From contig NZ_FOJU01000002.1 in NCBI RefSeq assembly GCF_900111875.1, positions 62,001 through 126,000 on the forward strand: a stretch of DNA of 64,000 bases. The letters run 5' to 3'. This DNA is from Poseidonocella pacifica. GTDB lineage: Bacteria; Pseudomonadota; Alphaproteobacteria; Rhodobacterales; Rhodobacteraceae. The first letter of the stretch is position 1; every line of letters starts with the position of its first letter. The translations under genes and the position numbers were made by a program. The notes under the pieces are model-generated. The model made no database searches and was not told the origin of the DNA. It saw nothing but the letters and a program-made list of their open reading frames with translations. Of this stretch, positions 1-64,000 are shown one piece after another.

Positions 1-1221
1 GTAAGTTATGTCAGGCTGGTAAGCGTTCGATCCACCACGACGGACTTTGAATTCTGCGCCATCTTGAGTGACACCAACTGACAGTGTTGCACCTTTTGCG
101 ATTAACGTTTGAGAAATAAGTTCTTTTAGCCGGTCTGCCCCAGAAAATGCGTCCTTAGGCAAATCGTAACAACTGCGACCCAGTCCAAACGCCACATATT
201 CAAGCAATGTGCTCTTACCGCTACCCCTCCCGCCGATGAAAGAGTTTAGTTCAGAACTGAGGTCTATCTGCCGATCTGTAAGAATTTCCGACCCGCTCAC
301 CTCAATGAAATTAACACTCAGCGTAGGTGTTAGGGGAGGTTCGATTGAGATGCGAGATCGGTGCCCCAAAAACGCTTGCCTGATCGCCTCAGCGGTAGGT
401 GCAGCAAGCTTAATCCAACAGCTATTTGTACCTGCCTTGGAAAAGTCCGCAGACCGGCCATCTGATGTGGGCAAGGGATAAACGAAACGATTTCCCCAGA
501 TGTCTTCTTCACCTGATAAGCGCCTCTTGTTCTTTCCGCTTATCGTTTCAATATTCTGCCCTCTATCGAGGTACCCCCCCACATAAGACATAGACTTGAA
601 GTCTGCGTGAGATCCTTCAGTTAAGACGGTGTGCTGACCTCCCTGAGAGACATTTGGCAGAACAATAAATCGTCCCTGAAGTTCCGGGACTACATCAAGT
701 CGTTTAGATATTTCAGGATACGGAAAATCAAGTTGTGTGACTTTAGGCCCCTGCCTTCCATTCACATTCAAGGATGGGATTGTAATTCCCAATTTAGATT
801 GTGCCTCAATGCGCCAAGCCTTCGAAAGATCAGCGTCAAAAAGGATCAAACATTGCACACCGTTGCGGCAGGTCAGCTCCATTCCAGGAAATAGCCATAG
901 GTCAAATTTGGCATCCTCGGAAAGCCTCTGAGATATAGCCAACTGCACATATGGTATCATCACCATTTCATGATGGTCAGTGATCGCTACAGCTCGCAGA
1001 TCTCTCTTTAGACAAATATTAATGAAATCATTCGCCCATGCTATCCGTGCAGCATCTACATCGGATTGTGTTGCTGGACCATTGTCAGTTTCGTCTCCCA
1101 ACCCGACAGGTCTCTTCCCATTCCAATTGGGATCTCGTGGAGTATGGAGCTGAAAGTCACATTTTCGCCATGACGCAAAATTCATTGAAGTCTTCTCAAC
1201 TTTAGAAATTGGTGTTGTCAT
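1..1221 (-). CDS. PHP-domain/P-loop ATPase (TrlF-like), 3' part outside window
   Basis: An uninterrupted frame of 407 codons runs leftwards from an ATG at 1221 and leaves the window at base 1 without a stop. The N-terminus carries PHP-type phosphoesterase motifs: DFQLHTP (residues 22-28), ITDHH (80-84) and FPGMELTC (111-118). A Walker A P-loop, GGRGSGKST, follows at residues 330-338, and the rest of the ATPase lies off-window. PHP plus SMC/ABC-like ATPase is the arrangement of TrlF-family proteins, which tend to occur in mobile or defence-rich loci; that placement is recalled, not searched. A second in-frame ATG at 1185 has a better purine-rich leader (GAGAAG) and could be the true start. Codons are A+T-richer than in the core genes to the right, which suggests transfer. 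Walker B and the signature motif are not visible, so activity cannot be judged. Confidence 0.85.
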   Translation of the reverse strand, partial: MTTPISKVEKTSMNFASWRKCDFQLHTPRDPNWNGKRPVGLGDETDNGPATQSDVDAARIAWANDFINICLKRDLRAVAITDHHEMVMIPYVQLAISQRLSEDAKFDLWLFPGMELTCRNGVQCLILFDADLSKAWRIEAQSKLGITIPSLNVNGRQGPKVTQLDFPYPEISKRLDVVPELQGRFIVLPNVSQGGQHTVLTEGSHADFKSMSYVGGYLDRGQNIETISGKNKRRLSGEEDIWGNRFVYPLPTSDGRSADFSKAGTNSCWIKLAAPTAEAIRQAFLGHRSRISIEPPLTPTLSVNFIEVSGSEILTDRQIDLSSELNSFIGGRGSGKSTLLEYVAFGLGRSCYDLPKDAFSGADRLKELISQTLIAKGATLSVGVTQDGAEFKVRRGGSNAYQPDITY

Positions 1222-1321
1222 TAATCGGGCTAATTTCGAGCGCTCTGGTAGTTAAGGCGGCTATTGAGAAGTTGTACCTTTAATCATCCCATCGCGCAAA
1301 CGACAGCTTGGGACCATTCAC

Positions 1322-1588
1322 CTACTGCTTAAACAGGACGACGTTTGAACCACCGTTCGAAAATGCGACTGCGCCTTCGTTGCGAATGGTGCTGATTGCT
1401 TCTTCGAATGCGGCTCGGTCGTCTTCAAAGGGATCGTCCCAGACGATAGATGTCCCGTGTTCTGTCACAACTTCCAGCGACCAACCGTCCCCGCCTTCGA
1501 GTTTGTAGATCTCCACCTTAAATGGCACCCCATCCTCAACGATGCGCTGCGAAGCGCTGGAAATGACAAGATTGGGTTCGCGTTTCAT
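1322..1588 (-). CDS. small hypothetical protein, 88 aa
   Basis: The protein is small and acidic, starting MKREPNLV and ending VVLFKQ. The start at 1588 is chosen because AGAGG lies seven bases upstream of this ATG; the frame is open for 13 more codons upstream but without a comparable ribosome site. It has regular alternating charge, reads like a folded small alpha/beta protein, and shows no membrane segment or signal peptide. It lies 100 bases upstream of the PHP-ATPase gene on the same strand, so the two may be co-transcribed. I do not recognise the family and assign no function. Confidence 0.6.
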   Translation of the reverse strand: MKREPNLVISSASQRIVEDGVPFKVEIYKLEGGDGWSLEVVTEHGTSIVWDDPFEDDRAAFEEAISTIRNEGAVAFSNGGSNVVLFKQ

Positions 1589-2798
1589 CTGAATACCTCT
1601 TTGGCCTGCCGCAGATGATAGAAGCACTGATCACGGAAGCCAATGTCCGAAAAGTTGGATGCGATCGCAGCATATTGTACAATCGACGAAAGGCCGCTGT
1701 GGGCCGTTCGCGTTGAGCTAAGAATGGGCCAGGAGGAGCCGCGCTCTACTCACGCCACTGTGGGAGGAAAACACCCGCCAAGATATTGATGTTGTTGACC
1801 TCCGGTATTCGTTGGGAAAAAGGACCGGAACAACGTCTCCCCAGTAGGGAGCTGACGAATTAATTGCTGAGCACTCGACGTTGCTGAAATGTTCATTGTA
1901 CACCTCGACGCCGCGACGCCGCGACGCCTAATCGCACAAACGCAGCGCTGATCACTTTATTCCGCCGTCCAAATTTATGGGTTTAGCCAGCGGTCGGGAG
2001 CCCCAAAATTCTTTGGCCCCCCGACATCTGCATATCGAAACAGGTTACTTTGAACTACAGGCTATTCTCCTTTGAGATGATTTTAGTATCGAAAGCTGCC
2101 ATGGTCAGCTTTCTGGGAAAGTCGTGGGCGGGCACAGAGAGTCTCGGGGCTCAAAATCAGGCGGTTTGCGCCTGTCGATCATCGCATATGGGATTGATCA
2201 AATCCCGCAGCGCGCTGCTTGTCAGCGATGATTTTTGAGTATCTTGCTTTTGTCCGGCCGTAGTCGGCCAACCAAACCGAACGCCTCCTTTCTGCATGCA
2301 AGAGATTTTCCCGAGACCGCTGCGAAATGCTTCACATCGATCTTGATGAGTAGATGAATACGTTTGGTCCGATACGGAAACATTTTTAGACCGAAACGCG
2401 CTATGCCCTCCGAACACGCCGTCTCTTGTAAAAGGCAGACCCTCCAAGTGCCCCCCGAACGACAATTCTCCTAAAGGTGCACAAGTGAACCGTGCGGATC
2501 GTATTGGTCGGCACACTGCATCCTGATGGTCTTAGACGGCAGTAGAATCGTCTCAGGGAAAGCGAGTTTCCAATTTTTTCAAAAACTTCTTCGTCATGGG
2601 AATTTTGGCCAATCTCTTATCCAGAAGCCATCAAGAAGGACGATACGCAATGAAGAGAAAATTGACAGACACCGCCATCGACTGATTTTCGCGCCCTCAG
2701 AGTGAGGCGCGCAACTCAGCAGATGACGATCACATGAACCTCCAAAACATCCTGACCGCCGGGACGAAACCTGGCAACTTTTTTCAACAGGAGGCACC
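1589..2798. other. 1.2-kb stretch without a recognisable gene
   Basis: No frame here has a good ribosome site together with protein-like composition. The longest open frame (2157-2516, minus) is serine-, cysteine- and arginine-rich and looks spurious. Base composition is mixed. Visible small structures are the 8-bp tandem repeat at 1906-1928 and an imperfect inverted repeat at 2361-2398 (CGTTTGGTC against GACCGAAACG). The stretch may be decayed mobile-element DNA between the PHP-ATPase side and the small-gene cluster. Confidence 0.5.
1906..1928. repeat. short tandem repeat, unit CGACGCCG
   Basis: The 8-bp unit CGACGCCG occurs almost three times head to tail (1906-1913, 1914-1921, 1922-1928). 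It sits in the gene-poor accessory stretch. Confidence 0.7.
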
Positions 2799-3194
2799 AT
2801 GTACTACAACAAGATCATCCCCGACCCAAAGCTCACCAAATGCCAAGGAAGCGAACACGCGTTTCGGGCGTATTTCCAAGACAACGATGAAGCCCTCGGC
2901 CACGCCGCTGTGCTGCTCGGTGGGCGGCGCGGCGCGCGGCTTATCAATGCGGTTCGCGAGGCGCTGAGCCACCACAGGCCATTTACCCGTCGTCTGCGCC
3001 GTCAATTGCTTGAGCTGCGGAACCTTCTGTTCCTCGAATACGCTTACAATGACGATTGGGGCGATGACTCGGGTTTTGCACTGCTCGAACCCGACGATCC
3101 GATTGTTCCGGAAATCTGCCTCCTCGCGGATGGCTTGGAACAGGCTCTCCAGGATGCGGGGGTGTTCAAATCCGATCCCGATCAAGCAGCGTGA
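2799..3194 (+). CDS. hypothetical protein, 131 aa
   Basis: This is a soluble, mostly helical protein of unknown function, starting MYYNKIIPDP. A perfect AGGAGG lies five bases upstream of the ATG, strongly supporting expression. The middle is rich in arginine and leucine (residues 40-75) and the C-terminus is acidic. There is no signal peptide or membrane segment. It is the first of three small plus-strand genes (also at 3445 and 3782), the first two of which share the AACAGGAGG leader. I do not recognise the family. Confidence 0.65.
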   Translation: MYYNKIIPDPKLTKCQGSEHAFRAYFQDNDEALGHAAVLLGGRRGARLINAVREALSHHRPFTRRLRRQLLELRNLLFLEYAYNDDWGDDSGFALLEPDDPIVPEICLLADGLEQALQDAGVFKSDPDQAA

Positions 3195-3444
3195 TGTATC
3201 TCCCCGCGCCTCGTCACCTTGGCGACAGCGTGGGGGTCTCCCAAGAAAGGTGTGAGCACGCGCATTTTTCTTCTTCGTGGATTCGCAAAACGACCAATGT
3301 CATTGGTACCAGCAAAAGCCCCCTTCCGATCCAAACACAAGGAGCACATCGGCAAACCAACCACCTCCTCTCATGCCGGATTTCGTGACGCCGCAGAATG
3401 GCACCCACCCAAAACAATCCAACCACATGAACAGGAGGTCCCAC

Positions 3445-3792
3445 ATGGACACCACTAATGAAAACATCGCACAGGCCGCATATGACCGGATCGCAGATAC
3501 GGAGCAGCATCTGCGCCGTCATGGCGCTGCCCTGTGCAATCTGTTCGACGCTTTCGACGCGCCTTCGGGCTTTGATGCGCTTTGCGATCTTCATGGCATC
3601 TTCGGGAACCAGCACCCGGATGCCAAGATGATCAGGACAGCTCTTCAGGAGATCGAAACATTTCTGGCGAAGCAGACATCGCAAGCTGCAGATGCTGCCG
3701 CGCGGGATCGTGGTTTTGACGCGTCTGGTGCCCTGCGCTGGCATGGTGCCCGGATCAGTGAACTACATGCGCGGTTCTGCAATGCCGACTGA
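3445..3792 (+). CDS. hypothetical protein, 115 aa
   Basis: The protein starts MDTTNENIAQ and is predicted to be helical and soluble. The frame is open further upstream to 3277, but AGGAGGT five bases before the ATG at 3445 fixes the start here. The leader ACAGGAGG resembles that of the gene at 2799, hinting at a common origin or coordinated translation. It contains two cysteines around residues 31 and 48 and ends with a helix rich in alanine and arginine. Its stop codon overlaps the next gene. No family recognised. Confidence 0.65.
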   Translation: MDTTNENIAQAAYDRIADTEQHLRRHGAALCNLFDAFDAPSGFDALCDLHGIFGNQHPDAKMIRTALQEIETFLAKQTSQAADAAARDRGFDASGALRWHGARISELHARFCNAD

Positions 3793-4183
3793 CACCGTCT
3801 CGGGCTGTCAGTTGCAACACGCTCGTCGTCGGGGTCCCGACCCCGACGAGGGCGACTCTCTCCAACAAGATATCTGCGACATCTCAATGTGGCTTCTACA
3901 GAAATTTCGGGTGCCGTTTGTCCATCTCTGGGTGGACCGACACCCGTATCAGCAAGGTAGGGAAATCGCATGTATTTCGGTCATGCAATGGCAGCATCAC
4001 TTTGATCACTTGGCCGCTGCGGCAAAGGAGGCGTTCCTTGCGCTCGGATATCAGCTCCTGGACCTTGGGGATGCCCTGATCCCTTGCACTTGTTGTGATG
4101 GTGGACATTCGCGACACGAGGCCCTCATAGCCTATACGCGGATAGAGGCCGCGCTACGCGCACGAACAACAAGCCGTACATAG
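3782..4183 (+). CDS. hypothetical protein, about 133 aa
   Basis: The frame overlaps the end of the preceding gene by 11 bases, so translation may be coupled; no clear ribosome site decides the start. ATGs at 3767 and 3887 are alternatives. The C-terminal half is the convincing part: it has hydrophobic-aromatic segments (MWLLQKFRVPFVHLW), a histidine pair (WQHHFDH) and a CTCC motif followed by GGHSRHE, together a possible metal site. A strong hairpin follows at 4204. Function unknown. Confidence 0.5.
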   Translation: MPTDTVSGCQLQHARRRGPDPDEGDSLQQDICDISMWLLQKFRVPFVHLWVDRHPYQQGREIACISVMQWQHHFDHLAAAAKEAFLALGYQLLDLGDALIPCTCCDGGHSRHEALIAYTRIEAALRARTTSRT

Positions 4184-4203
4184 ATCAGACATGACATGAC
4201 GAC

Positions 4204-4232
4204 AAATGGGGTGGCCTTTGGCCGCCCCATTT
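4204..4232 (+). terminator. hairpin ending the small-gene cluster
   Basis: Thirteen paired positions (AAATGGGGTGGCC against GGCCGCCCCATTT, one G-T pair) enclose a TTT loop. It begins 20 bases after the stop at 4183. There is no long T-run beyond the stem. Confidence 0.6.
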
Positions 4233-4611
4233 GCGTTCCTGCCCCCGAAAATTTTCTCAGATCGGGGGGGGCTTGCCCTTTGAGGCAACTAATCGCCCTG
4301 ACCTATGGACACGACCGCTCCATTCAACGCGCCTCTCGCATGGCAGCCACACTGTTCCCGACCGCCCACCGGTCAGGTTTCAACTGCGGCACATCCGCCC
4401 AGGAGCAATGGGTTTGCCTCCCGTGTTCAGGAGAAATCCAAACAATAGAAGAATTTCTTCGAATTCGGTTTTGGACGACACTCCTACCGCACAATATTCC
4501 TTGGGACAGAGTCGAACCTTGGGCATCGTGTTTCAGGGCTTAAACCGCGACAACCGGGCGTTTCTGCCCGGTGGTCACGTTATGCTTCCAAGAATGGCCA
4601 AAAAACCACCC
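4233..4611. other. 379-bp stretch without a supported gene
   Basis: Open frames exist on the plus strand (4196-4543 and 4231-4626) but they overlap each other, cross the hairpin at 4204, have no ribosome site and have implausible composition. A second hairpin, ACCGGGC against GCCCGGT with a six-base loop, lies at 4553-4572. This stretch is the probable boundary between accessory DNA and the nrdJ core region. Confidence 0.5.
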
Positions 4612-4632
4612 AAAAAGGACAATTAGTCCTTT
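4612..4632 (-). terminator. terminator of nrdJ
   Basis: Read on the minus strand, AAAGGAC and GTCCTTT pair around a five-base loop. The stem is followed directly by further T residues, 22 bases after the nrdJ stop. Confidence 0.75.
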
Positions 4633-4654
4633 CAGTTACATCTGACAACTGACA

Positions 4655-6919
4655 CTAACCACTACATTTCGAATGTCCGCAACTGGCGCAGATCATGCAT
4701 CCTTCGACCATTCTCATGTCAAATTGACCACAGCTGGGGCAAGCTGGTCCCCTTGGCTGATCGAGGTTCACGACTTGCGCCTGCGGATCGCTTTTCAGGC
4801 CAAGACCTTCGGCTTCGATGACACCGATTGAGACCATGTGCCGCTCAAGGACACCGCCAATGGCTGCGAGTATCGATGGAATGTACTTGCCTTGGATCCA
4901 TGCCCCGCCGCGCGGGTCGAACACGGCCTTGAGCTCTTCTACCACGAAGGAAACATCCCCACCCCGCCGGAACACAGCCGAAATCATCCGTGTAAGGGCG
5001 ACAGTCCAGGCAAAGTGCTCCATGTTCTTGGAGTTGATGAAGACCTCAAACGGCATCCGACGGTCCCCAACCATGATATCGTTGACGGTGAGGTAGATCG
5101 CATGCTCGCTATCGGGCCATTTGAGCTTGTAGGTCATTCCTTCAAGCGTCTGAGGGCGATCCAGAGGATCGGCCATATAGATTACATCCGCCCCTTGATC
5201 GGCCTCTGGAGCCTTGTCAGAGGTCTCAGACACGCTGAGGACCGAGCCAGTCACATCGTTCGGGCGATAGGTGGTACAGCCCTTGCACCCCGTCTCGAAC
5301 GCTTCCATGTAGACGTCCTTGAATCCTTCGAAGCTGATGTCCTCGGGGCAGTTGATCGTCTTGGAGATCGAGCTATCGACCCACTTCTGCGCTGCCGCCT
5401 GCATCTTGACATGCTCGAGCGGCGCTAGGGTTTGGGCATTTACGAAGTAGTCGGGGAGGTCTTTGTCTCCAAACTTCTCCCGCCACATCTGGACGGCATA
5501 ATCGACCACTTCCTCTTCGGTCCTTGATCCGTCCTTCTGCAGTACCTTGCGGGTGTATGCATAGGCGAATACCGGCTCGATCCCCGAAGATACGTTGCCT
5601 GCATAAAGAGAGATGGTCCCGGTGGGTGCAATTGACGTCAGGAGGGCATTGCGAATGCCGTGCTCTGCGATCTCTGCACGCACGTCCTCGTCCATCGCCT
5701 TCATTGTCCCGCTCGCAAGGAACGCATCTGCATCGAACAGCGGGAACGCGCCCTTTTCCTTGGCCAGTTGCACGGAGGCCCGGTATGCCGCCCGCGCGAT
5801 TGCATGCAACCAACGCTCGGTTTGCGCCGCAGCTTCGTCCGACCCATAGCGCTGACCCACCATCAACAACGCATCCGCAAGCCCGGTCACGCCGAGGCCG
5901 ATCCGGCGTTTCGCCAGCGCTTCCTGTGCTTGCTGCTCAAGAGGGAAGCGCGAAGCATCGACCACATTGTCCATCATGCGAACAGCGGTTGCGACAAGCT
6001 CTGTGAGCGCTTCATCGTCTAGGGCAGCGTCCTTTTCGAAGGGATCTTTCACCAACCGGGCGAGGTTGATTGAACCGAGCAGACAAGCGCCATAGGGCGG
6101 CAACGGCTGCTCGCCGCAGGGGTTCGTCGCCGCAATCTGCTCGCAGTAGCTCAGGTTGTTGGCTTGGTTGATGCGGTCAATGAAGATGACGCCAGGTTCG
6201 GCGTAGTCATAGGTGGCTCGCATGATCTTGTTCCAAAGATCACGCGCCTTGACCGTGTGATAAACCTTGCCGTCAAACTGAAGGTCCCAGCTCCCGTCGG
6301 CCTTTACTGCCTCCATGAAAACGTCGGTGACCAGCACCGAGAGATTGAACATGCGCAGGCGTGCGGAGTCGGATTTAGCCGTAATGAAATCTTCAACGTC
6401 GGGATGATCACAGCGCATGGTCGCCATCATGGCCCCCCTGCGGGACCCTGCCGACATGATCGTCCGACACATGGCATCCCACACATCCATGAAGGACAAC
6501 GGGCCCGACGCATCCGCCGCGACGCCTTTGACATCCGCGCCACGCGGGCGGATCGTGCTGAAGTCATAGCCGATGCCACCGCCCTGCTGCATCGTCAGCG
6601 CGGCCTCTTTGAGCATGTCGAAGATGCCGCCCATGCTGTCCGGGATGGTTCCCATCACGAAACAGTTGAACATCGTCACCGAGCGTTCCGTCCCTGCCCC
6701 GGCCGTGATCCGCCCGGCGGGCAGGAACTTGAAGTCCTCAAGCGCGCTGAAGAAGACCTCTTCCCAATGCTCGGGATCCTTCTCCACCGTCGCAAGCGAT
6801 CTGGCAATCCGGCGCCAGCTGTCCTCGACAGTTTTGTCGATCGCGGTACCATCGCTCTTCTTGAAGCGATATTTCATGTCCCAGATGGACTCGGCGATGG
6901 GGGCAGCAAAGCGGGTCAT
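4655..6919 (-). CDS. nrdJ: adenosylcobalamin-dependent (class II) ribonucleotide reductase
   Basis: It reduces ribonucleotides to deoxyribonucleotides for DNA synthesis, using a cobalamin-derived radical and no oxygen. The 754-residue length fits the family. Diagnostic stretches are FNCFVMG in the N-terminal third, NPCGEQPLPPYGACLLGSIN near residue 265, which holds the active-site NPCGE motif, and APTGTISLYAGN near residue 435. The C-terminus has cysteine pairs (CPSCG, CMICASCG) typical of the zinc-ribbon/redox tail. GAGG lies eight bases upstream of the ATG at 6919. It is monocistronic, with its own terminator. I see no cobalamin riboswitch upstream; a weak NrdR-box-like site is noted in the findings. 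Confidence 0.97.
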   Translation of the reverse strand: MTRFAAPIAESIWDMKYRFKKSDGTAIDKTVEDSWRRIARSLATVEKDPEHWEEVFFSALEDFKFLPAGRITAGAGTERSVTMFNCFVMGTIPDSMGGIFDMLKEAALTMQQGGGIGYDFSTIRPRGADVKGVAADASGPLSFMDVWDAMCRTIMSAGSRRGAMMATMRCDHPDVEDFITAKSDSARLRMFNLSVLVTDVFMEAVKADGSWDLQFDGKVYHTVKARDLWNKIMRATYDYAEPGVIFIDRINQANNLSYCEQIAATNPCGEQPLPPYGACLLGSINLARLVKDPFEKDAALDDEALTELVATAVRMMDNVVDASRFPLEQQAQEALAKRRIGLGVTGLADALLMVGQRYGSDEAAAQTERWLHAIARAAYRASVQLAKEKGAFPLFDADAFLASGTMKAMDEDVRAEIAEHGIRNALLTSIAPTGTISLYAGNVSSGIEPVFAYAYTRKVLQKDGSRTEEEVVDYAVQMWREKFGDKDLPDYFVNAQTLAPLEHVKMQAAAQKWVDSSISKTINCPEDISFEGFKDVYMEAFETGCKGCTTYRPNDVTGSVLSVSETSDKAPEADQGADVIYMADPLDRPQTLEGMTYKLKWPDSEHAIYLTVNDIMVGDRRMPFEVFINSKNMEHFAWTVALTRMISAVFRRGGDVSFVVEELKAVFDPRGGAWIQGKYIPSILAAIGGVLERHMVSIGVIEAEGLGLKSDPQAQVVNLDQPRGPACPSCGQFDMRMVEGCMICASCGHSKCSG

Positions 6920-7085
6920 AGGGGGTGTCCTCTTGGTCGGCGGGGCGTCAGAATAGCCCTGATTGGGCGACGAATCCAGTTCGTCGAGGCAAGGCGTCGA
7001 AGGACGCGAGAAACCATAGCTTGAAGGCCACAGTCAAGAGCCTACAATATATGCCATCAACTGTGCAGGAATCTGGGGATAACTC

Positions 7086-7514
7086 GTGGATAAGATCCAT
7101 CTGGTGAAACTATGCGTCGGAGCAGAGAGCATTGATGACCTTCTGCACTGGCAAGCCAGCGGGCGATCCGTCTCCAGCGACGGGATGCCACGCCACGTCA
7201 CCCGCATGTGGCCGAAACAAGAGACAGCTCTCTTGAACGGTGGGTCAATCTTTTGGGTTATCAAGGGGATCATCCTAGCGCGGCAACCGATCCTTCGTCT
7301 CGAAGAAGTGGTGCGCGAGGATGGAATTTCCCGATGCGGTATCGTGCTGGATCGAAACGTCGTTCAGACGCGCCCCGCCCCAAGGCGCCCTTTCCAGGGC
7401 TGGCGCTATTTGAAGCCCGAAGATGCCCCGGCTGATCTGCCGACTAGCCGAGCCAACGAAGGGAAGCTGCCCGCAGAACTAGACGCGGCGCTCGCCGAGA
7501 TTGGCGTCCTTTGA
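7086..7514 (+). CDS. DUF1489 family protein
   Basis: This is a 142-residue protein of unknown function from a family conserved across alphaproteobacteria. The recognisable start is MDKIHLVKLCVGAESIDDL, followed by a middle segment around PRHVTRMWPK and a C-terminal RPFQGWRYL. The start codon is GTG at 7086, supported by GGGGA eight bases upstream and by agreement with the family N-terminus. There is no signal peptide or membrane helix. It is divergent from nrdJ and convergent with the outer-membrane gene at 7545. I infer a housekeeping role only from its wide conservation. Confidence 0.85.
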   Translation: MDKIHLVKLCVGAESIDDLLHWQASGRSVSSDGMPRHVTRMWPKQETALLNGGSIFWVIKGIILARQPILRLEEVVREDGISRCGIVLDRNVVQTRPAPRRPFQGWRYLKPEDAPADLPTSRANEGKLPAELDAALAEIGVL

Positions 7515-7544
7515 TCCCGGCGAACGTGGAGTGCTCTAGCTTAC

Positions 7545-8474
7545 TCAGAAATTGAAACTGTTCTGCTGGTTGTTACCAAAAGCAGAGCGGCCCTGCCCCA
7601 AGATCTGACCTGCGACCGAAGTCCCCGGAACCGCGCTCTGTGCTGCGCCGCCGATTGGAATGCTGAGACCGAAGCGCACCTCATGGCCGCGGAGATCGTC
7701 ACCCACTAAATCTGAATTGGTGCGGACAAGTTCTACACTCGCCATTGCATCGAACTCTGTGACCGCAGACAGATCATACCCCATGCCCACAGCATATTTG
7801 TAGGTGAAGATATCGTCGTCCTCGTCAGCGAATTCATCGTCGGTCTTAGACCGCAGCAAACCGCCAAAGACATTGGCATCGCCAAAATCATACGCCCAAG
7901 CAAGGCCATGCGCGCTCATTGCGGATTCGCCATCGTCATTTCTCAAGACGGTCCGATCGTACCTGAATCCGACCAAAGCCTCAGGAGACAGCCCGTATGT
8001 GAAACTGCCGCCATATTCGACCCAATCTTCACTACCCGCTTGCTCAGGGCTTTCATCCAAGGTTCCGATGTAAACCTGCCCGGCAAAAGTGCCGATCTCG
8101 TAGCCGCCACTGAGACCATAGGAATGGAACTCAAAATCATCGCTATCGGAGGCAACCCGGTTGAATTCGTAATACGCGCCGACCGAACGCTGGTCATCGA
8201 GATGGAACATAGGCGCGATGACGCCATTCGTGACATGGGAATGCTCGTCATCATCGCCAGCGCGTAAACGCATCGCATCGAGGCGAGTGCCCACCGAAAA
8301 ATTATCCCCGACCGAGAATAGCCCCCCGAGGACAAAGCCAAGTCGGGAAATATCTTCATCCTCGACTTCGCCGAAGCCATATCCCAGCGTGAGGTCGCCT
8401 TCCCACGATTGGGCCCCGGCAGATGCCGCCGCTGCTGCAAAGATTGTCGCAATCGTAACTGTCTGGAACCGCAT
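7545..8474 (-). CDS. outer-membrane beta-barrel protein
   Basis: A signal peptide (MRFQTVTIATIF followed by an alanine-rich stretch ending AGAQ) precedes a chain of alternating polar and hydrophobic strands rich in Gly, Tyr, Asp and Phe, with acidic loops. The protein ends in phenylalanine (NSFNF), as expected for barrel insertion. The ATG at 8474 is preferred to the upstream TTG at 8486 because GAGG sits six bases before it. About 309 residues is porin-like in size, but I cannot assign a specific porin family or substrate. The acidic repeats in the loops resemble calcium-binding or marine-type surface loops; that is inference. Confidence 0.75.
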   Translation of the reverse strand: MRFQTVTIATIFAAAAASAGAQSWEGDLTLGYGFGEVEDEDISRLGFVLGGLFSVGDNFSVGTRLDAMRLRAGDDDEHSHVTNGVIAPMFHLDDQRSVGAYYEFNRVASDSDDFEFHSYGLSGGYEIGTFAGQVYIGTLDESPEQAGSEDWVEYGGSFTYGLSPEALVGFRYDRTVLRNDDGESAMSAHGLAWAYDFGDANVFGGLLRSKTDDEFADEDDDIFTYKYAVGMGYDLSAVTEFDAMASVELVRTNSDLVGDDLRGHEVRFGLSIPIGGAAQSAVPGTSVAGQILGQGRSAFGNNQQNSFNF

Positions 8475-8591
8475 CGGAAACCTCAAGGAGTGTGATTTAC
8501 CGAATACCCTACGCGCGGTTCTACGCGCTTACGAGAAGAAGCCGATGCGAAACGGCTTTCGGCTACCCCTGTTGCGAGTCTGTCACTCGCC

Positions 8592-9299
8592 TTAAAGCGG
8601 TTCCCGATCAATCTCCAAGCGATCGATCAAAGCAGTCATCGTTTCCCGTTCATCTCCGGCGAGAGGTGCAGTACGAGATTTGAAAAGCGTGGCCTGACTG
8701 CGCAGAATGAGGCCATCATCGAGAATCTTCAGGTGGTTGGCGCGCAGCGTTTCTCCCGTCGAGGTGATATCCGCGACAGCCTCCGCAGTCTCATTCTTGA
8801 CCGTACCCTCCGTCGCGCCCTGGCTATCGACAAGCTGGTAATCCGCAACCCCTTGATCACGCAGGAATTCCCGCACGAGCCGATGGTATTTGGTTGCGAT
8901 GCGCAAACGGTGCCCATGAACGGCACGAAAGGCACGGGACACCGCATCCAGATCCTCAAGCGTGTTGACATCAACCCATGCATTCGGGACAGCGATTATC
9001 AGGTTTGCCTCCCCGAACCCGAGGCCGGTCAGAACCCTTGCTTGCTGTTCCCAGTTCGCGAGCTTCTCCTGCACAAGGTCATTGCCCGTCACACCGAGGT
9101 GGATACGCCCTGCGGACAACTCACGCGGGATCTCCCCTGCGGACAACAACACCAGATCTAGCCCGTCAATACCTTCGACCGAAGCAGCGTATTCCCGCTC
9201 TGAGCCAGTTCGGCGCAGGCCGATTCCCCGCCGGCCAAACCAATCGAAAGTCTTCTCCATAAGCCTGCCCTTGGAGGGAACGCCGAGTTTTACGGTCAT
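8592..9299 (-). CDS. hisG: ATP phosphoribosyltransferase, catalytic subunit (short form)
   Basis: It catalyses the first step of histidine synthesis, joining ATP and PRPP. At 235 residues it is the short form, which lacks the C-terminal regulatory domain and works with HisZ. It starts VKLGVPSKGRL, and the PRPP-binding region is recognisable as DSQGATEGTVKNE and TSTGETL in the last third. Its ATG overlaps the hisZ stop (ATGA), so translation is coupled. It is the last gene of the hisS-hisZ-hisG unit. Confidence 0.95.
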   Translation of the reverse strand: MTVKLGVPSKGRLMEKTFDWFGRRGIGLRRTGSEREYAASVEGIDGLDLVLLSAGEIPRELSAGRIHLGVTGNDLVQEKLANWEQQARVLTGLGFGEANLIIAVPNAWVDVNTLEDLDAVSRAFRAVHGHRLRIATKYHRLVREFLRDQGVADYQLVDSQGATEGTVKNETAEAVADITSTGETLRANHLKILDDGLILRSQATLFKSRTAPLAGDERETMTALIDRLEIDREPL

Positions 9300-10381
9300 G
9301 CCTCTGCCTCCAGTTCAAGCTTGAGACCGGGGCGAATGACCCCACCCACAGCTGGAATTTCCTGCCCGTTCCCGAGCCTCCGGGTCAGGGCATCGTACCG
9401 GCCCCCTGTCGCCACAGGTGGAAGGTCAGGACGAAGCGGCGCGAGGAACCCGAAAACAAACCCGTCGTAATATTCCATGGATGTGCGCCCGTAGCTCGCC
9501 TCGAAATCCAGCGTCTCAAGAGAGATCCCGCGCCGGGCGAGCGCCTCCATTCGAATCTCCATCGTCTCTACCGCCCGCGAGATTGAGGGCAAGTCGACGG
9601 CCAGATCGCGCAGGTGCTCCAACGCGAATGGCAAAGTTTCCCGCGTCGCGAGAAGCGCTTCGATCAGATCGATCTCCTGCGCAGACAAGGGGGGCTCGCT
9701 GGCATCAGCGCGCAAAGCCGCTATCCGATCTTCGATTTCCGTACGGGACCGCAGCCCGATCATTGGCCCTGCATGTGCGAACGGATCTTCGGCCTCAAGC
9801 AATGCACGCCGAGAGCTTGGCACCGGGGCCCGCCCGGAGAAACGGTCCATCAAGGCGCGGAACCGGCGCGGATGCCAAATGTGACGAGCAAGCGCGCATT
9901 TTCGAGCTTCGCTGGTGCGCAAACCGGCGACAGCGGCAGTCAGAATGCCGATATCCCCCGTCGCACGACGAAGGTCCAGTCCGTCAAACGCCTCTGCAAT
10001 GGCCGAGAAAATCTCGGCATCGGCATCGGCAGGGTTTTCACGGTCAAATACTTCGAAGCCGACCTGCAGATATTCGTTGGCCCGATCCGCATCCGCTTCC
10101 TGACGGCGGAACACCTCGCCCGCATAGGTATAACGTGCAGGTTCCGCGCCGCTTTCCATGTGCATCTGAACGACCGGAACGGTGAAATCGGGGCGCAGCA
10201 TCTGTTCGCCGCGCAGTGCGTCGGACGTCACATATGCGCGGCCCCGGATATCTTCGCCATAGAGATCCAGCAAGGTTTCGGCTGGCTGCAGTACGGGCGT
10301 CTCAACAGGCTGCGCTCCACGAGCCTCGAACTGTGCGCGAAGCCGGGCGGCCTCCGCCAGTATTTCAGCACGCGTTACCAT
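9296..10381 (-). CDS. hisZ: ATP phosphoribosyltransferase regulatory subunit
   Basis: HisZ is a catalytically dead histidyl-tRNA synthetase relative that binds short-form HisG and carries histidine feedback control. Visible features are the class II synthetase-like core (LRPDFTVPVVQMH, YTYAGEVFRRQ, EYLQVGFEVF) and a C-terminal GGRYDALTRRLG. The ATG at 10381 is used rather than a TTG three bases earlier. The stop of hisS and this start overlap as TGATG, and its own stop overlaps hisG, so the three genes form a tight operon. Length (361 aa) is normal. Confidence 0.93.
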   Translation of the reverse strand: MVTRAEILAEAARLRAQFEARGAQPVETPVLQPAETLLDLYGEDIRGRAYVTSDALRGEQMLRPDFTVPVVQMHMESGAEPARYTYAGEVFRRQEADADRANEYLQVGFEVFDRENPADADAEIFSAIAEAFDGLDLRRATGDIGILTAAVAGLRTSEARKCALARHIWHPRRFRALMDRFSGRAPVPSSRRALLEAEDPFAHAGPMIGLRSRTEIEDRIAALRADASEPPLSAQEIDLIEALLATRETLPFALEHLRDLAVDLPSISRAVETMEIRMEALARRGISLETLDFEASYGRTSMEYYDGFVFGFLAPLRPDLPPVATGGRYDALTRRLGNGQEIPAVGGVIRPGLKLELEAEA

Positions 10382-11880
10382 CAAACGTAGCTGCCGTCGT
10401 CAGCAAGCAGACCGTGGGTCGAGAGGATCTCCCGGACACGTTCCACAAGTTCGGCGCGCGGCGCCTCGATCTGGCTCGGGCGCTCCTTCCACTCTTCGAG
10501 AGTGGCGTTCTCGGCGATCTTCGCCCCCAGGATGAGGTCCTTGATCTGCACCACGCCTTTTTCCTGCTCATCCCCGCCTTGAATAATCGCGACTGGGGAC
10601 CCGCGCCGGTCGGCATATTTCAGTTGGTTGCCAAAGTTCTTGGGATTCCCGAGATAGACCTCGGCCCGGATATTTTCGTTTCGCAGTTCGGCAACAATTT
10701 CTTGATAATCGGCCATACGGTCGCGATCCATCACCGTGATTACAACCGGCCCGTTCTGCGCACTGCTGAGCCGCCCCTTTGCCCGCAGCGCGGCAAGCAG
10801 GCGATCAACCCCGATGGACACACCCACCGCGGGCACGGTCTGGCCCGTAAAACGCGCGACAAGGTCGTCATAACGCCCACCCCCGGCAACAGAGCCAAAT
10901 TGGCGCGGGCGGCCTTTTTCATCGGTGATTTCAAAGGTTAACTCAGCTTCGAATACCGGGCCGGTATAGTACCCAAGCCCCCGGACGACGGCCGGGTCGA
11001 TCACGATCCTATCGGGGCCATATCCTTGGGCTTCGAGCAAGGCGGCCATGTCTTCCAATTCCGACACGCCCGCTTCGCCGATCGTCGAACCTTCGATGGC
11101 ACTCCGAAGGTTGGCCAAGGTCGCGCTGTTGCCATCCGCACGAGAGGTCAGAAAGGCGATGACCGGATCGGCGCTCTCGGGGGCCAGCCCCACACCGTCG
11201 ATATATGCGCCCGATGCGTCCAGACGGCCTTTCCCCAAAAGCTCCCTTACGCCACTTTCGCCGACCTTGTCGAACTTGTCGATCGTGCGCAGCACAGCCT
11301 CACGGGTCTCGCCTTCGCCGACCCCCATGACCTCCAGCACGCCGTTCAATACCTTGCGGTTGTTGATCCGCACGATGTAATCGCCGCGCGGAATGCCAAC
11401 TGCCTCAAGGGTATCCGACAGCATCGCGCAGATTTCCGCATCGGCGGCCATGGAGGCGCTTCCGACCGTATCGGCATCACACTGATAGAACTGACGGAAC
11501 CGGCCCGGACCCGGCTTTTCATTGCGCCAAACCGGCCCCATGGCAAAACGGCGGTACGGCGTGGGCAAATCATTCCTGTTCTGAGCATAGACGCGGGCCA
11601 ATGGCGCGGTCAGATCATAGCGCAACGCCAGCCAATCGCTGTCATCTTCCTGCCAGGCAAAAACCCCTTCGTTCGGGCGATCGACATCGGGAAGGAACTT
11701 GCCCAGCGCCTCGACCGTCTCGACGGCCGAACTTTCCAAGGCGTCAAACCCGTATCGGTGATAGACCGCCGCAATGGTACGGAGCATGTCCGCACGCTCG
11801 CTGACCTCCGCGCCAAAGTAGTCGCGAAACCCTTTGGGCGTCTGGGCCTTGGGCCGGGGTTGCTTCTTCACTTTCGCCAT
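10381..11880 (-). CDS. hisS: histidyl-tRNA synthetase
   Basis: It charges tRNA-His. The class II synthetase motifs are present: [10 protein letters not shown] near the N-terminus, motif 2 as [19 protein letters not shown], the histidine-binding [15 protein letters not shown], and motif 3 as [14 protein letters not shown]. The C-terminal anticodon-binding domain follows. The ATG at 11880 is preferred over that at 11895 because GAGG is nine bases upstream. About 499 residues matches the longer alphaproteobacterial form. It leads the hisS-hisZ-hisG operon, pairing the true synthetase with its regulatory paralogue. Confidence 0.95.
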
Positions 11881-11988
11881 TGGATCGGGCCTCATCCGCG
11901 GGTGCTGTCGCCGCTGGCTTTATCCAATGGCGCGCGGAGGGGCAACAGGCCCTTGGCGACGGGCGCTTCCTGCCCTAACTCTTGAACC

Positions 11989-12198
11989 ATGAGCAATGAC
12001 CGTATCGAAAAACTGGAAGAGACCGCCGCGCACCTGTCCAAGTTGGTGGATGACCTGAATGAGGTCGTCACCCGCCAAGACAGCGAGATTGCAAAGCTGA
12101 CCACTCAGGTGACGATGCTGATGCGCCGAGAAGCCGCACGCGAGGCCGAAAGCCCTGGCAGCGTGATGATCGGCGATGAACGACCGCCGCACTACTGA
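11989..12198 (+). CDS. slyX: SlyX family protein
   Basis: This is a 69-residue protein that is almost entirely a coiled coil (residues 3-50, heptads with leucine and valine), ending with the PPHY tail characteristic of SlyX. Function in the family is unclear. It lies alone on the plus strand, divergent from hisS and convergent with the small lipoprotein gene. Confidence 0.85.
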   Translation: MSNDRIEKLEETAAHLSKLVDDLNEVVTRQDSEIAKLTTQVTMLMRREAAREAESPGSVMIGDERPPHY

Positions 12199-12223
12199 CG
12201 ACAGGCATTACTGCAGCCGGGCA

Positions 12224-12478
12224 TCATTGCAGTCGGGCATCGTCCGTCAGGAGACGGGTCGGAAGGTCTGCGGTATCCGAGGGGGTCCACTCTTCGGGCA
12301 CCTCGATGAGCGCCGTAAGAAGCGGCCAATCCGCCATCGTATCTTCCGCCGACGGACGAAGGTTGAACCGCGACGTTTCAGGCATGACGCCCGCCACGGG
12401 CGGCGCCATGGAGGGGGACGACGCGATGCAGCCATCAAGCAGCAACGCCGTCGCGAAAAGCATCATGAAGCGAGACAT
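12224..12478 (-). CDS. small predicted lipoprotein, 84 aa
   Basis: The N-terminus MSRFMMLFATALLLDGC is a short lipoprotein signal ending in a lipobox (LLDGC, Cys17). A proline-rich linker and an acidic C-terminal region follow. Aspartate at +2 is absent (Ile follows the Cys), so outer-membrane sorting is expected. There is no clear ribosome site before the ATG at 12478. It lies 106 bases downstream of dnaE on the same strand and could be read through from it. Function unknown. Confidence 0.6.
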   Translation of the reverse strand: MSRFMMLFATALLLDGCIASSPSMAPPVAGVMPETSRFNLRPSAEDTMADWPLLTALIEVPEEWTPSDTADLPTRLLTDDARLQ

Positions 12479-12584
12479 GGGAACACGCAAACCAGTACGA
12501 AAAGGGAAACTGTTCGCCGCATAGCGAAGCGCAGCATGGTTAACCAGCGGCAGCTTCCAGATCGGCGAGCCCCCGCCGACAGCA

Positions 12585-15500
12585 TCAGAGATCCTGCACC
12601 TCGACCACGCCGGAAAGACTCTTGATCGCGCCCTTGATCTGGGGATTGACCGGGTAATCTTGTTTGAGCGTAACGTCGATCTCACCCAACCCTTCGGGAT
12701 CAAAGAAGGTGAATGTGATCGGCCCCTTGCCCCCTGATCGCACCGTGCGAGTGGCATCCTCAAGCACCGTTTGCGCCAGGCGCACCGCACCTTCGTCTTC
12801 AAAGAAGATGCGCAAACCGGTTGCCCCGACGCCTGCAACTGCGGTGTCAATCGGCGCGACAGAACGACCAAGCAGTTTGAGCTGATCGCTTTCCATCGTG
12901 GCCTCGACGGTGACGACAACCTTGGCCCCCGTCTCCAGATGCTCCCTCGCCGTTTCCAGCGTGTCGGAAAACAACGTAACCTCATAGCCGCCGGTCGTGT
13001 CGGAGAGTTGGCAGAAGGCAAACCGGTTGCCGCGCGCGGATTTGCGTTCCTGCCGTCCCGCCACAACGCCCGCCATCTTGGCCACATGCGCACCGCGCTC
13101 TGCTTTGGCGTGCACCTCGTCCAGCGTCATGACGCCCTTTCGTTTCAGGGCGGTCATGTAGTCATCAAGCGGATGTCCAGAGAGGTAGAACCCGACGGCC
13201 TTGAACTCCTCATTCAGGCGTTCCGCGGGCATCCAGTCGTTGACGGCAGAAAGCCTTGGTTCAGGCAGATCGTCGCCCGCTTCACCAAAAAGCGACACTT
13301 GGGATGAGTTCTTTTGATCGTGAATTGCGGCGGAATACCCTGCCAGTGCCTCGATGCTCTCGAATATGCGGCGACGGTTCCGGTCAAGTTCATCGAACGC
13401 TCCGGCACGGGCCAGCATTTCCAGTGGGCGTTTGCCGATCCGCTTGAGATCCACCCGACGGGCAAAATCGTATATGGTCACAAAGGGTTTGTCGGCACGT
13501 CCCTCGACGATCAGGCGCATCGCCTCCACCCCGACGTTCTTGAGCGCCCCGAGCCCATAGACCAGAGCCCCATCCTCCACCTTGAAGGTCGCCTCCGAGC
13601 GGTTCACGCAAGGCGGCACCCAAGGCAGGCTGAGACCCTTTTTCACTTCCTCGAAATACACGCTGAGCTTGTCGGTGAGATGGATATCACAGTTCATGAC
13701 CCCAGCCATGAACTCAACCGGGTGGTTCGCCTTGAGCCATGCGGTCTGGTACGACACCACCGCATAGGCCGCAGCGTGGGATTTGTTGAAGCCGTAGTTG
13801 GCGAACTTGTCGAGCAGGTTCCAGACTTCGAGCGCCTTCTCGTCGTCCACCCCGTGCTTCTTGGAGCCTTCGATGAACTTCGGGCGCTCCGCATCCATCG
13901 CTTCCTGGATCTTCTTACCCATCGCGCGACGAAGCAGATCGGCACCGCCAAGCGTATAGCCCGCCATCTCCTGCGCGATTTGCATCACCTGTTCCTGATA
14001 GACGATGATGCCTTGGGTCTCATCAAGGATATGGTCGATCGACGGGTGCAGCCGGTCGCGTTCCGACAGGCCGTTCTTCACCTCGCAGTATTTCGGGATG
14101 TTCTCCATCGGGCCGGGTCGATAGAGCGCCACGAGCGCGACGATATCCTCGATGCACGTCGGTTTCATGCGCTTGAGCGCGTCCATCATGCCCGAGGATT
14201 CCACCTGAAATACCGCCACCGTCTTGGCTCTTGCATAGAGGCGATAGGTTTTCTCATCGTCGAGCGGGATCGCGTTGATCTGGTTCTCGGCCCCGTCGGC
14301 CGGCTCATAGATCTGCGTTCCATCGGCCGCGATATGTAGCGGGCGGTTCGATGCGTGGATCTGTTCGATGGCGTTCTGAATGACGGTGAGTGTCTTGAGG
14401 CCGAGGAAGTCGAACTTCACCAGCCCCGCCTGCTCCACCCATTTCATATTGAACTGCGTGGCCGGCATATCGGATCGCGGATCCTGATAGAGCGGGACAA
14501 GCGCATCGAGCGGTCTGTCCCCGATCACGACCCCCGCGGCGTGGGTAGACGCATTGCGCAAAAGACCCTCGACCTGTTGCGCATAATCAAAGAGGCGTTT
14601 GGCGGGATTCGCCTTGCCCTCCCGCCGATCCTGTTCCGTCTCCCGGATTTCCTCCTGAAGGCGCGGCTCATCGCGCAGGGCCTTTTCGATGGAAACGGGT
14701 TTGACCCCCTCCACCGGGATCATCTTCGACAGACGATCCACCTGCCCGTATGGCAGCTGCAATACGCGCCCCACATCGCGCACCGCCGCCTTTGACAGCA
14801 ACGCACCAAAGGTGATGATCTGGCCGACCTTGTCGCGTCCGTATTTCTGCTGAACGTAGCGGATGACTTCTTCGCGGCGATCCATGCAAAAGTCGATGTC
14901 AAAGTCGGGCATGGACACCCGTTCAGGGTTAAGGAAACGCTCGAAGAGAAGGCTGTAACGCAATGGATCCAAATCAGTAATCGTCAATGCGTAGGCTACG
15001 AGAGACCCCGCACCGGAGCCGCGGCCCGGCCCTACGGGGATATCTTCGTCCTTGGCCCATTTGATGAAATCTGCAACGATCAGGAAGTAGCCCGGAAACC
15101 CCATCCCCTCGATGATGCCAAGCTCGAAATCGAGCCGTTTGTCATACTCTTCGACAGAGGCCGCATGGGGTATCACGGCAAGCCGATCTTTCAGACCTTG
15201 CTTGGCCTGACGGCGCAATTCCTCCACCTCGTCATCGGCAAACCTGGGCAGGATCGGATCGCGGCGATAGGCCATGAAGGCACAGCGCTTCGCGATCTCC
15301 ACGGTATTCGCGGTTGCCTCTGGCAAGTCCGCGAAAAGCGCCAACATCTCTTCCTGACTCTTGAAGTAGTGCTGCGGTGTCAGGCGGCGGCGCGGGTCCT
15401 GCTGATCGACATAGGCGCCCTCGGCGATACAGATCAGCGCATCATGCGCCTCGTACATGTCCGGCTTGGGGAAATAGGCATCGTTCGTCGCGACCAGCGG

Positions 15501-16112
15501 GATCGCCATAGAATAGGCCATCTCGACAAAGCCGCGCTCGGTCAGCCGCTCGGCTTCTGGCAACCCATTGTCGCCGGGATGCCGTTGCAACTCCACGTAA
15601 AGCCGGTCCTCAAAGGCGGCGTGCAGGTGCTGCATCAATGCCTCGGCGGCGGAATGCTGCCCCGCGCGCAGCAACCGGCCTACCGGGCCATCCGGCCCGC
15701 CCGTCAAACAGATCAACCCCTCGGAATGCGCCTTGAGTTCCTCCACGGTGACATGAGGAAACTCACCGTCGCCGCGCAGATAAAGGCAGGTGTTGAGCTT
15801 CATCAGATGCTCATAGCCGCGCTCCGTCTGGGCCAGCAGGACAACCGGCGCGGGCGGCTGGGCCCGTTCGCCCGGTTGCGGCTCAAGATAGCGCAGATCG
15901 ACCTGACACCCGATGATCGGCTGCACCCCCGCACCCGCCGCCGTCACGGAAAATTCCAAGGCGGCAAACATGTTGTTGGTGTCGGTGATCGCCACCGCCG
16001 GCATCCCCATTCCCGCGCAGATGCCCGGCAGCTTCTTGAGCCGCATGGCCCCTTCGAGGAGGGAGTATTCGGTGTGGGTGCGAAGATGGATGAATCGGGG
16101 GGCGTTGCTCAT
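12585..16112 (-). CDS. dnaE: DNA polymerase III subunit alpha
   Basis: This is the replicative polymerase catalytic subunit, 1175 residues as expected for DnaE1. The N-terminal PHP domain begins RFIHLRTHTEYSLLEGAM. The palm region shows GPGRGSGAGSLVAY and PDFDIDFCMDRR, which holds the catalytic aspartates. GYNFNKSHAAAYA-like sequence (NYGFNKSHAAAYAVVSYQT) marks the helix-hairpin region, and an OB-fold lies near the C-terminus. The start at MSNAPRF (16112) fits the family; the frame is open 14 codons further. It is divergent from xdhA. Confidence 0.97.
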   Translation of the reverse strand: MSNAPRFIHLRTHTEYSLLEGAMRLKKLPGICAGMGMPAVAITDTNNMFAALEFSVTAAGAGVQPIIGCQVDLRYLEPQPGERAQPPAPVVLLAQTERGYEHLMKLNTCLYLRGDGEFPHVTVEELKAHSEGLICLTGGPDGPVGRLLRAGQHSAAEALMQHLHAAFEDRLYVELQRHPGDNGLPEAERLTERGFVEMAYSMAIPLVATNDAYFPKPDMYEAHDALICIAEGAYVDQQDPRRRLTPQHYFKSQEEMLALFADLPEATANTVEIAKRCAFMAYRRDPILPRFADDEVEELRRQAKQGLKDRLAVIPHAASVEEYDKRLDFELGIIEGMGFPGYFLIVADFIKWAKDEDIPVGPGRGSGAGSLVAYALTITDLDPLRYSLLFERFLNPERVSMPDFDIDFCMDRREEVIRYVQQKYGRDKVGQIITFGALLSKAAVRDVGRVLQLPYGQVDRLSKMIPVEGVKPVSIEKALRDEPRLQEEIRETEQDRREGKANPAKRLFDYAQQVEGLLRNASTHAAGVVIGDRPLDALVPLYQDPRSDMPATQFNMKWVEQAGLVKFDFLGLKTLTVIQNAIEQIHASNRPLHIAADGTQIYEPADGAENQINAIPLDDEKTYRLYARAKTVAVFQVESSGMMDALKRMKPTCIEDIVALVALYRPGPMENIPKYCEVKNGLSERDRLHPSIDHILDETQGIIVYQEQVMQIAQEMAGYTLGGADLLRRAMGKKIQEAMDAERPKFIEGSKKHGVDDEKALEVWNLLDKFANYGFNKSHAAAYAVVSYQTAWLKANHPVEFMAGVMNCDIHLTDKLSVYFEEVKKGLSLPWVPPCVNRSEATFKVEDGALVYGLGALKNVGVEAMRLIVEGRADKPFVTIYDFARRVDLKRIGKRPLEMLARAGAFDELDRNRRRIFESIEALAGYSAAIHDQKNSSQVSLFGEAGDDLPEPRLSAVNDWMPAERLNEEFKAVGFYLSGHPLDDYMTALKRKGVMTLDEVHAKAERGAHVAKMAGVVAGRQERKSARGNRFAFCQLSDTTGGYEVTLFSDTLETAREHLETGAKVVVTVEATMESDQLKLLGRSVAPIDTAVAGVGATGLRIFFEDEGAVRLAQTVLEDATRTVRSGGKGPITFTFFDPEGLGEIDVTLKQDYPVNPQIKGAIKSLSGVVEVQDL

Positions 16113-16254
16113 GCCAGCAGGATACGCCCGGCCTTCGGTGGCCGAAAGCCCCAACTCGGCCCTCCCGTCCCGTCAAGAGATCCGCATGGCTGATTTTCCG
16201 GGCAACCCGCGCCGCCGATGCGATGCCATGCGACAGAAAATCCTTGCAAACTGC

Positions 16255-16301
16255 ATCTCCCCCCCGCCAAACTGCGGAAAGTTTTTTGGGATCTCCCCCC
16301 C
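16255..16301. repeat. direct repeat ATCTCCCCCCC in dnaE-xdhA intergenic region
   Basis: The 11-mer ATCTCCCCCCC occurs at 16255-16265 and again at 16291-16301, start to start 36 bases. It lies between the divergent starts of dnaE and xdhA, where promoters must lie. Whether it binds a protein is unknown. Confidence 0.5.
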
Positions 16302-16363
16302 TTCTACGCCGCATCGAAGGGGACGCGCGGAGTTCAAACAGTATGGCGGCGGGTTTAATCGCA

Positions 16364-17722
16364 ATGGACATCACGTTTCTTCTCAACGGAGAGACTGTGA
16401 CCTTGAACGGGGTCGCGCCAACGGTGACTCTGCTCGATTGGTTGCGCGAAACACGCGGACTGAAGGGCACGAAAGAGGGTTGCAACGAAGGGGATTGCGG
16501 AGCCTGCACCGTGATGGTGACGGATGCGCAAGGGGTAAAGGCGCTCAACGCCTGTATCCTGTTGCTGCCGCAACTTCACGGCAAAGCACTGCGGACCGTC
16601 GAAGGCATCGCCGGACCGGATCGCGCAGGTCATCCCGTGCAGGAGGCGATGGTGGCCGAACACGGCAGCCAGTGCGGCTTTTGCACCCCCGGCTTCGTGG
16701 TCAGCATGGCCGTCGCCCATCTGAAAGGCGATCGCGCGCACGACGATGCGCTCGCCGGGAACCTCTGCCGGTGCACGGGCTATGCGCCCATCGTGCGGGC
16801 GGCCGAAGCCGCGGCGGAGGCCCCCGTGCCAAACTGGATGCAAGAAACCCCGCCGCAGGTGGAGCCGACCGATGCCGTGCCCGAAACAGCCGACGCGCTG
16901 GCCGAATGGTACGCCGCCAACCCTGAGGGCGTGCTCGTCGCCGGGGCCACCGATGTCGGGCTTTGGGTCACCAAACAATTGCGCGACATCGCACCGGTCG
17001 CCTTTCTGCATCGCTGCCGCGATCTGCAACAGATCGACATCGCCGAAACCGAAATCCGCATCGGTGCGGGCGTCACCATGGACCGGGTTCATGCGCTGAT
17101 GCAGGACGAATATCCGTCCTACGCCGAGATGATCCGCCGCTATGGCTCTGCGCAGGTGCGCGCAGCCGCGACGATCGGCGGCAACATCGCCAACGGCTCC
17201 CCCATAGGGGACAATCCTCCCGCGCTCATCGCGCTCGGCGCGGTCTTGCACCTGCGCAAAGGGGATGCCCGGCGACAGATCCCGCTGGAATCCTTCTTCC
17301 TCGATTATGGCAAGCAAGACAGGCAACCCGGCGAATTCGTGGAGGCCGTCACCCTGCCCCGAGGGGCCGAGGCCCTGCGATGCTACAAGATCTCCAAACG
17401 CTTCGATCAGGATATTTCTGCGGTTTGCGGCTGCTTCAACGTCACGGTTCAGGACGGCACCATCCGTTCCGCGCGCATCGCTTTTGGCGGCATGGCCGGC
17501 ATTCCCCAGCGCGCCCATTCCGTAGAGGAAATTCTCGAAGGCCGCCCTTGGTCAGAGGCAACTTTGGCAAACGCAAGGGCCGCCCTGGCGGAGGACTTTG
17601 AGCCGCTGTCAGATATGCGGGCCAGTGCGGAGTATCGGCTCGAAGCCGCGCGCAACCTGCTCACACGCTATTTCCACGATATTTCAGGCACTCAGGTTTC
17701 CGTGTTGGGGGTGTCGGCATGA
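16364..17722 (+). CDS. xdhA: xanthine dehydrogenase small subunit (2Fe-2S and FAD)
   Basis: It passes electrons from the molybdenum subunit through two 2Fe-2S clusters to FAD and NAD during oxidation of hypoxanthine and xanthine. The plant-type cluster motif CNEGDCGACTV is near residue 40; the second cluster uses CGFCTPGF and LCRCTGYAPI. The FAD domain shows VLVAGATDVGL and TIGGNIANGSPIGD. The start MDITFLLNGETV is chosen by family pattern; an ATG seven codons upstream (16343) is also possible. The stop overlaps the xdhB start as ATGA. It is the first gene of a seven-gene purine unit. Confidence 0.95.
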   Translation: MDITFLLNGETVTLNGVAPTVTLLDWLRETRGLKGTKEGCNEGDCGACTVMVTDAQGVKALNACILLLPQLHGKALRTVEGIAGPDRAGHPVQEAMVAEHGSQCGFCTPGFVVSMAVAHLKGDRAHDDALAGNLCRCTGYAPIVRAAEAAAEAPVPNWMQETPPQVEPTDAVPETADALAEWYAANPEGVLVAGATDVGLWVTKQLRDIAPVAFLHRCRDLQQIDIAETEIRIGAGVTMDRVHALMQDEYPSYAEMIRRYGSAQVRAAATIGGNIANGSPIGDNPPALIALGAVLHLRKGDARRQIPLESFFLDYGKQDRQPGEFVEAVTLPRGAEALRCYKISKRFDQDISAVCGCFNVTVQDGTIRSARIAFGGMAGIPQRAHSVEEILEGRPWSEATLANARAALAEDFEPLSDMRASAEYRLEAARNLLTRYFHDISGTQVSVLGVSA

Positions 17723-20133
17723 GCGTCGCGAAACCCCTCCCCCACGACGCGGCCCCTCTGCATGTGTCCGGCGCTGCGCGCTATGTCGATGACATCCCTG
17801 TTCCGGCGAACTGCGTGCACCTCGCCTTTGGGATGGCGCAAATCGCGGCGGGCAGGATCACGGCGCTGGATCTTGATCCCGTGCGCGCCGCGCCGGGTGT
17901 CATCGCGGTCCTGCAGGCTGGTGATCTTCAACGTGCCGCCGATTGTTCGCCCAGCGCCCATGATGAACCGCTGCTGTCCGGCCATACGATCAACTATCTC
18001 GGCCAGCCGGTGTTTCTGGTCATCGCCGAGAGCCACCTTCAGGCCCGCAAGGCCGCGCGTCTGGCCCAGATCACCTACAAGGAACGCGACGCCATCCTGA
18101 CCATCGACGATGCGCTCGGTGCGGACTCCCGTTTCGAAAAGGGTCCCATCGTCTGGGAAAAGGGCGATGCCGGCGAGGCGATCGACGGTGCCCCGCATGT
18201 CGTCGAGGGCAAGATGGAGCTCGGTGGACAGGAGCATTTCTATCTGGAGGGGCAAGCCGCCCTCGCGCTGCCGCAAGAAGGTGGCGACATGGTCGTTCAC
18301 TCCTCGACCCAGCATCCCACCGAAATTCAACACAAGGTCGCCGAAGCGCTCGGCCTGCCGATGCATTCGGTACGGGTGGAAACGCGGCGGATGGGTGGCG
18401 GGTTCGGCGGCAAGGAAAGTCAGGGCAATGCGCTTGCGATTTCCTGTGCGCTCGCGGCGGAGCTCACCGGGTGTCCCGCCAAGATGCGCTATGATCGCGA
18501 CGACGACATGATGATCACCGGCAAGCGCCACGATTTCCGTATCGAGTATCGCGCGGGCTTCGATGATGAGGGCCGTCTTTCGGGGGTCGAATTCGTGCAT
18601 CTGGTCCGGTGCGGCTGGGCGCAGGACCTGTCTCTGCCCGTCGCCGACAGGGCGATGCTGCATTCCGACAACGCCTACCTGCTCCCCCATGCCCGGATCG
18701 AAAGCCACCGGCTCAAGACCAACACCCAGAGCGCCACCGCCTTTCGCGGCTTCGGCGGACCGCAGGGGATGGTCGGGATCGAGCGTGTGATGGACCACAT
18801 CGCCCATGCGCTTCACCTTGATCCGCTGGACGTGCGCCGTCGCAACTTCTACGGCACCGGCGACGGCGGCGCGCAATCCGCGCCCCAATCCCCCGCCAAG
18901 TCCCCAGCGCCCCGCGGCGTGCCCGACAGCACGGTCGACGTCACCTCGCGCGGCGCCGTCGGGGAGGTCCCCCCCGGCCCTGCCGTTCCCGCCCCGCGCG
19001 GTGCCCAGACGACACCCTATGGCATGGCGGTGGAGGATTTCATCCTGCACGACATGGTGGAAGAGTTGGCCCGTTCCTCTCAATACCAGGCCCGCCGCGC
19101 CGCGGTGCGCGAATGGAACGCCGCGAACCCGATCCTGAAGAAGGGCATCGCGATGACCCCGGTGAAGTTCGGGATTTCATTCACCCTCACCCACCTCAAT
19201 CAGGCGGGGGCGCTGGTGCACGTCTATCAGGACGGCTCGATCCACATGAACCACGGCGGCACGGAAATGGGACAGGGTCTGTTCCTCAAGGTGGCGCAAG
19301 TGGCCGCCGACCGCTTTGGCGTCTCGGTGGACAAGGTGCGGATCACGGCGACGGATACGGGCAAGGTTCCCAACACCTCCGCCACCGCCGCCTCCTCCGG
19401 CTCCGATCTCAACGGCATGGCGGTCAAGGCCGCGTGCGACACGATCCGCGACCGCATGGCACAGGTCCTCGCGTCCCGGCACCAGACGGACGCCTCCGCA
19501 GTGCGGTTCGAAGGGGGTGAGGTATTCGTTGGCGCCGAAAGCTATAGCTTCGCCGACGTGGCCAAACTCGCCTATGAATCCCGCGTCAGCCTGTCGGCCA
19601 CGGGCTTCTATCGCACTCCGAAACTCGCGTGGGACCGTCTCAAGGGGGATGGCCGCCCCTTCTTCTACTTCGCCTATGGCGCGGCGGTGACAGAAGTTGT
19701 CATCGACACGCTGACCGGGGAAAATCGCATCCTGCGCACCGATATCCTGCATGACTGCGGTGCCTCGCTGAACCCGGCCATTGACCGGGGCCAGATCGAG
19801 GGCGGCTATGTGCAGGGGGCTGGCTGGCTCACCACAGAGGAACTCGTCTGGGACAGCGCCGGGCGGCTGCGCACCCATGCCCCCTCCACCTACAAGATCC
19901 CCGCCTGTTCCGACCGGCCCAAGGTCTTCAACGTCGCGCTCTGGGATGGGCACAACAAGGAGGACACCATCTATCGCTCCAAGGCCGTGGGAGAGCCGCC
20001 TTTCATGCTGGGCATCAGCGCACTCATGGCCCTGTCGGATGCGGTGTCCGCCTGCGGGGAACGCTACCCGGCGCTGGATGCCCCCGCGACGGCGGAACGC
20101 GTCCTTGCGGCAGTCACCCGGGTGCAGGAATGA
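17719..20133 (+). CDS. xdhB: xanthine dehydrogenase molybdenum subunit
   Basis: It holds the molybdopterin site that hydroxylates hypoxanthine and xanthine. Recognisable motifs are GGQEHFYLEGQAAL (residues 169-182), GGGFGGKES (226-234), TAFRGFGGPQGM (340-351), GGTEMGQGL in the second half, and GEPPFML near the C-terminus with the catalytic glutamate. Between residues 381 and 430, where homologues have a short linker before TPYG, there is a Pro/Ala/Gly-rich segment of about 50 residues in frame. The motifs on both sides are intact, so the enzyme is probably active. Its stop overlaps the xdhC start (ATGA). Confidence 0.95.
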   Translation: MSVAKPLPHDAAPLHVSGAARYVDDIPVPANCVHLAFGMAQIAAGRITALDLDPVRAAPGVIAVLQAGDLQRAADCSPSAHDEPLLSGHTINYLGQPVFLVIAESHLQARKAARLAQITYKERDAILTIDDALGADSRFEKGPIVWEKGDAGEAIDGAPHVVEGKMELGGQEHFYLEGQAALALPQEGGDMVVHSSTQHPTEIQHKVAEALGLPMHSVRVETRRMGGGFGGKESQGNALAISCALAAELTGCPAKMRYDRDDDMMITGKRHDFRIEYRAGFDDEGRLSGVEFVHLVRCGWAQDLSLPVADRAMLHSDNAYLLPHARIESHRLKTNTQSATAFRGFGGPQGMVGIERVMDHIAHALHLDPLDVRRRNFYGTGDGGAQSAPQSPAKSPAPRGVPDSTVDVTSRGAVGEVPPGPAVPAPRGAQTTPYGMAVEDFILHDMVEELARSSQYQARRAAVREWNAANPILKKGIAMTPVKFGISFTLTHLNQAGALVHVYQDGSIHMNHGGTEMGQGLFLKVAQVAADRFGVSVDKVRITATDTGKVPNTSATAASSGSDLNGMAVKAACDTIRDRMAQVLASRHQTDASAVRFEGGEVFVGAESYSFADVAKLAYESRVSLSATGFYRTPKLAWDRLKGDGRPFFYFAYGAAVTEVVIDTLTGENRILRTDILHDCGASLNPAIDRGQIEGGYVQGAGWLTTEELVWDSAGRLRTHAPSTYKIPACSDRPKVFNVALWDGHNKEDTIYRSKAVGEPPFMLGISALMALSDAVSACGERYPALDAPATAERVLAAVTRVQE
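18859..19008 (+). other. low-complexity in-frame insertion within xdhB
   Basis: Residues 381-430 of XdhB are made mostly of Pro, Ala, Gly, Ser and Val and contain two similar PAPRG segments (residues 396-400 and 424-428). The flanking sequence NFYG and TTPYGMAVED is the normal XdhB linker, so this looks like added material. It probably forms a surface loop. Confidence 0.6.
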
Positions 20134-21074
20134 GTTTCGATCTTTCTGCGATCCGGCGGGCGATCGCCGCGCATGGCCCCGTCGCGCGCGTCGTGGTGGC
20201 CGAGGTAAAAGGCTCCGCCCCCCGAGAGGTAGGCGCGTCGATGCTCGTCTGGAAGGATGGCCAAAGCGGCACGATCGGCGGCGGCACACTGGAACACGAG
20301 GCCGCGCGAAACGCACGAACGGGCCGCCGCGGGCTTTCGCGCCACGCGCTTGGGCCGGACCTCGGACAATGCTGCGGCGGGGCGGTGACGCTCCTGACCG
20401 AAGAGTGGGATGCGGATCGGCTGGCGGACATCCACGAGGTCGCGGCCCGGCCCGTGGACGGGGCCGAGATGCCCCTCGCCGTCGCCCGCACGCTGGACCG
20501 TGCCCGCGCTCAGGGCATCCGCCCCGCGCCGCACCTGTTGCAGGGCTGGTTCCTCGAACCCGTCCTGCGCCCGACGAGACAGCTTTGGATCTGGGGTGCG
20601 GGTCACGTGGGGCGGGCGCTCGTCACCACGCTATCCCCGCTGCCTGACCTGTCGATCACGTGGATCGACACCGCGCCTGAGCGGTTCCCCGCGGAAATCC
20701 CCGAGGGCGTGACCGCCCTGCCCGCCGCCGCGCCGGAGCAACTTGCCGCCCACGCGCCGACCGATGCGGAGCATCTCATTCTGACCTACAGCCACGATAT
20801 CGACTTCGCTCTTTGCGATGCGCTGCTGCGGCGGGGCTTCGGCGCGGCCGGGGTGATCGGATCGGCCACGAAATGGGCGCGCTTCCGGAAAAGGCTGCAC
20901 AACCTTGGGCATAGCCATGATGAAATTATGCGCATACGCTGCCCCATTGGGCGAAAAGATCTCGGCAAGCACCCCCAAGCCATTGCGATTGGAGTCGCTG
21001 CCGCACTATTGAACTCGGAAAAAGACAGGGACAGCACCCAGTGGGACAGCCGCTCATCGAGCTTCGGGGCCTGA
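20130..21074 (+). CDS. xdhC: xanthine dehydrogenase accessory protein
   Basis: XdhC binds the molybdenum cofactor, helps its sulfuration and delivers it to XdhB. The N-terminal CoxI-like domain shows KGSAPREVGASM and GTIGGGTLEHEA; a cysteine pair lies in GQCCGGAV. The C-terminal Rossmann-like domain has WIWGAGHVGRAL and TYSHDIDFALCDALL, then GSATKWARF. Length (314) is normal. It overlaps xdhB by four bases and runs 34 bases into the ABC ATPase gene, so the pathway genes and transporter are translationally linked. Confidence 0.93.
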   Translation: MSFDLSAIRRAIAAHGPVARVVVAEVKGSAPREVGASMLVWKDGQSGTIGGGTLEHEAARNARTGRRGLSRHALGPDLGQCCGGAVTLLTEEWDADRLADIHEVAARPVDGAEMPLAVARTLDRARAQGIRPAPHLLQGWFLEPVLRPTRQLWIWGAGHVGRALVTTLSPLPDLSITWIDTAPERFPAEIPEGVTALPAAAPEQLAAHAPTDAEHLILTYSHDIDFALCDALLRRGFGAAGVIGSATKWARFRKRLHNLGHSHDEIMRIRCPIGRKDLGKHPQAIAIGVAAALLNSEKDRDSTQWDSRSSSFGA

Positions 21075-22558
21075 CCAAGGCCTATCCCGGCGTCGTCGCC
21101 AATGACGATGTCTCCTTTGCGATCAAGCCGGGCGAAGTGCATGCCCTGCTCGGTGAGAACGGGGCGGGCAAATCGACTCTCGTCAAGATGATCTACGGGT
21201 TGGTCAAACCCGATGCCGGCACCATGACCCTGAACGGCGCGCCCTATACTCCCGAAGAGCCGCGCTTTGCCCGCGAACAGGGCGTGGCGATGGTGTTTCA
21301 GCATTTCTCCCTCTTCGATGCGATGAACGTGGCCGAGAATATCGCGCTCGGCATGGAAAATCCGCCCCGCCTTGCCGATCTTTCCGCGCGGATCCGCAAG
21401 GTCTCGCTGCTCTACGGCCTACCGCTCGATCCGGAGCGCACCGTGGGGGAGCTTTCCGCCGGGGAGCGCCAGCGGGTGGAGATCATCCGCTGCCTGCTGC
21501 AAGATCCCAAACTTCTGATCATGGATGAGCCGACTTCGGTCCTCACCCCGCAGGAGGTGGAAATCCTGTTTCGCACCCTCCGCAAGCTTTCCGCCGACGG
21601 CACCGCGATCCTCTATATTTCCCACAAGCTCGAAGAGATCCGCACCCTGTGCGACGAGGCCACCGTGCTGCGCCTTGGCCGGGTCGTCGGCACCTGCACG
21701 CCGCGCAAGACCACGGCCAGCGCCATGGCCGAGATGATGGTCGGTGAAACGCTCACCGCCCCCGCGCGCGCCGCCGTCGCAAGCGATGAGATCGCGCTGG
21801 AGGTCACGGGCCTCAAGGCGCGCTCTCCCTCCCCCTTCGGCACCAGCCTGCGTGACATCACCTTCACCCTGCACAAGGGCGAAGTGCTCGGGATCGGCGG
21901 CGTCGCCGGCAACGGTCAGGACGAACTGCTTGGCGCGCTCTCCGGCGAGTTGCGCAGTGATGCGGACACGATCCGCCTCGGCGGTCAGCCCATCGGCCGC
22001 AGGGGCCCCGAAGCGCGCCGCCGGCTGGGCCTTCTCTCCGCACCGGAGGAACGGCTGGGCCATGCCGCCGCCCCCGACATGAGCCTTACGGAAAACGCCC
22101 TCCTCACGGGCGCACACCGACAGGCATTGACCAAACGCGGGATGATCAACTGGTCCGCCGCGCAGGGGTTTGCCGAGCGGATCATATCCCGCTTCGACGT
22201 GCGCACCCCCGGCCCCCACACCGCCGCCCGCGCGCTTTCGGGCGGCAACCTGCAGAAATTCGTGATCGGCCGCGAAGTGCTTCAGGACCCCCGCGTGCTT
22301 GTCGTGAACCAGCCGACATGGGGCGTCGATGCCTCCGCCGCCGCGGCCATCCGCCAGGCGCTTCTTGATCTTGCGACCAACGGCACCGCGATCCTCTGTA
22401 TCAGTCAGGATCTCGACGAGCTCATGGAAATCTCCGACCGCTTCGCCGCCCTCAACGAAGGTCGCCTGTCGGAAATCCGCCCCGCGCAGGGGCTGAGCGT
22501 CGAGCAGATCGGCCTGATGATGGGCGGCGCGCACGGGATGGAGGTCGCCCATGTCTGA
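21041..22558 (+). CDS. nucleoside/purine ABC transporter ATPase (two-domain)
   Basis: This is an ATPase of the BMP-type nucleoside importer family (YufO/NupO-like), with two nucleotide-binding domains in one chain of 505 residues. The first has Walker A GENGAGKST (38-46) and LSAGERQRVEIIRCL; the second has a degenerate P-loop (GVAGNGQDELL) and signature LSGGNLQKF, as usual in this family. The start is GTG at 21041, inside the end of xdhC. Genomic pairing with xdhABC points to uptake of a purine base or nucleoside feeding XDH; the substrate is inferred, not shown. Confidence 0.9.
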   Translation: MGQPLIELRGLTKAYPGVVANDDVSFAIKPGEVHALLGENGAGKSTLVKMIYGLVKPDAGTMTLNGAPYTPEEPRFAREQGVAMVFQHFSLFDAMNVAENIALGMENPPRLADLSARIRKVSLLYGLPLDPERTVGELSAGERQRVEIIRCLLQDPKLLIMDEPTSVLTPQEVEILFRTLRKLSADGTAILYISHKLEEIRTLCDEATVLRLGRVVGTCTPRKTTASAMAEMMVGETLTAPARAAVASDEIALEVTGLKARSPSPFGTSLRDITFTLHKGEVLGIGGVAGNGQDELLGALSGELRSDADTIRLGGQPIGRRGPEARRRLGLLSAPEERLGHAAAPDMSLTENALLTGAHRQALTKRGMINWSAAQGFAERIISRFDVRTPGPHTAARALSGGNLQKFVIGREVLQDPRVLVVNQPTWGVDASAAAAIRQALLDLATNGTAILCISQDLDELMEISDRFAALNEGRLSEIRPAQGLSVEQIGLMMGGAHGMEVAHV

Positions 22559-22594
22559 TCCCCGGCCCTCGCACCCGACGCAGGAGCGCACCCC

Positions 22595-23677
22595 ATGCTG
22601 ACCCTCGAACGGCGCCCCGAACCCAATCGCCGCGTGGCCCTCCTCACCCCGATCATCGCCGTGGTGACCACCATGATCGTGGGCGGGCTGCTCTTTGGCG
22701 CGCTGGGCACCAACCCGATCACCGCCATCGAAACCATTTTCTGGGAACCGCTCTTTGGCGAATTCGCCTTCTACTACCGGCCCCAGCTCATGGTCAAAGG
22801 CGCGCCGCTCGTCCTGATCGCCATCGGGCTTTCGCTGGGCTTTCGCGCGGGCATCTGGAACATCGGCGCCGAAGGGCAATACATCATCGGCGCGCTTTGC
22901 GGCGCCGGGGTCGGCCTTGCGTTCTACCCCACCGAAAGCTGGCTGATCTTTCCGCTCATGGTGATCGCCGGGGCGTTCGGCGGCTTCGTCTGGGCGATGA
23001 TCCCGGCCATCCTGAAAACCCGCTTCGGCACGAGTGAGATCCTCGTCTCCCTCATGCTGGTCTATGTGGCCGAACAGTTTCTCGCCTCCATGGCGCTGGG
23101 CCTGATGAAGAACCCCGAGGGTTTCGGCTTTCCCGGCTCCCGCAACCTTCAGCAATACGCCTCTGCCCATAATGCCGAACTCTTCACCGGCACGGGCATG
23201 CACTGGGGCGTCGTGGCCGCGCTCATCGCCGTGATCGCCGCCTATGTGCTGCTCAACCGACACATGCTGGGCTATCACATCCGCCTGACCGGCGAGGCCC
23301 CGCGCGCCGCACGGTTCGCGGGCGTCAATCCCACCCGTCTCGTGCTTTTCTGCCTTGGCACCTCTGGCGCGCTCGCCGGGCTTGCCGGGCTCTTTGAGGT
23401 CTCCGGCCCCGCTGGCATGGTTTCGATCGACTTCAACGTGGGCTATGGCTTCACCGCGATCATCGTCGCTTTTCTCGGGCGGCTGCACCCGGTCGGCATC
23501 CTGCTTGCGGGGCTGCTCATGGCGCTCACCTATATCGGCGGTGAAATCGCCCAGTCGAACCTCGGCCTGCCCGCCGCCGCCATTCAGGTGTTTCAGGGCA
23601 TGTTGCTGTTCTTCCTGCTCGCCGCCGACCTGCTCACCAATTATCGGATCCGCCTTGCGCGGACGGAGGCCGCCTGA
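22595..23677 (+). CDS. nucleoside/purine ABC transporter permease 1
   Basis: A membrane subunit (360 aa) with about eight to ten hydrophobic helices, of the BPD_transp_2 type used by BMP nucleoside importers. Typical stretches are GLSLGFRAGIWNIGAEGQ and GTSEILVSLMLVYVAE; the first carries the N-I-G-(A/V)-E-G-Q loop seen in YufP-like permeases. It lies 36 bases after the ATPase gene, and its TGA overlaps the next ATG. It pairs with the permease at 23677. Confidence 0.9.
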   Translation: MLTLERRPEPNRRVALLTPIIAVVTTMIVGGLLFGALGTNPITAIETIFWEPLFGEFAFYYRPQLMVKGAPLVLIAIGLSLGFRAGIWNIGAEGQYIIGALCGAGVGLAFYPTESWLIFPLMVIAGAFGGFVWAMIPAILKTRFGTSEILVSLMLVYVAEQFLASMALGLMKNPEGFGFPGSRNLQQYASAHNAELFTGTGMHWGVVAALIAVIAAYVLLNRHMLGYHIRLTGEAPRAARFAGVNPTRLVLFCLGTSGALAGLAGLFEVSGPAGMVSIDFNVGYGFTAIIVAFLGRLHPVGILLAGLLMALTYIGGEIAQSNLGLPAAAIQVFQGMLLFFLLAADLLTNYRIRLARTEAA

Positions 23678-24597
23678 TGGATCTTACCGCGATCTCCCCG
23701 ACCCTGCTCATCGCGTCCCTCATGGTGGCTGCGACCCCGCTGCTGCTCGCCGCCCTTGGTGAGCTTATCGTAGAGCGGGCGGGCGTTCTGAACCTCGGGG
23801 TGGAGGGGATGATGATCACCGGCGCGATCTGCGGCTTTGCCATTTCGGTGGAAACCGGCTCGCCCTATCTCGGCCTCGTCTTTGCGGCGATTGGCGGGGC
23901 GCTCCTGTCGTTGCTTTTCGCGCTGCTGACCCAACTGGTCCTTGCCAATCAGGTTGCCTCAGGCCTCGCCCTGACCCTCTTTGGCCTCGGCCTCTCGGCG
24001 CTGCTCGGCCAATCCTATGTCGGGGTCAAACCGCCCAGCATGGCGCGGCTCGACCTGCCCGGCCTGTCGGACCTGCCCTTCGTCGGGCGCGTCCTCTTCA
24101 GCCACGATCCCGTGCTCTACTTCGGCATTGCCCTGACCATCGCCACATGGGCCTTCCTCAAGTTCACCCGTGCGGGCCTTATCCTTCGGGCCGTGGGCGA
24201 AAATCATACTGCGGCCCATGCCCTTGGCTACAAGGTCGTGCGCGTGCGCATCCTCGCCATCCTCTTTGGCGGCGCCTGCGCGGGCCTCGGGGGGGCCTAC
24301 ATCTCGCTGATCCGCGTGCCGCAATGGACCGAAGGCATGACCGCCGGCATCGGATGGATCGCCCTCGCCCTTGTGGTCTTTGCCAGTTGGAAACCGCTGC
24401 GGGTGCTGCTTGGCGCGTATCTCTTCGGCGGGCTCAGCGTGCTGCAACTCAACCTGCAGGCGGCGGGCCTCGCCGTTCCGGTCGAGTATCTCGCCATGTC
24501 GCCCTACATCATCACCATCCTCGTGCTCGTGCTCATGTCAGCCGACAAGAGCCGCGCCCCGGCCTCGCTCGGGCGCATTTTCCATGCCTCGAGCTGA
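23677..24597 (+). CDS. nucleoside/purine ABC transporter permease 2
   Basis: The second membrane subunit (306 aa), YufQ-like, with repeated hydrophobic helices. The N-terminal part contains ERAGVLNLGVEGMMITGA, the family loop equivalent to that in permease 1. The start codon shares one base with the preceding stop (TGATG), ensuring coupled synthesis of the two halves. It is followed after 56 bases by the binding-protein gene. Confidence 0.9.
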   Translation: MDLTAISPTLLIASLMVAATPLLLAALGELIVERAGVLNLGVEGMMITGAICGFAISVETGSPYLGLVFAAIGGALLSLLFALLTQLVLANQVASGLALTLFGLGLSALLGQSYVGVKPPSMARLDLPGLSDLPFVGRVLFSHDPVLYFGIALTIATWAFLKFTRAGLILRAVGENHTAAHALGYKVVRVRILAILFGGACAGLGGAYISLIRVPQWTEGMTAGIGWIALALVVFASWKPLRVLLGAYLFGGLSVLQLNLQAAGLAVPVEYLAMSPYIITILVLVLMSADKSRAPASLGRIFHASS

Positions 24598-24653
24598 CGC
24601 GGCGAACCGCAAACTTTCACACAACCAAAAAATACCAACCAAAGGGGAAACCA

Positions 24654-25733
24654 ATGACATTCACTAGACGCTTCCTGATGGCCGCCTCGGCCGCCGCGCT
24701 CGGGCTTGCCACCGGTGCAGCAGCGCAGGACAAGACCAAGGTCGGCTTCATCTACGTCGGTCCCGTGGGCGACGGCGGCTGGACCTATGAGCACAATCAG
24801 GGCCGCCTTGCCGTCGAGGAAGAATTCGGCGACGCGGTCGAGACCGTCTTTGTCGAAAGCGTTCCCGAAGGCCCCGACGCCGAGCGCGTGCTGACCCAGA
24901 TGGCGCTCAATGGCGCGGACCTGATCTTCACGACCTCCTTTGGCTACATGGACCCGACGATCAACGTCGCCGCCAAGTTCCCGAACGTGAAATTCGAACA
25001 TGCCACCGGCTACAAGCGCTCCGACAACGTCAGCACCTATGGCGCCCGCTTCTATGAGGGCCGCGCGGTTCAGGGCCACATCGCCGGCTCCATGACCGAA
25101 AGCAACGTCATCGGCTACATCGGTTCCTACCCGATCCCCGAAGTGATCCGCGGCATCAACTCCGCCTATATCCACGCCAAGAAGGTCAACCCGGACGTCG
25201 AGTTCAAGATCATCTGGGCCTACACATGGTTCGACCCGGCCAAAGAGGCCGATGCCGCCAAGGCGCTGATCGAACAGGGCGCGGACGTGATCCTGCAACA
25301 CACCGACTCCACCGCGCCGCAAGCCGCAGCGCAGGAAGCGGGCAACGTCATCACCTTCGGTCAGGCCTCCGACATGGCGGAATACGCGCCCAAGCCGCGC
25401 GTCTCCTCCATCATCGACAACTGGGCGCCCTACTACATCGACCGCGTCCGCGCGGTTGTCGATGGCACGTGGGAAAGCACGGACACATGGGATGGCATCG
25501 GCGCTGGCATGGTCGGCATCGGTGAGATTTCCGACGTGGTCCCCGCCGAGGTCAAGGCCGAAGCGCTGGCCCTCAAGGACGAGATCGCAAGCGGCGCGTA
25601 TCACCCCTTCACCGGCCCGCTCAAGAAGCAGGACGGCTCCGACTGGCTCGCCGAAGGCGAAAGCGCCGATGACGGCACCCTGCTCGGCATGAACTTCTAC
25701 GTCGAAGGCATCTCCGGCGACATCCCGCAATAA
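24654..25733 (+). CDS. BMP-family substrate-binding protein of the purine/nucleoside transporter
   Basis: A periplasmic binding protein (359 aa) of the BMP/Med family. The signal peptide is MTFTRRFLMAASAAALG with the cleavage area ending AAAQ; the twin arginine followed by FLM suggests possible Tat export. Family motifs include GPVGDGGWTYEHNQG and DLIFTTSFGYMDP, and DVILQHTDSTAPQ in the second lobe. AAAGGGGAAA precedes the ATG at 24654; the frame is open upstream into the permease gene but that is not coding. It ends the xdh-transport unit. Confidence 0.92.
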   Translation: MTFTRRFLMAASAAALGLATGAAAQDKTKVGFIYVGPVGDGGWTYEHNQGRLAVEEEFGDAVETVFVESVPEGPDAERVLTQMALNGADLIFTTSFGYMDPTINVAAKFPNVKFEHATGYKRSDNVSTYGARFYEGRAVQGHIAGSMTESNVIGYIGSYPIPEVIRGINSAYIHAKKVNPDVEFKIIWAYTWFDPAKEADAAKALIEQGADVILQHTDSTAPQAAAQEAGNVITFGQASDMAEYAPKPRVSSIIDNWAPYYIDRVRAVVDGTWESTDTWDGIGAGMVGIGEISDVVPAEVKAEALALKDEIASGAYHPFTGPLKKQDGSDWLAEGESADDGTLLGMNFYVEGISGDIPQ

Positions 25734-25756
25734 GCGGCCCCCGGCATTCGACCCAG

Positions 25757-25784
25757 ATGACCCCGCCCCACCCGGCGGGGTCAT
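25757..25784 (+). terminator. terminator of the xdh-transporter unit
   Basis: An 11-bp perfect stem (ATGACCCCGCC against GGCGGGGTCAT) with a six-base loop lies 23 bases after the stop of the binding-protein gene. The T-run is short. It may also serve the convergent pseudogene. Confidence 0.75.
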
Positions 25785-25817
25785 TGCGTTCCGGGCGCTC
25801 CTGCGCGCGATCAGCCC

Positions 25818-26677
25818 CTAGAACAGCGCGACCCCAAGCCGCTCCAGCACCGCGATCTTGTCCCGCTCATCCTTTTCCGAATTGGGATGCAGGATGATCG
25901 CATGTCGGGCGGTCTTGGGCTTTGTTCCGTGGCGCTGGTACTAGGAATGCGGCAACGCCGCGAGGCGCAGACCGGTTTTCCGACACTCCCCCAGGATCGG
26001 TGCGGTCCAGCCCCCCTCAAGAGAACAGCGCCGCCAGCCTGCGGGCCGTTCGGCCCAGTCCACATCGAAATCCGACAGCAGCACCTCGTTGATCGTCCGC
26101 TGGTCGCTTCCGTCGAACCGCTCCACCGCCGCGTGCAACAGCGTCTCCACCGCCGCGCAGGGGCGCATGAAGAAAAACCCGGTACAGACCGAAAACCCCC
26201 ACGCCTGCTTCGTGCTCTGGGGAAAGGAGGCTGGCTGAAACGCGAAATCCACGTCGAGGGTCAGGATCTGCGCAATGGGATCTTGCCGCCAGATTGCGTC
26301 CACGTCGCTATAGATAACCGGCACGCCATCCCTGATCCGGTCCAGCGCTTCGATCAGCTTGAGCGACACCGTGAATCCGCCTTGTCGCTTGGGAAGGTAC
26401 TGTTTCCATAGACGATCCGGTCATCCGCGGCCAACTCCCCCTCAGGCAGGTGGGAGAGGCATGAAAATCCCTGCCCCGAGAGGAACGCCCGCGCCGTCTC
26501 ATCCGCACAGACGAAGCTCGGGGCGCGGCCCGTGACGCGCCGAACCTCCCGCCCCCATGCCTCGCCCAGCCGCAGGTAATTGCGGTCGATGACCGAAAAC
26601 ACGAACGGCCCGACATCGCTTTGCATCATGTCATTGTCCTGCCTCGCGCGAACCGGCGCCACGATCACAGCGCCCAT
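25818..26677 (-). pseudogene. broken nucleotide-diphospho-sugar transferase-like gene
   Basis: Two minus-strand frames together read as one glycosyltransferase-like protein. The first (26677 to 26354) starts MGAVIVAPVRARQD with AGGGG upstream. The second continues in another frame from about 26400 with GGFTVSLKLIEALD and IYSDVDAIWRQDP, a DxD metal-binding motif typical of nucleotide-diphospho-sugar transferases. The change of frame falls near 26398-26406, consistent with loss of one base. The second frame meets a TAG at 25941-25943, but 40 further in-frame codons (YQRHGTKPKT to GVALF) continue to a TAG at 25818, suggesting a second lesion or a natural early end. Sequencing error at one site cannot be excluded. 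Confidence 0.65.
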
Positions 26678-26840
26678 AGGCCCCTCCCGTGCCCCCGCAA
26701 TTGCTTCCCTCCTTCGGGGCCGATGTCAACGCAAAGGCCCCAAAGGACGGCGGGTGCCATGGTCTTCTTGTTGACCCTAGGGAAGACAACGTGGTTAACT
26801 CATTTTATTGTTTACTAATTATTTTTTGAAAGGTTTCCAC

Positions 26841-27473
26841 ATGACGTCCATTTCACGGACACTTCCCCTCATAGTGACCATCGCGGCAAGCGCCCTCGCG
26901 GCCGGGGCTGCAAGCGCCGCGACGATCGTTGCCGACACGGTGATCGACTACAACGTCGAAGGCATCACCGCCGGGCTCGATACGTCGGGAGTGCTAACCG
27001 ATGACAGCAGCTATGTCTCCCTTCCGACCTATACCGATACCGCGTCTGGCCTGACGCTCAACAGCTTTGCCACCCTCGGTTTCTCCACCGGCTACATCGT
27101 CGACGCCGCGGGGCAGGATGATCTCTTTGTCGGAGAGATCGGCAACGGCAATGAGGACGCGGACGTTTTCGTTTCGACCAACTGGGGCGCGACGTTCACC
27201 TATCTTGGCGTGGCCTATGGCAACGCGGTCAGCACGTTCGATCTGGCGACACTCGGGATCGCCGGGATCAAGGTCACGGCGGTCAAGGTCGTCGGCCTCG
27301 ACCGAGGGGGCAGCGCGCCCGGCTTCGATCTCGATTTCATCAGCGGCCTCGAAGGCAGTTCGGTCATCGGGCCGCATGATCCGCTGACAACCGTTCCCCT
27401 GCCCGCAACGCTGCCTCTGCTCCTCGCCGGTTTGGGCGGCACCACCCTCTTGCGCCGCCGCCGCAAACAATAG
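26841..27473 (+). CDS. VPLPA-CTERM sorting domain protein
   Basis: A secreted protein of 210 residues. The N-terminal signal peptide (MTSISRTLPLIVTIAAS, cleavage after AASA) is followed by a Gly/Asp/Thr-rich beta region without known enzyme motifs. It ends with a C-terminal tripartite sorting tail: VPLPATLPLLLAGLGG, then a short hydrophobic stretch and RRRRKQ. Such tails are recognised by exosortases of the VPLPA type, which act on the envelope or exopolysaccharide-linked surface. AAGG eight bases before the ATG at 26841 supports this start over one 11 codons upstream. No exosortase gene is in the window. Confidence 0.85.
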   Translation: MTSISRTLPLIVTIAASALAAGAASAATIVADTVIDYNVEGITAGLDTSGVLTDDSSYVSLPTYTDTASGLTLNSFATLGFSTGYIVDAAGQDDLFVGEIGNGNEDADVFVSTNWGATFTYLGVAYGNAVSTFDLATLGIAGIKVTAVKVVGLDRGGSAPGFDLDFISGLEGSSVIGPHDPLTTVPLPATLPLLLAGLGGTTLLRRRRKQ

Positions 27474-27497
27474 CGCCCGCGCGCCGAAGTCGGCCCC

Positions 27498-27538
27498 CGC
27501 GACGCGGCCCCTGCCAAAGCGCGGGGGCCGCATCGCGG
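27498..27538 (+). terminator. G+C-rich hairpin after the VPLPA-CTERM gene
   Basis: GCGGCCCC (27504-27511) pairs with GGGGCCGC (27524-27531) around a 12-base loop, and flanking CGCGA/TCGCG bases extend the stem imperfectly. There is no T-tract, so it may be a weak or Rho-assisted terminator. Confidence 0.45.
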
Positions 27539-27617
27539 CCTTGCGTCAATCGGACCCGCCGCCGCGCGCTTTTCTTTTCTCCGCACGCCGCTATCCTCCC
27601 GTCGCGGAGGCCCCGCC

Positions 27618-28118
27618 ATGCCCTATCAATGGACCCGCAAAGAGCATCGCACGGAACTGGCCGTCTGGCCCTATCGGTCGCTGCCGCGACGCGGCTTCGT
27701 GTTGGTGATCGCGGCGACGGCCACGCTGCTCAGCTTGCCGCTTCTCGCCGTGCTCGGCACTCCGATCCTCTGGGGGCTGCTGCCCTTCATCGCGCTCGCG
27801 CTCGGGGCGCTTTGGTTCGGGTTCAGCCGGAACTACCGCGATGCCGATCTGCTGGAGGAGTTGACGATCACACCGCGCCTCATCCGCCTGACCCGGCACA
27901 ACCCGTCAGGCGATGTGCAGGACTGGCAGAGCAACAGCTATTGGGCTCAGGTGGAGATGCACGCCCGCGGCGGGCCGGTGCCCCACTACCTGACGCTCCG
28001 CGGCGACGGACCCCGTGAGGTGGAGATCGGGCGATTCTTGTCGGAGGCGGAGCGTCGCACGCTCTTTGGGGAATTGTCCGACGCGCTGCGCGATGCGCGC
28101 AGTCATACAAGTGTATGA
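27618..28118 (+). CDS. DUF2244 domain membrane protein
   Basis: This is a 166-residue protein of a family of unknown function common in alphaproteobacteria, often near cytochrome oxidase genes but not here. After MPYQWTRKEHRTELAVWPYRS come two transmembrane helices (about residues 28-45 and 50-68), then a soluble beta-rich domain with VQDWQSNSYWAQVEMH. Its stop codon lies inside the left arm of the inverted repeat at 28107-28137. It is convergent with the YqeY-like gene. Confidence 0.8.
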   Translation: MPYQWTRKEHRTELAVWPYRSLPRRGFVLVIAATATLLSLPLLAVLGTPILWGLLPFIALALGALWFGFSRNYRDADLLEELTITPRLIRLTRHNPSGDVQDWQSNSYWAQVEMHARGGPVPHYLTLRGDGPREVEIGRFLSEAERRTLFGELSDALRDARSHTSV

Positions 28119-28153
28119 CGCGATGTCATACACTTGTCATACAAAAGTCATAC
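28102..28153. repeat. GTCATAC heptamer array with 13-bp perfect inverted repeat
   Basis: GTCATAC starts at 28102, 28125, 28136 and 28147 on the plus strand, and its complement GTATGAC starts at 28113. All are spaced by 11 or 12 bases. Within this, ACAAGTGTATGAC (28107-28119) and its exact complement (28125-28137) form a hairpin with a five-base loop. The array straddles the stop codon of the DUF2244 gene and the convergent intergenic gap. It could be a bidirectional terminator or a protein-binding array. Confidence 0.8.
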
Positions 28154-28184
28154 CCACATTTCAAAGACTTGGGGCAATCGCCCC

Positions 28185-28643
28185 TCAGGAGAGACGGTCC
28201 TTCACGAGCGGCCCCGCCGCCCCGAAATCCATCCGCCCGGTGTACTTTGATTTGAGCACACCCATGACCCGGCCCATATCACGAATGGAGCTGGCCCCCG
28301 TCTCCGCAATGGCCTTGTCGACCGCCTTTTCGACCTCTTCTTCGGTCAACTGGCGCGGGAGATATTCCTCGATGATAGTGATCTCGGCCCGTTCCCGCTC
28401 CGCCAGTTCAAGCCGCCCGCCCTCTTCATAGACACGCGCGCTTTCCTGACGTTGCTTGACCATTTTGCCAAGGATTTGAAGGATATCCGCCTCGGACACC
28501 CCTTCGCTTTCCTCATCGCCACGGTTCGCGATCTCGCGGTCCTTGATCGCGGCATTGATGAGCCGCAGCGTCGAGAGACGCTCGACCTCCTTGGACTTCA
28601 TCGCGGCTTTGAGCCCTTCGTTGACTTTGGTACGTATATCCAT
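28185..28643 (-). CDS. GatB/YqeY domain protein
   Basis: A small helical protein (152 aa) homologous to the tRNA-binding tail domain of GatB, found free-standing in most bacteria; its exact role is unsettled. It starts MDIRTKVNEGLKAAMK and shows IEEYLPRQLTEEEV and GRVMGVLKSKYTGRMD, the family hallmarks. The ATG is at 28643. It is divergent from carA, with 185 bases between the two starts. The family is often adjacent to carA or dnaG/rpoD in proteobacteria, which fits. Confidence 0.9.
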   Translation of the reverse strand: MDIRTKVNEGLKAAMKSKEVERLSTLRLINAAIKDREIANRGDEESEGVSEADILQILGKMVKQRQESARVYEEGGRLELAERERAEITIIEEYLPRQLTEEEVEKAVDKAIAETGASSIRDMGRVMGVLKSKYTGRMDFGAAGPLVKDRLS

Positions 28644-28767
28644 GGATCAATTCCCGGGTCGCTTCGGCAAGCCCCAAGTGTTAACGGATCGCCGCGTTGC
28701 AGGCAAGGGAGGGCGCCATAAGTTAAGCCCTTGTTTCCACGTGTATTTTCAAAAAACAGAGAGGGGG

Positions 28768-28796
28768 TTGACGGCGCCCGCGCCGCTCCATAGGTA
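28768..28796 (+). promoter_or_regulatory. candidate sigma-70 promoter for carA
   Basis: TTGACG (28768-28773) is followed after a 17-base spacer by TAGGTA (28791-28796), which is a reasonable -35 but a weak -10. Transcription would start near 28803, giving a leader of about 26 bases before the chosen carA start at 28829. Confidence 0.4.
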
Positions 28797-28828
28797 TGCC
28801 CCGATCAGCTGAAAGAGAGAGTCGAGCG

Positions 28829-29980
28829 ATGCCCCTTTCCGCCGGGACCCACCCGACCGCCTGCCTTGCCCTCGCAGATGGCACCGTCTTTTACGGACGC
28901 GGCTTCGGTGCCACGGGCTCGACCGAAGCCGAATTGTGCTTCAACACAGCCATGACCGGCTATCAGGAAATCATGACCGATCCCTCCTACGCGGGGCAGA
29001 TCGTCACCTTCACGTTTCCTCATATCGGTAACACCGGCGTCAATCCCGAAGACGACGAAACCATGGATCCGGTCGCCGCCGGCATGGTCGTCAAATGGGA
29101 CCCGACGCAGCCATCCAACTGGCGCTCCGCAGAGCCACTTTCCGATTGGCTGGCCAAACGGGGCCGGATCGCCATCGGCGGCATCGACACGCGCCGCCTG
29201 ACCCGCGCAATCCGCCAGCAAGGCGCGCCCCATGTTGCGTTGGAACACAACCCGGACGGCAATTTCGACCTCGCGGCACTGGTCGCCCGCGCCCGTGCAT
29301 TCAACGGGCTCGAAGGGCTTGATCTGGCCAAGAGCGTGACCTGCGCCCAAAGCTATCGCTGGGACGAAATGCGGTGGGCATGGCCTGATGGCTACACCCG
29401 CCTGACCGAGCCCAAGCACAAGGTCGTCGCCATAGATTACGGGGCAAAGCGCAATATCCTGCGCTGCCTCGCCTCAACCGGCTGCGACGTCACGGTGATG
29501 CCCGCCACGGCCACCGCCGAAGACATTCTGGCGCTGAACCCTGACGGGATTTTCCTGTCAAACGGTCCCGGCGATCCCGCCGCGACCGGGGCCTATGCCG
29601 TGCCCATGCTGCGGGAGGTTCTGGACAAGACGGAACTGCCCATCTTCGGCATCTGCCTCGGGCATCAAATCCTCTCCCTCGCCTTGGGTGCCAAGACCGT
29701 CAAGATGAACCACGGCCACCACGGGGCCAACCATCCCGTGCGCGACAATGAAACCGGCAAGGTGGAGATCACCTCCATGAACCACGGTTTCACCGTCGAC
29801 AGCCAGACCCTGCCCAAGGATGTGATCGAGACGCATGTATCGCTGTTCGATGGCTCGAACTGTGGGATCCGCATGGCCGAACGCCCCGTGTTTTCGGTGC
29901 AGTATCACCCCGAAGCCAGCCCCGGCCCGCAAGACAGCTATTACCTGTTTGAGCGTTTCAGCGCGGCGATGGCCAAATAG
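28829..29980 (+). CDS. carA: carbamoyl-phosphate synthase small subunit
   Basis: It hydrolyses glutamine and passes ammonia to CarB to make carbamoyl phosphate for arginine and pyrimidine synthesis. The N-terminal domain shows MTGYQEIMTDPSYAGQ and FPHIGNTGVNPED; the class I amidotransferase domain has the nucleophile in GICLGHQILSLALGA and the His/Glu pair in QYHPEASPGP. The ATG at 28829 has a GAGAGAG leader; one at 28796 is also in frame but falls on the promoter. carB is not adjacent, as is common in alphaproteobacteria. A G+C-rich hairpin follows the stop. Confidence 0.96.
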   Translation: MPLSAGTHPTACLALADGTVFYGRGFGATGSTEAELCFNTAMTGYQEIMTDPSYAGQIVTFTFPHIGNTGVNPEDDETMDPVAAGMVVKWDPTQPSNWRSAEPLSDWLAKRGRIAIGGIDTRRLTRAIRQQGAPHVALEHNPDGNFDLAALVARARAFNGLEGLDLAKSVTCAQSYRWDEMRWAWPDGYTRLTEPKHKVVAIDYGAKRNILRCLASTGCDVTVMPATATAEDILALNPDGIFLSNGPGDPAATGAYAVPMLREVLDKTELPIFGICLGHQILSLALGAKTVKMNHGHHGANHPVRDNETGKVEITSMNHGFTVDSQTLPKDVIETHVSLFDGSNCGIRMAERPVFSVQYHPEASPGPQDSYYLFERFSAAMAK

Positions 29981-29999
29981 GGCGGCGTGAGCGCCGCCC
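29980..29999 (+). terminator. hairpin after carA
   Basis: GGGCGGCG (starting on the last base of the stop codon) pairs perfectly with CGCCGCCC around a TGAG loop. A weak T-poor tail (CTAAAA) follows, so termination efficiency is uncertain. Confidence 0.5.
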
Positions 30000-30074
30000 C
30001 TAAAACGCTACGTTTACCGCTGCTTAACCATGCCCTTGGCATGATCCGTGCGACGTGTCGGATCAGGGGCGGGA

Positions 30075-32015
30075 ATGTCAGACGCAACGCTCAGGCTGGA
30101 AACAGCACAGCCGCTTGAAAGATCGGCACCTCACACCCCGCTCGGCGAAGTCCTGATAGGTCAAGGTCTCCTGAACCGAGACGATCTGAACCGCGCGATA
30201 GATACCCAGCGATCCGACGATGCTCAGATCGGACACGTACTCGTCGCGTTGGGTTTGATCACCGAGCAACAGCTTTACCGCGCCTTGTCGATCCAGAAAT
30301 CGGCACAGTTCGTCGATCTCGCCCAAGATCCCCCTGACCCGGAACTGCTGCGAAAAATAGATCCGGCGGTGATGCAAAAGTTCGGGTTCGTCCCTTGGTC
30401 CCGGTTGGGCGGCCTGACTGTCATCGCCACAGCACATCCGGCCCGGTTTCCCGACATTCTCGACACGCTGCCCGCCTCCCTGCGTCCGGCGATCCTTGCC
30501 GTTGCCCCGGCCTCCACGATTGAGGCGATCCTCCGGAAGGAATGCGGCAATGCCCTCGCCCGCCGTGCAGAGACCCGCGTGGCCGAAGCCGTCTCCTGCC
30601 GGGCAATGACGGATCATTCGCGATACGCCGGCATGGTAGCCGCGTGCTTCGCCGCCGCAGTTGTTGCCGCCTTTGCCTACTATCCGGTCCCAACCTTCGC
30701 AGTCCTCTCAGCGGTCGCCGCCGCGTCTCTACTGGCGTCCACCGGGCTGAAGCTTGCGGCCTTCTTCGCCGCGATCACGGCCCCCAAACGTGCGCGCCCC
30801 GGCGCCGGCCCCGCTGGCTGGCGCAGACCTACCATCTCCGTCCTGGTTCCCCTTCACCGCGAACAGCGCATCGCGGAGGCTCTGCTAGTCCGGCTTGACC
30901 GGATCGACTATCCGCGACACTTGCTCGACATCCTGCTGGTGGTCGAAGAGACCGACAGGGTGACCCATGACGCGATTGCCGCCGTGCGCTTGCCGCCATG
31001 GTTTCGCACCATCACGGTTCCCCCTGGCCATCCCCAAACAAAACCGCGCGCGCTGAACTATGCGCTCGACTTTTGCCGGGGAGAGATCGTGGGGATTTAC
31101 GATGCCGAAGACGCCCCCGCCCCGGATCAACTGGAGTGGGTCGCCCGCCGCTTTCGCGATGCGCCGCAGGATGTCGCCTGCCTGCAAGGGGTGCTCGACT
31201 ATTACAATCCGCGTGAAAACTGGATGGCGCGGTGTTTCACCATCGAATACGCCACGTGGTTTCGCATCATGCTTCCCGGAATTGCGCGCCTCGGCTTTCC
31301 TGTGCCGCTCGGGGGGACCACGCTCTTCTTTCGGCGCCACGTTCTCGAAGCCCTCGGCGGATGGGATGCGCACAACGTGACCGAAGACGCAGACCTCGGG
31401 GTTCGGCTCGCCCGTCATGGCTACCGGACCGAATTGATCGACACTGTTACGCAGGAAGAAGCCAATTGTCGCGCATGGCCGTGGATCCGGCAGCGCTCTC
31501 GTTGGCTCAAGGGCTACATGGCCACCTATGCGGTACACATGCGCAGCCCCCGCAGGCTGCTAAGGGATCTGGGCCTGTGGAAATTCATGGGGTTTCAAGT
31601 ATTTTTCCTCTCCACCATCACAAGCTTCGTCGTCGCGCCGGTGCTCTGGTCCTTCTGGCTCGTGGTGTTCGGCCTCTCGCACCCTCTTACACCCGCCTTG
31701 GGATTTGCGGGTGTGCTGCTGATGGGGATCTGCTTCTTCCTGATCGAGTTGATCGGTCTGTCCATCGCGATGTTTGCCGTACGCGATCCGGCACACCGAA
31801 ACCTGATGAAATGGGTGCCGACCCTGTCGATCTATTTCCCCATGGCGACCGTCGCCGCCTACAAGGGACTCTACGAGTTGATCGCGCGACCGTTCTTCTG
31901 GGACAAGACCGAGCATGGGCATTCCCTGTCCACGATGCGCCCCGAGAAGAACCCGTTCGGGCTCAGGCGCGGCCGCCCTACTCCGCCGCCTCCACAGCGT
32001 CGGCATCAGCCTTGA
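30075..32015 (+). CDS. MshEN-domain/GT2 family membrane glycosyltransferase fusion
   Basis: A 646-residue membrane protein. Residues 22-75 form a MshEN (GspE N-terminal) domain with its two repeats (PLGEVLIGQGLL, QIGHVLVALGLI). Two helices lie at about 185-235. A GT2 catalytic domain follows: PTISVLVPLHRE, IYDAEDAP (341-348, acidic nucleotide-sugar/metal site), TEDADLG (437-443, general base) and QRSRW (473-477), the pattern of processive cellulose-synthase-like enzymes. Several C-terminal helices follow. A polysaccharide synthase controlled through the N-terminal domain is inferred. The MshEN arginines usual in RLGxxL are Pro and Gln here, so c-di-GMP binding is doubtful. The ATG at 30075 has GGGGCGGG upstream. 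The 3' end overlaps the GntR gene by 38 bases. Confidence 0.85.
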   Translation: MSDATLRLETAQPLERSAPHTPLGEVLIGQGLLNRDDLNRAIDTQRSDDAQIGHVLVALGLITEQQLYRALSIQKSAQFVDLAQDPPDPELLRKIDPAVMQKFGFVPWSRLGGLTVIATAHPARFPDILDTLPASLRPAILAVAPASTIEAILRKECGNALARRAETRVAEAVSCRAMTDHSRYAGMVAACFAAAVVAAFAYYPVPTFAVLSAVAAASLLASTGLKLAAFFAAITAPKRARPGAGPAGWRRPTISVLVPLHREQRIAEALLVRLDRIDYPRHLLDILLVVEETDRVTHDAIAAVRLPPWFRTITVPPGHPQTKPRALNYALDFCRGEIVGIYDAEDAPAPDQLEWVARRFRDAPQDVACLQGVLDYYNPRENWMARCFTIEYATWFRIMLPGIARLGFPVPLGGTTLFFRRHVLEALGGWDAHNVTEDADLGVRLARHGYRTELIDTVTQEEANCRAWPWIRQRSRWLKGYMATYAVHMRSPRRLLRDLGLWKFMGFQVFFLSTITSFVVAPVLWSFWLVVFGLSHPLTPALGFAGVLLMGICFFLIELIGLSIAMFAVRDPAHRNLMKWVPTLSIYFPMATVAAYKGLYELIARPFFWDKTEHGHSLSTMRPEKNPFGLRRGRPTPPPPQRRHQP

Positions 32016-32631
32016 GCCGGGTGACAAACGCCTTGGAAATATGCGCCTTGAGTGCGGCAAAGGCCGCGTCACCATCGCCTTTGGCGATTGCCGCGACGAT
32101 CTCCCCATGCTCCGCCAGTGCGGTCGCTCCCCGCCCTTCCCGCGCAAGTGAGCTTGTCGCCATCAGCGCCATGGTTCGGTAAACAAGGTCGAGCTGCTGG
32201 ACCAGATACCGGTTGTGCGAGGCGAGGTGCACCATCTTGTGAAACCTGCGGTTGGTCCGCGCCAGCATCGCAGGATCATGCACCAACTCACGGTCGCTTT
32301 CGAGCATGTCCTGAAGCACGCGGATCTCTTCTTCGGTCGCATGCTTCGCAGCAAGGCGCGCGGCCAGCCCCTCCAGTTCCGAGCGGACGACATAAAGCTC
32401 TGCAAGCTGGTTGTGATCAAGCGACGCAACAATGAGGCTGCGCCCGTCACGTGTCAGGAGCGATTGCGTCTCCAGCCGCTGCAATGCTTCGCGAATTGGC
32501 GTTCGAGACACACCAAATCGCTCGGCCAGTTCGCTTTCGACCAACCGATCTCCGGGGCGATAGACGCCAATGTCGATCGCATCGAGGATCAGAGAATAGG
32601 CATCCTTTTGCGGCGCCTGCGCATTCTTCAT
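31978..32631 (-). CDS. GntR family regulator, FadR/FCD type
   Basis: A DNA-binding repressor or activator of 217 residues. The winged helix is at residues 12-70 (RLVESELAERFGVSRTPIRE, then ALQRLETQSLLTRDG). An all-helical FCD ligand-binding domain follows, with candidate metal ligands in HNRYLVQQLD and AEHGEIVAAI. GGAG precedes the ATG at 32631. Regulated genes cannot be told: it is convergent with the glycosyltransferase and divergent from the nucleotidase-like gene at 32731. Confidence 0.9.
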   Translation of the reverse strand: MKNAQAPQKDAYSLILDAIDIGVYRPGDRLVESELAERFGVSRTPIREALQRLETQSLLTRDGRSLIVASLDHNQLAELYVVRSELEGLAARLAAKHATEEEIRVLQDMLESDRELVHDPAMLARTNRRFHKMVHLASHNRYLVQQLDLVYRTMALMATSSLAREGRGATALAEHGEIVAAIAKGDGDAAFAALKAHISKAFVTRLKADADAVEAAE

Positions 32632-32730
32632 GTCTCGCTCCTTCAGGGTCGGGCCAGACTATGCTGCGCGCGACCGTCGATCAAGCCTTAGCCATTGCAG
32701 CCCCAATCCCGCGGCGCTAGGCATCTTCGC

Positions 32731-33375
32731 ATGATACGTGATCGCTTCTCGCATGTCCGCCACTGGGTGTTTGACCTCGACAACACCCTCTATCCGCCGT
32801 CCGCCCGCCTGTTCGACCAGATCGAGGTGCGGATGACGAACTATGTGATGACCGCGCTCGGCGTCGGTCAGGAAGAGGCAAACACGCTTCGTCACGCCTA
32901 TTGGCGCGACCACGGCACCACGCTGGCGGGGCTGATGCGGCTCCACGGCGTCGATCCCGCGCCCTACCTCACCGAGGTGCATGAAATCGACCTCGGCGTG
33001 CTCTCCCCCGATGTCGAACTCGCGGCGCGCATTCGGGATCTTCCGGGGCGCCGGATCGTCTATACCAACGGCTCAGCGCCCTATGCCGAACGCGTTCTTG
33101 CCGCGCGTGGTCTCGCCGGGCTGTTCGACGCGGTCTATGGGGTTGAGGAAGCGGGCTTTCATCCCAAGCCGGACCGCGCCGCCTTTGAGGCGATCTTTGC
33201 TCAGGACGGTCTGATCCCCGCCCGCGCCGCCATGTTCGAGGACGACGTGCGCAATCTTGCCGTTCCGCACGCGCTTGGAATGCGCACCGTGCATGTCGCG
33301 GAGGCCCCCGAGCCCGCCGCCCACGTCGAGCACCACACCAACGACCTCCCCGGCTTTCTGTCGCAGTTGATTTGA
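32731..33375 (+). CDS. HAD hydrolase, pyrimidine 5'-nucleotidase type
   Basis: Dephosphorylates nucleotides (family SDT1/Pyr-5-nucleotidase). The HAD nucleophile motif is FDLDNTLYPP (Asp15, Asp17), motif II is VYTNGSAPYAERV, the conserved Lys is in GFHPKPDRAAF, and the acidic motif IV is AMFEDDVRNLAVP. The helical cap lies between residues 25 and 95. The ATG at 32731 is preferred to an upstream TTG; the ribosome site is weak. 214 residues matches the family. Confidence 0.85.
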   Translation: MIRDRFSHVRHWVFDLDNTLYPPSARLFDQIEVRMTNYVMTALGVGQEEANTLRHAYWRDHGTTLAGLMRLHGVDPAPYLTEVHEIDLGVLSPDVELAARIRDLPGRRIVYTNGSAPYAERVLAARGLAGLFDAVYGVEEAGFHPKPDRAAFEAIFAQDGLIPARAAMFEDDVRNLAVPHALGMRTVHVAEAPEPAAHVEHHTNDLPGFLSQLI

Positions 33376-33417
33376 CCTGCCTTTCCCCTGCGCCCCTCGC
33401 GGCCTAGATTGCCAGAC

Positions 33418-34620
33418 ATGACACGCCAAGACACAGATATCCTCATTTCCGGCGGCGGCATCGCCGGACTGACCGCAGCGGCCGCCTTCGGGGCCGCCGG
33501 TTTTTCCGTGATCTGTGTGGATCCCGCCCCCCCGATCACCGACGCCGCAACGAAAGGCGCGGATTTGCGCACCACAGCCTTTCTGCAACCGGCCAGGGCT
33601 TTTCTGGAAAAGACCGGCATTTGGCCAACCCTCGCGCCCTACGCCACGCCGCTAAGGGTGATGCGGATCATCGACGCCGGCGGGCCGGAACCTGCCCCGC
33701 GCACGACGCGGGATTTTGACAGCGCGGAACTCGGCGACCAACCCTTTGGGTGGAATCTCCCCAACTGGCTGCTCCGCCGGGAGCTTGTCTCACGCCTGAA
33801 GGATTTGCCCCTCGTGGATTTCCGAAGCGGCACGGCCACGAAATCGCTTTTGACCCGCGAAGCGCACGCACTCGTGGGCCTTGGTGACGGGAGCCAGATC
33901 CGCGCGCGCCTTGCCATCGCTGCAGATGGACGGGCCTCCCCGTTGCGCGAAGCCGCGGGCATCTCCGTCCGGCAATACCGCTATGGGCAGAAGGCGCTCG
34001 CTTTCGCCGTTACGCATCCGATCCCGCATGAGAATGTCTCGACCGAAATACATCGCACGGGTGGCCCCTTTACACTCGTTCCCCTGCCCGACCGGGATGG
34101 CCTGCCGTGCAGTGCGGTCGTGTGGATGGAGCGCGGGGCCGAGGCACAGCGTCTTATGGCGCTCGACGATGCCGCATTTGCAGAAGCGGCAACGGAACGG
34201 TCCTGCGGTGTGCTCGGTCCTCTGACGCTTGCAGGACGGCGCAGCCTTTGGCCCATCATCGCGCAGATGGCGGAACGCCTCAGCGGGCAGCGTCTGGCGC
34301 TTGTGGCGGAGGCGGCGCACGTTCTGCCCCCGATCGGTGCGCAGGGATTGAACATGTCTCTGGGGGATCTCGCGACGCTTCTGGACCTCGCCCAAGAGGC
34401 CCCGGCGACGCTTGGGGACGAGGCGATGCTGGCGCAGTATAACCGCGCCCGCCATGGCGATATCCGAACCCGCGTCCTGGGGATCGACTTGCTCAACAGG
34501 GCCTCGATCGCCGAAACCCAGGCCCTCCGGGATGTCCGTGCCCGGGGGATCGACGCGCTTTACGCGCTTCCCCCGCTGCGCCGCGCCTTGATGCAAATGG
34601 GCCTCGGCGCGCGGGGTTAG
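33418..34620 (+). CDS. UbiH/UbiF/COQ6-family FAD hydroxylase
   Basis: A flavin monooxygenase (400 aa) probably acting on the ubiquinone ring during its synthesis. The dinucleotide fold DILISGGGIAGLTAAAAFG is at the N-terminus, IAADGRASPLREAAG in the middle, and ALVAEAAHVLPPIGAQGLN near residue 300 is the second FAD motif, where GDAAH is commonest but EAAH occurs in alphaproteobacterial UbiH relatives. Which ring position it hydroxylates cannot be read from sequence. It lies 42 bases after the HAD gene on the same strand and is convergent with the aminotransferase. Confidence 0.85.
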   Translation: MTRQDTDILISGGGIAGLTAAAAFGAAGFSVICVDPAPPITDAATKGADLRTTAFLQPARAFLEKTGIWPTLAPYATPLRVMRIIDAGGPEPAPRTTRDFDSAELGDQPFGWNLPNWLLRRELVSRLKDLPLVDFRSGTATKSLLTREAHALVGLGDGSQIRARLAIAADGRASPLREAAGISVRQYRYGQKALAFAVTHPIPHENVSTEIHRTGGPFTLVPLPDRDGLPCSAVVWMERGAEAQRLMALDDAAFAEAATERSCGVLGPLTLAGRRSLWPIIAQMAERLSGQRLALVAEAAHVLPPIGAQGLNMSLGDLATLLDLAQEAPATLGDEAMLAQYNRARHGDIRTRVLGIDLLNRASIAETQALRDVRARGIDALYALPPLRRALMQMGLGARG

Positions 34621-34623
34621 GCT

Positions 34624-35751
34624 TCAGAAGACGCGATCAACGGCCTCCTTGAGGCGCGCTACGGTGCCTTTGACATCATAAAGCTTGTCTAGGCCGAACA
34701 GTCCGATACGAAACGTTCGGAAACCGTCCGTCTCCCCGCACTTGAGCGGCACGCCTGCGGCGATCTGAAGCCCTTCTTCCGCAAACTTCCGACCCGACTG
34801 CACCTCTGGATCCTCGGTGTAGCAAACGACCACCCCGGGCGCTTCGAAACCTTCCGCGGCGACCGAGCGCAACCCCTTCGCCGCGAGCATCTCCCGCACT
34901 TCGGAGCCGAGCCGCCATTGCGCCTCCTTGAGGCGGTCAAGCCCATAGGCACGCGTTTCCTTCACGGCATCCCGGAACTGTCGCAATGCATCCGTGGGCA
35001 TGGTCGCGTGATAGGCATGGCCGCCCGCCTCGTAGGCCGCCATGATTGCGCGCCATGTCTTGAGGTTGAGCGCGAAACTGTTCGACGAAGTCTGCTCCAG
35101 CCGCGCTTCGGCCGCCGCGCTCAGCATCACGAGGCCGGCGGAGGGTGGCGATGACCAGCCCTTTTGCGGCGCGGAGATCAGCACATCGACGCCTGTATCC
35201 TCCATGTCGACCCAGATGCACCCGCTTGCGATACAGTCCAGAACCATCAGGGCGCCCACGTCATGCGCGGCGGCGGCCATCGCCTTGAGGTAGTCATCGG
35301 GCAGGATGATTCCGGCGCTCGTCTCCACATGCGGGGCGAAGACGACATCGGGTCTTTCCTTATGGATCGCCTCGACGACCTCTTCGATGGGAACCGGGCG
35401 AAAGGGCGATTCGTCCGAATTGCCCTCGGCCCGGGCAGACAGCACATGCGTTTCGGCAGCAAACCCGCCCGCTTCGAAAATCTGCGTCCATCGATAGGAG
35501 AACCATCCGTTGCGCAGGATTAGGGCGCGCGCCCCTGTCCCGAACTCGCGCGCAACCGCCTCCATAGCAAAAGTCCCACCGCCGGGAACGATTGCGACCC
35601 CTTCGGCGGAATACACATGCCGCAGCGACGCGGAGAGATCCGTCATCACCTCGCGGAACGCCTGTGACATGTGGTTGAGTGAACGATCGGTGAAAACGAC
35701 TGAGAATTCCTGAAGCCCGTCAGGATCTACGGTATCAAGCAGCGCGGCCAT
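34624..35751 (-). CDS. class V aminotransferase (alanine-glyoxylate/serine-pyruvate type)
   Basis: A PLP enzyme of 375 residues. The cofactor-binding lysine is Lys197 in SAPQKGWSSPPSAG and the ring-binding aspartate is Asp172 in LMVLDCIASG. PGGGTFAMEAVAREF (56-70) binds the phosphate. GGAG upstream fixes the start at 35751. The substrate is not certain: alanine-glyoxylate, serine-glyoxylate or related amino-acid transfer are options. It lies 69 bases downstream of two Lrp/AsnC regulators on the same strand, which suggests amino-acid-responsive control. Confidence 0.85.
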   Translation of the reverse strand: MAALLDTVDPDGLQEFSVVFTDRSLNHMSQAFREVMTDLSASLRHVYSAEGVAIVPGGGTFAMEAVAREFGTGARALILRNGWFSYRWTQIFEAGGFAAETHVLSARAEGNSDESPFRPVPIEEVVEAIHKERPDVVFAPHVETSAGIILPDDYLKAMAAAAHDVGALMVLDCIASGCIWVDMEDTGVDVLISAPQKGWSSPPSAGLVMLSAAAEARLEQTSSNSFALNLKTWRAIMAAYEAGGHAYHATMPTDALRQFRDAVKETRAYGLDRLKEAQWRLGSEVREMLAAKGLRSVAAEGFEAPGVVVCYTEDPEVQSGRKFAEEGLQIAAGVPLKCGETDGFRTFRIGLFGLDKLYDVKGTVARLKEAVDRVF

Positions 35752-35819
35752 GTGGCTCTCCTTCCGGTTATGCGGCGCCTTGCTAACGCGGAAGCGCGCG
35801 TTTGGCAAAGGGGCTTGGA

Positions 35820-36278
35820 CTATCCAAGTGGGCCGCGCCGGCGCTCTTCGCTGAGCAGAACGTTCGCCTCCACGCTTCCCGCACCCGGCAGGGTCATGAT
35901 CCGGCGGCGCAAAACCCGTTCGAAGTCCGTCAGGTCACGGGCCACGATACGCAGACGATAATCATACATTCCAAGAACATGTTCCACCGTTTGAACTTCT
36001 GGAATGGCGGTCACGGCGCGTTCGAAATCCTCCAGGCTCACACGTCCCTTTGTGGCCAGTTTCACGCCCAGGAAGACTGTGACGCCAAATCCGAGCGCCT
36101 CTGCATCAAGATCCAAACGCCGCCCCGCGATGATACCGCTTTCTTCCAAGCGCCTGATGCGCCGCCACGTTGCCGGTTGCGACAGGCCGAAGCGCCGCCC
36201 CAGAGCGCCACTCCCCTGGTCGGCATCCTCGGCCAAAGCCCTGAGCAACTTGTGATCTGTGTCATCGAGTGCGATCAA
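35820..36278 (-). CDS. Lrp/AsnC family regulator (second of tandem pair)
   Basis: 152 residues: an N-terminal helix-turn-helix (LDDTDHKLLRALAEDADQG, LSQPATWRRIRRLEESGII) followed by a RAM ligand-binding domain (VQTVEHVLGMYDYRLRIVA). The start is a TTG at 36278 whose first bases overlap the TGA of the upstream regulator (TTGA), and no ATG is available near the N-terminus. Two Lrp proteins made from overlapping cistrons probably form a hetero-oligomer; this is inference. Confidence 0.88.
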   Translation of the reverse strand: MIALDDTDHKLLRALAEDADQGSGALGRRFGLSQPATWRRIRRLEESGIIAGRRLDLDAEALGFGVTVFLGVKLATKGRVSLEDFERAVTAIPEVQTVEHVLGMYDYRLRIVARDLTDFERVLRRRIMTLPGAGSVEANVLLSEERRRGPLG

Positions 36279-36730
36279 ACCGGAAGCACCTCATCATTCT
36301 TGATCCGCGCCACCTGCATCAACGCTTCGATATCCGCGATATGCGGCAGCGCGAGGATGCTTTCGCGGTATACCTGTTGATAATGGGGCATATCGCGCGC
36401 GATAACGTTCAACCGGACGTCGACCTGCCCCAGAAATGTTTGGATCTCTGTGACTTCTGGCACTCCCCTCGCCGCCGCGATGAATTCATCGAACGCCAAT
36501 CGCTGCGTCTTATCCAATGTGAACCGAAGCGAAACTTCGACCGAGTAGCCAAGAGCCCGCCAGTCGATACGTGCGCGGCTTCCACGCAGGATGCCATTGT
36601 CCCTGAGATGGGCCAATCGGCGCGAGGCAACCGCCGCCGTTGTCCCGGCAAGTTCGGCAAGTTCGCCCATTGAGATCGCCGGGTTCAATTGTAGGCGGCG
36701 CAGCAATCGTCGGTCCAGATCGTCGAGCAT
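36275..36730 (-). CDS. Lrp/AsnC family regulator (first of tandem pair)
   Basis: 151 residues with helix-turn-helix (LDDLDRRLLRRLQLNPAIS, GTTAAVASRRLAHLRDNGIL) and a RAM domain (VTEIQTFLGQVDVRLNVIA). The ATG is at 36730. It is divergent from ilvC with 129 bases between the starts, an A+T-rich region with a TATAAT on this strand, so ilvC is a plausible target beside the downstream aminotransferase. The stop overlaps the next regulator by four bases. Confidence 0.88.
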   Translation of the reverse strand: MLDDLDRRLLRRLQLNPAISMGELAELAGTTAAVASRRLAHLRDNGILRGSRARIDWRALGYSVEVSLRFTLDKTQRLAFDEFIAAARGVPEVTEIQTFLGQVDVRLNVIARDMPHYQQVYRESILALPHIADIEALMQVARIKNDEVLPV

Positions 36731-36762
36731 GAATTATCGCATTATGACTTCTTTCGCGAATG

Positions 36763-36768
36763 ATTATA
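36763..36768 (-). promoter_or_regulatory. -10 element for the tandem Lrp genes
   Basis: A perfect TATAAT on the minus strand 33 bases upstream of the first Lrp start, preceded by TGTG, so it resembles an extended -10. No strong -35 is present. The similar pieces TTATCGCA (36734-36741) and its inverted relatives near 36772 could be Lrp-type operator half-sites. Confidence 0.45.
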
Positions 36769-36844
36769 CACAGATAATCGCAAAGTCCATGAAACTCGAA
36801 ACCGATATTCTTGCCAACCTACCTATGATGAGCGCATCAAATAA

Positions 36845-37882
<1,038 letters not shown>

Positions 37883-37900
37883 TGCGATAACAAAGGCATG

Positions 37901-37928
37901 AGGCCGCGCCCGATTGGCGCGGCCTTTT
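37901..37928 (+). terminator. Rho-independent terminator of ilvC
   Basis: A 10-bp perfect stem (AGGCCGCGCC against GGCGCGGCCT) with loop CGATT is followed by TTTC. It starts 19 bases after the ilvC stop. It also lies beyond the 3' end of the tRNA-Leu gene. Confidence 0.85.
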
Positions 37929-37965
37929 CAATTCGGCACTTCGACCCGCGAAGAATGAATTTTAT

Positions 37966-38274
37966 TGGTGCGGACGGCGGGACTCGAACCCGCACTCCCA
38001 TACAGGATGCAGATTTTCATACCACTTCGGCTTTCGCCGCCGCCGCGCACGCGCGCGACGTTCGTGGTCTGGACTATCCCTTCACCATAGCCCGAAAGCG
38101 TTAGGTGCCGCCCGTCTAGTCTCTACACCTTCCCCGGCTGGGGCTTGGCTCGGGATTGGCACAAGGGCGATATCACCCTCAAGCGTTCCCCGAATTTGAG
38201 CGGTTCTACTCCGCGCGTTTCCCCGCGGGCACTCCAATCAAAGTCTGCTGCGTCTACCATTTCGCCACGTCCGC
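37966..38274 (-). tRNA. tRNA-Leu(UAA), split by a group I intron
   Basis: Minus strand. The 5' exon is 38274-38241 (34 nt) and the 3' exon 38017-37966 (52 nt, CCA encoded), giving an 86-nt tRNA. The acceptor stem is GCGGACG/CGTCCGC with discriminator A. The D-arm region is GCGAAATGGTAGACGC, the anticodon stem GCAGA/TCTGC with loop CTTAAAA (anticodon UAA), and the T-arm GCGGG-TTCGAGT-CCCGC. The long variable arm (TCC/GGA stem) fits leucine. The exons join between anticodon bases U34 and A35. Confidence 0.95.
38018..38240 (-). ncRNA. group I intron (IC3-like) inside the tRNA-Leu(UAA) anticodon
   Basis: A 223-nt intron interrupting the anticodon loop after U34. The core elements, in order on the minus strand, are P (AAATTCGGGGAA), Q (AATCCCGAGCCAAG), R (GTGTAGAGACTAGACGGG) and S (GGATAGTCCAGACC). 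P4 forms TCGGG/CCCGA, P6 GCCCC/GGGG, P7 GACTA/TAGTC, P8 CACC/GGTG, and a GAAA-capped GGC/GCC hairpin near the 3' end resembles P9. The exon end ACTT can pair with GAGT in the intron (P1), with the usual U-G pair at the splice site. It ends in G, as required. No open reading frame is inside. Confidence 0.93.
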
Positions 38275-38326
38275 ACCCCCCTTCTTTGCCATAGCAATCC
38301 GATCGATGCGAGGGGCAAAACCACAC

Positions 38327-40469
<2,143 letters not shown>

Positions 40470-40473
<4 letters not shown>

Positions 40474-40940
40474 ACAAGTCCTGAGATGTCCGATTCCTTG
40501 ACCGACTGCATCGCCACGAAGGTGGAGGTATGCGCGACATGCGGGAGCGTGGAAATGCGCTCTCCCAATACCGAACGATAGGCACCCATGTCCTGTGTGC
40601 GTACCTTGAGGAGATAGTCGAAGTTGCCCGCAATCATATGGCACTGTTCAACTTCGCCTATCTTTGAGACTGCGGCATTGAACTCACTCAACGCACGCTC
40701 GCGGGTGTCAGAAAGGCGCACCTCAACAAAGGCGACATGGTCGAGCCCGAGGCGGATCGGATCAAGCATGGCGCGATAGCCGGTAATGACGCCTTCGCGC
40801 TCAAGCCGCCTGAGGCGCACTTGCGTAGGCGATTTCGACAAGCCGATCCGGCTCGCAAGTTCTGTGACACTCAACCGCCCATCCTCCGCAAGTTCAGCCA
40901 GAATTGCGCGGTCGAAACGATCAATGTCGGACGCATCCAT
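40470..40940 (-). CDS. putR: Lrp/AsnC family regulator, probable PutR
   Basis: A 156-residue regulator with helix-turn-helix (FDRAILAELAEDGRLS, IGLSKSPTQVRLRRLEREG) and RAM domain (VEQCHMIAGNFDYLLKVRT). The ATG at 40940 is chosen for the nearby AGGA; ATG 40952 is possible. It is divergent from putA, the known arrangement of PutR, which activates putA in response to proline; the name rests on that context. Confidence 0.85.
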
Positions 40941-41053
40941 TTTTCCTGTCATATCTGCCAAATTTTATCCCCCTTGACTGCCATACATCCTAAGTCGGGA
41001 CATTAGGCCCGTCAAACTGGGTTATGTTGGGTTAGAAATTTGGAGGGGCTGAC

Positions 41054-44000
41054 ATGGCTTTTGGACCATATGAAATCGATGAGATGACCTACGCGCGGGA
41101 AACGGAGGTTCTGAACAGGCTCGTTGTCGAAGCCGATCTTGCTCAGACTGACAGGGAACAGATCTCTGCCCGGGCTGCCGAACTGGTAAGGGCCATTCGC
41201 AACAGTGGTCGTCCGGGCATGATGGAATCATTCCTCGCCGAATACGGCCTGTCGACGGAAGAAGGGGTGGCGTTGATGTGCCTCGCTGAGGCGCTTCTTC
41301 GTGTTCCCGATTCCGAGACCATCGACGCGCTCATCGAAGACAAGATCGCCCCGTCTGACTGGGGCAAGCACATGGGGCATTCGGCCTCACCGCTCGTGAA
41401 CGCGTCTACATGGGCCTTGATGCTGACCGGCCGGGTTCTGAAAGACGAAGCGCCCGGGATAGCGGGCCATTTGCGCGGGGCTGTCCGCCGCCTTGGGGAG
41501 CCCGTTATCCGCACCGCCGTCGGCCGCGCGATGAAGGAGATGGGTCGTCAGTTCGTTCTTGGGGAAACAATTCATTCCGGCATGAAACGCGCGGAGGGCA
41601 TGGAAGCGAAGGGCTATACCTATTCTTATGACATGCTCGGAGAAGCGGCGCGTACCGATCACGACGCGCTACGCTATCACGAGAGTTATATGAAGGCCAT
41701 TCAGGCAATTGCCACGGCGTGCTCTCATGATGACATTCGGCAAAACCCCGGCATTTCGGTCAAGCTTTCGGCGCTGCATCCGCGGTACGAATTGGCCAAG
41801 CGGGAGGATGTCCTCGACGTTCTGGTACCCCGTTTGTCGAGCCTAACCCGTGCTGCCGCCGCTGCGGGCATGGGGCTCAATATCGATGCCGAGGAAGCCG
41901 CTCGCCTGGCCCTTTCGCTGGAGGTGATCGACGCGGTTCTTGCCGATCCAAAGCTGCAAGGTTGGGACGGATTCGGGGTTGTCGTTCAGGCCTACGGACC
42001 GAGAGCCGGCGCAACCATCGACTTTCTTTATCAACTGGCACAAAGGTTGGACCGGAGATTGATGGTTCGGCTGGTAAAGGGCGCCTATTGGGATACCGAG
42101 ATCAAGAAGGCGCAGGTCAAAGGTATCGACGGCTTCCCCGTCTTCACTTCCAAGGCGACCACCGACGTCAGCTATATCGCGAATGCGCGCAAGCTGCTTG
42201 GGATGACCGACCGCATCTACCCCCAATTCGCCACGCACAACGCCCATACTGTCGCTGCGGTTCTCCACATGGCTGACGATCTCGACACGTTCGAGTTTCA
42301 GCGACTTCACGGAATGGGCGAGACTTTGCACGACATCGTCGTGAAACGCGAAGGCACGCGGTGTCGCATCTATGCGCCCGTGGGCGCACACAAAGACCTT
42401 CTCGCCTACCTCGTCAGAAGGCTCCTGGAAAACGGCGCGAACAGCAGTTTCGTCAATCAAATCGTCGACGAGAACGTGCCCCCAGAAACGGTTGCGCAAG
42501 ATCCGTTCGGGAGTATCGCAGAGACCACGATCACCACAGGGAACGATCTTTTTCAGCCGGAGCGGGCGAACTCTCAGGGCATCGACCTCGACCACGAGCC
42601 TAGCCTTCGCGACATTCTTTTGCGGAGAGACACATTCGCCGACACGACGTGGAACGCGGCGCCGATCCTCGCCGGCGATGCCACTCCCGAAGCCTCGCGT
42701 CCGGTCGAAAATCCCTTTGCCCCCGACAAGTCGCCCGGTGATGTTTCTCCAGCAAGCCGGAGCGATGTGGATGTCGCTCTTTCAGCAGCAACCCCGTGGA
42801 ACGCCACGGCGGCGGACCGAGCGTGTATTCTTGCGAAGGCCGCGGACCTCTATGAGGCAAATACCGCCGAAATATTCGCCCTGCTTGCTCGTGAGGCTGG
42901 CAAGACCTTGCCCGACGCAGTGGCCGAATTGCGGGAGGCCGTGGATTTCCTCAGATTTTATGGGGCGAATGCCCCGGATCAGCCGCCCGTCGGACGGTTT
43001 GTCTGTATCAGCCCCTGGAACTTCCCGCTCGCGATTTTCACCGGTCAAATCGCCGCTGCTCTCGCTGCCGGAAATACGGTATTGGCGAAACCTGCCGAGC
43101 AAACACCGCTTATTGCAGCATTCGCTGTCCGGTTGCTCCACGAAGCAGGGGTTCCTGTCAGCGCCCTTCAACTTTTGCCCGGTGATGGCGGGATCGGTGC
43201 TGCGCTAACGGGCGATCCCCGGACAAACGGCGTTGCTTTCACGGGCTCCACACAAACAGCGAAAAAAATCCGTTCGTCGATGGCCGAAACTGGAACGCCA
43301 GATGCCCCGTTCATTGCCGAGACGGGTGGGTTGAATGCCATGATTGTAGATAGCACCGCCCTACCGGAACAAGCCGTGCAGGCGATCATGGAAAGTGCGT
43401 TCCAATCCGCGGGGCAGCGATGCTCTGCCCTTCGATGTCTCTATGTCCAAGAGGACATTGCTTCGTCGTTCATGGAATTGTTGAAGGGCGCGATGGACAC
43501 CTATCGCGCAAGTGATCCTTGGGACGCAGCAACAGATCTTGGCCCCGTGATCGACGCCGATGCAAGGCAGAGCATTGCGGATCATATCGAGCGTGCGAAG
43601 GAAAAAGGGCGCGTGCTCCATGAAGGCAAAGCGCCCTTGGCGGGGTATTTCATCGCCCCAACGCTCATTTCGATCGACGGGATCCAATATCTTGAAAGAG
43701 AAATCTTTGGCCCCGTTCTACACGTCGCAACGTATCGGGCGGGACAGATCGACCACGTGATCGACGCGATCAACGCAACTGGCTATGGGCTGACCTTCGG
43801 GCTTCAGACGCGCATTGATGACCGAGTACAGCATGTGACCGAACGGCTTCATGCGGGAAACATCTATGTGAACCGCAATCAGATTGGCGCAATTGTCGGC
43901 AGCCAACCATTCGGTGGCGAAGGGCTTTCCGGAACTGGCCCGAAAGCAGGTGGCTCGCAATACCTTCAGAGGTTCATTCGCAGGCCAGCGGAGGCGAGCG

Positions 44001-44467
44001 CCGAGAGTTGGGGCAATGAGATGCCCGTTGATGAACTCCAAGAAGCAATTGCTGAGGCACAGAAGACCGTAGCGCGCGAGCATGTCGAGATCCTGCCAGG
44101 GCCAACGGGGGAATCGAACCGCTATAGCCGCCGCCCGCGGCTGCCCCTTTTGTGCAGCGGACCCGGTCACGACACGACAAAGGCCCAAGCGCAAGCAGTC
44201 CGCGCTGCCGGTGGGCTCCCGGTCTGCGCCAGTGGCGAGATTTCTCCGCAACTGTTGGAAACACTTTCCGGAATATCCGGTGTCATTTGGTGGGGCCAGC
44301 CAGAAATGGCGCGCAACTACGCCAGATCCCTCGCCCGCCGAGATGGTCCGATCCTTCCGCTCATCACCGGCGTGCCGGATGCAGGGCACGCGACGTCCGA
44401 GCGCCACGTCTGTGTCGACACCACCGCGGCAGGTGGCAATGCGGCGCTCCTCGGGGCGGCCGGTTGA
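41054..44467 (+). CDS. putA: bifunctional proline dehydrogenase / pyrroline-5-carboxylate dehydrogenase
   Basis: Oxidises proline to glutamate in two steps in one 1137-residue chain. The FAD-dependent proline dehydrogenase barrel spans about residues 170-480, with GFGVVVQAYGPRA and RLMVRLVKGAYWDTEIKKAQ. The NAD aldehyde dehydrogenase half spans about 560-1000, with SPWNFPLAIFTGQIAAALAA, FTGSTQTAKK, ETGG and the nucleophile Cys790 in SAGQRCSALR. The C-terminus keeps PGPTGESNRYSRRPR. No DNA-binding ribbon-helix-helix is present at the N-terminus, so control is by the divergent Lrp gene. GGAGGGG precedes the ATG by six bases. Confidence 0.97.
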   Translation: MAFGPYEIDEMTYARETEVLNRLVVEADLAQTDREQISARAAELVRAIRNSGRPGMMESFLAEYGLSTEEGVALMCLAEALLRVPDSETIDALIEDKIAPSDWGKHMGHSASPLVNASTWALMLTGRVLKDEAPGIAGHLRGAVRRLGEPVIRTAVGRAMKEMGRQFVLGETIHSGMKRAEGMEAKGYTYSYDMLGEAARTDHDALRYHESYMKAIQAIATACSHDDIRQNPGISVKLSALHPRYELAKREDVLDVLVPRLSSLTRAAAAAGMGLNIDAEEAARLALSLEVIDAVLADPKLQGWDGFGVVVQAYGPRAGATIDFLYQLAQRLDRRLMVRLVKGAYWDTEIKKAQVKGIDGFPVFTSKATTDVSYIANARKLLGMTDRIYPQFATHNAHTVAAVLHMADDLDTFEFQRLHGMGETLHDIVVKREGTRCRIYAPVGAHKDLLAYLVRRLLENGANSSFVNQIVDENVPPETVAQDPFGSIAETTITTGNDLFQPERANSQGIDLDHEPSLRDILLRRDTFADTTWNAAPILAGDATPEASRPVENPFAPDKSPGDVSPASRSDVDVALSAATPWNATAADRACILAKAADLYEANTAEIFALLAREAGKTLPDAVAELREAVDFLRFYGANAPDQPPVGRFVCISPWNFPLAIFTGQIAAALAAGNTVLAKPAEQTPLIAAFAVRLLHEAGVPVSALQLLPGDGGIGAALTGDPRTNGVAFTGSTQTAKKIRSSMAETGTPDAPFIAETGGLNAMIVDSTALPEQAVQAIMESAFQSAGQRCSALRCLYVQEDIASSFMELLKGAMDTYRASDPWDAATDLGPVIDADARQSIADHIERAKEKGRVLHEGKAPLAGYFIAPTLISIDGIQYLEREIFGPVLHVATYRAGQIDHVIDAINATGYGLTFGLQTRIDDRVQHVTERLHAGNIYVNRNQIGAIVGSQPFGGEGLSGTGPKAGGSQYLQRFIRRPAEASAESWGNEMPVDELQEAIAEAQKTVAREHVEILPGPTGESNRYSRRPRLPLLCSGPGHDTTKAQAQAVRAAGGLPVCASGEISPQLLETLSGISGVIWWGQPEMARNYARSLARRDGPILPLITGVPDAGHATSERHVCVDTTAAGGNAALLGAAG

Positions 44468-44524
44468 TACCTCGGCGCGGAAAGGTGTTTCCTCTCCGCG
44501 CTGAATTGCCCTAGTTCTTGAGAC

Positions 44525-45271
44525 ATGTTCCCGATACGCGATCACAATCCTTCAAGCCGAACCCCGTGGGTGACCTACGCGCTCATCGCGGCAAACATCG
44601 TGGTTTTTCTCGCGAACTGGCAACTCTTCGAAACGCCGCGCGCACTCGATGAATTTTATGCCGCTTTCGCCGTGATCCCCGCACGGGTTTCCTATGGCGA
44701 AGGGGTGGAGACTCTCGTCACCTCGATGTTTCTGCATGGGGGCGTGATGCATCTTCTTGGCAACATGCTCTTTCTCTACATCTTTGGTGACAACCTCGAA
44801 GATGAGATGGGGCATCTTCCATTCGCGCTTTTTTATGTGGCCTGCGGCGTTGGCGCCGGGCTCGTACATGTCGTTTCTGCCCCCGGATCGATTGTGCCAA
44901 CGATCGGCGCGTCTGGCGCCATTGCGGGCGTCATGGGGGGGTATCTGCTTTTGTTTCCACGGGCGCGCGTGGATATTCTCATCATCCTGATCATCATCTT
45001 CCGCGTTGTGCCGATCCCGGCGTGGCTCATGCTTGCCCTGTGGTTCGGCATGCAGTTCGTAGGCGGGCTCGGGTCCGATCCCATGGCGGGCGGAGTGGCC
45101 TATTGGGCCCATGCGGGTGGCTTCGTGATCGGGATCTTGCTCACCCTGCCGCTCTGGGTTCGCTTGGGCGGGCCCCGCTATTGGAGCCTTACCGACGGGC
45201 ACCCACCGCACCCCGACTCGAGGTACCGCAGCGCATGGTCCGATGTTCCAATCGTGAGGCGAAAGTCATGA
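44525..45271 (+). CDS. rhomboid family intramembrane serine protease
   Basis: A six-helix membrane protein (248 aa). The catalytic serine is Ser130 in IGASGAIAG and the histidine is His196 in WAHAGGF. HGGVMHLLGNM (71-81) is the conserved HxxxHxxGN helix. Cleavage targets are unknown. The stop overlaps the start of the GFA-like gene (ATGA). It follows putA by 57 bases and could be read through from it. Confidence 0.93.
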   Translation: MFPIRDHNPSSRTPWVTYALIAANIVVFLANWQLFETPRALDEFYAAFAVIPARVSYGEGVETLVTSMFLHGGVMHLLGNMLFLYIFGDNLEDEMGHLPFALFYVACGVGAGLVHVVSAPGSIVPTIGASGAIAGVMGGYLLLFPRARVDILIILIIIFRVVPIPAWLMLALWFGMQFVGGLGSDPMAGGVAYWAHAGGFVIGILLTLPLWVRLGGPRYWSLTDGHPPHPDSRYRSAWSDVPIVRRKS

Positions 45272-45621
45272 AAGCAACTTGCCATTGCGGGGCCGTGGAA
45301 CTGCGCGTCACGCTTGTGGATGGGCTGTCGACAGCGCGCCGGTGTGATTGCACGTTTTGCCGTCGTCGCGGCGCTGCAGCAGTCTCCGCGCCACTTGACG
45401 GTGTCGAAGTCATCCGAGGCGCAGACAAGCTGACGAAATACAGCTGGGGAACCCAAACGGCGCAGCACTACTTCTGCTCAGTCTGTGGAATTTATACGCA
45501 TCACCGGCGCCGCTCCAACCCGAATGAATTCGGTGTGAACATGGCAAATCTCGAAGGGGTCAATCCACGGGATCACGACATTCCGTGGGTAGACGGGATC
45601 AACCACCCGTCAGACACCTAG
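45268..45621 (+). CDS. GFA-like zinc protein
   Basis: A 117-residue protein of the glutathione-dependent formaldehyde-activating family fold. The zinc ligands are visible: CHC (5, 7), CDCTFC (26, 28, 31) and CSVC (70, 73). Members bind zinc; most have no proven enzyme role and true formaldehyde chemistry is doubtful. The ATG overlaps the rhomboid stop by four bases, so the two are co-translated, although the functional link is unclear. Confidence 0.9.
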   Translation: MKATCHCGAVELRVTLVDGLSTARRCDCTFCRRRGAAAVSAPLDGVEVIRGADKLTKYSWGTQTAQHYFCSVCGIYTHHRRRSNPNEFGVNMANLEGVNPRDHDIPWVDGINHPSDT

Positions 45622-45669
45622 CCAAAACCACCCGCAGCAGAACCGCATATGGCCCTGCTGGGAGAGAAC

Positions 45670-46458
45670 TCACGCGTCCCGAATGATCTTGGAGAACCCG
45701 TCGAAAAGCGGTTCGTTGCTACAGACCACTTCGCCATCGGCCAAGATATCGCGGCCCTCGCGGATCGGCTCAACCAAGGCGCCTGCCTCGCGCAGCAAAA
45801 TCAGTCCCGCCGCGATATCCCATTCCTTGAGACGCCGCTCCCAGAAGCCATCGTAGCGACCGGCGGCCACATAGGCCATGTCGAGCGACGCGGCCCCCCA
45901 ACGACGAACCCCTGCGCAGACGGGCATCAAGCGCCCAAGATCACGAAGCGTCGCGGGCAAATCTGTCCGCCCGCCGAACGGCAGTCCGGTTGCGAAAATG
46001 GATTCGATCATCTTATGCCGACCGGAGACACGAATGCGGCTTTCGTTCATCCAAGCGCCATTGCCCTTCTCGGCGTGGAAAAGCTCATCCTTCGCCGGGT
46101 CATAGACCACTCCTGCGATGATCTGGCCCTTATGCTCCAACGCGATTGAAACAGCGAAATGTGGCAATCCGTGAAGAAAGTTCGTCGTGCCATCAAGTGG
46201 GTCGACAATCCATCGCCGAGTGGGATCCTTGCCTTCGATTTCCCCGCCTTCTTCGGCGAGAAAGCCATAGCTGGGCCGGGCGGCCATCAATTCTTCGCGG
46301 ATGATCTTTTCTGCCGCGATATCGGCGCGGCTTACGAAATCACCAGCCCCCTTGACCGACACCTGAAGGTTCTCAACCTCGCGGAAGTCCTTCACAAGCG
46401 AGCGTCCCGCCTTGCGCGCGGCTTTCATCATCACGTTGAGATTTGCGCTGCCTTGCAT
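45670..46458 (-). CDS. inositol monophosphatase family protein (SuhB-like)
   Basis: A Mg-dependent sugar/inositol phosphatase, 262 residues. Metal ligands are in FLAEEGG (Glu69-70) and WIVDPLDGTTNFLHG (Asp86, Asp89), with EWDIAAGLILLREAG towards the C-terminus. GGAG precedes the ATG at 46458. SuhB-type proteins may also act in rRNA antitermination; the sequence does not decide. It stands alone between the convergent GFA gene and metR. Confidence 0.92.
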   Translation of the reverse strand: MQGSANLNVMMKAARKAGRSLVKDFREVENLQVSVKGAGDFVSRADIAAEKIIREELMAARPSYGFLAEEGGEIEGKDPTRRWIVDPLDGTTNFLHGLPHFAVSIALEHKGQIIAGVVYDPAKDELFHAEKGNGAWMNESRIRVSGRHKMIESIFATGLPFGGRTDLPATLRDLGRLMPVCAGVRRWGAASLDMAYVAAGRYDGFWERRLKEWDIAAGLILLREAGALVEPIREGRDILADGEVVCSNEPLFDGFSKIIRDA

Positions 46459-46550
46459 GTTCCGGCTCTCCTTGATCAGTCCGGCCCTATACGCGTCCAA
46501 GCCTCACTTGCCAAGAGGCGTTCCACCCCGGCTCGGGTCACTCGGCGATC

Positions 46551-47456
46551 TCAGGCGGCCTGAAGCCTCCGCGCCTCTTCGCCTGCCAAGCGTATCAGAT
46601 CGCGCATATAAGGTTTGTCTTGTTCGTCCGTACGAACGGCCGCGTAAAGTTGGCGGACAAGCCCCGCCTTCGTGAGGGGCCGAGTTACATAGTCCGAGGA
46701 GTATTTCACCTCCCGGACCACCCAGTCAGGCAAGACTGCGACACCCCGGTTCGATGCCACGAGCAACAGGATCACGGCAGTCAGTTCTGCTTGCCGTATA
46801 GAGGCCGGTTCCACCTTGGCAGGTGTGAGAAGCTGGCTGAAGATATCGAGGCGCGATCGCTCTACCGGATAGGTGATCAGCGTCTCCCCGCGAAAATCTT
46901 CGGCGTCGATATAGGGTTTGACCGCGAGCGGATGCTCTCCAGAGGCGACGAAGACCGGATTGTAGTCGAAAAGATGGTGAAACGAGACGCCTTGCAATTC
47001 TTCGGGGTCCGACGAAATAACCACGTCGACCTCTTCTTTCAAAAGCGCTGGCAGGGCATCGAAGGCAAGGCCGGGCCGGATATCCACGTCCACGTCAGGC
47101 CATGATTTGCGGAACTGCTCCAGCACCGGAAACAACCATTCAAAGCATGCGTGGCATTCGATCGCGATGTGAAGACGACCGGATTTTCCTGATCGAAGTC
47201 CGCTGAATTCGGCCTGAAGAGCCTCTACTTCGGGCAGGATGCGCTCCGCCGCCCGAAGTAGCCGTTTTCCGGCAGCAGAGAGCTTCAACGGCTTCGACCG
47301 GCGGACAAACAGTTCCACCCCGGCCTGATCCTCAAGGGCTTTGACCTGATGGCTCAACGCGCTTTGCGTGATGTTGAGTTGATCCGCGGCACGGGCGACA
47401 CCGCCAGCCTCGTGAATCGCCTTGATCGTACGGAGATGGCGAAATTCTATATGCAT
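46551..47456 (-). CDS. metR: LysR family regulator, MetR type
   Basis: 301 residues. The N-terminal winged helix begins MHIEFRHLRTIKAI and includes LNITQSALSHQVKALED. The effector domain contains HIAIECHACFEWLFPVLEQF, a signature of MetR that senses homocysteine. It is divergent from metF with 95 bases between the starts, the usual control arrangement. The start at 47456 lacks a good ribosome site, but the upstream extension of the frame antisense to metF is not coding. Confidence 0.92.
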   Translation of the reverse strand: MHIEFRHLRTIKAIHEAGGVARAADQLNITQSALSHQVKALEDQAGVELFVRRSKPLKLSAAGKRLLRAAERILPEVEALQAEFSGLRSGKSGRLHIAIECHACFEWLFPVLEQFRKSWPDVDVDIRPGLAFDALPALLKEEVDVVISSDPEELQGVSFHHLFDYNPVFVASGEHPLAVKPYIDAEDFRGETLITYPVERSRLDIFSQLLTPAKVEPASIRQAELTAVILLLVASNRGVAVLPDWVVREVKYSSDYVTRPLTKAGLVRQLYAAVRTDEQDKPYMRDLIRLAGEEARRLQAA

Positions 47457-47481
47457 ATCGCGGAATGACTCATGTTGATCT

Positions 47482-47503
47482 TGAGAAGTATGAATTTGTC
47501 TCA
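47482..47503. promoter_or_regulatory. candidate MetR operator between metR and metF
   Basis: TGAGA and TCTCA form an inverted repeat 12 bases apart in the 95-base divergent region, with TATGAATTT inside. This is the right place and general T-(N)-A shape for a LysR-type site, but it does not match the enteric TGAAN5TTCA exactly. Confidence 0.3.
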
Positions 47504-47551
47504 CACTCGCGACGGTGCGACAAGGGATCAACTTCAGACGAGGATTCGCCA

Positions 47552-48418
47552 ATGCCCACCCCAACGGTCTCTTTCGAGTTTTTCCCCCCCAAGGACCTGC
47601 AAGGGTCGTTCCGGCTGTGGGATACCGTTCAGGTTCTTGCCCCCCTGGGTCCGCGGTTTGTCTCGGTGACCTATGGCGCGGGAGGCACAACGCGGGACCT
47701 GACCCGCGATGCGGTGTCCACACTCCACCACCACAGTGGACTTAACGTTGCGGCCCATTTGACTTGCGTGAATGCGAGCCGGGAAGAAACCCTTGAAATC
47801 GCACGGACATATGCCGCCGCCGGCGTCACCGAGATTGTCGCGCTGCGAGGCGATCCCCCCAAGGGGTCAGGGGGCTTTAAGCCTCATCCCGATGGGTTCG
47901 CCGATAGCTGTGAGCTGATTACCGCCCTCAAGAATACAGGTGATTTCACAATTCGTGTCGGGGCCTATCCTGAAAAGCATCCGGAGGCGCTAGACGAGGC
48001 CGCCGACCTCGATTGGCTCAAGCGCAAGATCGACGCCGGGGCGGACGAGGCCATCACCCAGTTTTTCTTCTCTGCGGATACCTTTCTGCGCTTCCGGGAT
48101 CGCGCTGTTGCCGCAGGTATCACCGCGCCAATCGTCCCCGGCATCCTGCCCATCGAGAATTGGAAGGGTGTGAAACGGTTTGCCGAAAGCTGTGGCACCT
48201 CGGTGCCGACGTGGCTTTCAAACGCATTCGAGACCGCGATCCGGGACGGCCGTGAGGACCTGCTTGCAACATCGCTTTGCACAGAACTCTGCAGCAAGCT
48301 TGTCGATCACGGTGTCGAATCGCTCCACTTTTACACCTTGAATCGCCCGGAATTGACGCGCGATGTCTGCCACGCATTGGGCATTGTCCCCAGCATGCAA
48401 CTGGAAAACGTGGCCTGA
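47552..48418 (+). CDS. metF: methylenetetrahydrofolate reductase
   Basis: A FAD enzyme reducing 5,10-methylene-THF to 5-methyl-THF for methionine synthesis. The start PTPTVSFEFFPPKDLQG contains the active-site glutamate; ALRGDPPKGSGG and IRVGAYPEKHPEA bind folate and FAD, and ADEAITQFFFSADTFLRF follows. 288 residues is typical. GAGG nine bases upstream fixes the ATG at 47552 rather than 47465. Regulated most likely by the divergent metR. Confidence 0.96.
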   Translation: MPTPTVSFEFFPPKDLQGSFRLWDTVQVLAPLGPRFVSVTYGAGGTTRDLTRDAVSTLHHHSGLNVAAHLTCVNASREETLEIARTYAAAGVTEIVALRGDPPKGSGGFKPHPDGFADSCELITALKNTGDFTIRVGAYPEKHPEALDEAADLDWLKRKIDAGADEAITQFFFSADTFLRFRDRAVAAGITAPIVPGILPIENWKGVKRFAESCGTSVPTWLSNAFETAIRDGREDLLATSLCTELCSKLVDHGVESLHFYTLNRPELTRDVCHALGIVPSMQLENVA

Positions 48419-48419
48419 T

Positions 48420-49514
48420 TTAACTCTTAGCCGCCTTCGTCCGGCCAACCGAGAACCATCGGGAGGCCGGACGCGCGAGATAGGCGCCCCGGCTTTGAAC
48501 CGGCACCGTTTCGTGAAACCGCTCGCTGTGATCCCGCCCAACGATCCGCCTAGAACGAAGCAGGAAAAACCTCCCCCATCCGCGCCATTGTCCGATGCTC
48601 GGAGCCTGTACGTCGCAGGGGAACTGGGCGCGCCACCCCTGCGGCAATGCAAGACCGCAGCTTTCGGCGCAGGACATGAGCCAGACGAAGGGAATGTTTG
48701 CCAGCGGCCGCGAGGCGAGATGTCCGCCAAGTTGCCCCCCGACATCCCCGTGGGTTCCCCGGAACCAGACCTGTTCAATATGCCCGCCCCAGCCTTCTGA
48801 CACTTCCCACATGACGGGTTCGTAAACGGCTCGGGTTTCGTCCAGCGCCACCGCATGAAACCCATGGCGAACGGTCGGACCGAGATGGTGGTTGTGAAAC
48901 GCGTGGTTACCTTCAGACCACCGCCAGATCAGGGGCAACCGCAAACCAAGCGCTTTGACCGTATCCCAGACCCCGACCATTTCTATCGACGCATCCGCAT
49001 GGCAAAACCGTTTCCGGAAACGCTTCGCCCCCTCGCTGCCGGGGGCCAGTTGGTAATGTCGATAGGCCTGTCTGACGCCGCGTTCGGTGGCGTGTTCCTG
49101 TTGTAGCAACCCGACACTATCAATCACACCGGCGAGAGACCGCACAGCGAAGGCCCCTCGGGAGTATCCAATAAGGAAGATCCTGTCGCCCGGACGATAA
49201 CGGGACGCAAGGTATCCATAAGCCCTGCGGATTTGCCGGTTGATCCCTCGTCCCATGAGAACGTCCGGCGTACCGCGCCAATCCTGCCACTGCACGCCCG
49301 GTTCATAGTAGACAGAGACAGACAATCCCACTGACGATAAAAGGCGATAGGCCTGTCCGGCGTTGGTTTCATGGCCCTCTTCGAGCGATGACATTGTGCC
49401 ATCAAGAATGATGACATGATCGACCGGACCGCGACCACGGGCAGGCGACGAATGTGCCGCCGGGCGCCATCGAAACCAGCGTCCCAAGGTCTCGCCGATC
49501 CGCCGAATCCGCAT
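48420..49514 (-). CDS. DUF2235 alpha/beta-hydrolase domain protein
   Basis: A 364-residue protein of the DUF2235 family, related to T6SS phospholipase effectors (Tle1) and to widespread lone hydrolases. The nucleophile elbow is IGYSRGAFAVRSLAG (Ser118), the N-terminal strand VDHVIILDGTMSS, and the HGDVGGQLGGH motif holds the probable acid and histidine region. WVGVWDTVKAL-type sequence (EMVGVWDTVKALG) is characteristic. There is no signal peptide. The ATG at 49514 has GGAG upstream. No T6SS or immunity gene is adjacent, so an effector role is not supported. Its stop lies one base past the metF stop on the other strand. Confidence 0.85.
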   Translation of the reverse strand: MRIRRIGETLGRWFRWRPAAHSSPARGRGPVDHVIILDGTMSSLEEGHETNAGQAYRLLSSVGLSVSVYYEPGVQWQDWRGTPDVLMGRGINRQIRRAYGYLASRYRPGDRIFLIGYSRGAFAVRSLAGVIDSVGLLQQEHATERGVRQAYRHYQLAPGSEGAKRFRKRFCHADASIEMVGVWDTVKALGLRLPLIWRWSEGNHAFHNHHLGPTVRHGFHAVALDETRAVYEPVMWEVSEGWGGHIEQVWFRGTHGDVGGQLGGHLASRPLANIPFVWLMSCAESCGLALPQGWRAQFPCDVQAPSIGQWRGWGRFFLLRSRRIVGRDHSERFHETVPVQSRGAYLARPASRWFSVGRTKAAKS

Positions 49515-49659
49515 CGCTTCTCTCCACCCCTTCTCTACATTGTGGTCAGAATGGTCCACATTCCCTGCTATAAGGTAAGTAGCAATCTGCCACGCGTCCG
49601 AACCACCTGCACGTCAACCCTGCAAAATGGCAGCTGTAACGCTCCGACTGTGTGAATGT

Positions 49660-49686
49660 TGACGATTTGGCAATAAATTGTCGTCA
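49660..49686. promoter_or_regulatory. inverted repeat upstream of the Lrp/AsnC gene at 49697
   Basis: TGACGA (49660-49665) and TCGTCA (49681-49686) are 15 bases apart around an A+T-rich centre (CAATAAATTG). They end 10 bases before the start codon, a plausible autorepressor site for the Lrp-type regulator. Confidence 0.35.
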
Positions 49687-49696
49687 GATTGACGTC

Positions 49697-50137
49697 ATGA
49701 AAATGCAACTTGACGAACTTGACACTGCGCTCATCGGCCTCTTGGCCGACGACGCTCGGGCGCCGATCGCGGATTTAGCCAGACGATTGGGGGTGGCCCG
49801 AACGACGGTGCAAGCCCGCATCGACCGTCTGGAGCAAACAGGGACAATTGCCGGGTATACCTTGCGGATCGGGGCCGATGCGAAACACCGCATTCGCGCC
49901 ACCGCGCTCGTCTCTGTCGAACCTCGCACCGGCACTGCGGTGGTTTCCCGCCTGAGTGCGCTCCCTCAGGTACAGATTGTCCATACCGCCTCTGGCCGCT
50001 TCGATTTGATCGTTGAGATCGCCAGCGACGAGACCGACTCACTCGACGAAGCTCTTGACCAGATCAGCGCCATCAAAGGCGTGACAGCTGCCGAAACTTT
50101 AGTTCACCTGTCGACCAAGGTTGACCGAACACACTGA
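49697..50137 (+). CDS. Lrp/AsnC family regulator
   Basis: 146 residues: helix-turn-helix (DTALIGLLADDARAP, GVARTTVQARIDRLEQTGTI) and RAM domain (VQIVHTASGRFDLIVEIAS). The start at 49697 is chosen by fit to family length; the ribosome site is weak, and ATG 49652 is in frame upstream inside the repeat. It is divergent from the DUF2235 gene and 91 bases upstream of valS. Targets are unknown. Confidence 0.85.
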   Translation: MKMQLDELDTALIGLLADDARAPIADLARRLGVARTTVQARIDRLEQTGTIAGYTLRIGADAKHRIRATALVSVEPRTGTAVVSRLSALPQVQIVHTASGRFDLIVEIASDETDSLDEALDQISAIKGVTAAETLVHLSTKVDRTH

Positions 50138-50228
50138 GAGGCCGCGCAGTTTCTCCGGGCCGCGTCTTTTCCTTCCTGCTCCCTTCGGCTAGATCAAAGG
50201 CGATCTAGACCACAGGGGTGCCGGGCCG

Positions 50229-53402
<3,174 letters not shown>

Positions 53403-53477
53403 GATCCGGGAACTCGGATTGACGGCATTGTCATGCATGATGCAGTCTCACCTAGACGGACGAACCGGGAGCTAGCC

Positions 53478-55028
53478 ATGAATGACCTCCCTTCCGAGCC
53501 GGGAACCGACGCTGGGCCATTCGGGCGTCCGTTGTTCAATGATCCCTCGGCTCGGGCCCTCGCCCGCGTCGGAGTGGTCGACGTAGGCTCCAACAGCGTC
53601 CGTCTTGTCGTCTTCGACGGTGCGGCCAGAAGCCCCGCGTATTTCTACAATGAGAAGATCATGTGTGCGCTTGGCGCTGGCCTGTCGGAAACCGGCATAC
53701 TCAGCCCTGAGGGCCGTCGCCGCGCCCTCGCCGCGCTGCGCCGCTTCAAGGCGCTGGCGGATAGCATGGGCGTATCTCCCCTCACCGTTGTTGCAACCGC
53801 TGCGGTGCGTGAGGCGCAGGACGGGGAAGAATTTCGTCAGGAAGTCCTGGCTGAAACGGGCCTCAAGATCTGGGTAATCGACGGCGAAGAGGAAGCTCGT
53901 CTGTCCGCGCAAGGGGTCCTGTTGGGTTGGCCCGGCGCCTATGGTCTCGTTTGCGATATTGGTGGTTCTTCGCTGGAACTCGCGGAAATCCGGGATGGGC
54001 GCGTCGGACGTCGCCAGACCTCCCCCCTCGGGCCGCTGAAACTGCGCGAGGTCAGAGGCGGAAAGGCCGGCCGCAAGGTCCATATCAAGGCCACCCTCGA
54101 AGCCATGCAGGAAAAAATGGGCCCGCAACGCGACAGGCTTTTTCTTGTCGGGGGATCTTGGCGCGCCATTGCCCGCATTGATATGGAACGGCGCAATTAT
54201 CCTCTGCACGTCTTGCATGAGTATCGCATGGACGCAAAGGCGATACGCGATACCGTAAGTTTTATCGAGGAAGCCGATCTTGGCGCACTGCGGCAGGCTT
54301 GCTCGCTCTCAGAGGCTCGGATGGCGCTGGTCCCGCTTGCAGCAGAGGTCCTCAAACGGCTTGTTTCCACATTTAGGCCCAAGGACATCGCGATTTCCAG
54401 TTATGGCATCCGCGAGGGCATGTTGTACGAGCAGATGCCCCAGAAGCTTCGTGATCGGGATCCACTCATTGAATCCGCGCATTTTGCGGAAGCAAAGGAT
54501 GCCCGACTACCCGGCTTCGGGATGGTCCTGAACGACTTCGTCCTGCCACTCTTCCGTTCTAGCCCTGAAGAGCTGAAGCGTTTGATCCGCGCATCTTGCC
54601 TCCTTCACGACGTGAGTTGGCGCGCGCACCCGGACTATCGTGCAGAAGTGACCTTCGATTACGCCACACGCGCAAACCTTGGCGGGCTCAAGCACTGGGA
54701 GCGGATCTTTCTCGGCCTCGCGCTACTGCATCGCTATCGCAACAAGCGTGAGGGTTCGCCCTATGAGCGGCTCTTCGCGCTCCTGCCTGAGGATCGCCAG
54801 CAAAAGGCAGAGATCCTGGGCAAAGCGATGCGACTAGGATCGATGTTCTGGATGCAGGCGGAGGCACGGGGCGCAGAGCTTCGATGGTTCCCCAAGAAAA
54901 GAGAACTTGAACTGCGGCTGACGCCAGACGCTGCGCCGCTTTTCGGCGAGGTGGTCGAGGCACGACTCAAATCCCTCTCGACCGCTCTCTCAGCGGCATC
55001 TACGCGCGTCGTCTACCTCAAAGCCTGA
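53478..55028 (+). CDS. Ppx/GppA phosphatase family protein (exopolyphosphatase)
   Basis: Degrades polyphosphate and/or pppGpp. Actin-like phosphate loops are visible: VGVVDVGSNSVRLVVFDG at the N-terminus, VATAAVREAQDGEEF, and YGLVCDIGGSSLELAEI. A C-terminal HD-type helical domain follows, with LLHDVSWRAHPDYR. 516 residues fits the long Ppx type. GGAG seven bases upstream sets the ATG at 53478 over 53433. It is followed by a strong bidirectional hairpin. Confidence 0.92.
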   Translation: MNDLPSEPGTDAGPFGRPLFNDPSARALARVGVVDVGSNSVRLVVFDGAARSPAYFYNEKIMCALGAGLSETGILSPEGRRRALAALRRFKALADSMGVSPLTVVATAAVREAQDGEEFRQEVLAETGLKIWVIDGEEEARLSAQGVLLGWPGAYGLVCDIGGSSLELAEIRDGRVGRRQTSPLGPLKLREVRGGKAGRKVHIKATLEAMQEKMGPQRDRLFLVGGSWRAIARIDMERRNYPLHVLHEYRMDAKAIRDTVSFIEEADLGALRQACSLSEARMALVPLAAEVLKRLVSTFRPKDIAISSYGIREGMLYEQMPQKLRDRDPLIESAHFAEAKDARLPGFGMVLNDFVLPLFRSSPEELKRLIRASCLLHDVSWRAHPDYRAEVTFDYATRANLGGLKHWERIFLGLALLHRYRNKREGSPYERLFALLPEDRQQKAEILGKAMRLGSMFWMQAEARGAELRWFPKKRELELRLTPDAAPLFGEVVEARLKSLSTALSAASTRVVYLKA

Positions 55029-55042
55029 ATTCCCGAATGCAA

Positions 55043-55066
55043 AAAGGGCCCCCGAGGGGGCCCTTT
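55043..55066. terminator. bidirectional terminator between ppx and groEL
   Basis: A perfect 11-bp inverted repeat (AAAGGGCCCCC and GGGGGCCCTTT) separated by GA; a stable form would loop CGAG. A-run and T-run arms allow termination on both strands for the convergent ppx and groEL genes. Confidence 0.85.
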
Positions 55067-55089
55067 CCGTCTCTAAGTTAGAGAGGCGT

Positions 55090-56745
<1,656 letters not shown>

Positions 56746-56777
56746 TCAGAAAGCTTGTTCTAGTCAGCGGGAAAGGT

Positions 56778-57089
56778 TCAGGCGGCTTTTGCGGCCGCGT
56801 CGTCCTCGATAATTCCGAGGATGTCACTTTCCTTCATGATCAGCAGCTCTTCGCCGTTGACCGTCACTTCAGTGCCGGACCACTTGCCGAACAGAACCTT
56901 GTCACCGGCCTTAACGGCCATTGCGATCAGCTCGCCGCTGTCTTTGCGCGCGCCTTCGCCGCAAGCAACGATGATGCCCTCTGCAGGCTTTTCCTTGGCG
57001 CTGTCGGGAATGATCAGCCCGCCTGCGGTTTTCTCGTCGCCTTCAACGCGGCGGACCAGCACGCGGTCATGAAGCGGTTTGAATGTCAT
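56778..57089 (-). CDS. groES: co-chaperonin GroES
   Basis: The 10-kDa lid of the GroEL chamber, 103 residues. It starts [17 protein letters not shown], contains the mobile loop region [17 protein letters not shown] and ends with [15 protein letters not shown] upstream fixes the ATG at 57089. It is first in the groES-groEL operon. Confidence 0.99.
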
Positions 57090-57144
57090 CTCTGAGTCTC
57101 CTGATGCCCAAAGTTTCTTTTTTAGGGCTCCCCTCGGGGGCCCG

Positions 57145-57171
57145 TTAGCACTCATCGGTATCGAGTGCTAA
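57145..57171 (-). promoter_or_regulatory. CIRCE operator (HrcA site) of groESL
   Basis: A perfect consensus CIRCE: TTAGCACTC, nine bases, GAGTGCTAA. It lies 56 bases upstream of groES and at the predicted transcription start, so HrcA binding would block initiation and the repeat would also sit in the mRNA leader. Confidence 0.97.
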
Positions 57172-57178
57172 CGACGTG

Positions 57179-57207
57179 TAGCTAAGGAAGCAGGCTCGCC
57201 ATGTCAA
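57179..57207 (-). promoter_or_regulatory. sigma-70-type promoter of groESL
   Basis: On the minus strand TTGACA (57207-57202) is followed after 17 bases by TAGCTA (57184-57179). The -35 is perfect and the -10 weak. The start would be near 57172, immediately at the CIRCE. No RpoH-type element was clear. Confidence 0.7.
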
Positions 57208-57432
57208 CCGATCGGGCCCTAAATTTTCAGCCCCTCCGGTGCAACATCAGTCACCGGGCCTGTTCCTATCGTTTCATGTGGGAGCAAGCCGGGAGGACCC
57301 CAAACAACTACGCGAAATCCCGCTTGCTGGAGAACCCCTCTGTCGCTGCGCTGCCGCATCGCGCCACGTGACAAACCCAACTCATCAGCCTATAAGCGCG
57401 CGCGATTGCAATGACCTCCGAGGACGGACCCC

Positions 57433-58353
57433 ATGACCACGCGCGTATTTGGCCACAAGTCGCCTGACACCGACTCCACCGGAAGCCCGATCATCTGGGC
57501 TTGGTATCTGACCGAGATCAAAGGAGAGGCCGCAACGCCCGCCCTGCTCGGGGAGCCGAATACAGAGGCGGCTTTCGTACTGGACCGCTGGAACCTCGAC
57601 AAACCCGAAATCATCAGCAGCGTTGCCGCCGATACACCCGTTGTAATCGTCGACACCAACAACCCCGCCGAACTGCCCGCCGACATCAACGATGCGGATA
57701 TCCGTGCGATCATCGACCACCACAAGCTCGTGGGCGGGCTAGAGACAAAGGGCCCCATCGATATCCGGATCGAGCCGCTCGCCTGCACTGCCACGATCAT
57801 GTACAAGATGATCGGCTCGGACCTCGCACGCGCCCCCGAGGGCGTTAAGGGTGCGATGTTGTCCTGCATCCTTTCCGATACGCTGGAGTTCCGCTCTCCC
57901 ACGACCACAGCGGAAGACAAGGCCGTCGCCCATGCGCTGGCCGATGAGCTTGGCGTCGATATTGCGTCCTATGCCGCAGAAATGTTCGCTGCCAAGTCAG
58001 ATGTCTCGGCGTTCTCTGACGCAGAGTTGCTGCGGATGGATTCCAAGGAATATGCGATCGACGGAACAAAATTCCGCGTATCCGTTCTCGAAACCACCAG
58101 CCCCGCTACCGTTCTGTCGCGCAAGGAAAGCCTGATGGAAACGATGCCGAAGGTCGCGAGCGAGGACGGCGTTGATCAGGTTTTGCTCTTCGTGGTCGAC
58201 ATCCTGAACGAAGAAGCGACCCTCTTTGTGCCGAACGACCTCGTATCGCAGGTGGCCAAGAAAAGCTTTGATGCCGACGTGACTGGCGACACCGTCGTGT
58301 TGCCCGGTGTTGTCAGCCGCAAGAAGCAGATCATTCCCAACCTCAAGGTTTGA
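57433..58353 (+). CDS. ppaC: manganese-dependent inorganic pyrophosphatase
   Basis: A family II (DHH/DHHA2) pyrophosphatase, 306 residues. The metal ligands are in VFGHKSPDTDS (His8, Asp12, Asp14), VDTNNPAELP and IIDHHKLVGG; the C-terminal DHHA2 domain ends SRKKQIIPNL, which binds the phosphate. It removes pyrophosphate from biosynthetic reactions. It is transcribed alone and ends at a good terminator. Confidence 0.95.
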   Translation: MTTRVFGHKSPDTDSTGSPIIWAWYLTEIKGEAATPALLGEPNTEAAFVLDRWNLDKPEIISSVAADTPVVIVDTNNPAELPADINDADIRAIIDHHKLVGGLETKGPIDIRIEPLACTATIMYKMIGSDLARAPEGVKGAMLSCILSDTLEFRSPTTTAEDKAVAHALADELGVDIASYAAEMFAAKSDVSAFSDAELLRMDSKEYAIDGTKFRVSVLETTSPATVLSRKESLMETMPKVASEDGVDQVLLFVVDILNEEATLFVPNDLVSQVAKKSFDADVTGDTVVLPGVVSRKKQIIPNLKV

Positions 58354-58361
58354 TACAGAAC

Positions 58362-58385
58362 AGCCCGGTTTCGACCGGGCTTTTC
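58362..58385 (+). terminator. Rho-independent terminator of ppaC
   Basis: AGCCCGGT and ACCGGGCT pair perfectly around a TTCG tetraloop and are followed by TTTCT. It starts nine bases after the stop. Confidence 0.88.
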
Positions 58386-58415
58386 TCTACCCCCCAGAAA
58401 ATTGCCGGAGCCCCC

Positions 58416-59291
58416 ATGACCGAGATCATTTCGTCGCTGTCGGAAATATCAAAGAGATACGATGCAATGTTCGTGGACCTATGGGGCTGCGTCCATGATG
58501 GAATTCGCGCGATCCCCTCTGCCGTCTCCGCGCTTCAGGCGTATCGCCGGGAAGGGGGAACCGTGATCTTGGTCACCAATTCACCCAAGCCCCGGGCCGG
58601 TGTCGCCGAGCAGCTTGTCGGCTTCGGCGTTCCAGTAGACGCCTATGACGATATCGCCTCCTCAGGCGACAGTGCCCGCGCGGCGATGTATGAAGGTGTC
58701 GTGGGTACGAAGGTATGGTTTATGGGCGAGGAAGAGCGGGACGAAGGCTTCTTCACGCCCCTGAAACTCCTCAAGAATCCGCTTAACATCGAACGGGTGC
58801 CGCTTGCGCAGGCGGAAGGAATTGTCTGTTGTGGGCCATTCGATTCCATGGCGGATCCCGAGGTGAACCGACCAGAGTTTCAGCAGGCCATCGAACGGAA
58901 TCTGAAGCTGCTTTGTGCAAACCCTGACATCGTCGTCGATCGCGGGGAAGAGCGGGAATGGTGCGCGGGCGCGCTCGCTCGGCTCTACACAGAAATGGGC
59001 GGTGAAAGCCTCTACTTCGGAAAGCCGCATCCACCGATCTATGATCTCGCCCGTCGCCGGTTAGCCGACCTCGACCGCAAGGTCGCTGACCGAAATATTC
59101 TAGCCATTGGAGACGGGGCGCAGACTGATATAGCCGGCGCCATCGGAGAAGATTTTGATTGTCTCTTCATCTCTGGTGGGCTCGCGGCCCGCGAAACCCA
59201 GACGGTGGATCAGCCTGTTCCAGATGCCCTAGAGCATTATCTTCAGAAAGAAGGCGTGCACCCCACCTTCGCGATCGGGCGCCTACGCTGA
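58416..59291 (+). CDS. HAD class IIA hydrolase (TIGR01459/NagD-like)
   Basis: A 291-residue sugar- or cofactor-phosphatase-like protein. The nucleophile segment is FVDLWGCVHDGIRAIP (Asp21), motif II is VILVTNSPKPRAGV, and LAIGDGAQTDIAGAIGEDFD is the acidic motif; YFGKPHPPIYDLA holds the conserved lysine. The DLWG variant of DxDGT is usual in this subfamily. The substrate is unknown. GGAG precedes the ATG at 58416. Confidence 0.88.
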   Translation: MTEIISSLSEISKRYDAMFVDLWGCVHDGIRAIPSAVSALQAYRREGGTVILVTNSPKPRAGVAEQLVGFGVPVDAYDDIASSGDSARAAMYEGVVGTKVWFMGEEERDEGFFTPLKLLKNPLNIERVPLAQAEGIVCCGPFDSMADPEVNRPEFQQAIERNLKLLCANPDIVVDRGEEREWCAGALARLYTEMGGESLYFGKPHPPIYDLARRRLADLDRKVADRNILAIGDGAQTDIAGAIGEDFDCLFISGGLAARETQTVDQPVPDALEHYLQKEGVHPTFAIGRLR

Positions 59292-59392
59292 TCAAAAAAC
59301 CTTGACTCATCGCACCCGCAAAGCAATAAAGTTCCAATACTGAGCCATATAGCATCATCTTATTACTTAGCGATGCGCGATTGGAGGCTTGC

Positions 59393-59899
59393 ATGTTGGA
59401 CGAACTGCCCCGCGGAACGATCTGTATCGAGGAAATCGAGATAGGGATGGTTCGCCGACTCACGAAGCGTGTGACGGACCGCGACATCGCCCTTTTTGCC
59501 GAGGTTTCGACGGATAGAAATCCCGTTCACCTCGACGAAGAGTATGCGCAAAGTACTATTTTCTCTGGCCGTATCGCGCATGGCATGTTGACCGCCGGTC
59601 TTATCTCAGCGGTTATCGGGGAGCAGCTTCCCGGGCATGGCACCGTCTACATGGGGCAATCCCTCAACTTTGTGGCCCCCGTTCGCCCCGGCGACGAAGT
59701 CACGGCCGAGGTCGAAGTTATCGGGTTCAATCTCAAAAAGCGGCGCGTCACGCTTGATTGCCGATGCCGCGTTGACGAGCGCAAGGTTCTATTTGGCGAG
59801 GCAACGGTCCTGGCCCCCTCGCGCACACGGATTTATGCGTCATCCAGCCTGCAACGGCCAGATAACCGGAATGAGCGCAGAGGCGATCAAACCAATTGA
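59393..59899 (+). CDS. MaoC family dehydratase
   Basis: A hot-dog-fold hydratase, 168 residues, acting on (R)-3-hydroxyacyl-CoA or related CoA esters. The catalytic motif is STDRNPVHLDEEYA, followed by GRIAHGMLTAGLIS; these match the PhaJ-type R-specific enoyl-CoA hydratase. GGAGG precedes the ATG at 59393. The 3' end overlaps the convergent SLC13 gene by 60 bases, and its last 20 residues are polar and probably dispensable. Confidence 0.88.
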   Translation: MLDELPRGTICIEEIEIGMVRRLTKRVTDRDIALFAEVSTDRNPVHLDEEYAQSTIFSGRIAHGMLTAGLISAVIGEQLPGHGTVYMGQSLNFVAPVRPGDEVTAEVEVIGFNLKKRRVTLDCRCRVDERKVLFGEATVLAPSRTRIYASSSLQRPDNRNERRGDQTN

Positions 59900-61630
59900 C
59901 AGGTTGAGCGGAATGCCGACCCGCATGAAATCTGTGAACCGATACCCGCCGGGGCCGTAAACGAGCATATTTGTCTGATAGCCGATTGGCGTTGCGAAGC
60001 TCGCCGAGGCCGCAACCATCACTGCAATCACCAGCGGACGGGGATCAAACCCCATCGCTTGGGCGAGGCCGATGGCAATTGGGGTAACCACCACCGCGAC
60101 GGCATTGTTGCTGACCAGTTCCGTGAGGATACTTGTGAGCAGGTAGATGGACCAGACGACGACAAAGGGCGGCAACCCCATGAGACGGGGAGCAATCGCA
60201 TCGACGAGCAGCGCAACCGCCCCCGATGCTTCCAGCGCGGCACCAACCGCAAGCATCGCAAAGATCAGCGCCAAGAGACGCCCATCAATGAAAGAAAAAG
60301 CCTCATCCGCGTCGATACAGCGCGTGGCCAGAACGATTGCGATGGCCAGCACCGTCAGCAGCAGGATCGGGGCAGCGCCAAACGCCGCGAGCCCGACAAT
60401 GCTAAGCAGCGCGAGTATGGCCACTGGCGCATGCCCGCGGCGAAACGCACGGGCAGAAGGATGGGTAACGTCGACAAGCTCCATCTCCGAAGCGAGCCGT
60501 TCAATATCCTCGGGAGCGCCCTCGAGCAGGAGCGTGTCCCCCACCCTCACCACAAGGTCGTCCAATTGGCGTCCGATATTCTGGTTTCTACGGTGAACCG
60601 CGAGAGGGTAGACACCGAACCGCCGCCGCAGGCGGAGATCGCCAAGACGTCGCCCGACCATCTTGCAGCCCGGCGTGATGAGCACTTCAACGGTTGTCGT
60701 CTCACGGGCAGAGAGTTGATCGACTCGCTTGAGCGATTTGTTCCGCTGCAATGAAAGCAGTTCGGTCATCTGGGTCCGCAGGACAACCCTGTCGCCGACT
60801 TGCAACTCAACGCCCTTCAGGTCGCGCCGCAGGGATTCGTCGCCGCGCACAACGTCGACGAGCCGCACGCCCTCGCGTTTGAAAAGTTGGACGTTCGTAG
60901 CCTCCCGCCCGATAAGGTTGGAATCCGGAGGAATGACCGCTTCGGTGAAGAACTTCATGCGCGATCTGTCGGACAGCATGTTCGCCATGGTCGGGCGATC
61001 CGGCAGAAGACGAGCGCCGAATACCCGTAAATACAGCATTCCCCAAATCACGAGCACGATGGCAAGAGGCGTGACCTCGAATATCCCGAATGGCTCCAAC
61101 CCTTGGGTGCGGGCAACCCCATCAACCAGCAGGTTCGTGGACGTCCCGATCAGGGTCAGCGTCCCCCCGAGGATCGCGCCATATGAAAGGGGGATCAGCA
61201 GCTTGGAGGACGACACCCCGATGCTTCGGGAAAGCTGCACGAAAACGGGGATCATGACCACGACAACGGGCGTGTTGGAGACGATTGCCGATGCGGCGAG
61301 GACAAAGGCCATCAGCCCGGCAATGGCCAGACGGGGATTGGTCCGCGCGCGCCGTTCGGTGATCGAGGTAAAGGCATCGAGCGCGCCAGTACGCACCAAA
61401 GCCCCCATAACGATGAACATGCCTGCAATGGTCCAAGGAGCAGGGTTCGCGAGCACCTCGCGCGCGTCTTCGTAGGGTAGAATGCCAGTTACCAGCAGGA
61501 TAGCGACCCCTACGATGGCAATGACCTCGGCAGGTAATGTTTCCCGCAAGAACAGCAGGAACATGAGCCCAACGACACACAAGGCAACGATGGCCTCGCC
61601 CGACTGCGAGAGGTGAAACAGGTCGATCAA
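59840..61630 (-). CDS. SLC13/ArsB-type permease with two TrkA-C (RCK_C) domains
   Basis: A 596-residue ion or anion transporter of the divalent anion:sodium symporter clan. Two blocks of hydrophobic helices (about 1-200 and 395-596) flank two cytosolic RCK_C modules near residues 215-285 (SLRRDLKGVELQVGDRVVLR) and 305-372 (GRQLDDLVVRVGDTLLLEG). Such proteins take up sulfate, dicarboxylates or arsenite-like anions; the substrate is not evident. The start is a TTG at 61630 supported by GAGG eight bases upstream. It is the last gene of the mgtE-5FCL-ymdB run. Confidence 0.88.
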   Translation of the reverse strand: MIDLFHLSQSGEAIVALCVVGLMFLLFLRETLPAEVIAIVGVAILLVTGILPYEDAREVLANPAPWTIAGMFIVMGALVRTGALDAFTSITERRARTNPRLAIAGLMAFVLAASAIVSNTPVVVVMIPVFVQLSRSIGVSSSKLLIPLSYGAILGGTLTLIGTSTNLLVDGVARTQGLEPFGIFEVTPLAIVLVIWGMLYLRVFGARLLPDRPTMANMLSDRSRMKFFTEAVIPPDSNLIGREATNVQLFKREGVRLVDVVRGDESLRRDLKGVELQVGDRVVLRTQMTELLSLQRNKSLKRVDQLSARETTTVEVLITPGCKMVGRRLGDLRLRRRFGVYPLAVHRRNQNIGRQLDDLVVRVGDTLLLEGAPEDIERLASEMELVDVTHPSARAFRRGHAPVAILALLSIVGLAAFGAAPILLLTVLAIAIVLATRCIDADEAFSFIDGRLLALIFAMLAVGAALEASGAVALLVDAIAPRLMGLPPFVVVWSIYLLTSILTELVSNNAVAVVVTPIAIGLAQAMGFDPRPLVIAVMVAASASFATPIGYQTNMLVYGPGGYRFTDFMRVGIPLNLSIGLIASALIPVIWPLQAG

Positions 61631-61750
61631 GCGTTGCCCTCATATGGCCCGGCACGCATCATTGTCGATGAGAGTGCCGCTCGCAAGTATGTAGTCATGG
61701 ATTGGCCTCCGGTGATCGCAAGGAACAGGGCATTGCGACCAGATCGCGCA

Positions 61751-62575
61751 TTAAGAGACCACATCAGGTCCTGATGCCTCCAGGCGCCCACCTTGGCGGA
61801 CCATCTTGATCTCTTTCGCCTTCCCCGTGCGATCATCGGTTTCGACAAACACCCCTGAAAGGGTCGCCTCCTCCAGCGCGGGGGTAAACCGCCCCTTGCC
61901 CATTCCCGTCACGAAACGGCGCAGCGGCTCGGCTTTGTCCATCCCGATCACACTGTTGTAGTCGCCGCACATACCTGCATCCGATAGGAACGCCGTCCCA
62001 CCGGGGAGGATCTGCGCATCAGCTGTCGGCACATGGGTATGGGTGCCGACCACGAGGCTTGCCTTGCCGTCGCAGAAGTGCCCCATGGCCATCTTTTCGC
62101 TGGTCGCTTCGCAGTGCATGTCCAAGAGGATCGCCTGCGCGTTCCCGCCGAGCGGGTGCTGGCGCAAGACCGCGTCCGCGTGAGAAAATGGATCGTCGAA
62201 GGGCCGCTTCATGAAGACTTGCCCCAAGAGCTGACCGACGAGAATCTTTCGACCACGCCGATCCTCAAAGAGCCGAGCCCCGCGCCCCGGCGCGGCTTTG
62301 GCATAGTTCAACGGCCGGATAATGCGCGTTTCGGACTCGATGAATTGCATCATATCCTTCTGGTCAAACGCATGATCCCCAAGCGTCAGGCAATCCGCCC
62401 CCGCCCCCAGAAGAACCTTGGCGTGGTCAGCAGTCAGCCCGGCACCGTTGGAGGCATTCTCGCCATTGATCACGACGAAATCCAGCCGCCACGCATCGCG
62501 CAGAGCGGGCAGCCGATCAACGACCGCTTGCCGGCCTGCGCGGCCCATTACATCACCCAGAAAAAGTATACGCAT
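61751..62575 (-). CDS. YmdB family metallophosphoesterase
   Basis: A binuclear metal phosphodiesterase (TIGR00282) acting on 2',3'-cyclic nucleotides in Bacillus. Motifs: FLGDVMGRAGR (Asp8), VINGENASNG, LGDHAFDQ, MHCEATSEK and GTHTHVPTAD provide the metal ligands. 274 residues is normal. It lies 30 bases after the 5-formyl-THF cyclo-ligase gene. Confidence 0.92.
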   Translation of the reverse strand: MRILFLGDVMGRAGRQAVVDRLPALRDAWRLDFVVINGENASNGAGLTADHAKVLLGAGADCLTLGDHAFDQKDMMQFIESETRIIRPLNYAKAAPGRGARLFEDRRGRKILVGQLLGQVFMKRPFDDPFSHADAVLRQHPLGGNAQAILLDMHCEATSEKMAMGHFCDGKASLVVGTHTHVPTADAQILPGGTAFLSDAGMCGDYNSVIGMDKAEPLRRFVTGMGKGRFTPALEEATLSGVFVETDDRTGKAKEIKMVRQGGRLEASGPDVVS

Positions 62576-62604
62576 GAGTTTTGCTTAGGACAGATCGAAG
62601 CCGC

Positions 62605-63171
62605 TCACAAGCCGGGTTGCCCGATCACCTCACGCTCCGTCACGATTAGATCGAGAGGTTGGTCTGTGGGCTCCAACGGGACATCGGCAACTTCCTGAGC
62701 TGCATAGGCAAAGCCGATGGCAACCACAGGACCGTTCGCGCGCAACCGCTCCAGTGTTCGGTCGTAAAAACCTCCGCCGTACCCGAGGCGCCCGCCCGCG
62801 CGGTTGAATGCCAGCAGTGGAACGACCAGCACTTCCGGCACCAGAAGGCGCTCCTCCTGCGGAACCAATGTCCCGAATGTGCCCTCGACCAGCGGCGATT
62901 CAGGCTCCCACACGGCGAATTCCAAAGGCTCGCCCTTGGCTCGGATGACCGGAACGCCCACGGGGCCCCATTCTGCAGCCTTCTTCATAGCTGGGCGTGG
63001 ATCGATTTCAGTGCGGATGGGTAGGAAACCCGAGAGCGGTTTGCCCCGGTACGCGCGTAGCACGTCGTCCAGAAGGGCCGCGGCATCCCCGTCTCCCTTG
63101 GCATGAGCTTCTGCTCGCGCAGCAAAGGCCGCCTTGCGCGCCGCAGCCTTTCGCGCGTTCAGAGTATCCAA
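62605..63171 (-). CDS. 5-formyltetrahydrofolate cyclo-ligase
   Basis: Converts 5-formyl-THF to 5,10-methenyl-THF with ATP, returning folate to the one-carbon pool. The ATP/folate motif GGRLGYGGGFYDRTL is near residue 130 and the N-terminal basic helix KAAARKAAFAARAEA fits the family. The start is probably the TTG at 63171, which overlaps the end of mgtE by 13 bases. 188 residues is normal. Confidence 0.92.
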   Translation of the reverse strand: MDTLNARKAAARKAAFAARAEAHAKGDGDAAALLDDVLRAYRGKPLSGFLPIRTEIDPRPAMKKAAEWGPVGVPVIRAKGEPLEFAVWEPESPLVEGTFGTLVPQEERLLVPEVLVVPLLAFNRAGGRLGYGGGFYDRTLERLRANGPVVAIGFAYAAQEVADVPLEPTDQPLDLIVTEREVIGQPGL

Positions 63172-64000
63172 AGAACGGCCAATCCGAGGAATGCGAAGAA
63201 GCCAACCACATCCGTAACGGTCGTGACGAAGGACCCGGACGCGAGAGCGGGATCGACCCCGACCTTATCCAGAAGCACCGGGATCACGGTCCCGGCGAGC
63301 CCTGCGATGACCAAGTTTATCACCATGGCCGTCCCGATGACATATCCCAGAACCGGCGAGCCGAACCATGCGATCCCAATCAGCGCCATGATCACCGCAA
63401 AGGCGATCCCGTTGAACAAACCGACCAAGACCTCTCGCCGTATGACGCGCCATACGTTGGATCCGGTAAGGTCGCGCGTAGCGATCGATCGAACCGCAAC
63501 GGTCAGGGATTGCGTGCCTGCGTTGCCACCCATCGAGGCGACGATTGGCATCAACACCGCAAGCGCCACAATCTGTGTAAGGGCGTCCTCGAACATGGCG
63601 ATCACGAGCGATGCGATGATCGCCGTGACGAGATTGACCGCGAGCCACGGAAACCGCTGTTTCATCGTCTCAAACACACGGTCATTCAGGCTACCGTCCC
63701 CCACGCCCGCGAGGCGCAAGATATCCTCCTCATGCTCTTCATCGAGCACGGCCATGGCGTCATCGATCGTGATCTGACCGACAAGACGACCTTCGGCATC
63801 GACCACGGGCGCGGAAATGAGGTGATACTGGTTGAAGGCATAGGCCACATCCCCTTCGTATTCGCTGACGGGGATCGCCTTGAAGACCGTTTCGGCCAGC
63901 TCCGCGAGCGGCTTGCTGCGCGGTGACGACATGATCTTGCCCAAGGTGACATTGGCAATGGGATGCATCCGTGGGTCGATCAGCACCACATGGTAGAATT
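63159..64000 (-). CDS. mgtE: magnesium transporter MgtE, N-terminal part outside window
   Basis: The frame enters from the right edge and has no start in the window. Visible are the end of the CBS region (LISAPVVDAEGRLVGQITID, EEDILRLAGVGDG) and the five-helix channel domain with MPIVASMGGNAGTQSLTVA and GLFNGIAFAVIMAL, ending in AVLWIL. The GGNAGTQ loop and the C-terminal aspartate (KVGVDPALASGSFVTT) are the magnesium pore signature. It heads the minus-strand run into the folate, ymdB and SLC13 genes. Confidence 0.94.
   Translation of the reverse strand, partial: FYHVVLIDPRMHPIANVTLGKIMSSPRSKPLAELAETVFKAIPVSEYEGDVAYAFNQYHLISAPVVDAEGRLVGQITIDDAMAVLDEEHEEDILRLAGVGDGSLNDRVFETMKQRFPWLAVNLVTAIIASLVIAMFEDALTQIVALAVLMPIVASMGGNAGTQSLTVAVRSIATRDLTGSNVWRVIRREVLVGLFNGIAFAVIMALIGIAWFGSPVLGYVIGTAMVINLVIAGLAGTVIPVLLDKVGVDPALASGSFVTTVTDVVGFFAFLGLAVLWIL

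Follow-up and report, generated by a model that had tools for sequence, protein, structure and literature searches.

The sole tRNA-Leu(UAA) gene that we found in Poseidonocella pacifica very probably contains a working group I intron with a proteobacterial history, and in this family split genes probably come and go chiefly through exchange of the entire tRNA gene. Both the splicing and the dependence on it are deduced from sequence. The window analyzed is a stretch of 64,000 nt from this member of the Rhodobacteraceae (GCF_900111875.1, NZ_FOJU01000002.1 positions 62,001-126,000). On its minus strand, from 38274 to 37966, lies a complete tRNA-Leu(UAA) gene of 309 nt interrupted by 223 nt between U34 and A35, exactly as the original prediction had placed it. 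The parts of the gene, all on the minus strand, are listed here with the evidence for each.

38241..38274, minus strand, tRNA-Leu(UAA) 5' exon from the first base to U34 (the joined exons are tRNA-Leu(taa) by ARAGORN)
38018..38240, minus strand, group I intron of 223 nt with G as its last base (RF00028, 52.7 bits; covariation supports the structure)
37966..38017, minus strand, tRNA-Leu(UAA) 3' exon from A35 to the encoded CCA (sequence; ARAGORN on the joined exons)
38231..38234, minus strand, internal guide sequence GAGU, pairing with exon ACUU (P1) and giving the splice-site U34.G (drawn structure)
38198..38203, minus strand, P3 5' strand CCGCUC, partner GGGCGG at 38108-38113 (drawn structure, alignment)
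38189..38194, minus strand, P4 5' strand UUCGGG, partner CCCGAG at 38149-38154 (drawn structure, alignment)
38117..38121, minus strand, P7 5' strand GACUA of the guanosine-site helix, partner UAGUC at 38072-38076 (drawn structure, alignment)
38218..38221, minus strand, L2 GAAA tetraloop (read from sequence; alignment)
38032..38035, minus strand, L9 GAAA tetraloop capping GGC/GCC (read from sequence; helix 100% paired in the alignment)

A search of the 64 kb with the Rfam model RF00028 (Intron_gpI) returned a single match at the gathering threshold, the tRNA-Leu insert, which at 52.7 bits is just over the required 50 (E 1.5e-10). The match spans the full model (1-253), with none of the failure on the core that had been named beforehand as the sign of a wrong call. 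When the exons were joined in silico, ARAGORN named the 86-nt product tRNA-Leu(taa), which agrees with the predicted identity. With default settings, ARAGORN reported no tRNA in the 64-kb window, and when introns were allowed, it set the junction off by one base and misnamed the gene tRNA-Phe(gaa), bearing out the expectation that a plain tRNA search would miss or misplace the gene. Subgroup IC3 is defined as small tRNA introns with GNRA loops L2 and L9. Both loops are present in the window intron as GAAA, and the intron, read by eye, may be of an IC3-like kind. It is too short to leave room for a homing endonuclease gene.

To evaluate the structure drawn on the window sequence (P1, P2, P3, P4, P5, P6, P6a, P7, P8, P9, and P9b), we used an alignment of 59 non-redundant Leu(UAA) introns from which cyanobacteria were left out. 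The drawn P1-P9 structure paired in 97.1% of cells, compared with a mean of 87.7% after shuffling. Structures slid by 1-3 columns paired in just 28-45% of cells, a control that somewhat favors the drawn structure because the structure came from one of the sequences. Double changes, unlike the slid controls, are independent of how the structure was derived: both sides had changed in 24 of 45 pairs against a shuffled mean of 13.2, and none of 500 shuffles reached 24. P3 and P7 were paired in 100% of cells, with both-side changes in three of six and three of five pairs, respectively; P8 was likewise 100% paired with compensatory changes, P4 was paired in 96.0% of cells, and the weakest helix, P2, in 87.5%. 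Two P7 pairs had changed together in three non-alphaproteobacterial introns of the phylum sample (L224, L259, and L260), and the splice-site U.G was invariant in all 59 aligned introns. The structure is above chance, and the P3-P8 catalytic core, including the P3/P7 pseudoknot, is present and covarying. The core pairings, guide sequence, U.G pair, and terminal G that had been called readable from the letters are all there.

In the mechanism we propose, folding of the precursor would bring GAGU, the guide sequence, into pairing with ACUU at the end of the 5' exon and place U34.G at the splice site. By analogy with the group I family, free guanosine bound at P7 would attack after U34, the freed U34 would then attack after the last intron G, and the joining of U34 to A35 would yield mature tRNA-Leu(UAA). 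A loose guide-sequence test that used foreign exons as a control gave no discrimination.

The need for this reaction depends on what other leucine tRNA genes the P. pacifica genome holds (G000; 11 contigs, 99.78% complete). The Rfam tRNA model gave 39 tRNA places, at each of which ARAGORN names a tRNA, and the leucine anticodons among them are TAG, CAA, CAG, and GAG only; this list is incomplete, since ARAGORN saw an adjoining tRNA-Tyr outside the 39. An exact pattern for the arm of an unsplit tRNA-Leu(UAA) had 0 matches in the genome, and a loose pattern matched Leu(CAA) only. A second intact tRNA-Leu(UAA), which by the original prediction would have made the split gene dispensable, was found by neither the tRNA model, ARAGORN, nor the exact and loose patterns, and the split gene should therefore have to splice. 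Across the family, 13 of the 14 genomes with a Leu intron had no unsplit copy by the loose pattern, while an unsplit Leu(UAA) arm was found in 38 of 40 genomes without a detected intron (16 genomes, then 22 of the remaining 24). That split and unsplit genes mostly exclude each other is as expected if the split gene works. A degenerate intron in a dispensable tRNA gene is very improbable. Such decay would be in keeping with the relative G138, which carries both a split and an unsplit tRNA-Leu(UAA) with different exons (L010 and L290), and with a case for splicing that is made from sequence; but it is hard to square with helices that are intact and covarying, with an intron present in both sampled genomes of the genus Poseidonocella, and with a genome in which we found no other UAA gene.

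The proteobacterial tRNA introns cited in the original prediction, those in tRNA-Arg(CCU) and tRNA-Ile(CAU), agree with the available parts of the literature, yet Leu(UAA) proved to be the commonest host in our samples. RF00028 matched 20 introns in 19 of 248 Rhodobacteraceae genomes. When hosts were assigned by joining and reading the exons, 14 of the 20 lay in Leu(UAA) after position 34, two in Arg(CCU), two in Thr(GGU), and one in Thr(UGU), all five after position 36, and one in Arg(UCU) after position 34. A covariance model built from these 20 introns (R1) found matches in 49 of 385 genomes of a class sample (Alphaproteobacteria) and in 41 of 398 genomes of a phylum sample, the two samples overlapping. 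For the class sample, hosts were assigned to 48 of 59 matches (18 Leu(UAA), 11 Lys, nine Arg(CCU), four Thr(GGU), four Leu(CAA), and two Thr(CGU)); the other 11, and four tabulated loci of the phylum sample, were left unassigned. Leu(UAA) is the commonest host both in the family (14 of 20) and in the class (18 of 48).

A pattern scan of named genomes, which under-samples cyanobacteria, returned at least 116 stretches, of which at least 109 had a proven Leu(UAA) exon pair and seven had no provable pair. The proven set comprised at least 69 Alphaproteobacteria (at least 17 Hyphomicrobiales, 15 Caulobacterales, 14 Rhodobacterales, and 12 Sphingomonadales, besides others), at least 19 Cyanobacteriota, at least nine Acidobacteriota, at least seven unplaced Pseudomonadota, at least two Gammaproteobacteria, at least one member of the Binatota, and at least two records without taxonomy. 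Introns at exactly U34/A35 recur across many alphaproteobacterial orders and some Acidobacteriota. One of the gammaproteobacterial rows, a split trnL in a metagenome-assembled genome labeled Tatlockia (L111, a Legionellales bin), looks cyanobacterial and is probably contamination.

Several observations concern introns in other hosts or settings. Related introns were seen in Thr(GGU), Thr(UGU), Thr(CGU), Lys(CUU/UUU), Arg(UCU), and Leu(CAA) genes of Alphaproteobacteria, after position 33, 34, 35, or 36; introns in hosts other than Leu(UAA) are found at L007, L009, L014, and L015 in the family and at several of the loci L199-L249 in the class. We know of no descriptions of alphaproteobacterial introns in those Thr, Lys, Arg(UCU), and Leu(CAA) hosts. 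Outside the Alphaproteobacteria, three Leu(CAA) introns (L255, L261, and L263) follow C34, where the usual splice-site U.G would be C-G. Locus L252 (G483:C76:1735-2746) shows two model matches about 280 bases apart, as if an intron carried an inserted segment, and its flanks resemble the 5' and 3' exons of one tRNA-Leu(UAA). Introns of the R1 type also occur in phage and megaplasmid DNA, namely, Gordonia phage Daredevil (L379:1403-1659, 152 bits), a 595-kb phage (L378:1390-1611, 105 bits), and a Tritonibacter megaplasmid (L380:1374-1620, 152 bits). By eye, the flanks are like tRNA anticodon arms, Lys-like in Daredevil and Thr(UGU)-like in Tritonibacter. The phage introns known to a 2014 review were all in protein genes.

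Among known systems, the cyanobacterial and plastid trnL(UAA) intron shares its host tRNA, the site U34/A35, and the style of its group I core with the window intron. The small group I intron in the anticodon loop of tRNA-Ile(CAU) of Betaproteobacteria, of the Azoarcus type, is like the window intron in its size and general position. The two Ile(CAU) introns of our phylum sample lie after position 36 and are about 61% identical to the window core. The alphaproteobacterial Arg(CCU) introns, known from Agrobacterium and as BbgpI of Bartonella bacilliformis, belong to the same clan, size class, and host class as the window intron, and BbgpI splices in vivo and in vitro according to PMC7717549. 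Arg(CCU) introns differ in their host tRNA, which they interrupt behind U36, and in a guide sequence that fits the anticodon found there; 18 of them from Alphaproteobacteria had a mean identity of 74% to the window core, a comparison that did not include BbgpI.

We then compared the introns in a tree built from 183 conserved core columns, excluding the exons and the first 14 and last eight intron bases. From 206 rows, 110 were kept, the others being near-duplicates and eight long-branch rows that included the two Ile(CAU) introns. In this unrooted tree, whose bootstrap had yet to converge, support is mostly weak within the largest group, a clade of 87 rows. The cyanobacterial introns formed their own clade (100/100) on a long branch, and the row nearest to them was a non-alphaproteobacterial Arg(UCU) intron (98/92). 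In the 87-row clade (99/97), the Leu(UAA) introns of Proteobacteria and Acidobacteriota were joined by introns of Arg(CCU), Thr(GGU), Arg(UCU), and, after position 34, Lys(UUU) and Leu(CAA); other Lys, Thr, and Leu(CAA) introns fell outside it. Best core identities to the window intron were 87.2% for alphaproteobacterial Leu(UAA), 81.7% for Arg(CCU), 77.2% for Thr(GGU), and 65.3% for cyanobacteria (19 compared). Placing all Leu(UAA) introns in one clade was rejected in the wider set (p 0.0035). The same test with Leu(UAA) and Arg(CCU) rows only was not significant (p 0.109), so that part of the case for nesting comes from Lys, Thr, and Leu(CAA) introns, which are more divergent.

These results bear on two claims of the original prediction. 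Its likeness to the cyanobacterial trnL intron holds for the site; core identity is at most 65.3%. The transfer from cyanobacteria that it entertained is, as a recent event, not supported by the separate placement of the cyanobacterial introns, although the introns at this site may share a deep origin. A recent cyanobacterial source, whether for the intron or for trnL as a whole, is in our estimate extremely improbable: the identical site U34/A35 and the similar core would fit such an origin, but against it speak the 100/100 clade, the rejected one-clade placement (p 0.0035), and a best identity below that of most proteobacterial intron groups at other sites, the Arg(CCU) and Thr(GGU) introns among them.

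Since the proteobacterial Leu introns mingle with Arg, Thr, Lys, and Leu(CAA) introns, movement between tRNA genes is likely, with one of the two one-clade tests not significant. The window intron has no endonuclease; its clan occupies several tRNA genes, with probable transfer from one to another. Leu(UAA) and Leu(CAA) introns coexist in two genomes from outside the Alphaproteobacteria (G961 and G978) and fall in one six-row clade (100/100), which suggests movement between the two leucine tRNAs.

The genes downstream of the window gene encode a 4-hydroxybenzoate 3-monooxygenase, an AraC-type regulator, an Lrp/AsnC-type regulator, and putA. Two of them mark a locus that split and unsplit genes share.

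40470-40961, minus strand, Lrp/AsnC-type regulator (family assigned), marking the locus shared by split and unsplit genes
41054-44467, plus strand, putA (family assigned), marking the same shared locus

We looked for these neighbors around 160 split and 47 unsplit loci, in flanks that were mostly 1.5 kb long. Apart from the window, seven distinct split loci have the regulator or putA next to them (L069 and L091 seem to duplicate L003 and L005), as do 15 unsplit loci, and the ilvC and 4-hydroxybenzoate monooxygenase genes of the window were found beside no other locus tested. In a second genome of the genus (G071), a homologue of the window gene at 44525-45271 (73.8%, tblastn) stands beside the split gene, so this locus is related too. 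A tree of the linked regulator with eight split and 16 unsplit rows required at least four state changes by its starred branches and six as drawn, a count no lower than in many shuffles (165-173 of 500 were as low) for a short protein with many weak branches.

The exons differ between the two kinds of gene. Position 24 is G in 30 of 31 split and nine of 47 unsplit genes of the family with duplicates included, and in 17 of 18 split and nine of 38 unsplit genes when distinct exon arms are counted (Fisher p 9e-7, only indicative because the sequences are related). As a second comparison, exons of the family's split genes were nearer to split exons of other orders than to the family's own unsplit genes in 30 of 30 cases, near-duplicates included, whereas in the control, the family's unsplit exons were nearer to split than to unsplit exons of other orders in 15 of 47, with seven ties; with distinct arms and equal samples, the values were 96% and 28%. 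The 43 compared exon bases of the window gene are identical to those of Camelimonas lactis, a member of another order. With a shared locus yet different exons, the best and simplest reading is whole tRNA-gene replacement in the Rhodobacteraceae, exons and intron together. Split genes would have been gained and lost there mainly in this way, the direction of each event being a matter of interpretation. G138, with both kinds of gene, looks like an intermediate. The exon likeness could partly reflect selection for splicing rather than co-transfer.

The original prediction also considered ancient inheritance. It is possible, though unlikely, that the Leu(UAA) intron predates the split between Cyanobacteria and Proteobacteria, descended vertically with many losses, and seeded the introns of other tRNAs. 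An ancient intron would account for the same site in Cyanobacteriota, Pseudomonadota, Acidobacteriota, and at least one Binatota record; it is compatible with the unrooted tree and with the p of 0.109 for Leu and Arg(CCU) introns alone. Against this, the intron has a patchy distribution, with 14 of 248 genomes in the family; the tree of the linked regulator requires four changes or more; exons travel with the intron between orders; and the wider set gave a p of 0.0035. We favor a proteobacterial history with replacement of whole genes.

A further copy of the split gene lies in a resistance module of Enterobacterales plasmids. The window gene matched 1297 of 72,556 plasmid records, 1270 of them over at least 80% of the gene length, and identity was 83.3% over all 309 bases in 55 of 60 evenly sampled records; among the matching records, 944 are classed as conjugative. 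In pCTX-M3 and in two others, the match is flanked on one side by tmrB (annotated as an 'AAA family ATPase' or as a 'tunicamycin resistance protein') and on the other by a reading frame of 192 bp, with aac(3)-II adjacent.

L374:6001-6299 (NC_004464.2:61823-62121), also L375, L376, and L377, complete split tRNA-Leu(UAA) in the resistance module (sequence match)

PMC7096625 draws this place as aacC2-tmrB-orf192-orf228. R1 scored the plasmid copy at 228.5 bits over its full length in all three records, compared with 231 for the window, while Rfam at the gathering threshold reported no group I intron in L374. With the 299-base gene as query, matches were found in 635 of 5426 complete Escherichia coli genomes (624 over at least 80% of the length), at 589 places on plasmids and 81 on chromosomes, and in all but two of 658 records (656) the best place had at least 99% identity. 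A query with the aac(3)-IId gene matched 909 of the 5426 genomes. No feature was annotated under the match in the 12 records listed of the 658 PGAP-annotated E. coli records, and the region table for one chromosome likewise showed none. As RNA genes are not part of the plasmid collection's annotation, a missing entry there says little.

Of the loci compared, the two nearest to the plasmid copy come from Hyphomicrobiales, namely, Enterovirga aerilata at 95.4% and a Bradyrhizobiaceae record at 95.0%, and no homologues of the module's neighboring proteins were found in the flanks of the loci compared. The aacC2-tmrB [aac(3)-IId] module thus has, like the window, a complete tRNA-Leu(UAA) with this intron type, although its copy is borne on plasmids or islands in Gammaproteobacteria. 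As judged from these matches, a complete split tRNA gene of alphaproteobacterial type has entered the Gammaproteobacteria with its exons, beside a gentamicin-resistance gene, a hint that the aac(3)-IId-tmrB module once resided in a Hyphomicrobiales-like genome of the Alphaproteobacteria. With middling confidence, we propose more broadly that the whole split tRNA-Leu(UAA) gene is often the moving unit in Proteobacteria, replacing the resident gene and carrying its exons across orders and classes, and that one copy, which has spread on aac(3)-IId-tmrB to roughly 12% of complete E. coli genomes, has been overlooked there and is probably a working group I intron within an extra alphaproteobacterial tRNA-Leu.

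Our search of open-access papers turned up neither a report of a proteobacterial tRNA-Leu(UAA) intron nor any mention that the aac(3)-IId module holds a tRNA or a group I intron. Accounts of the tRNA-Leu(UAA) intron usually have it inherited vertically in cyanobacteria and plastids. In many Alphaproteobacteria and some Acidobacteriota, the same site is held by introns of a different clan, one closely related to introns in tRNA-Arg, -Thr, -Lys, and -Leu(CAA), which opens both intron transfer among tRNA genes and repeated occupation of a single site to direct tests. Because a plain tRNA search misses split genes, genomes that carry them seem to lack part of their tRNA set. With the plasmid copy, a ribozyme of this clan is present at full length in a host that has been studied in great detail.
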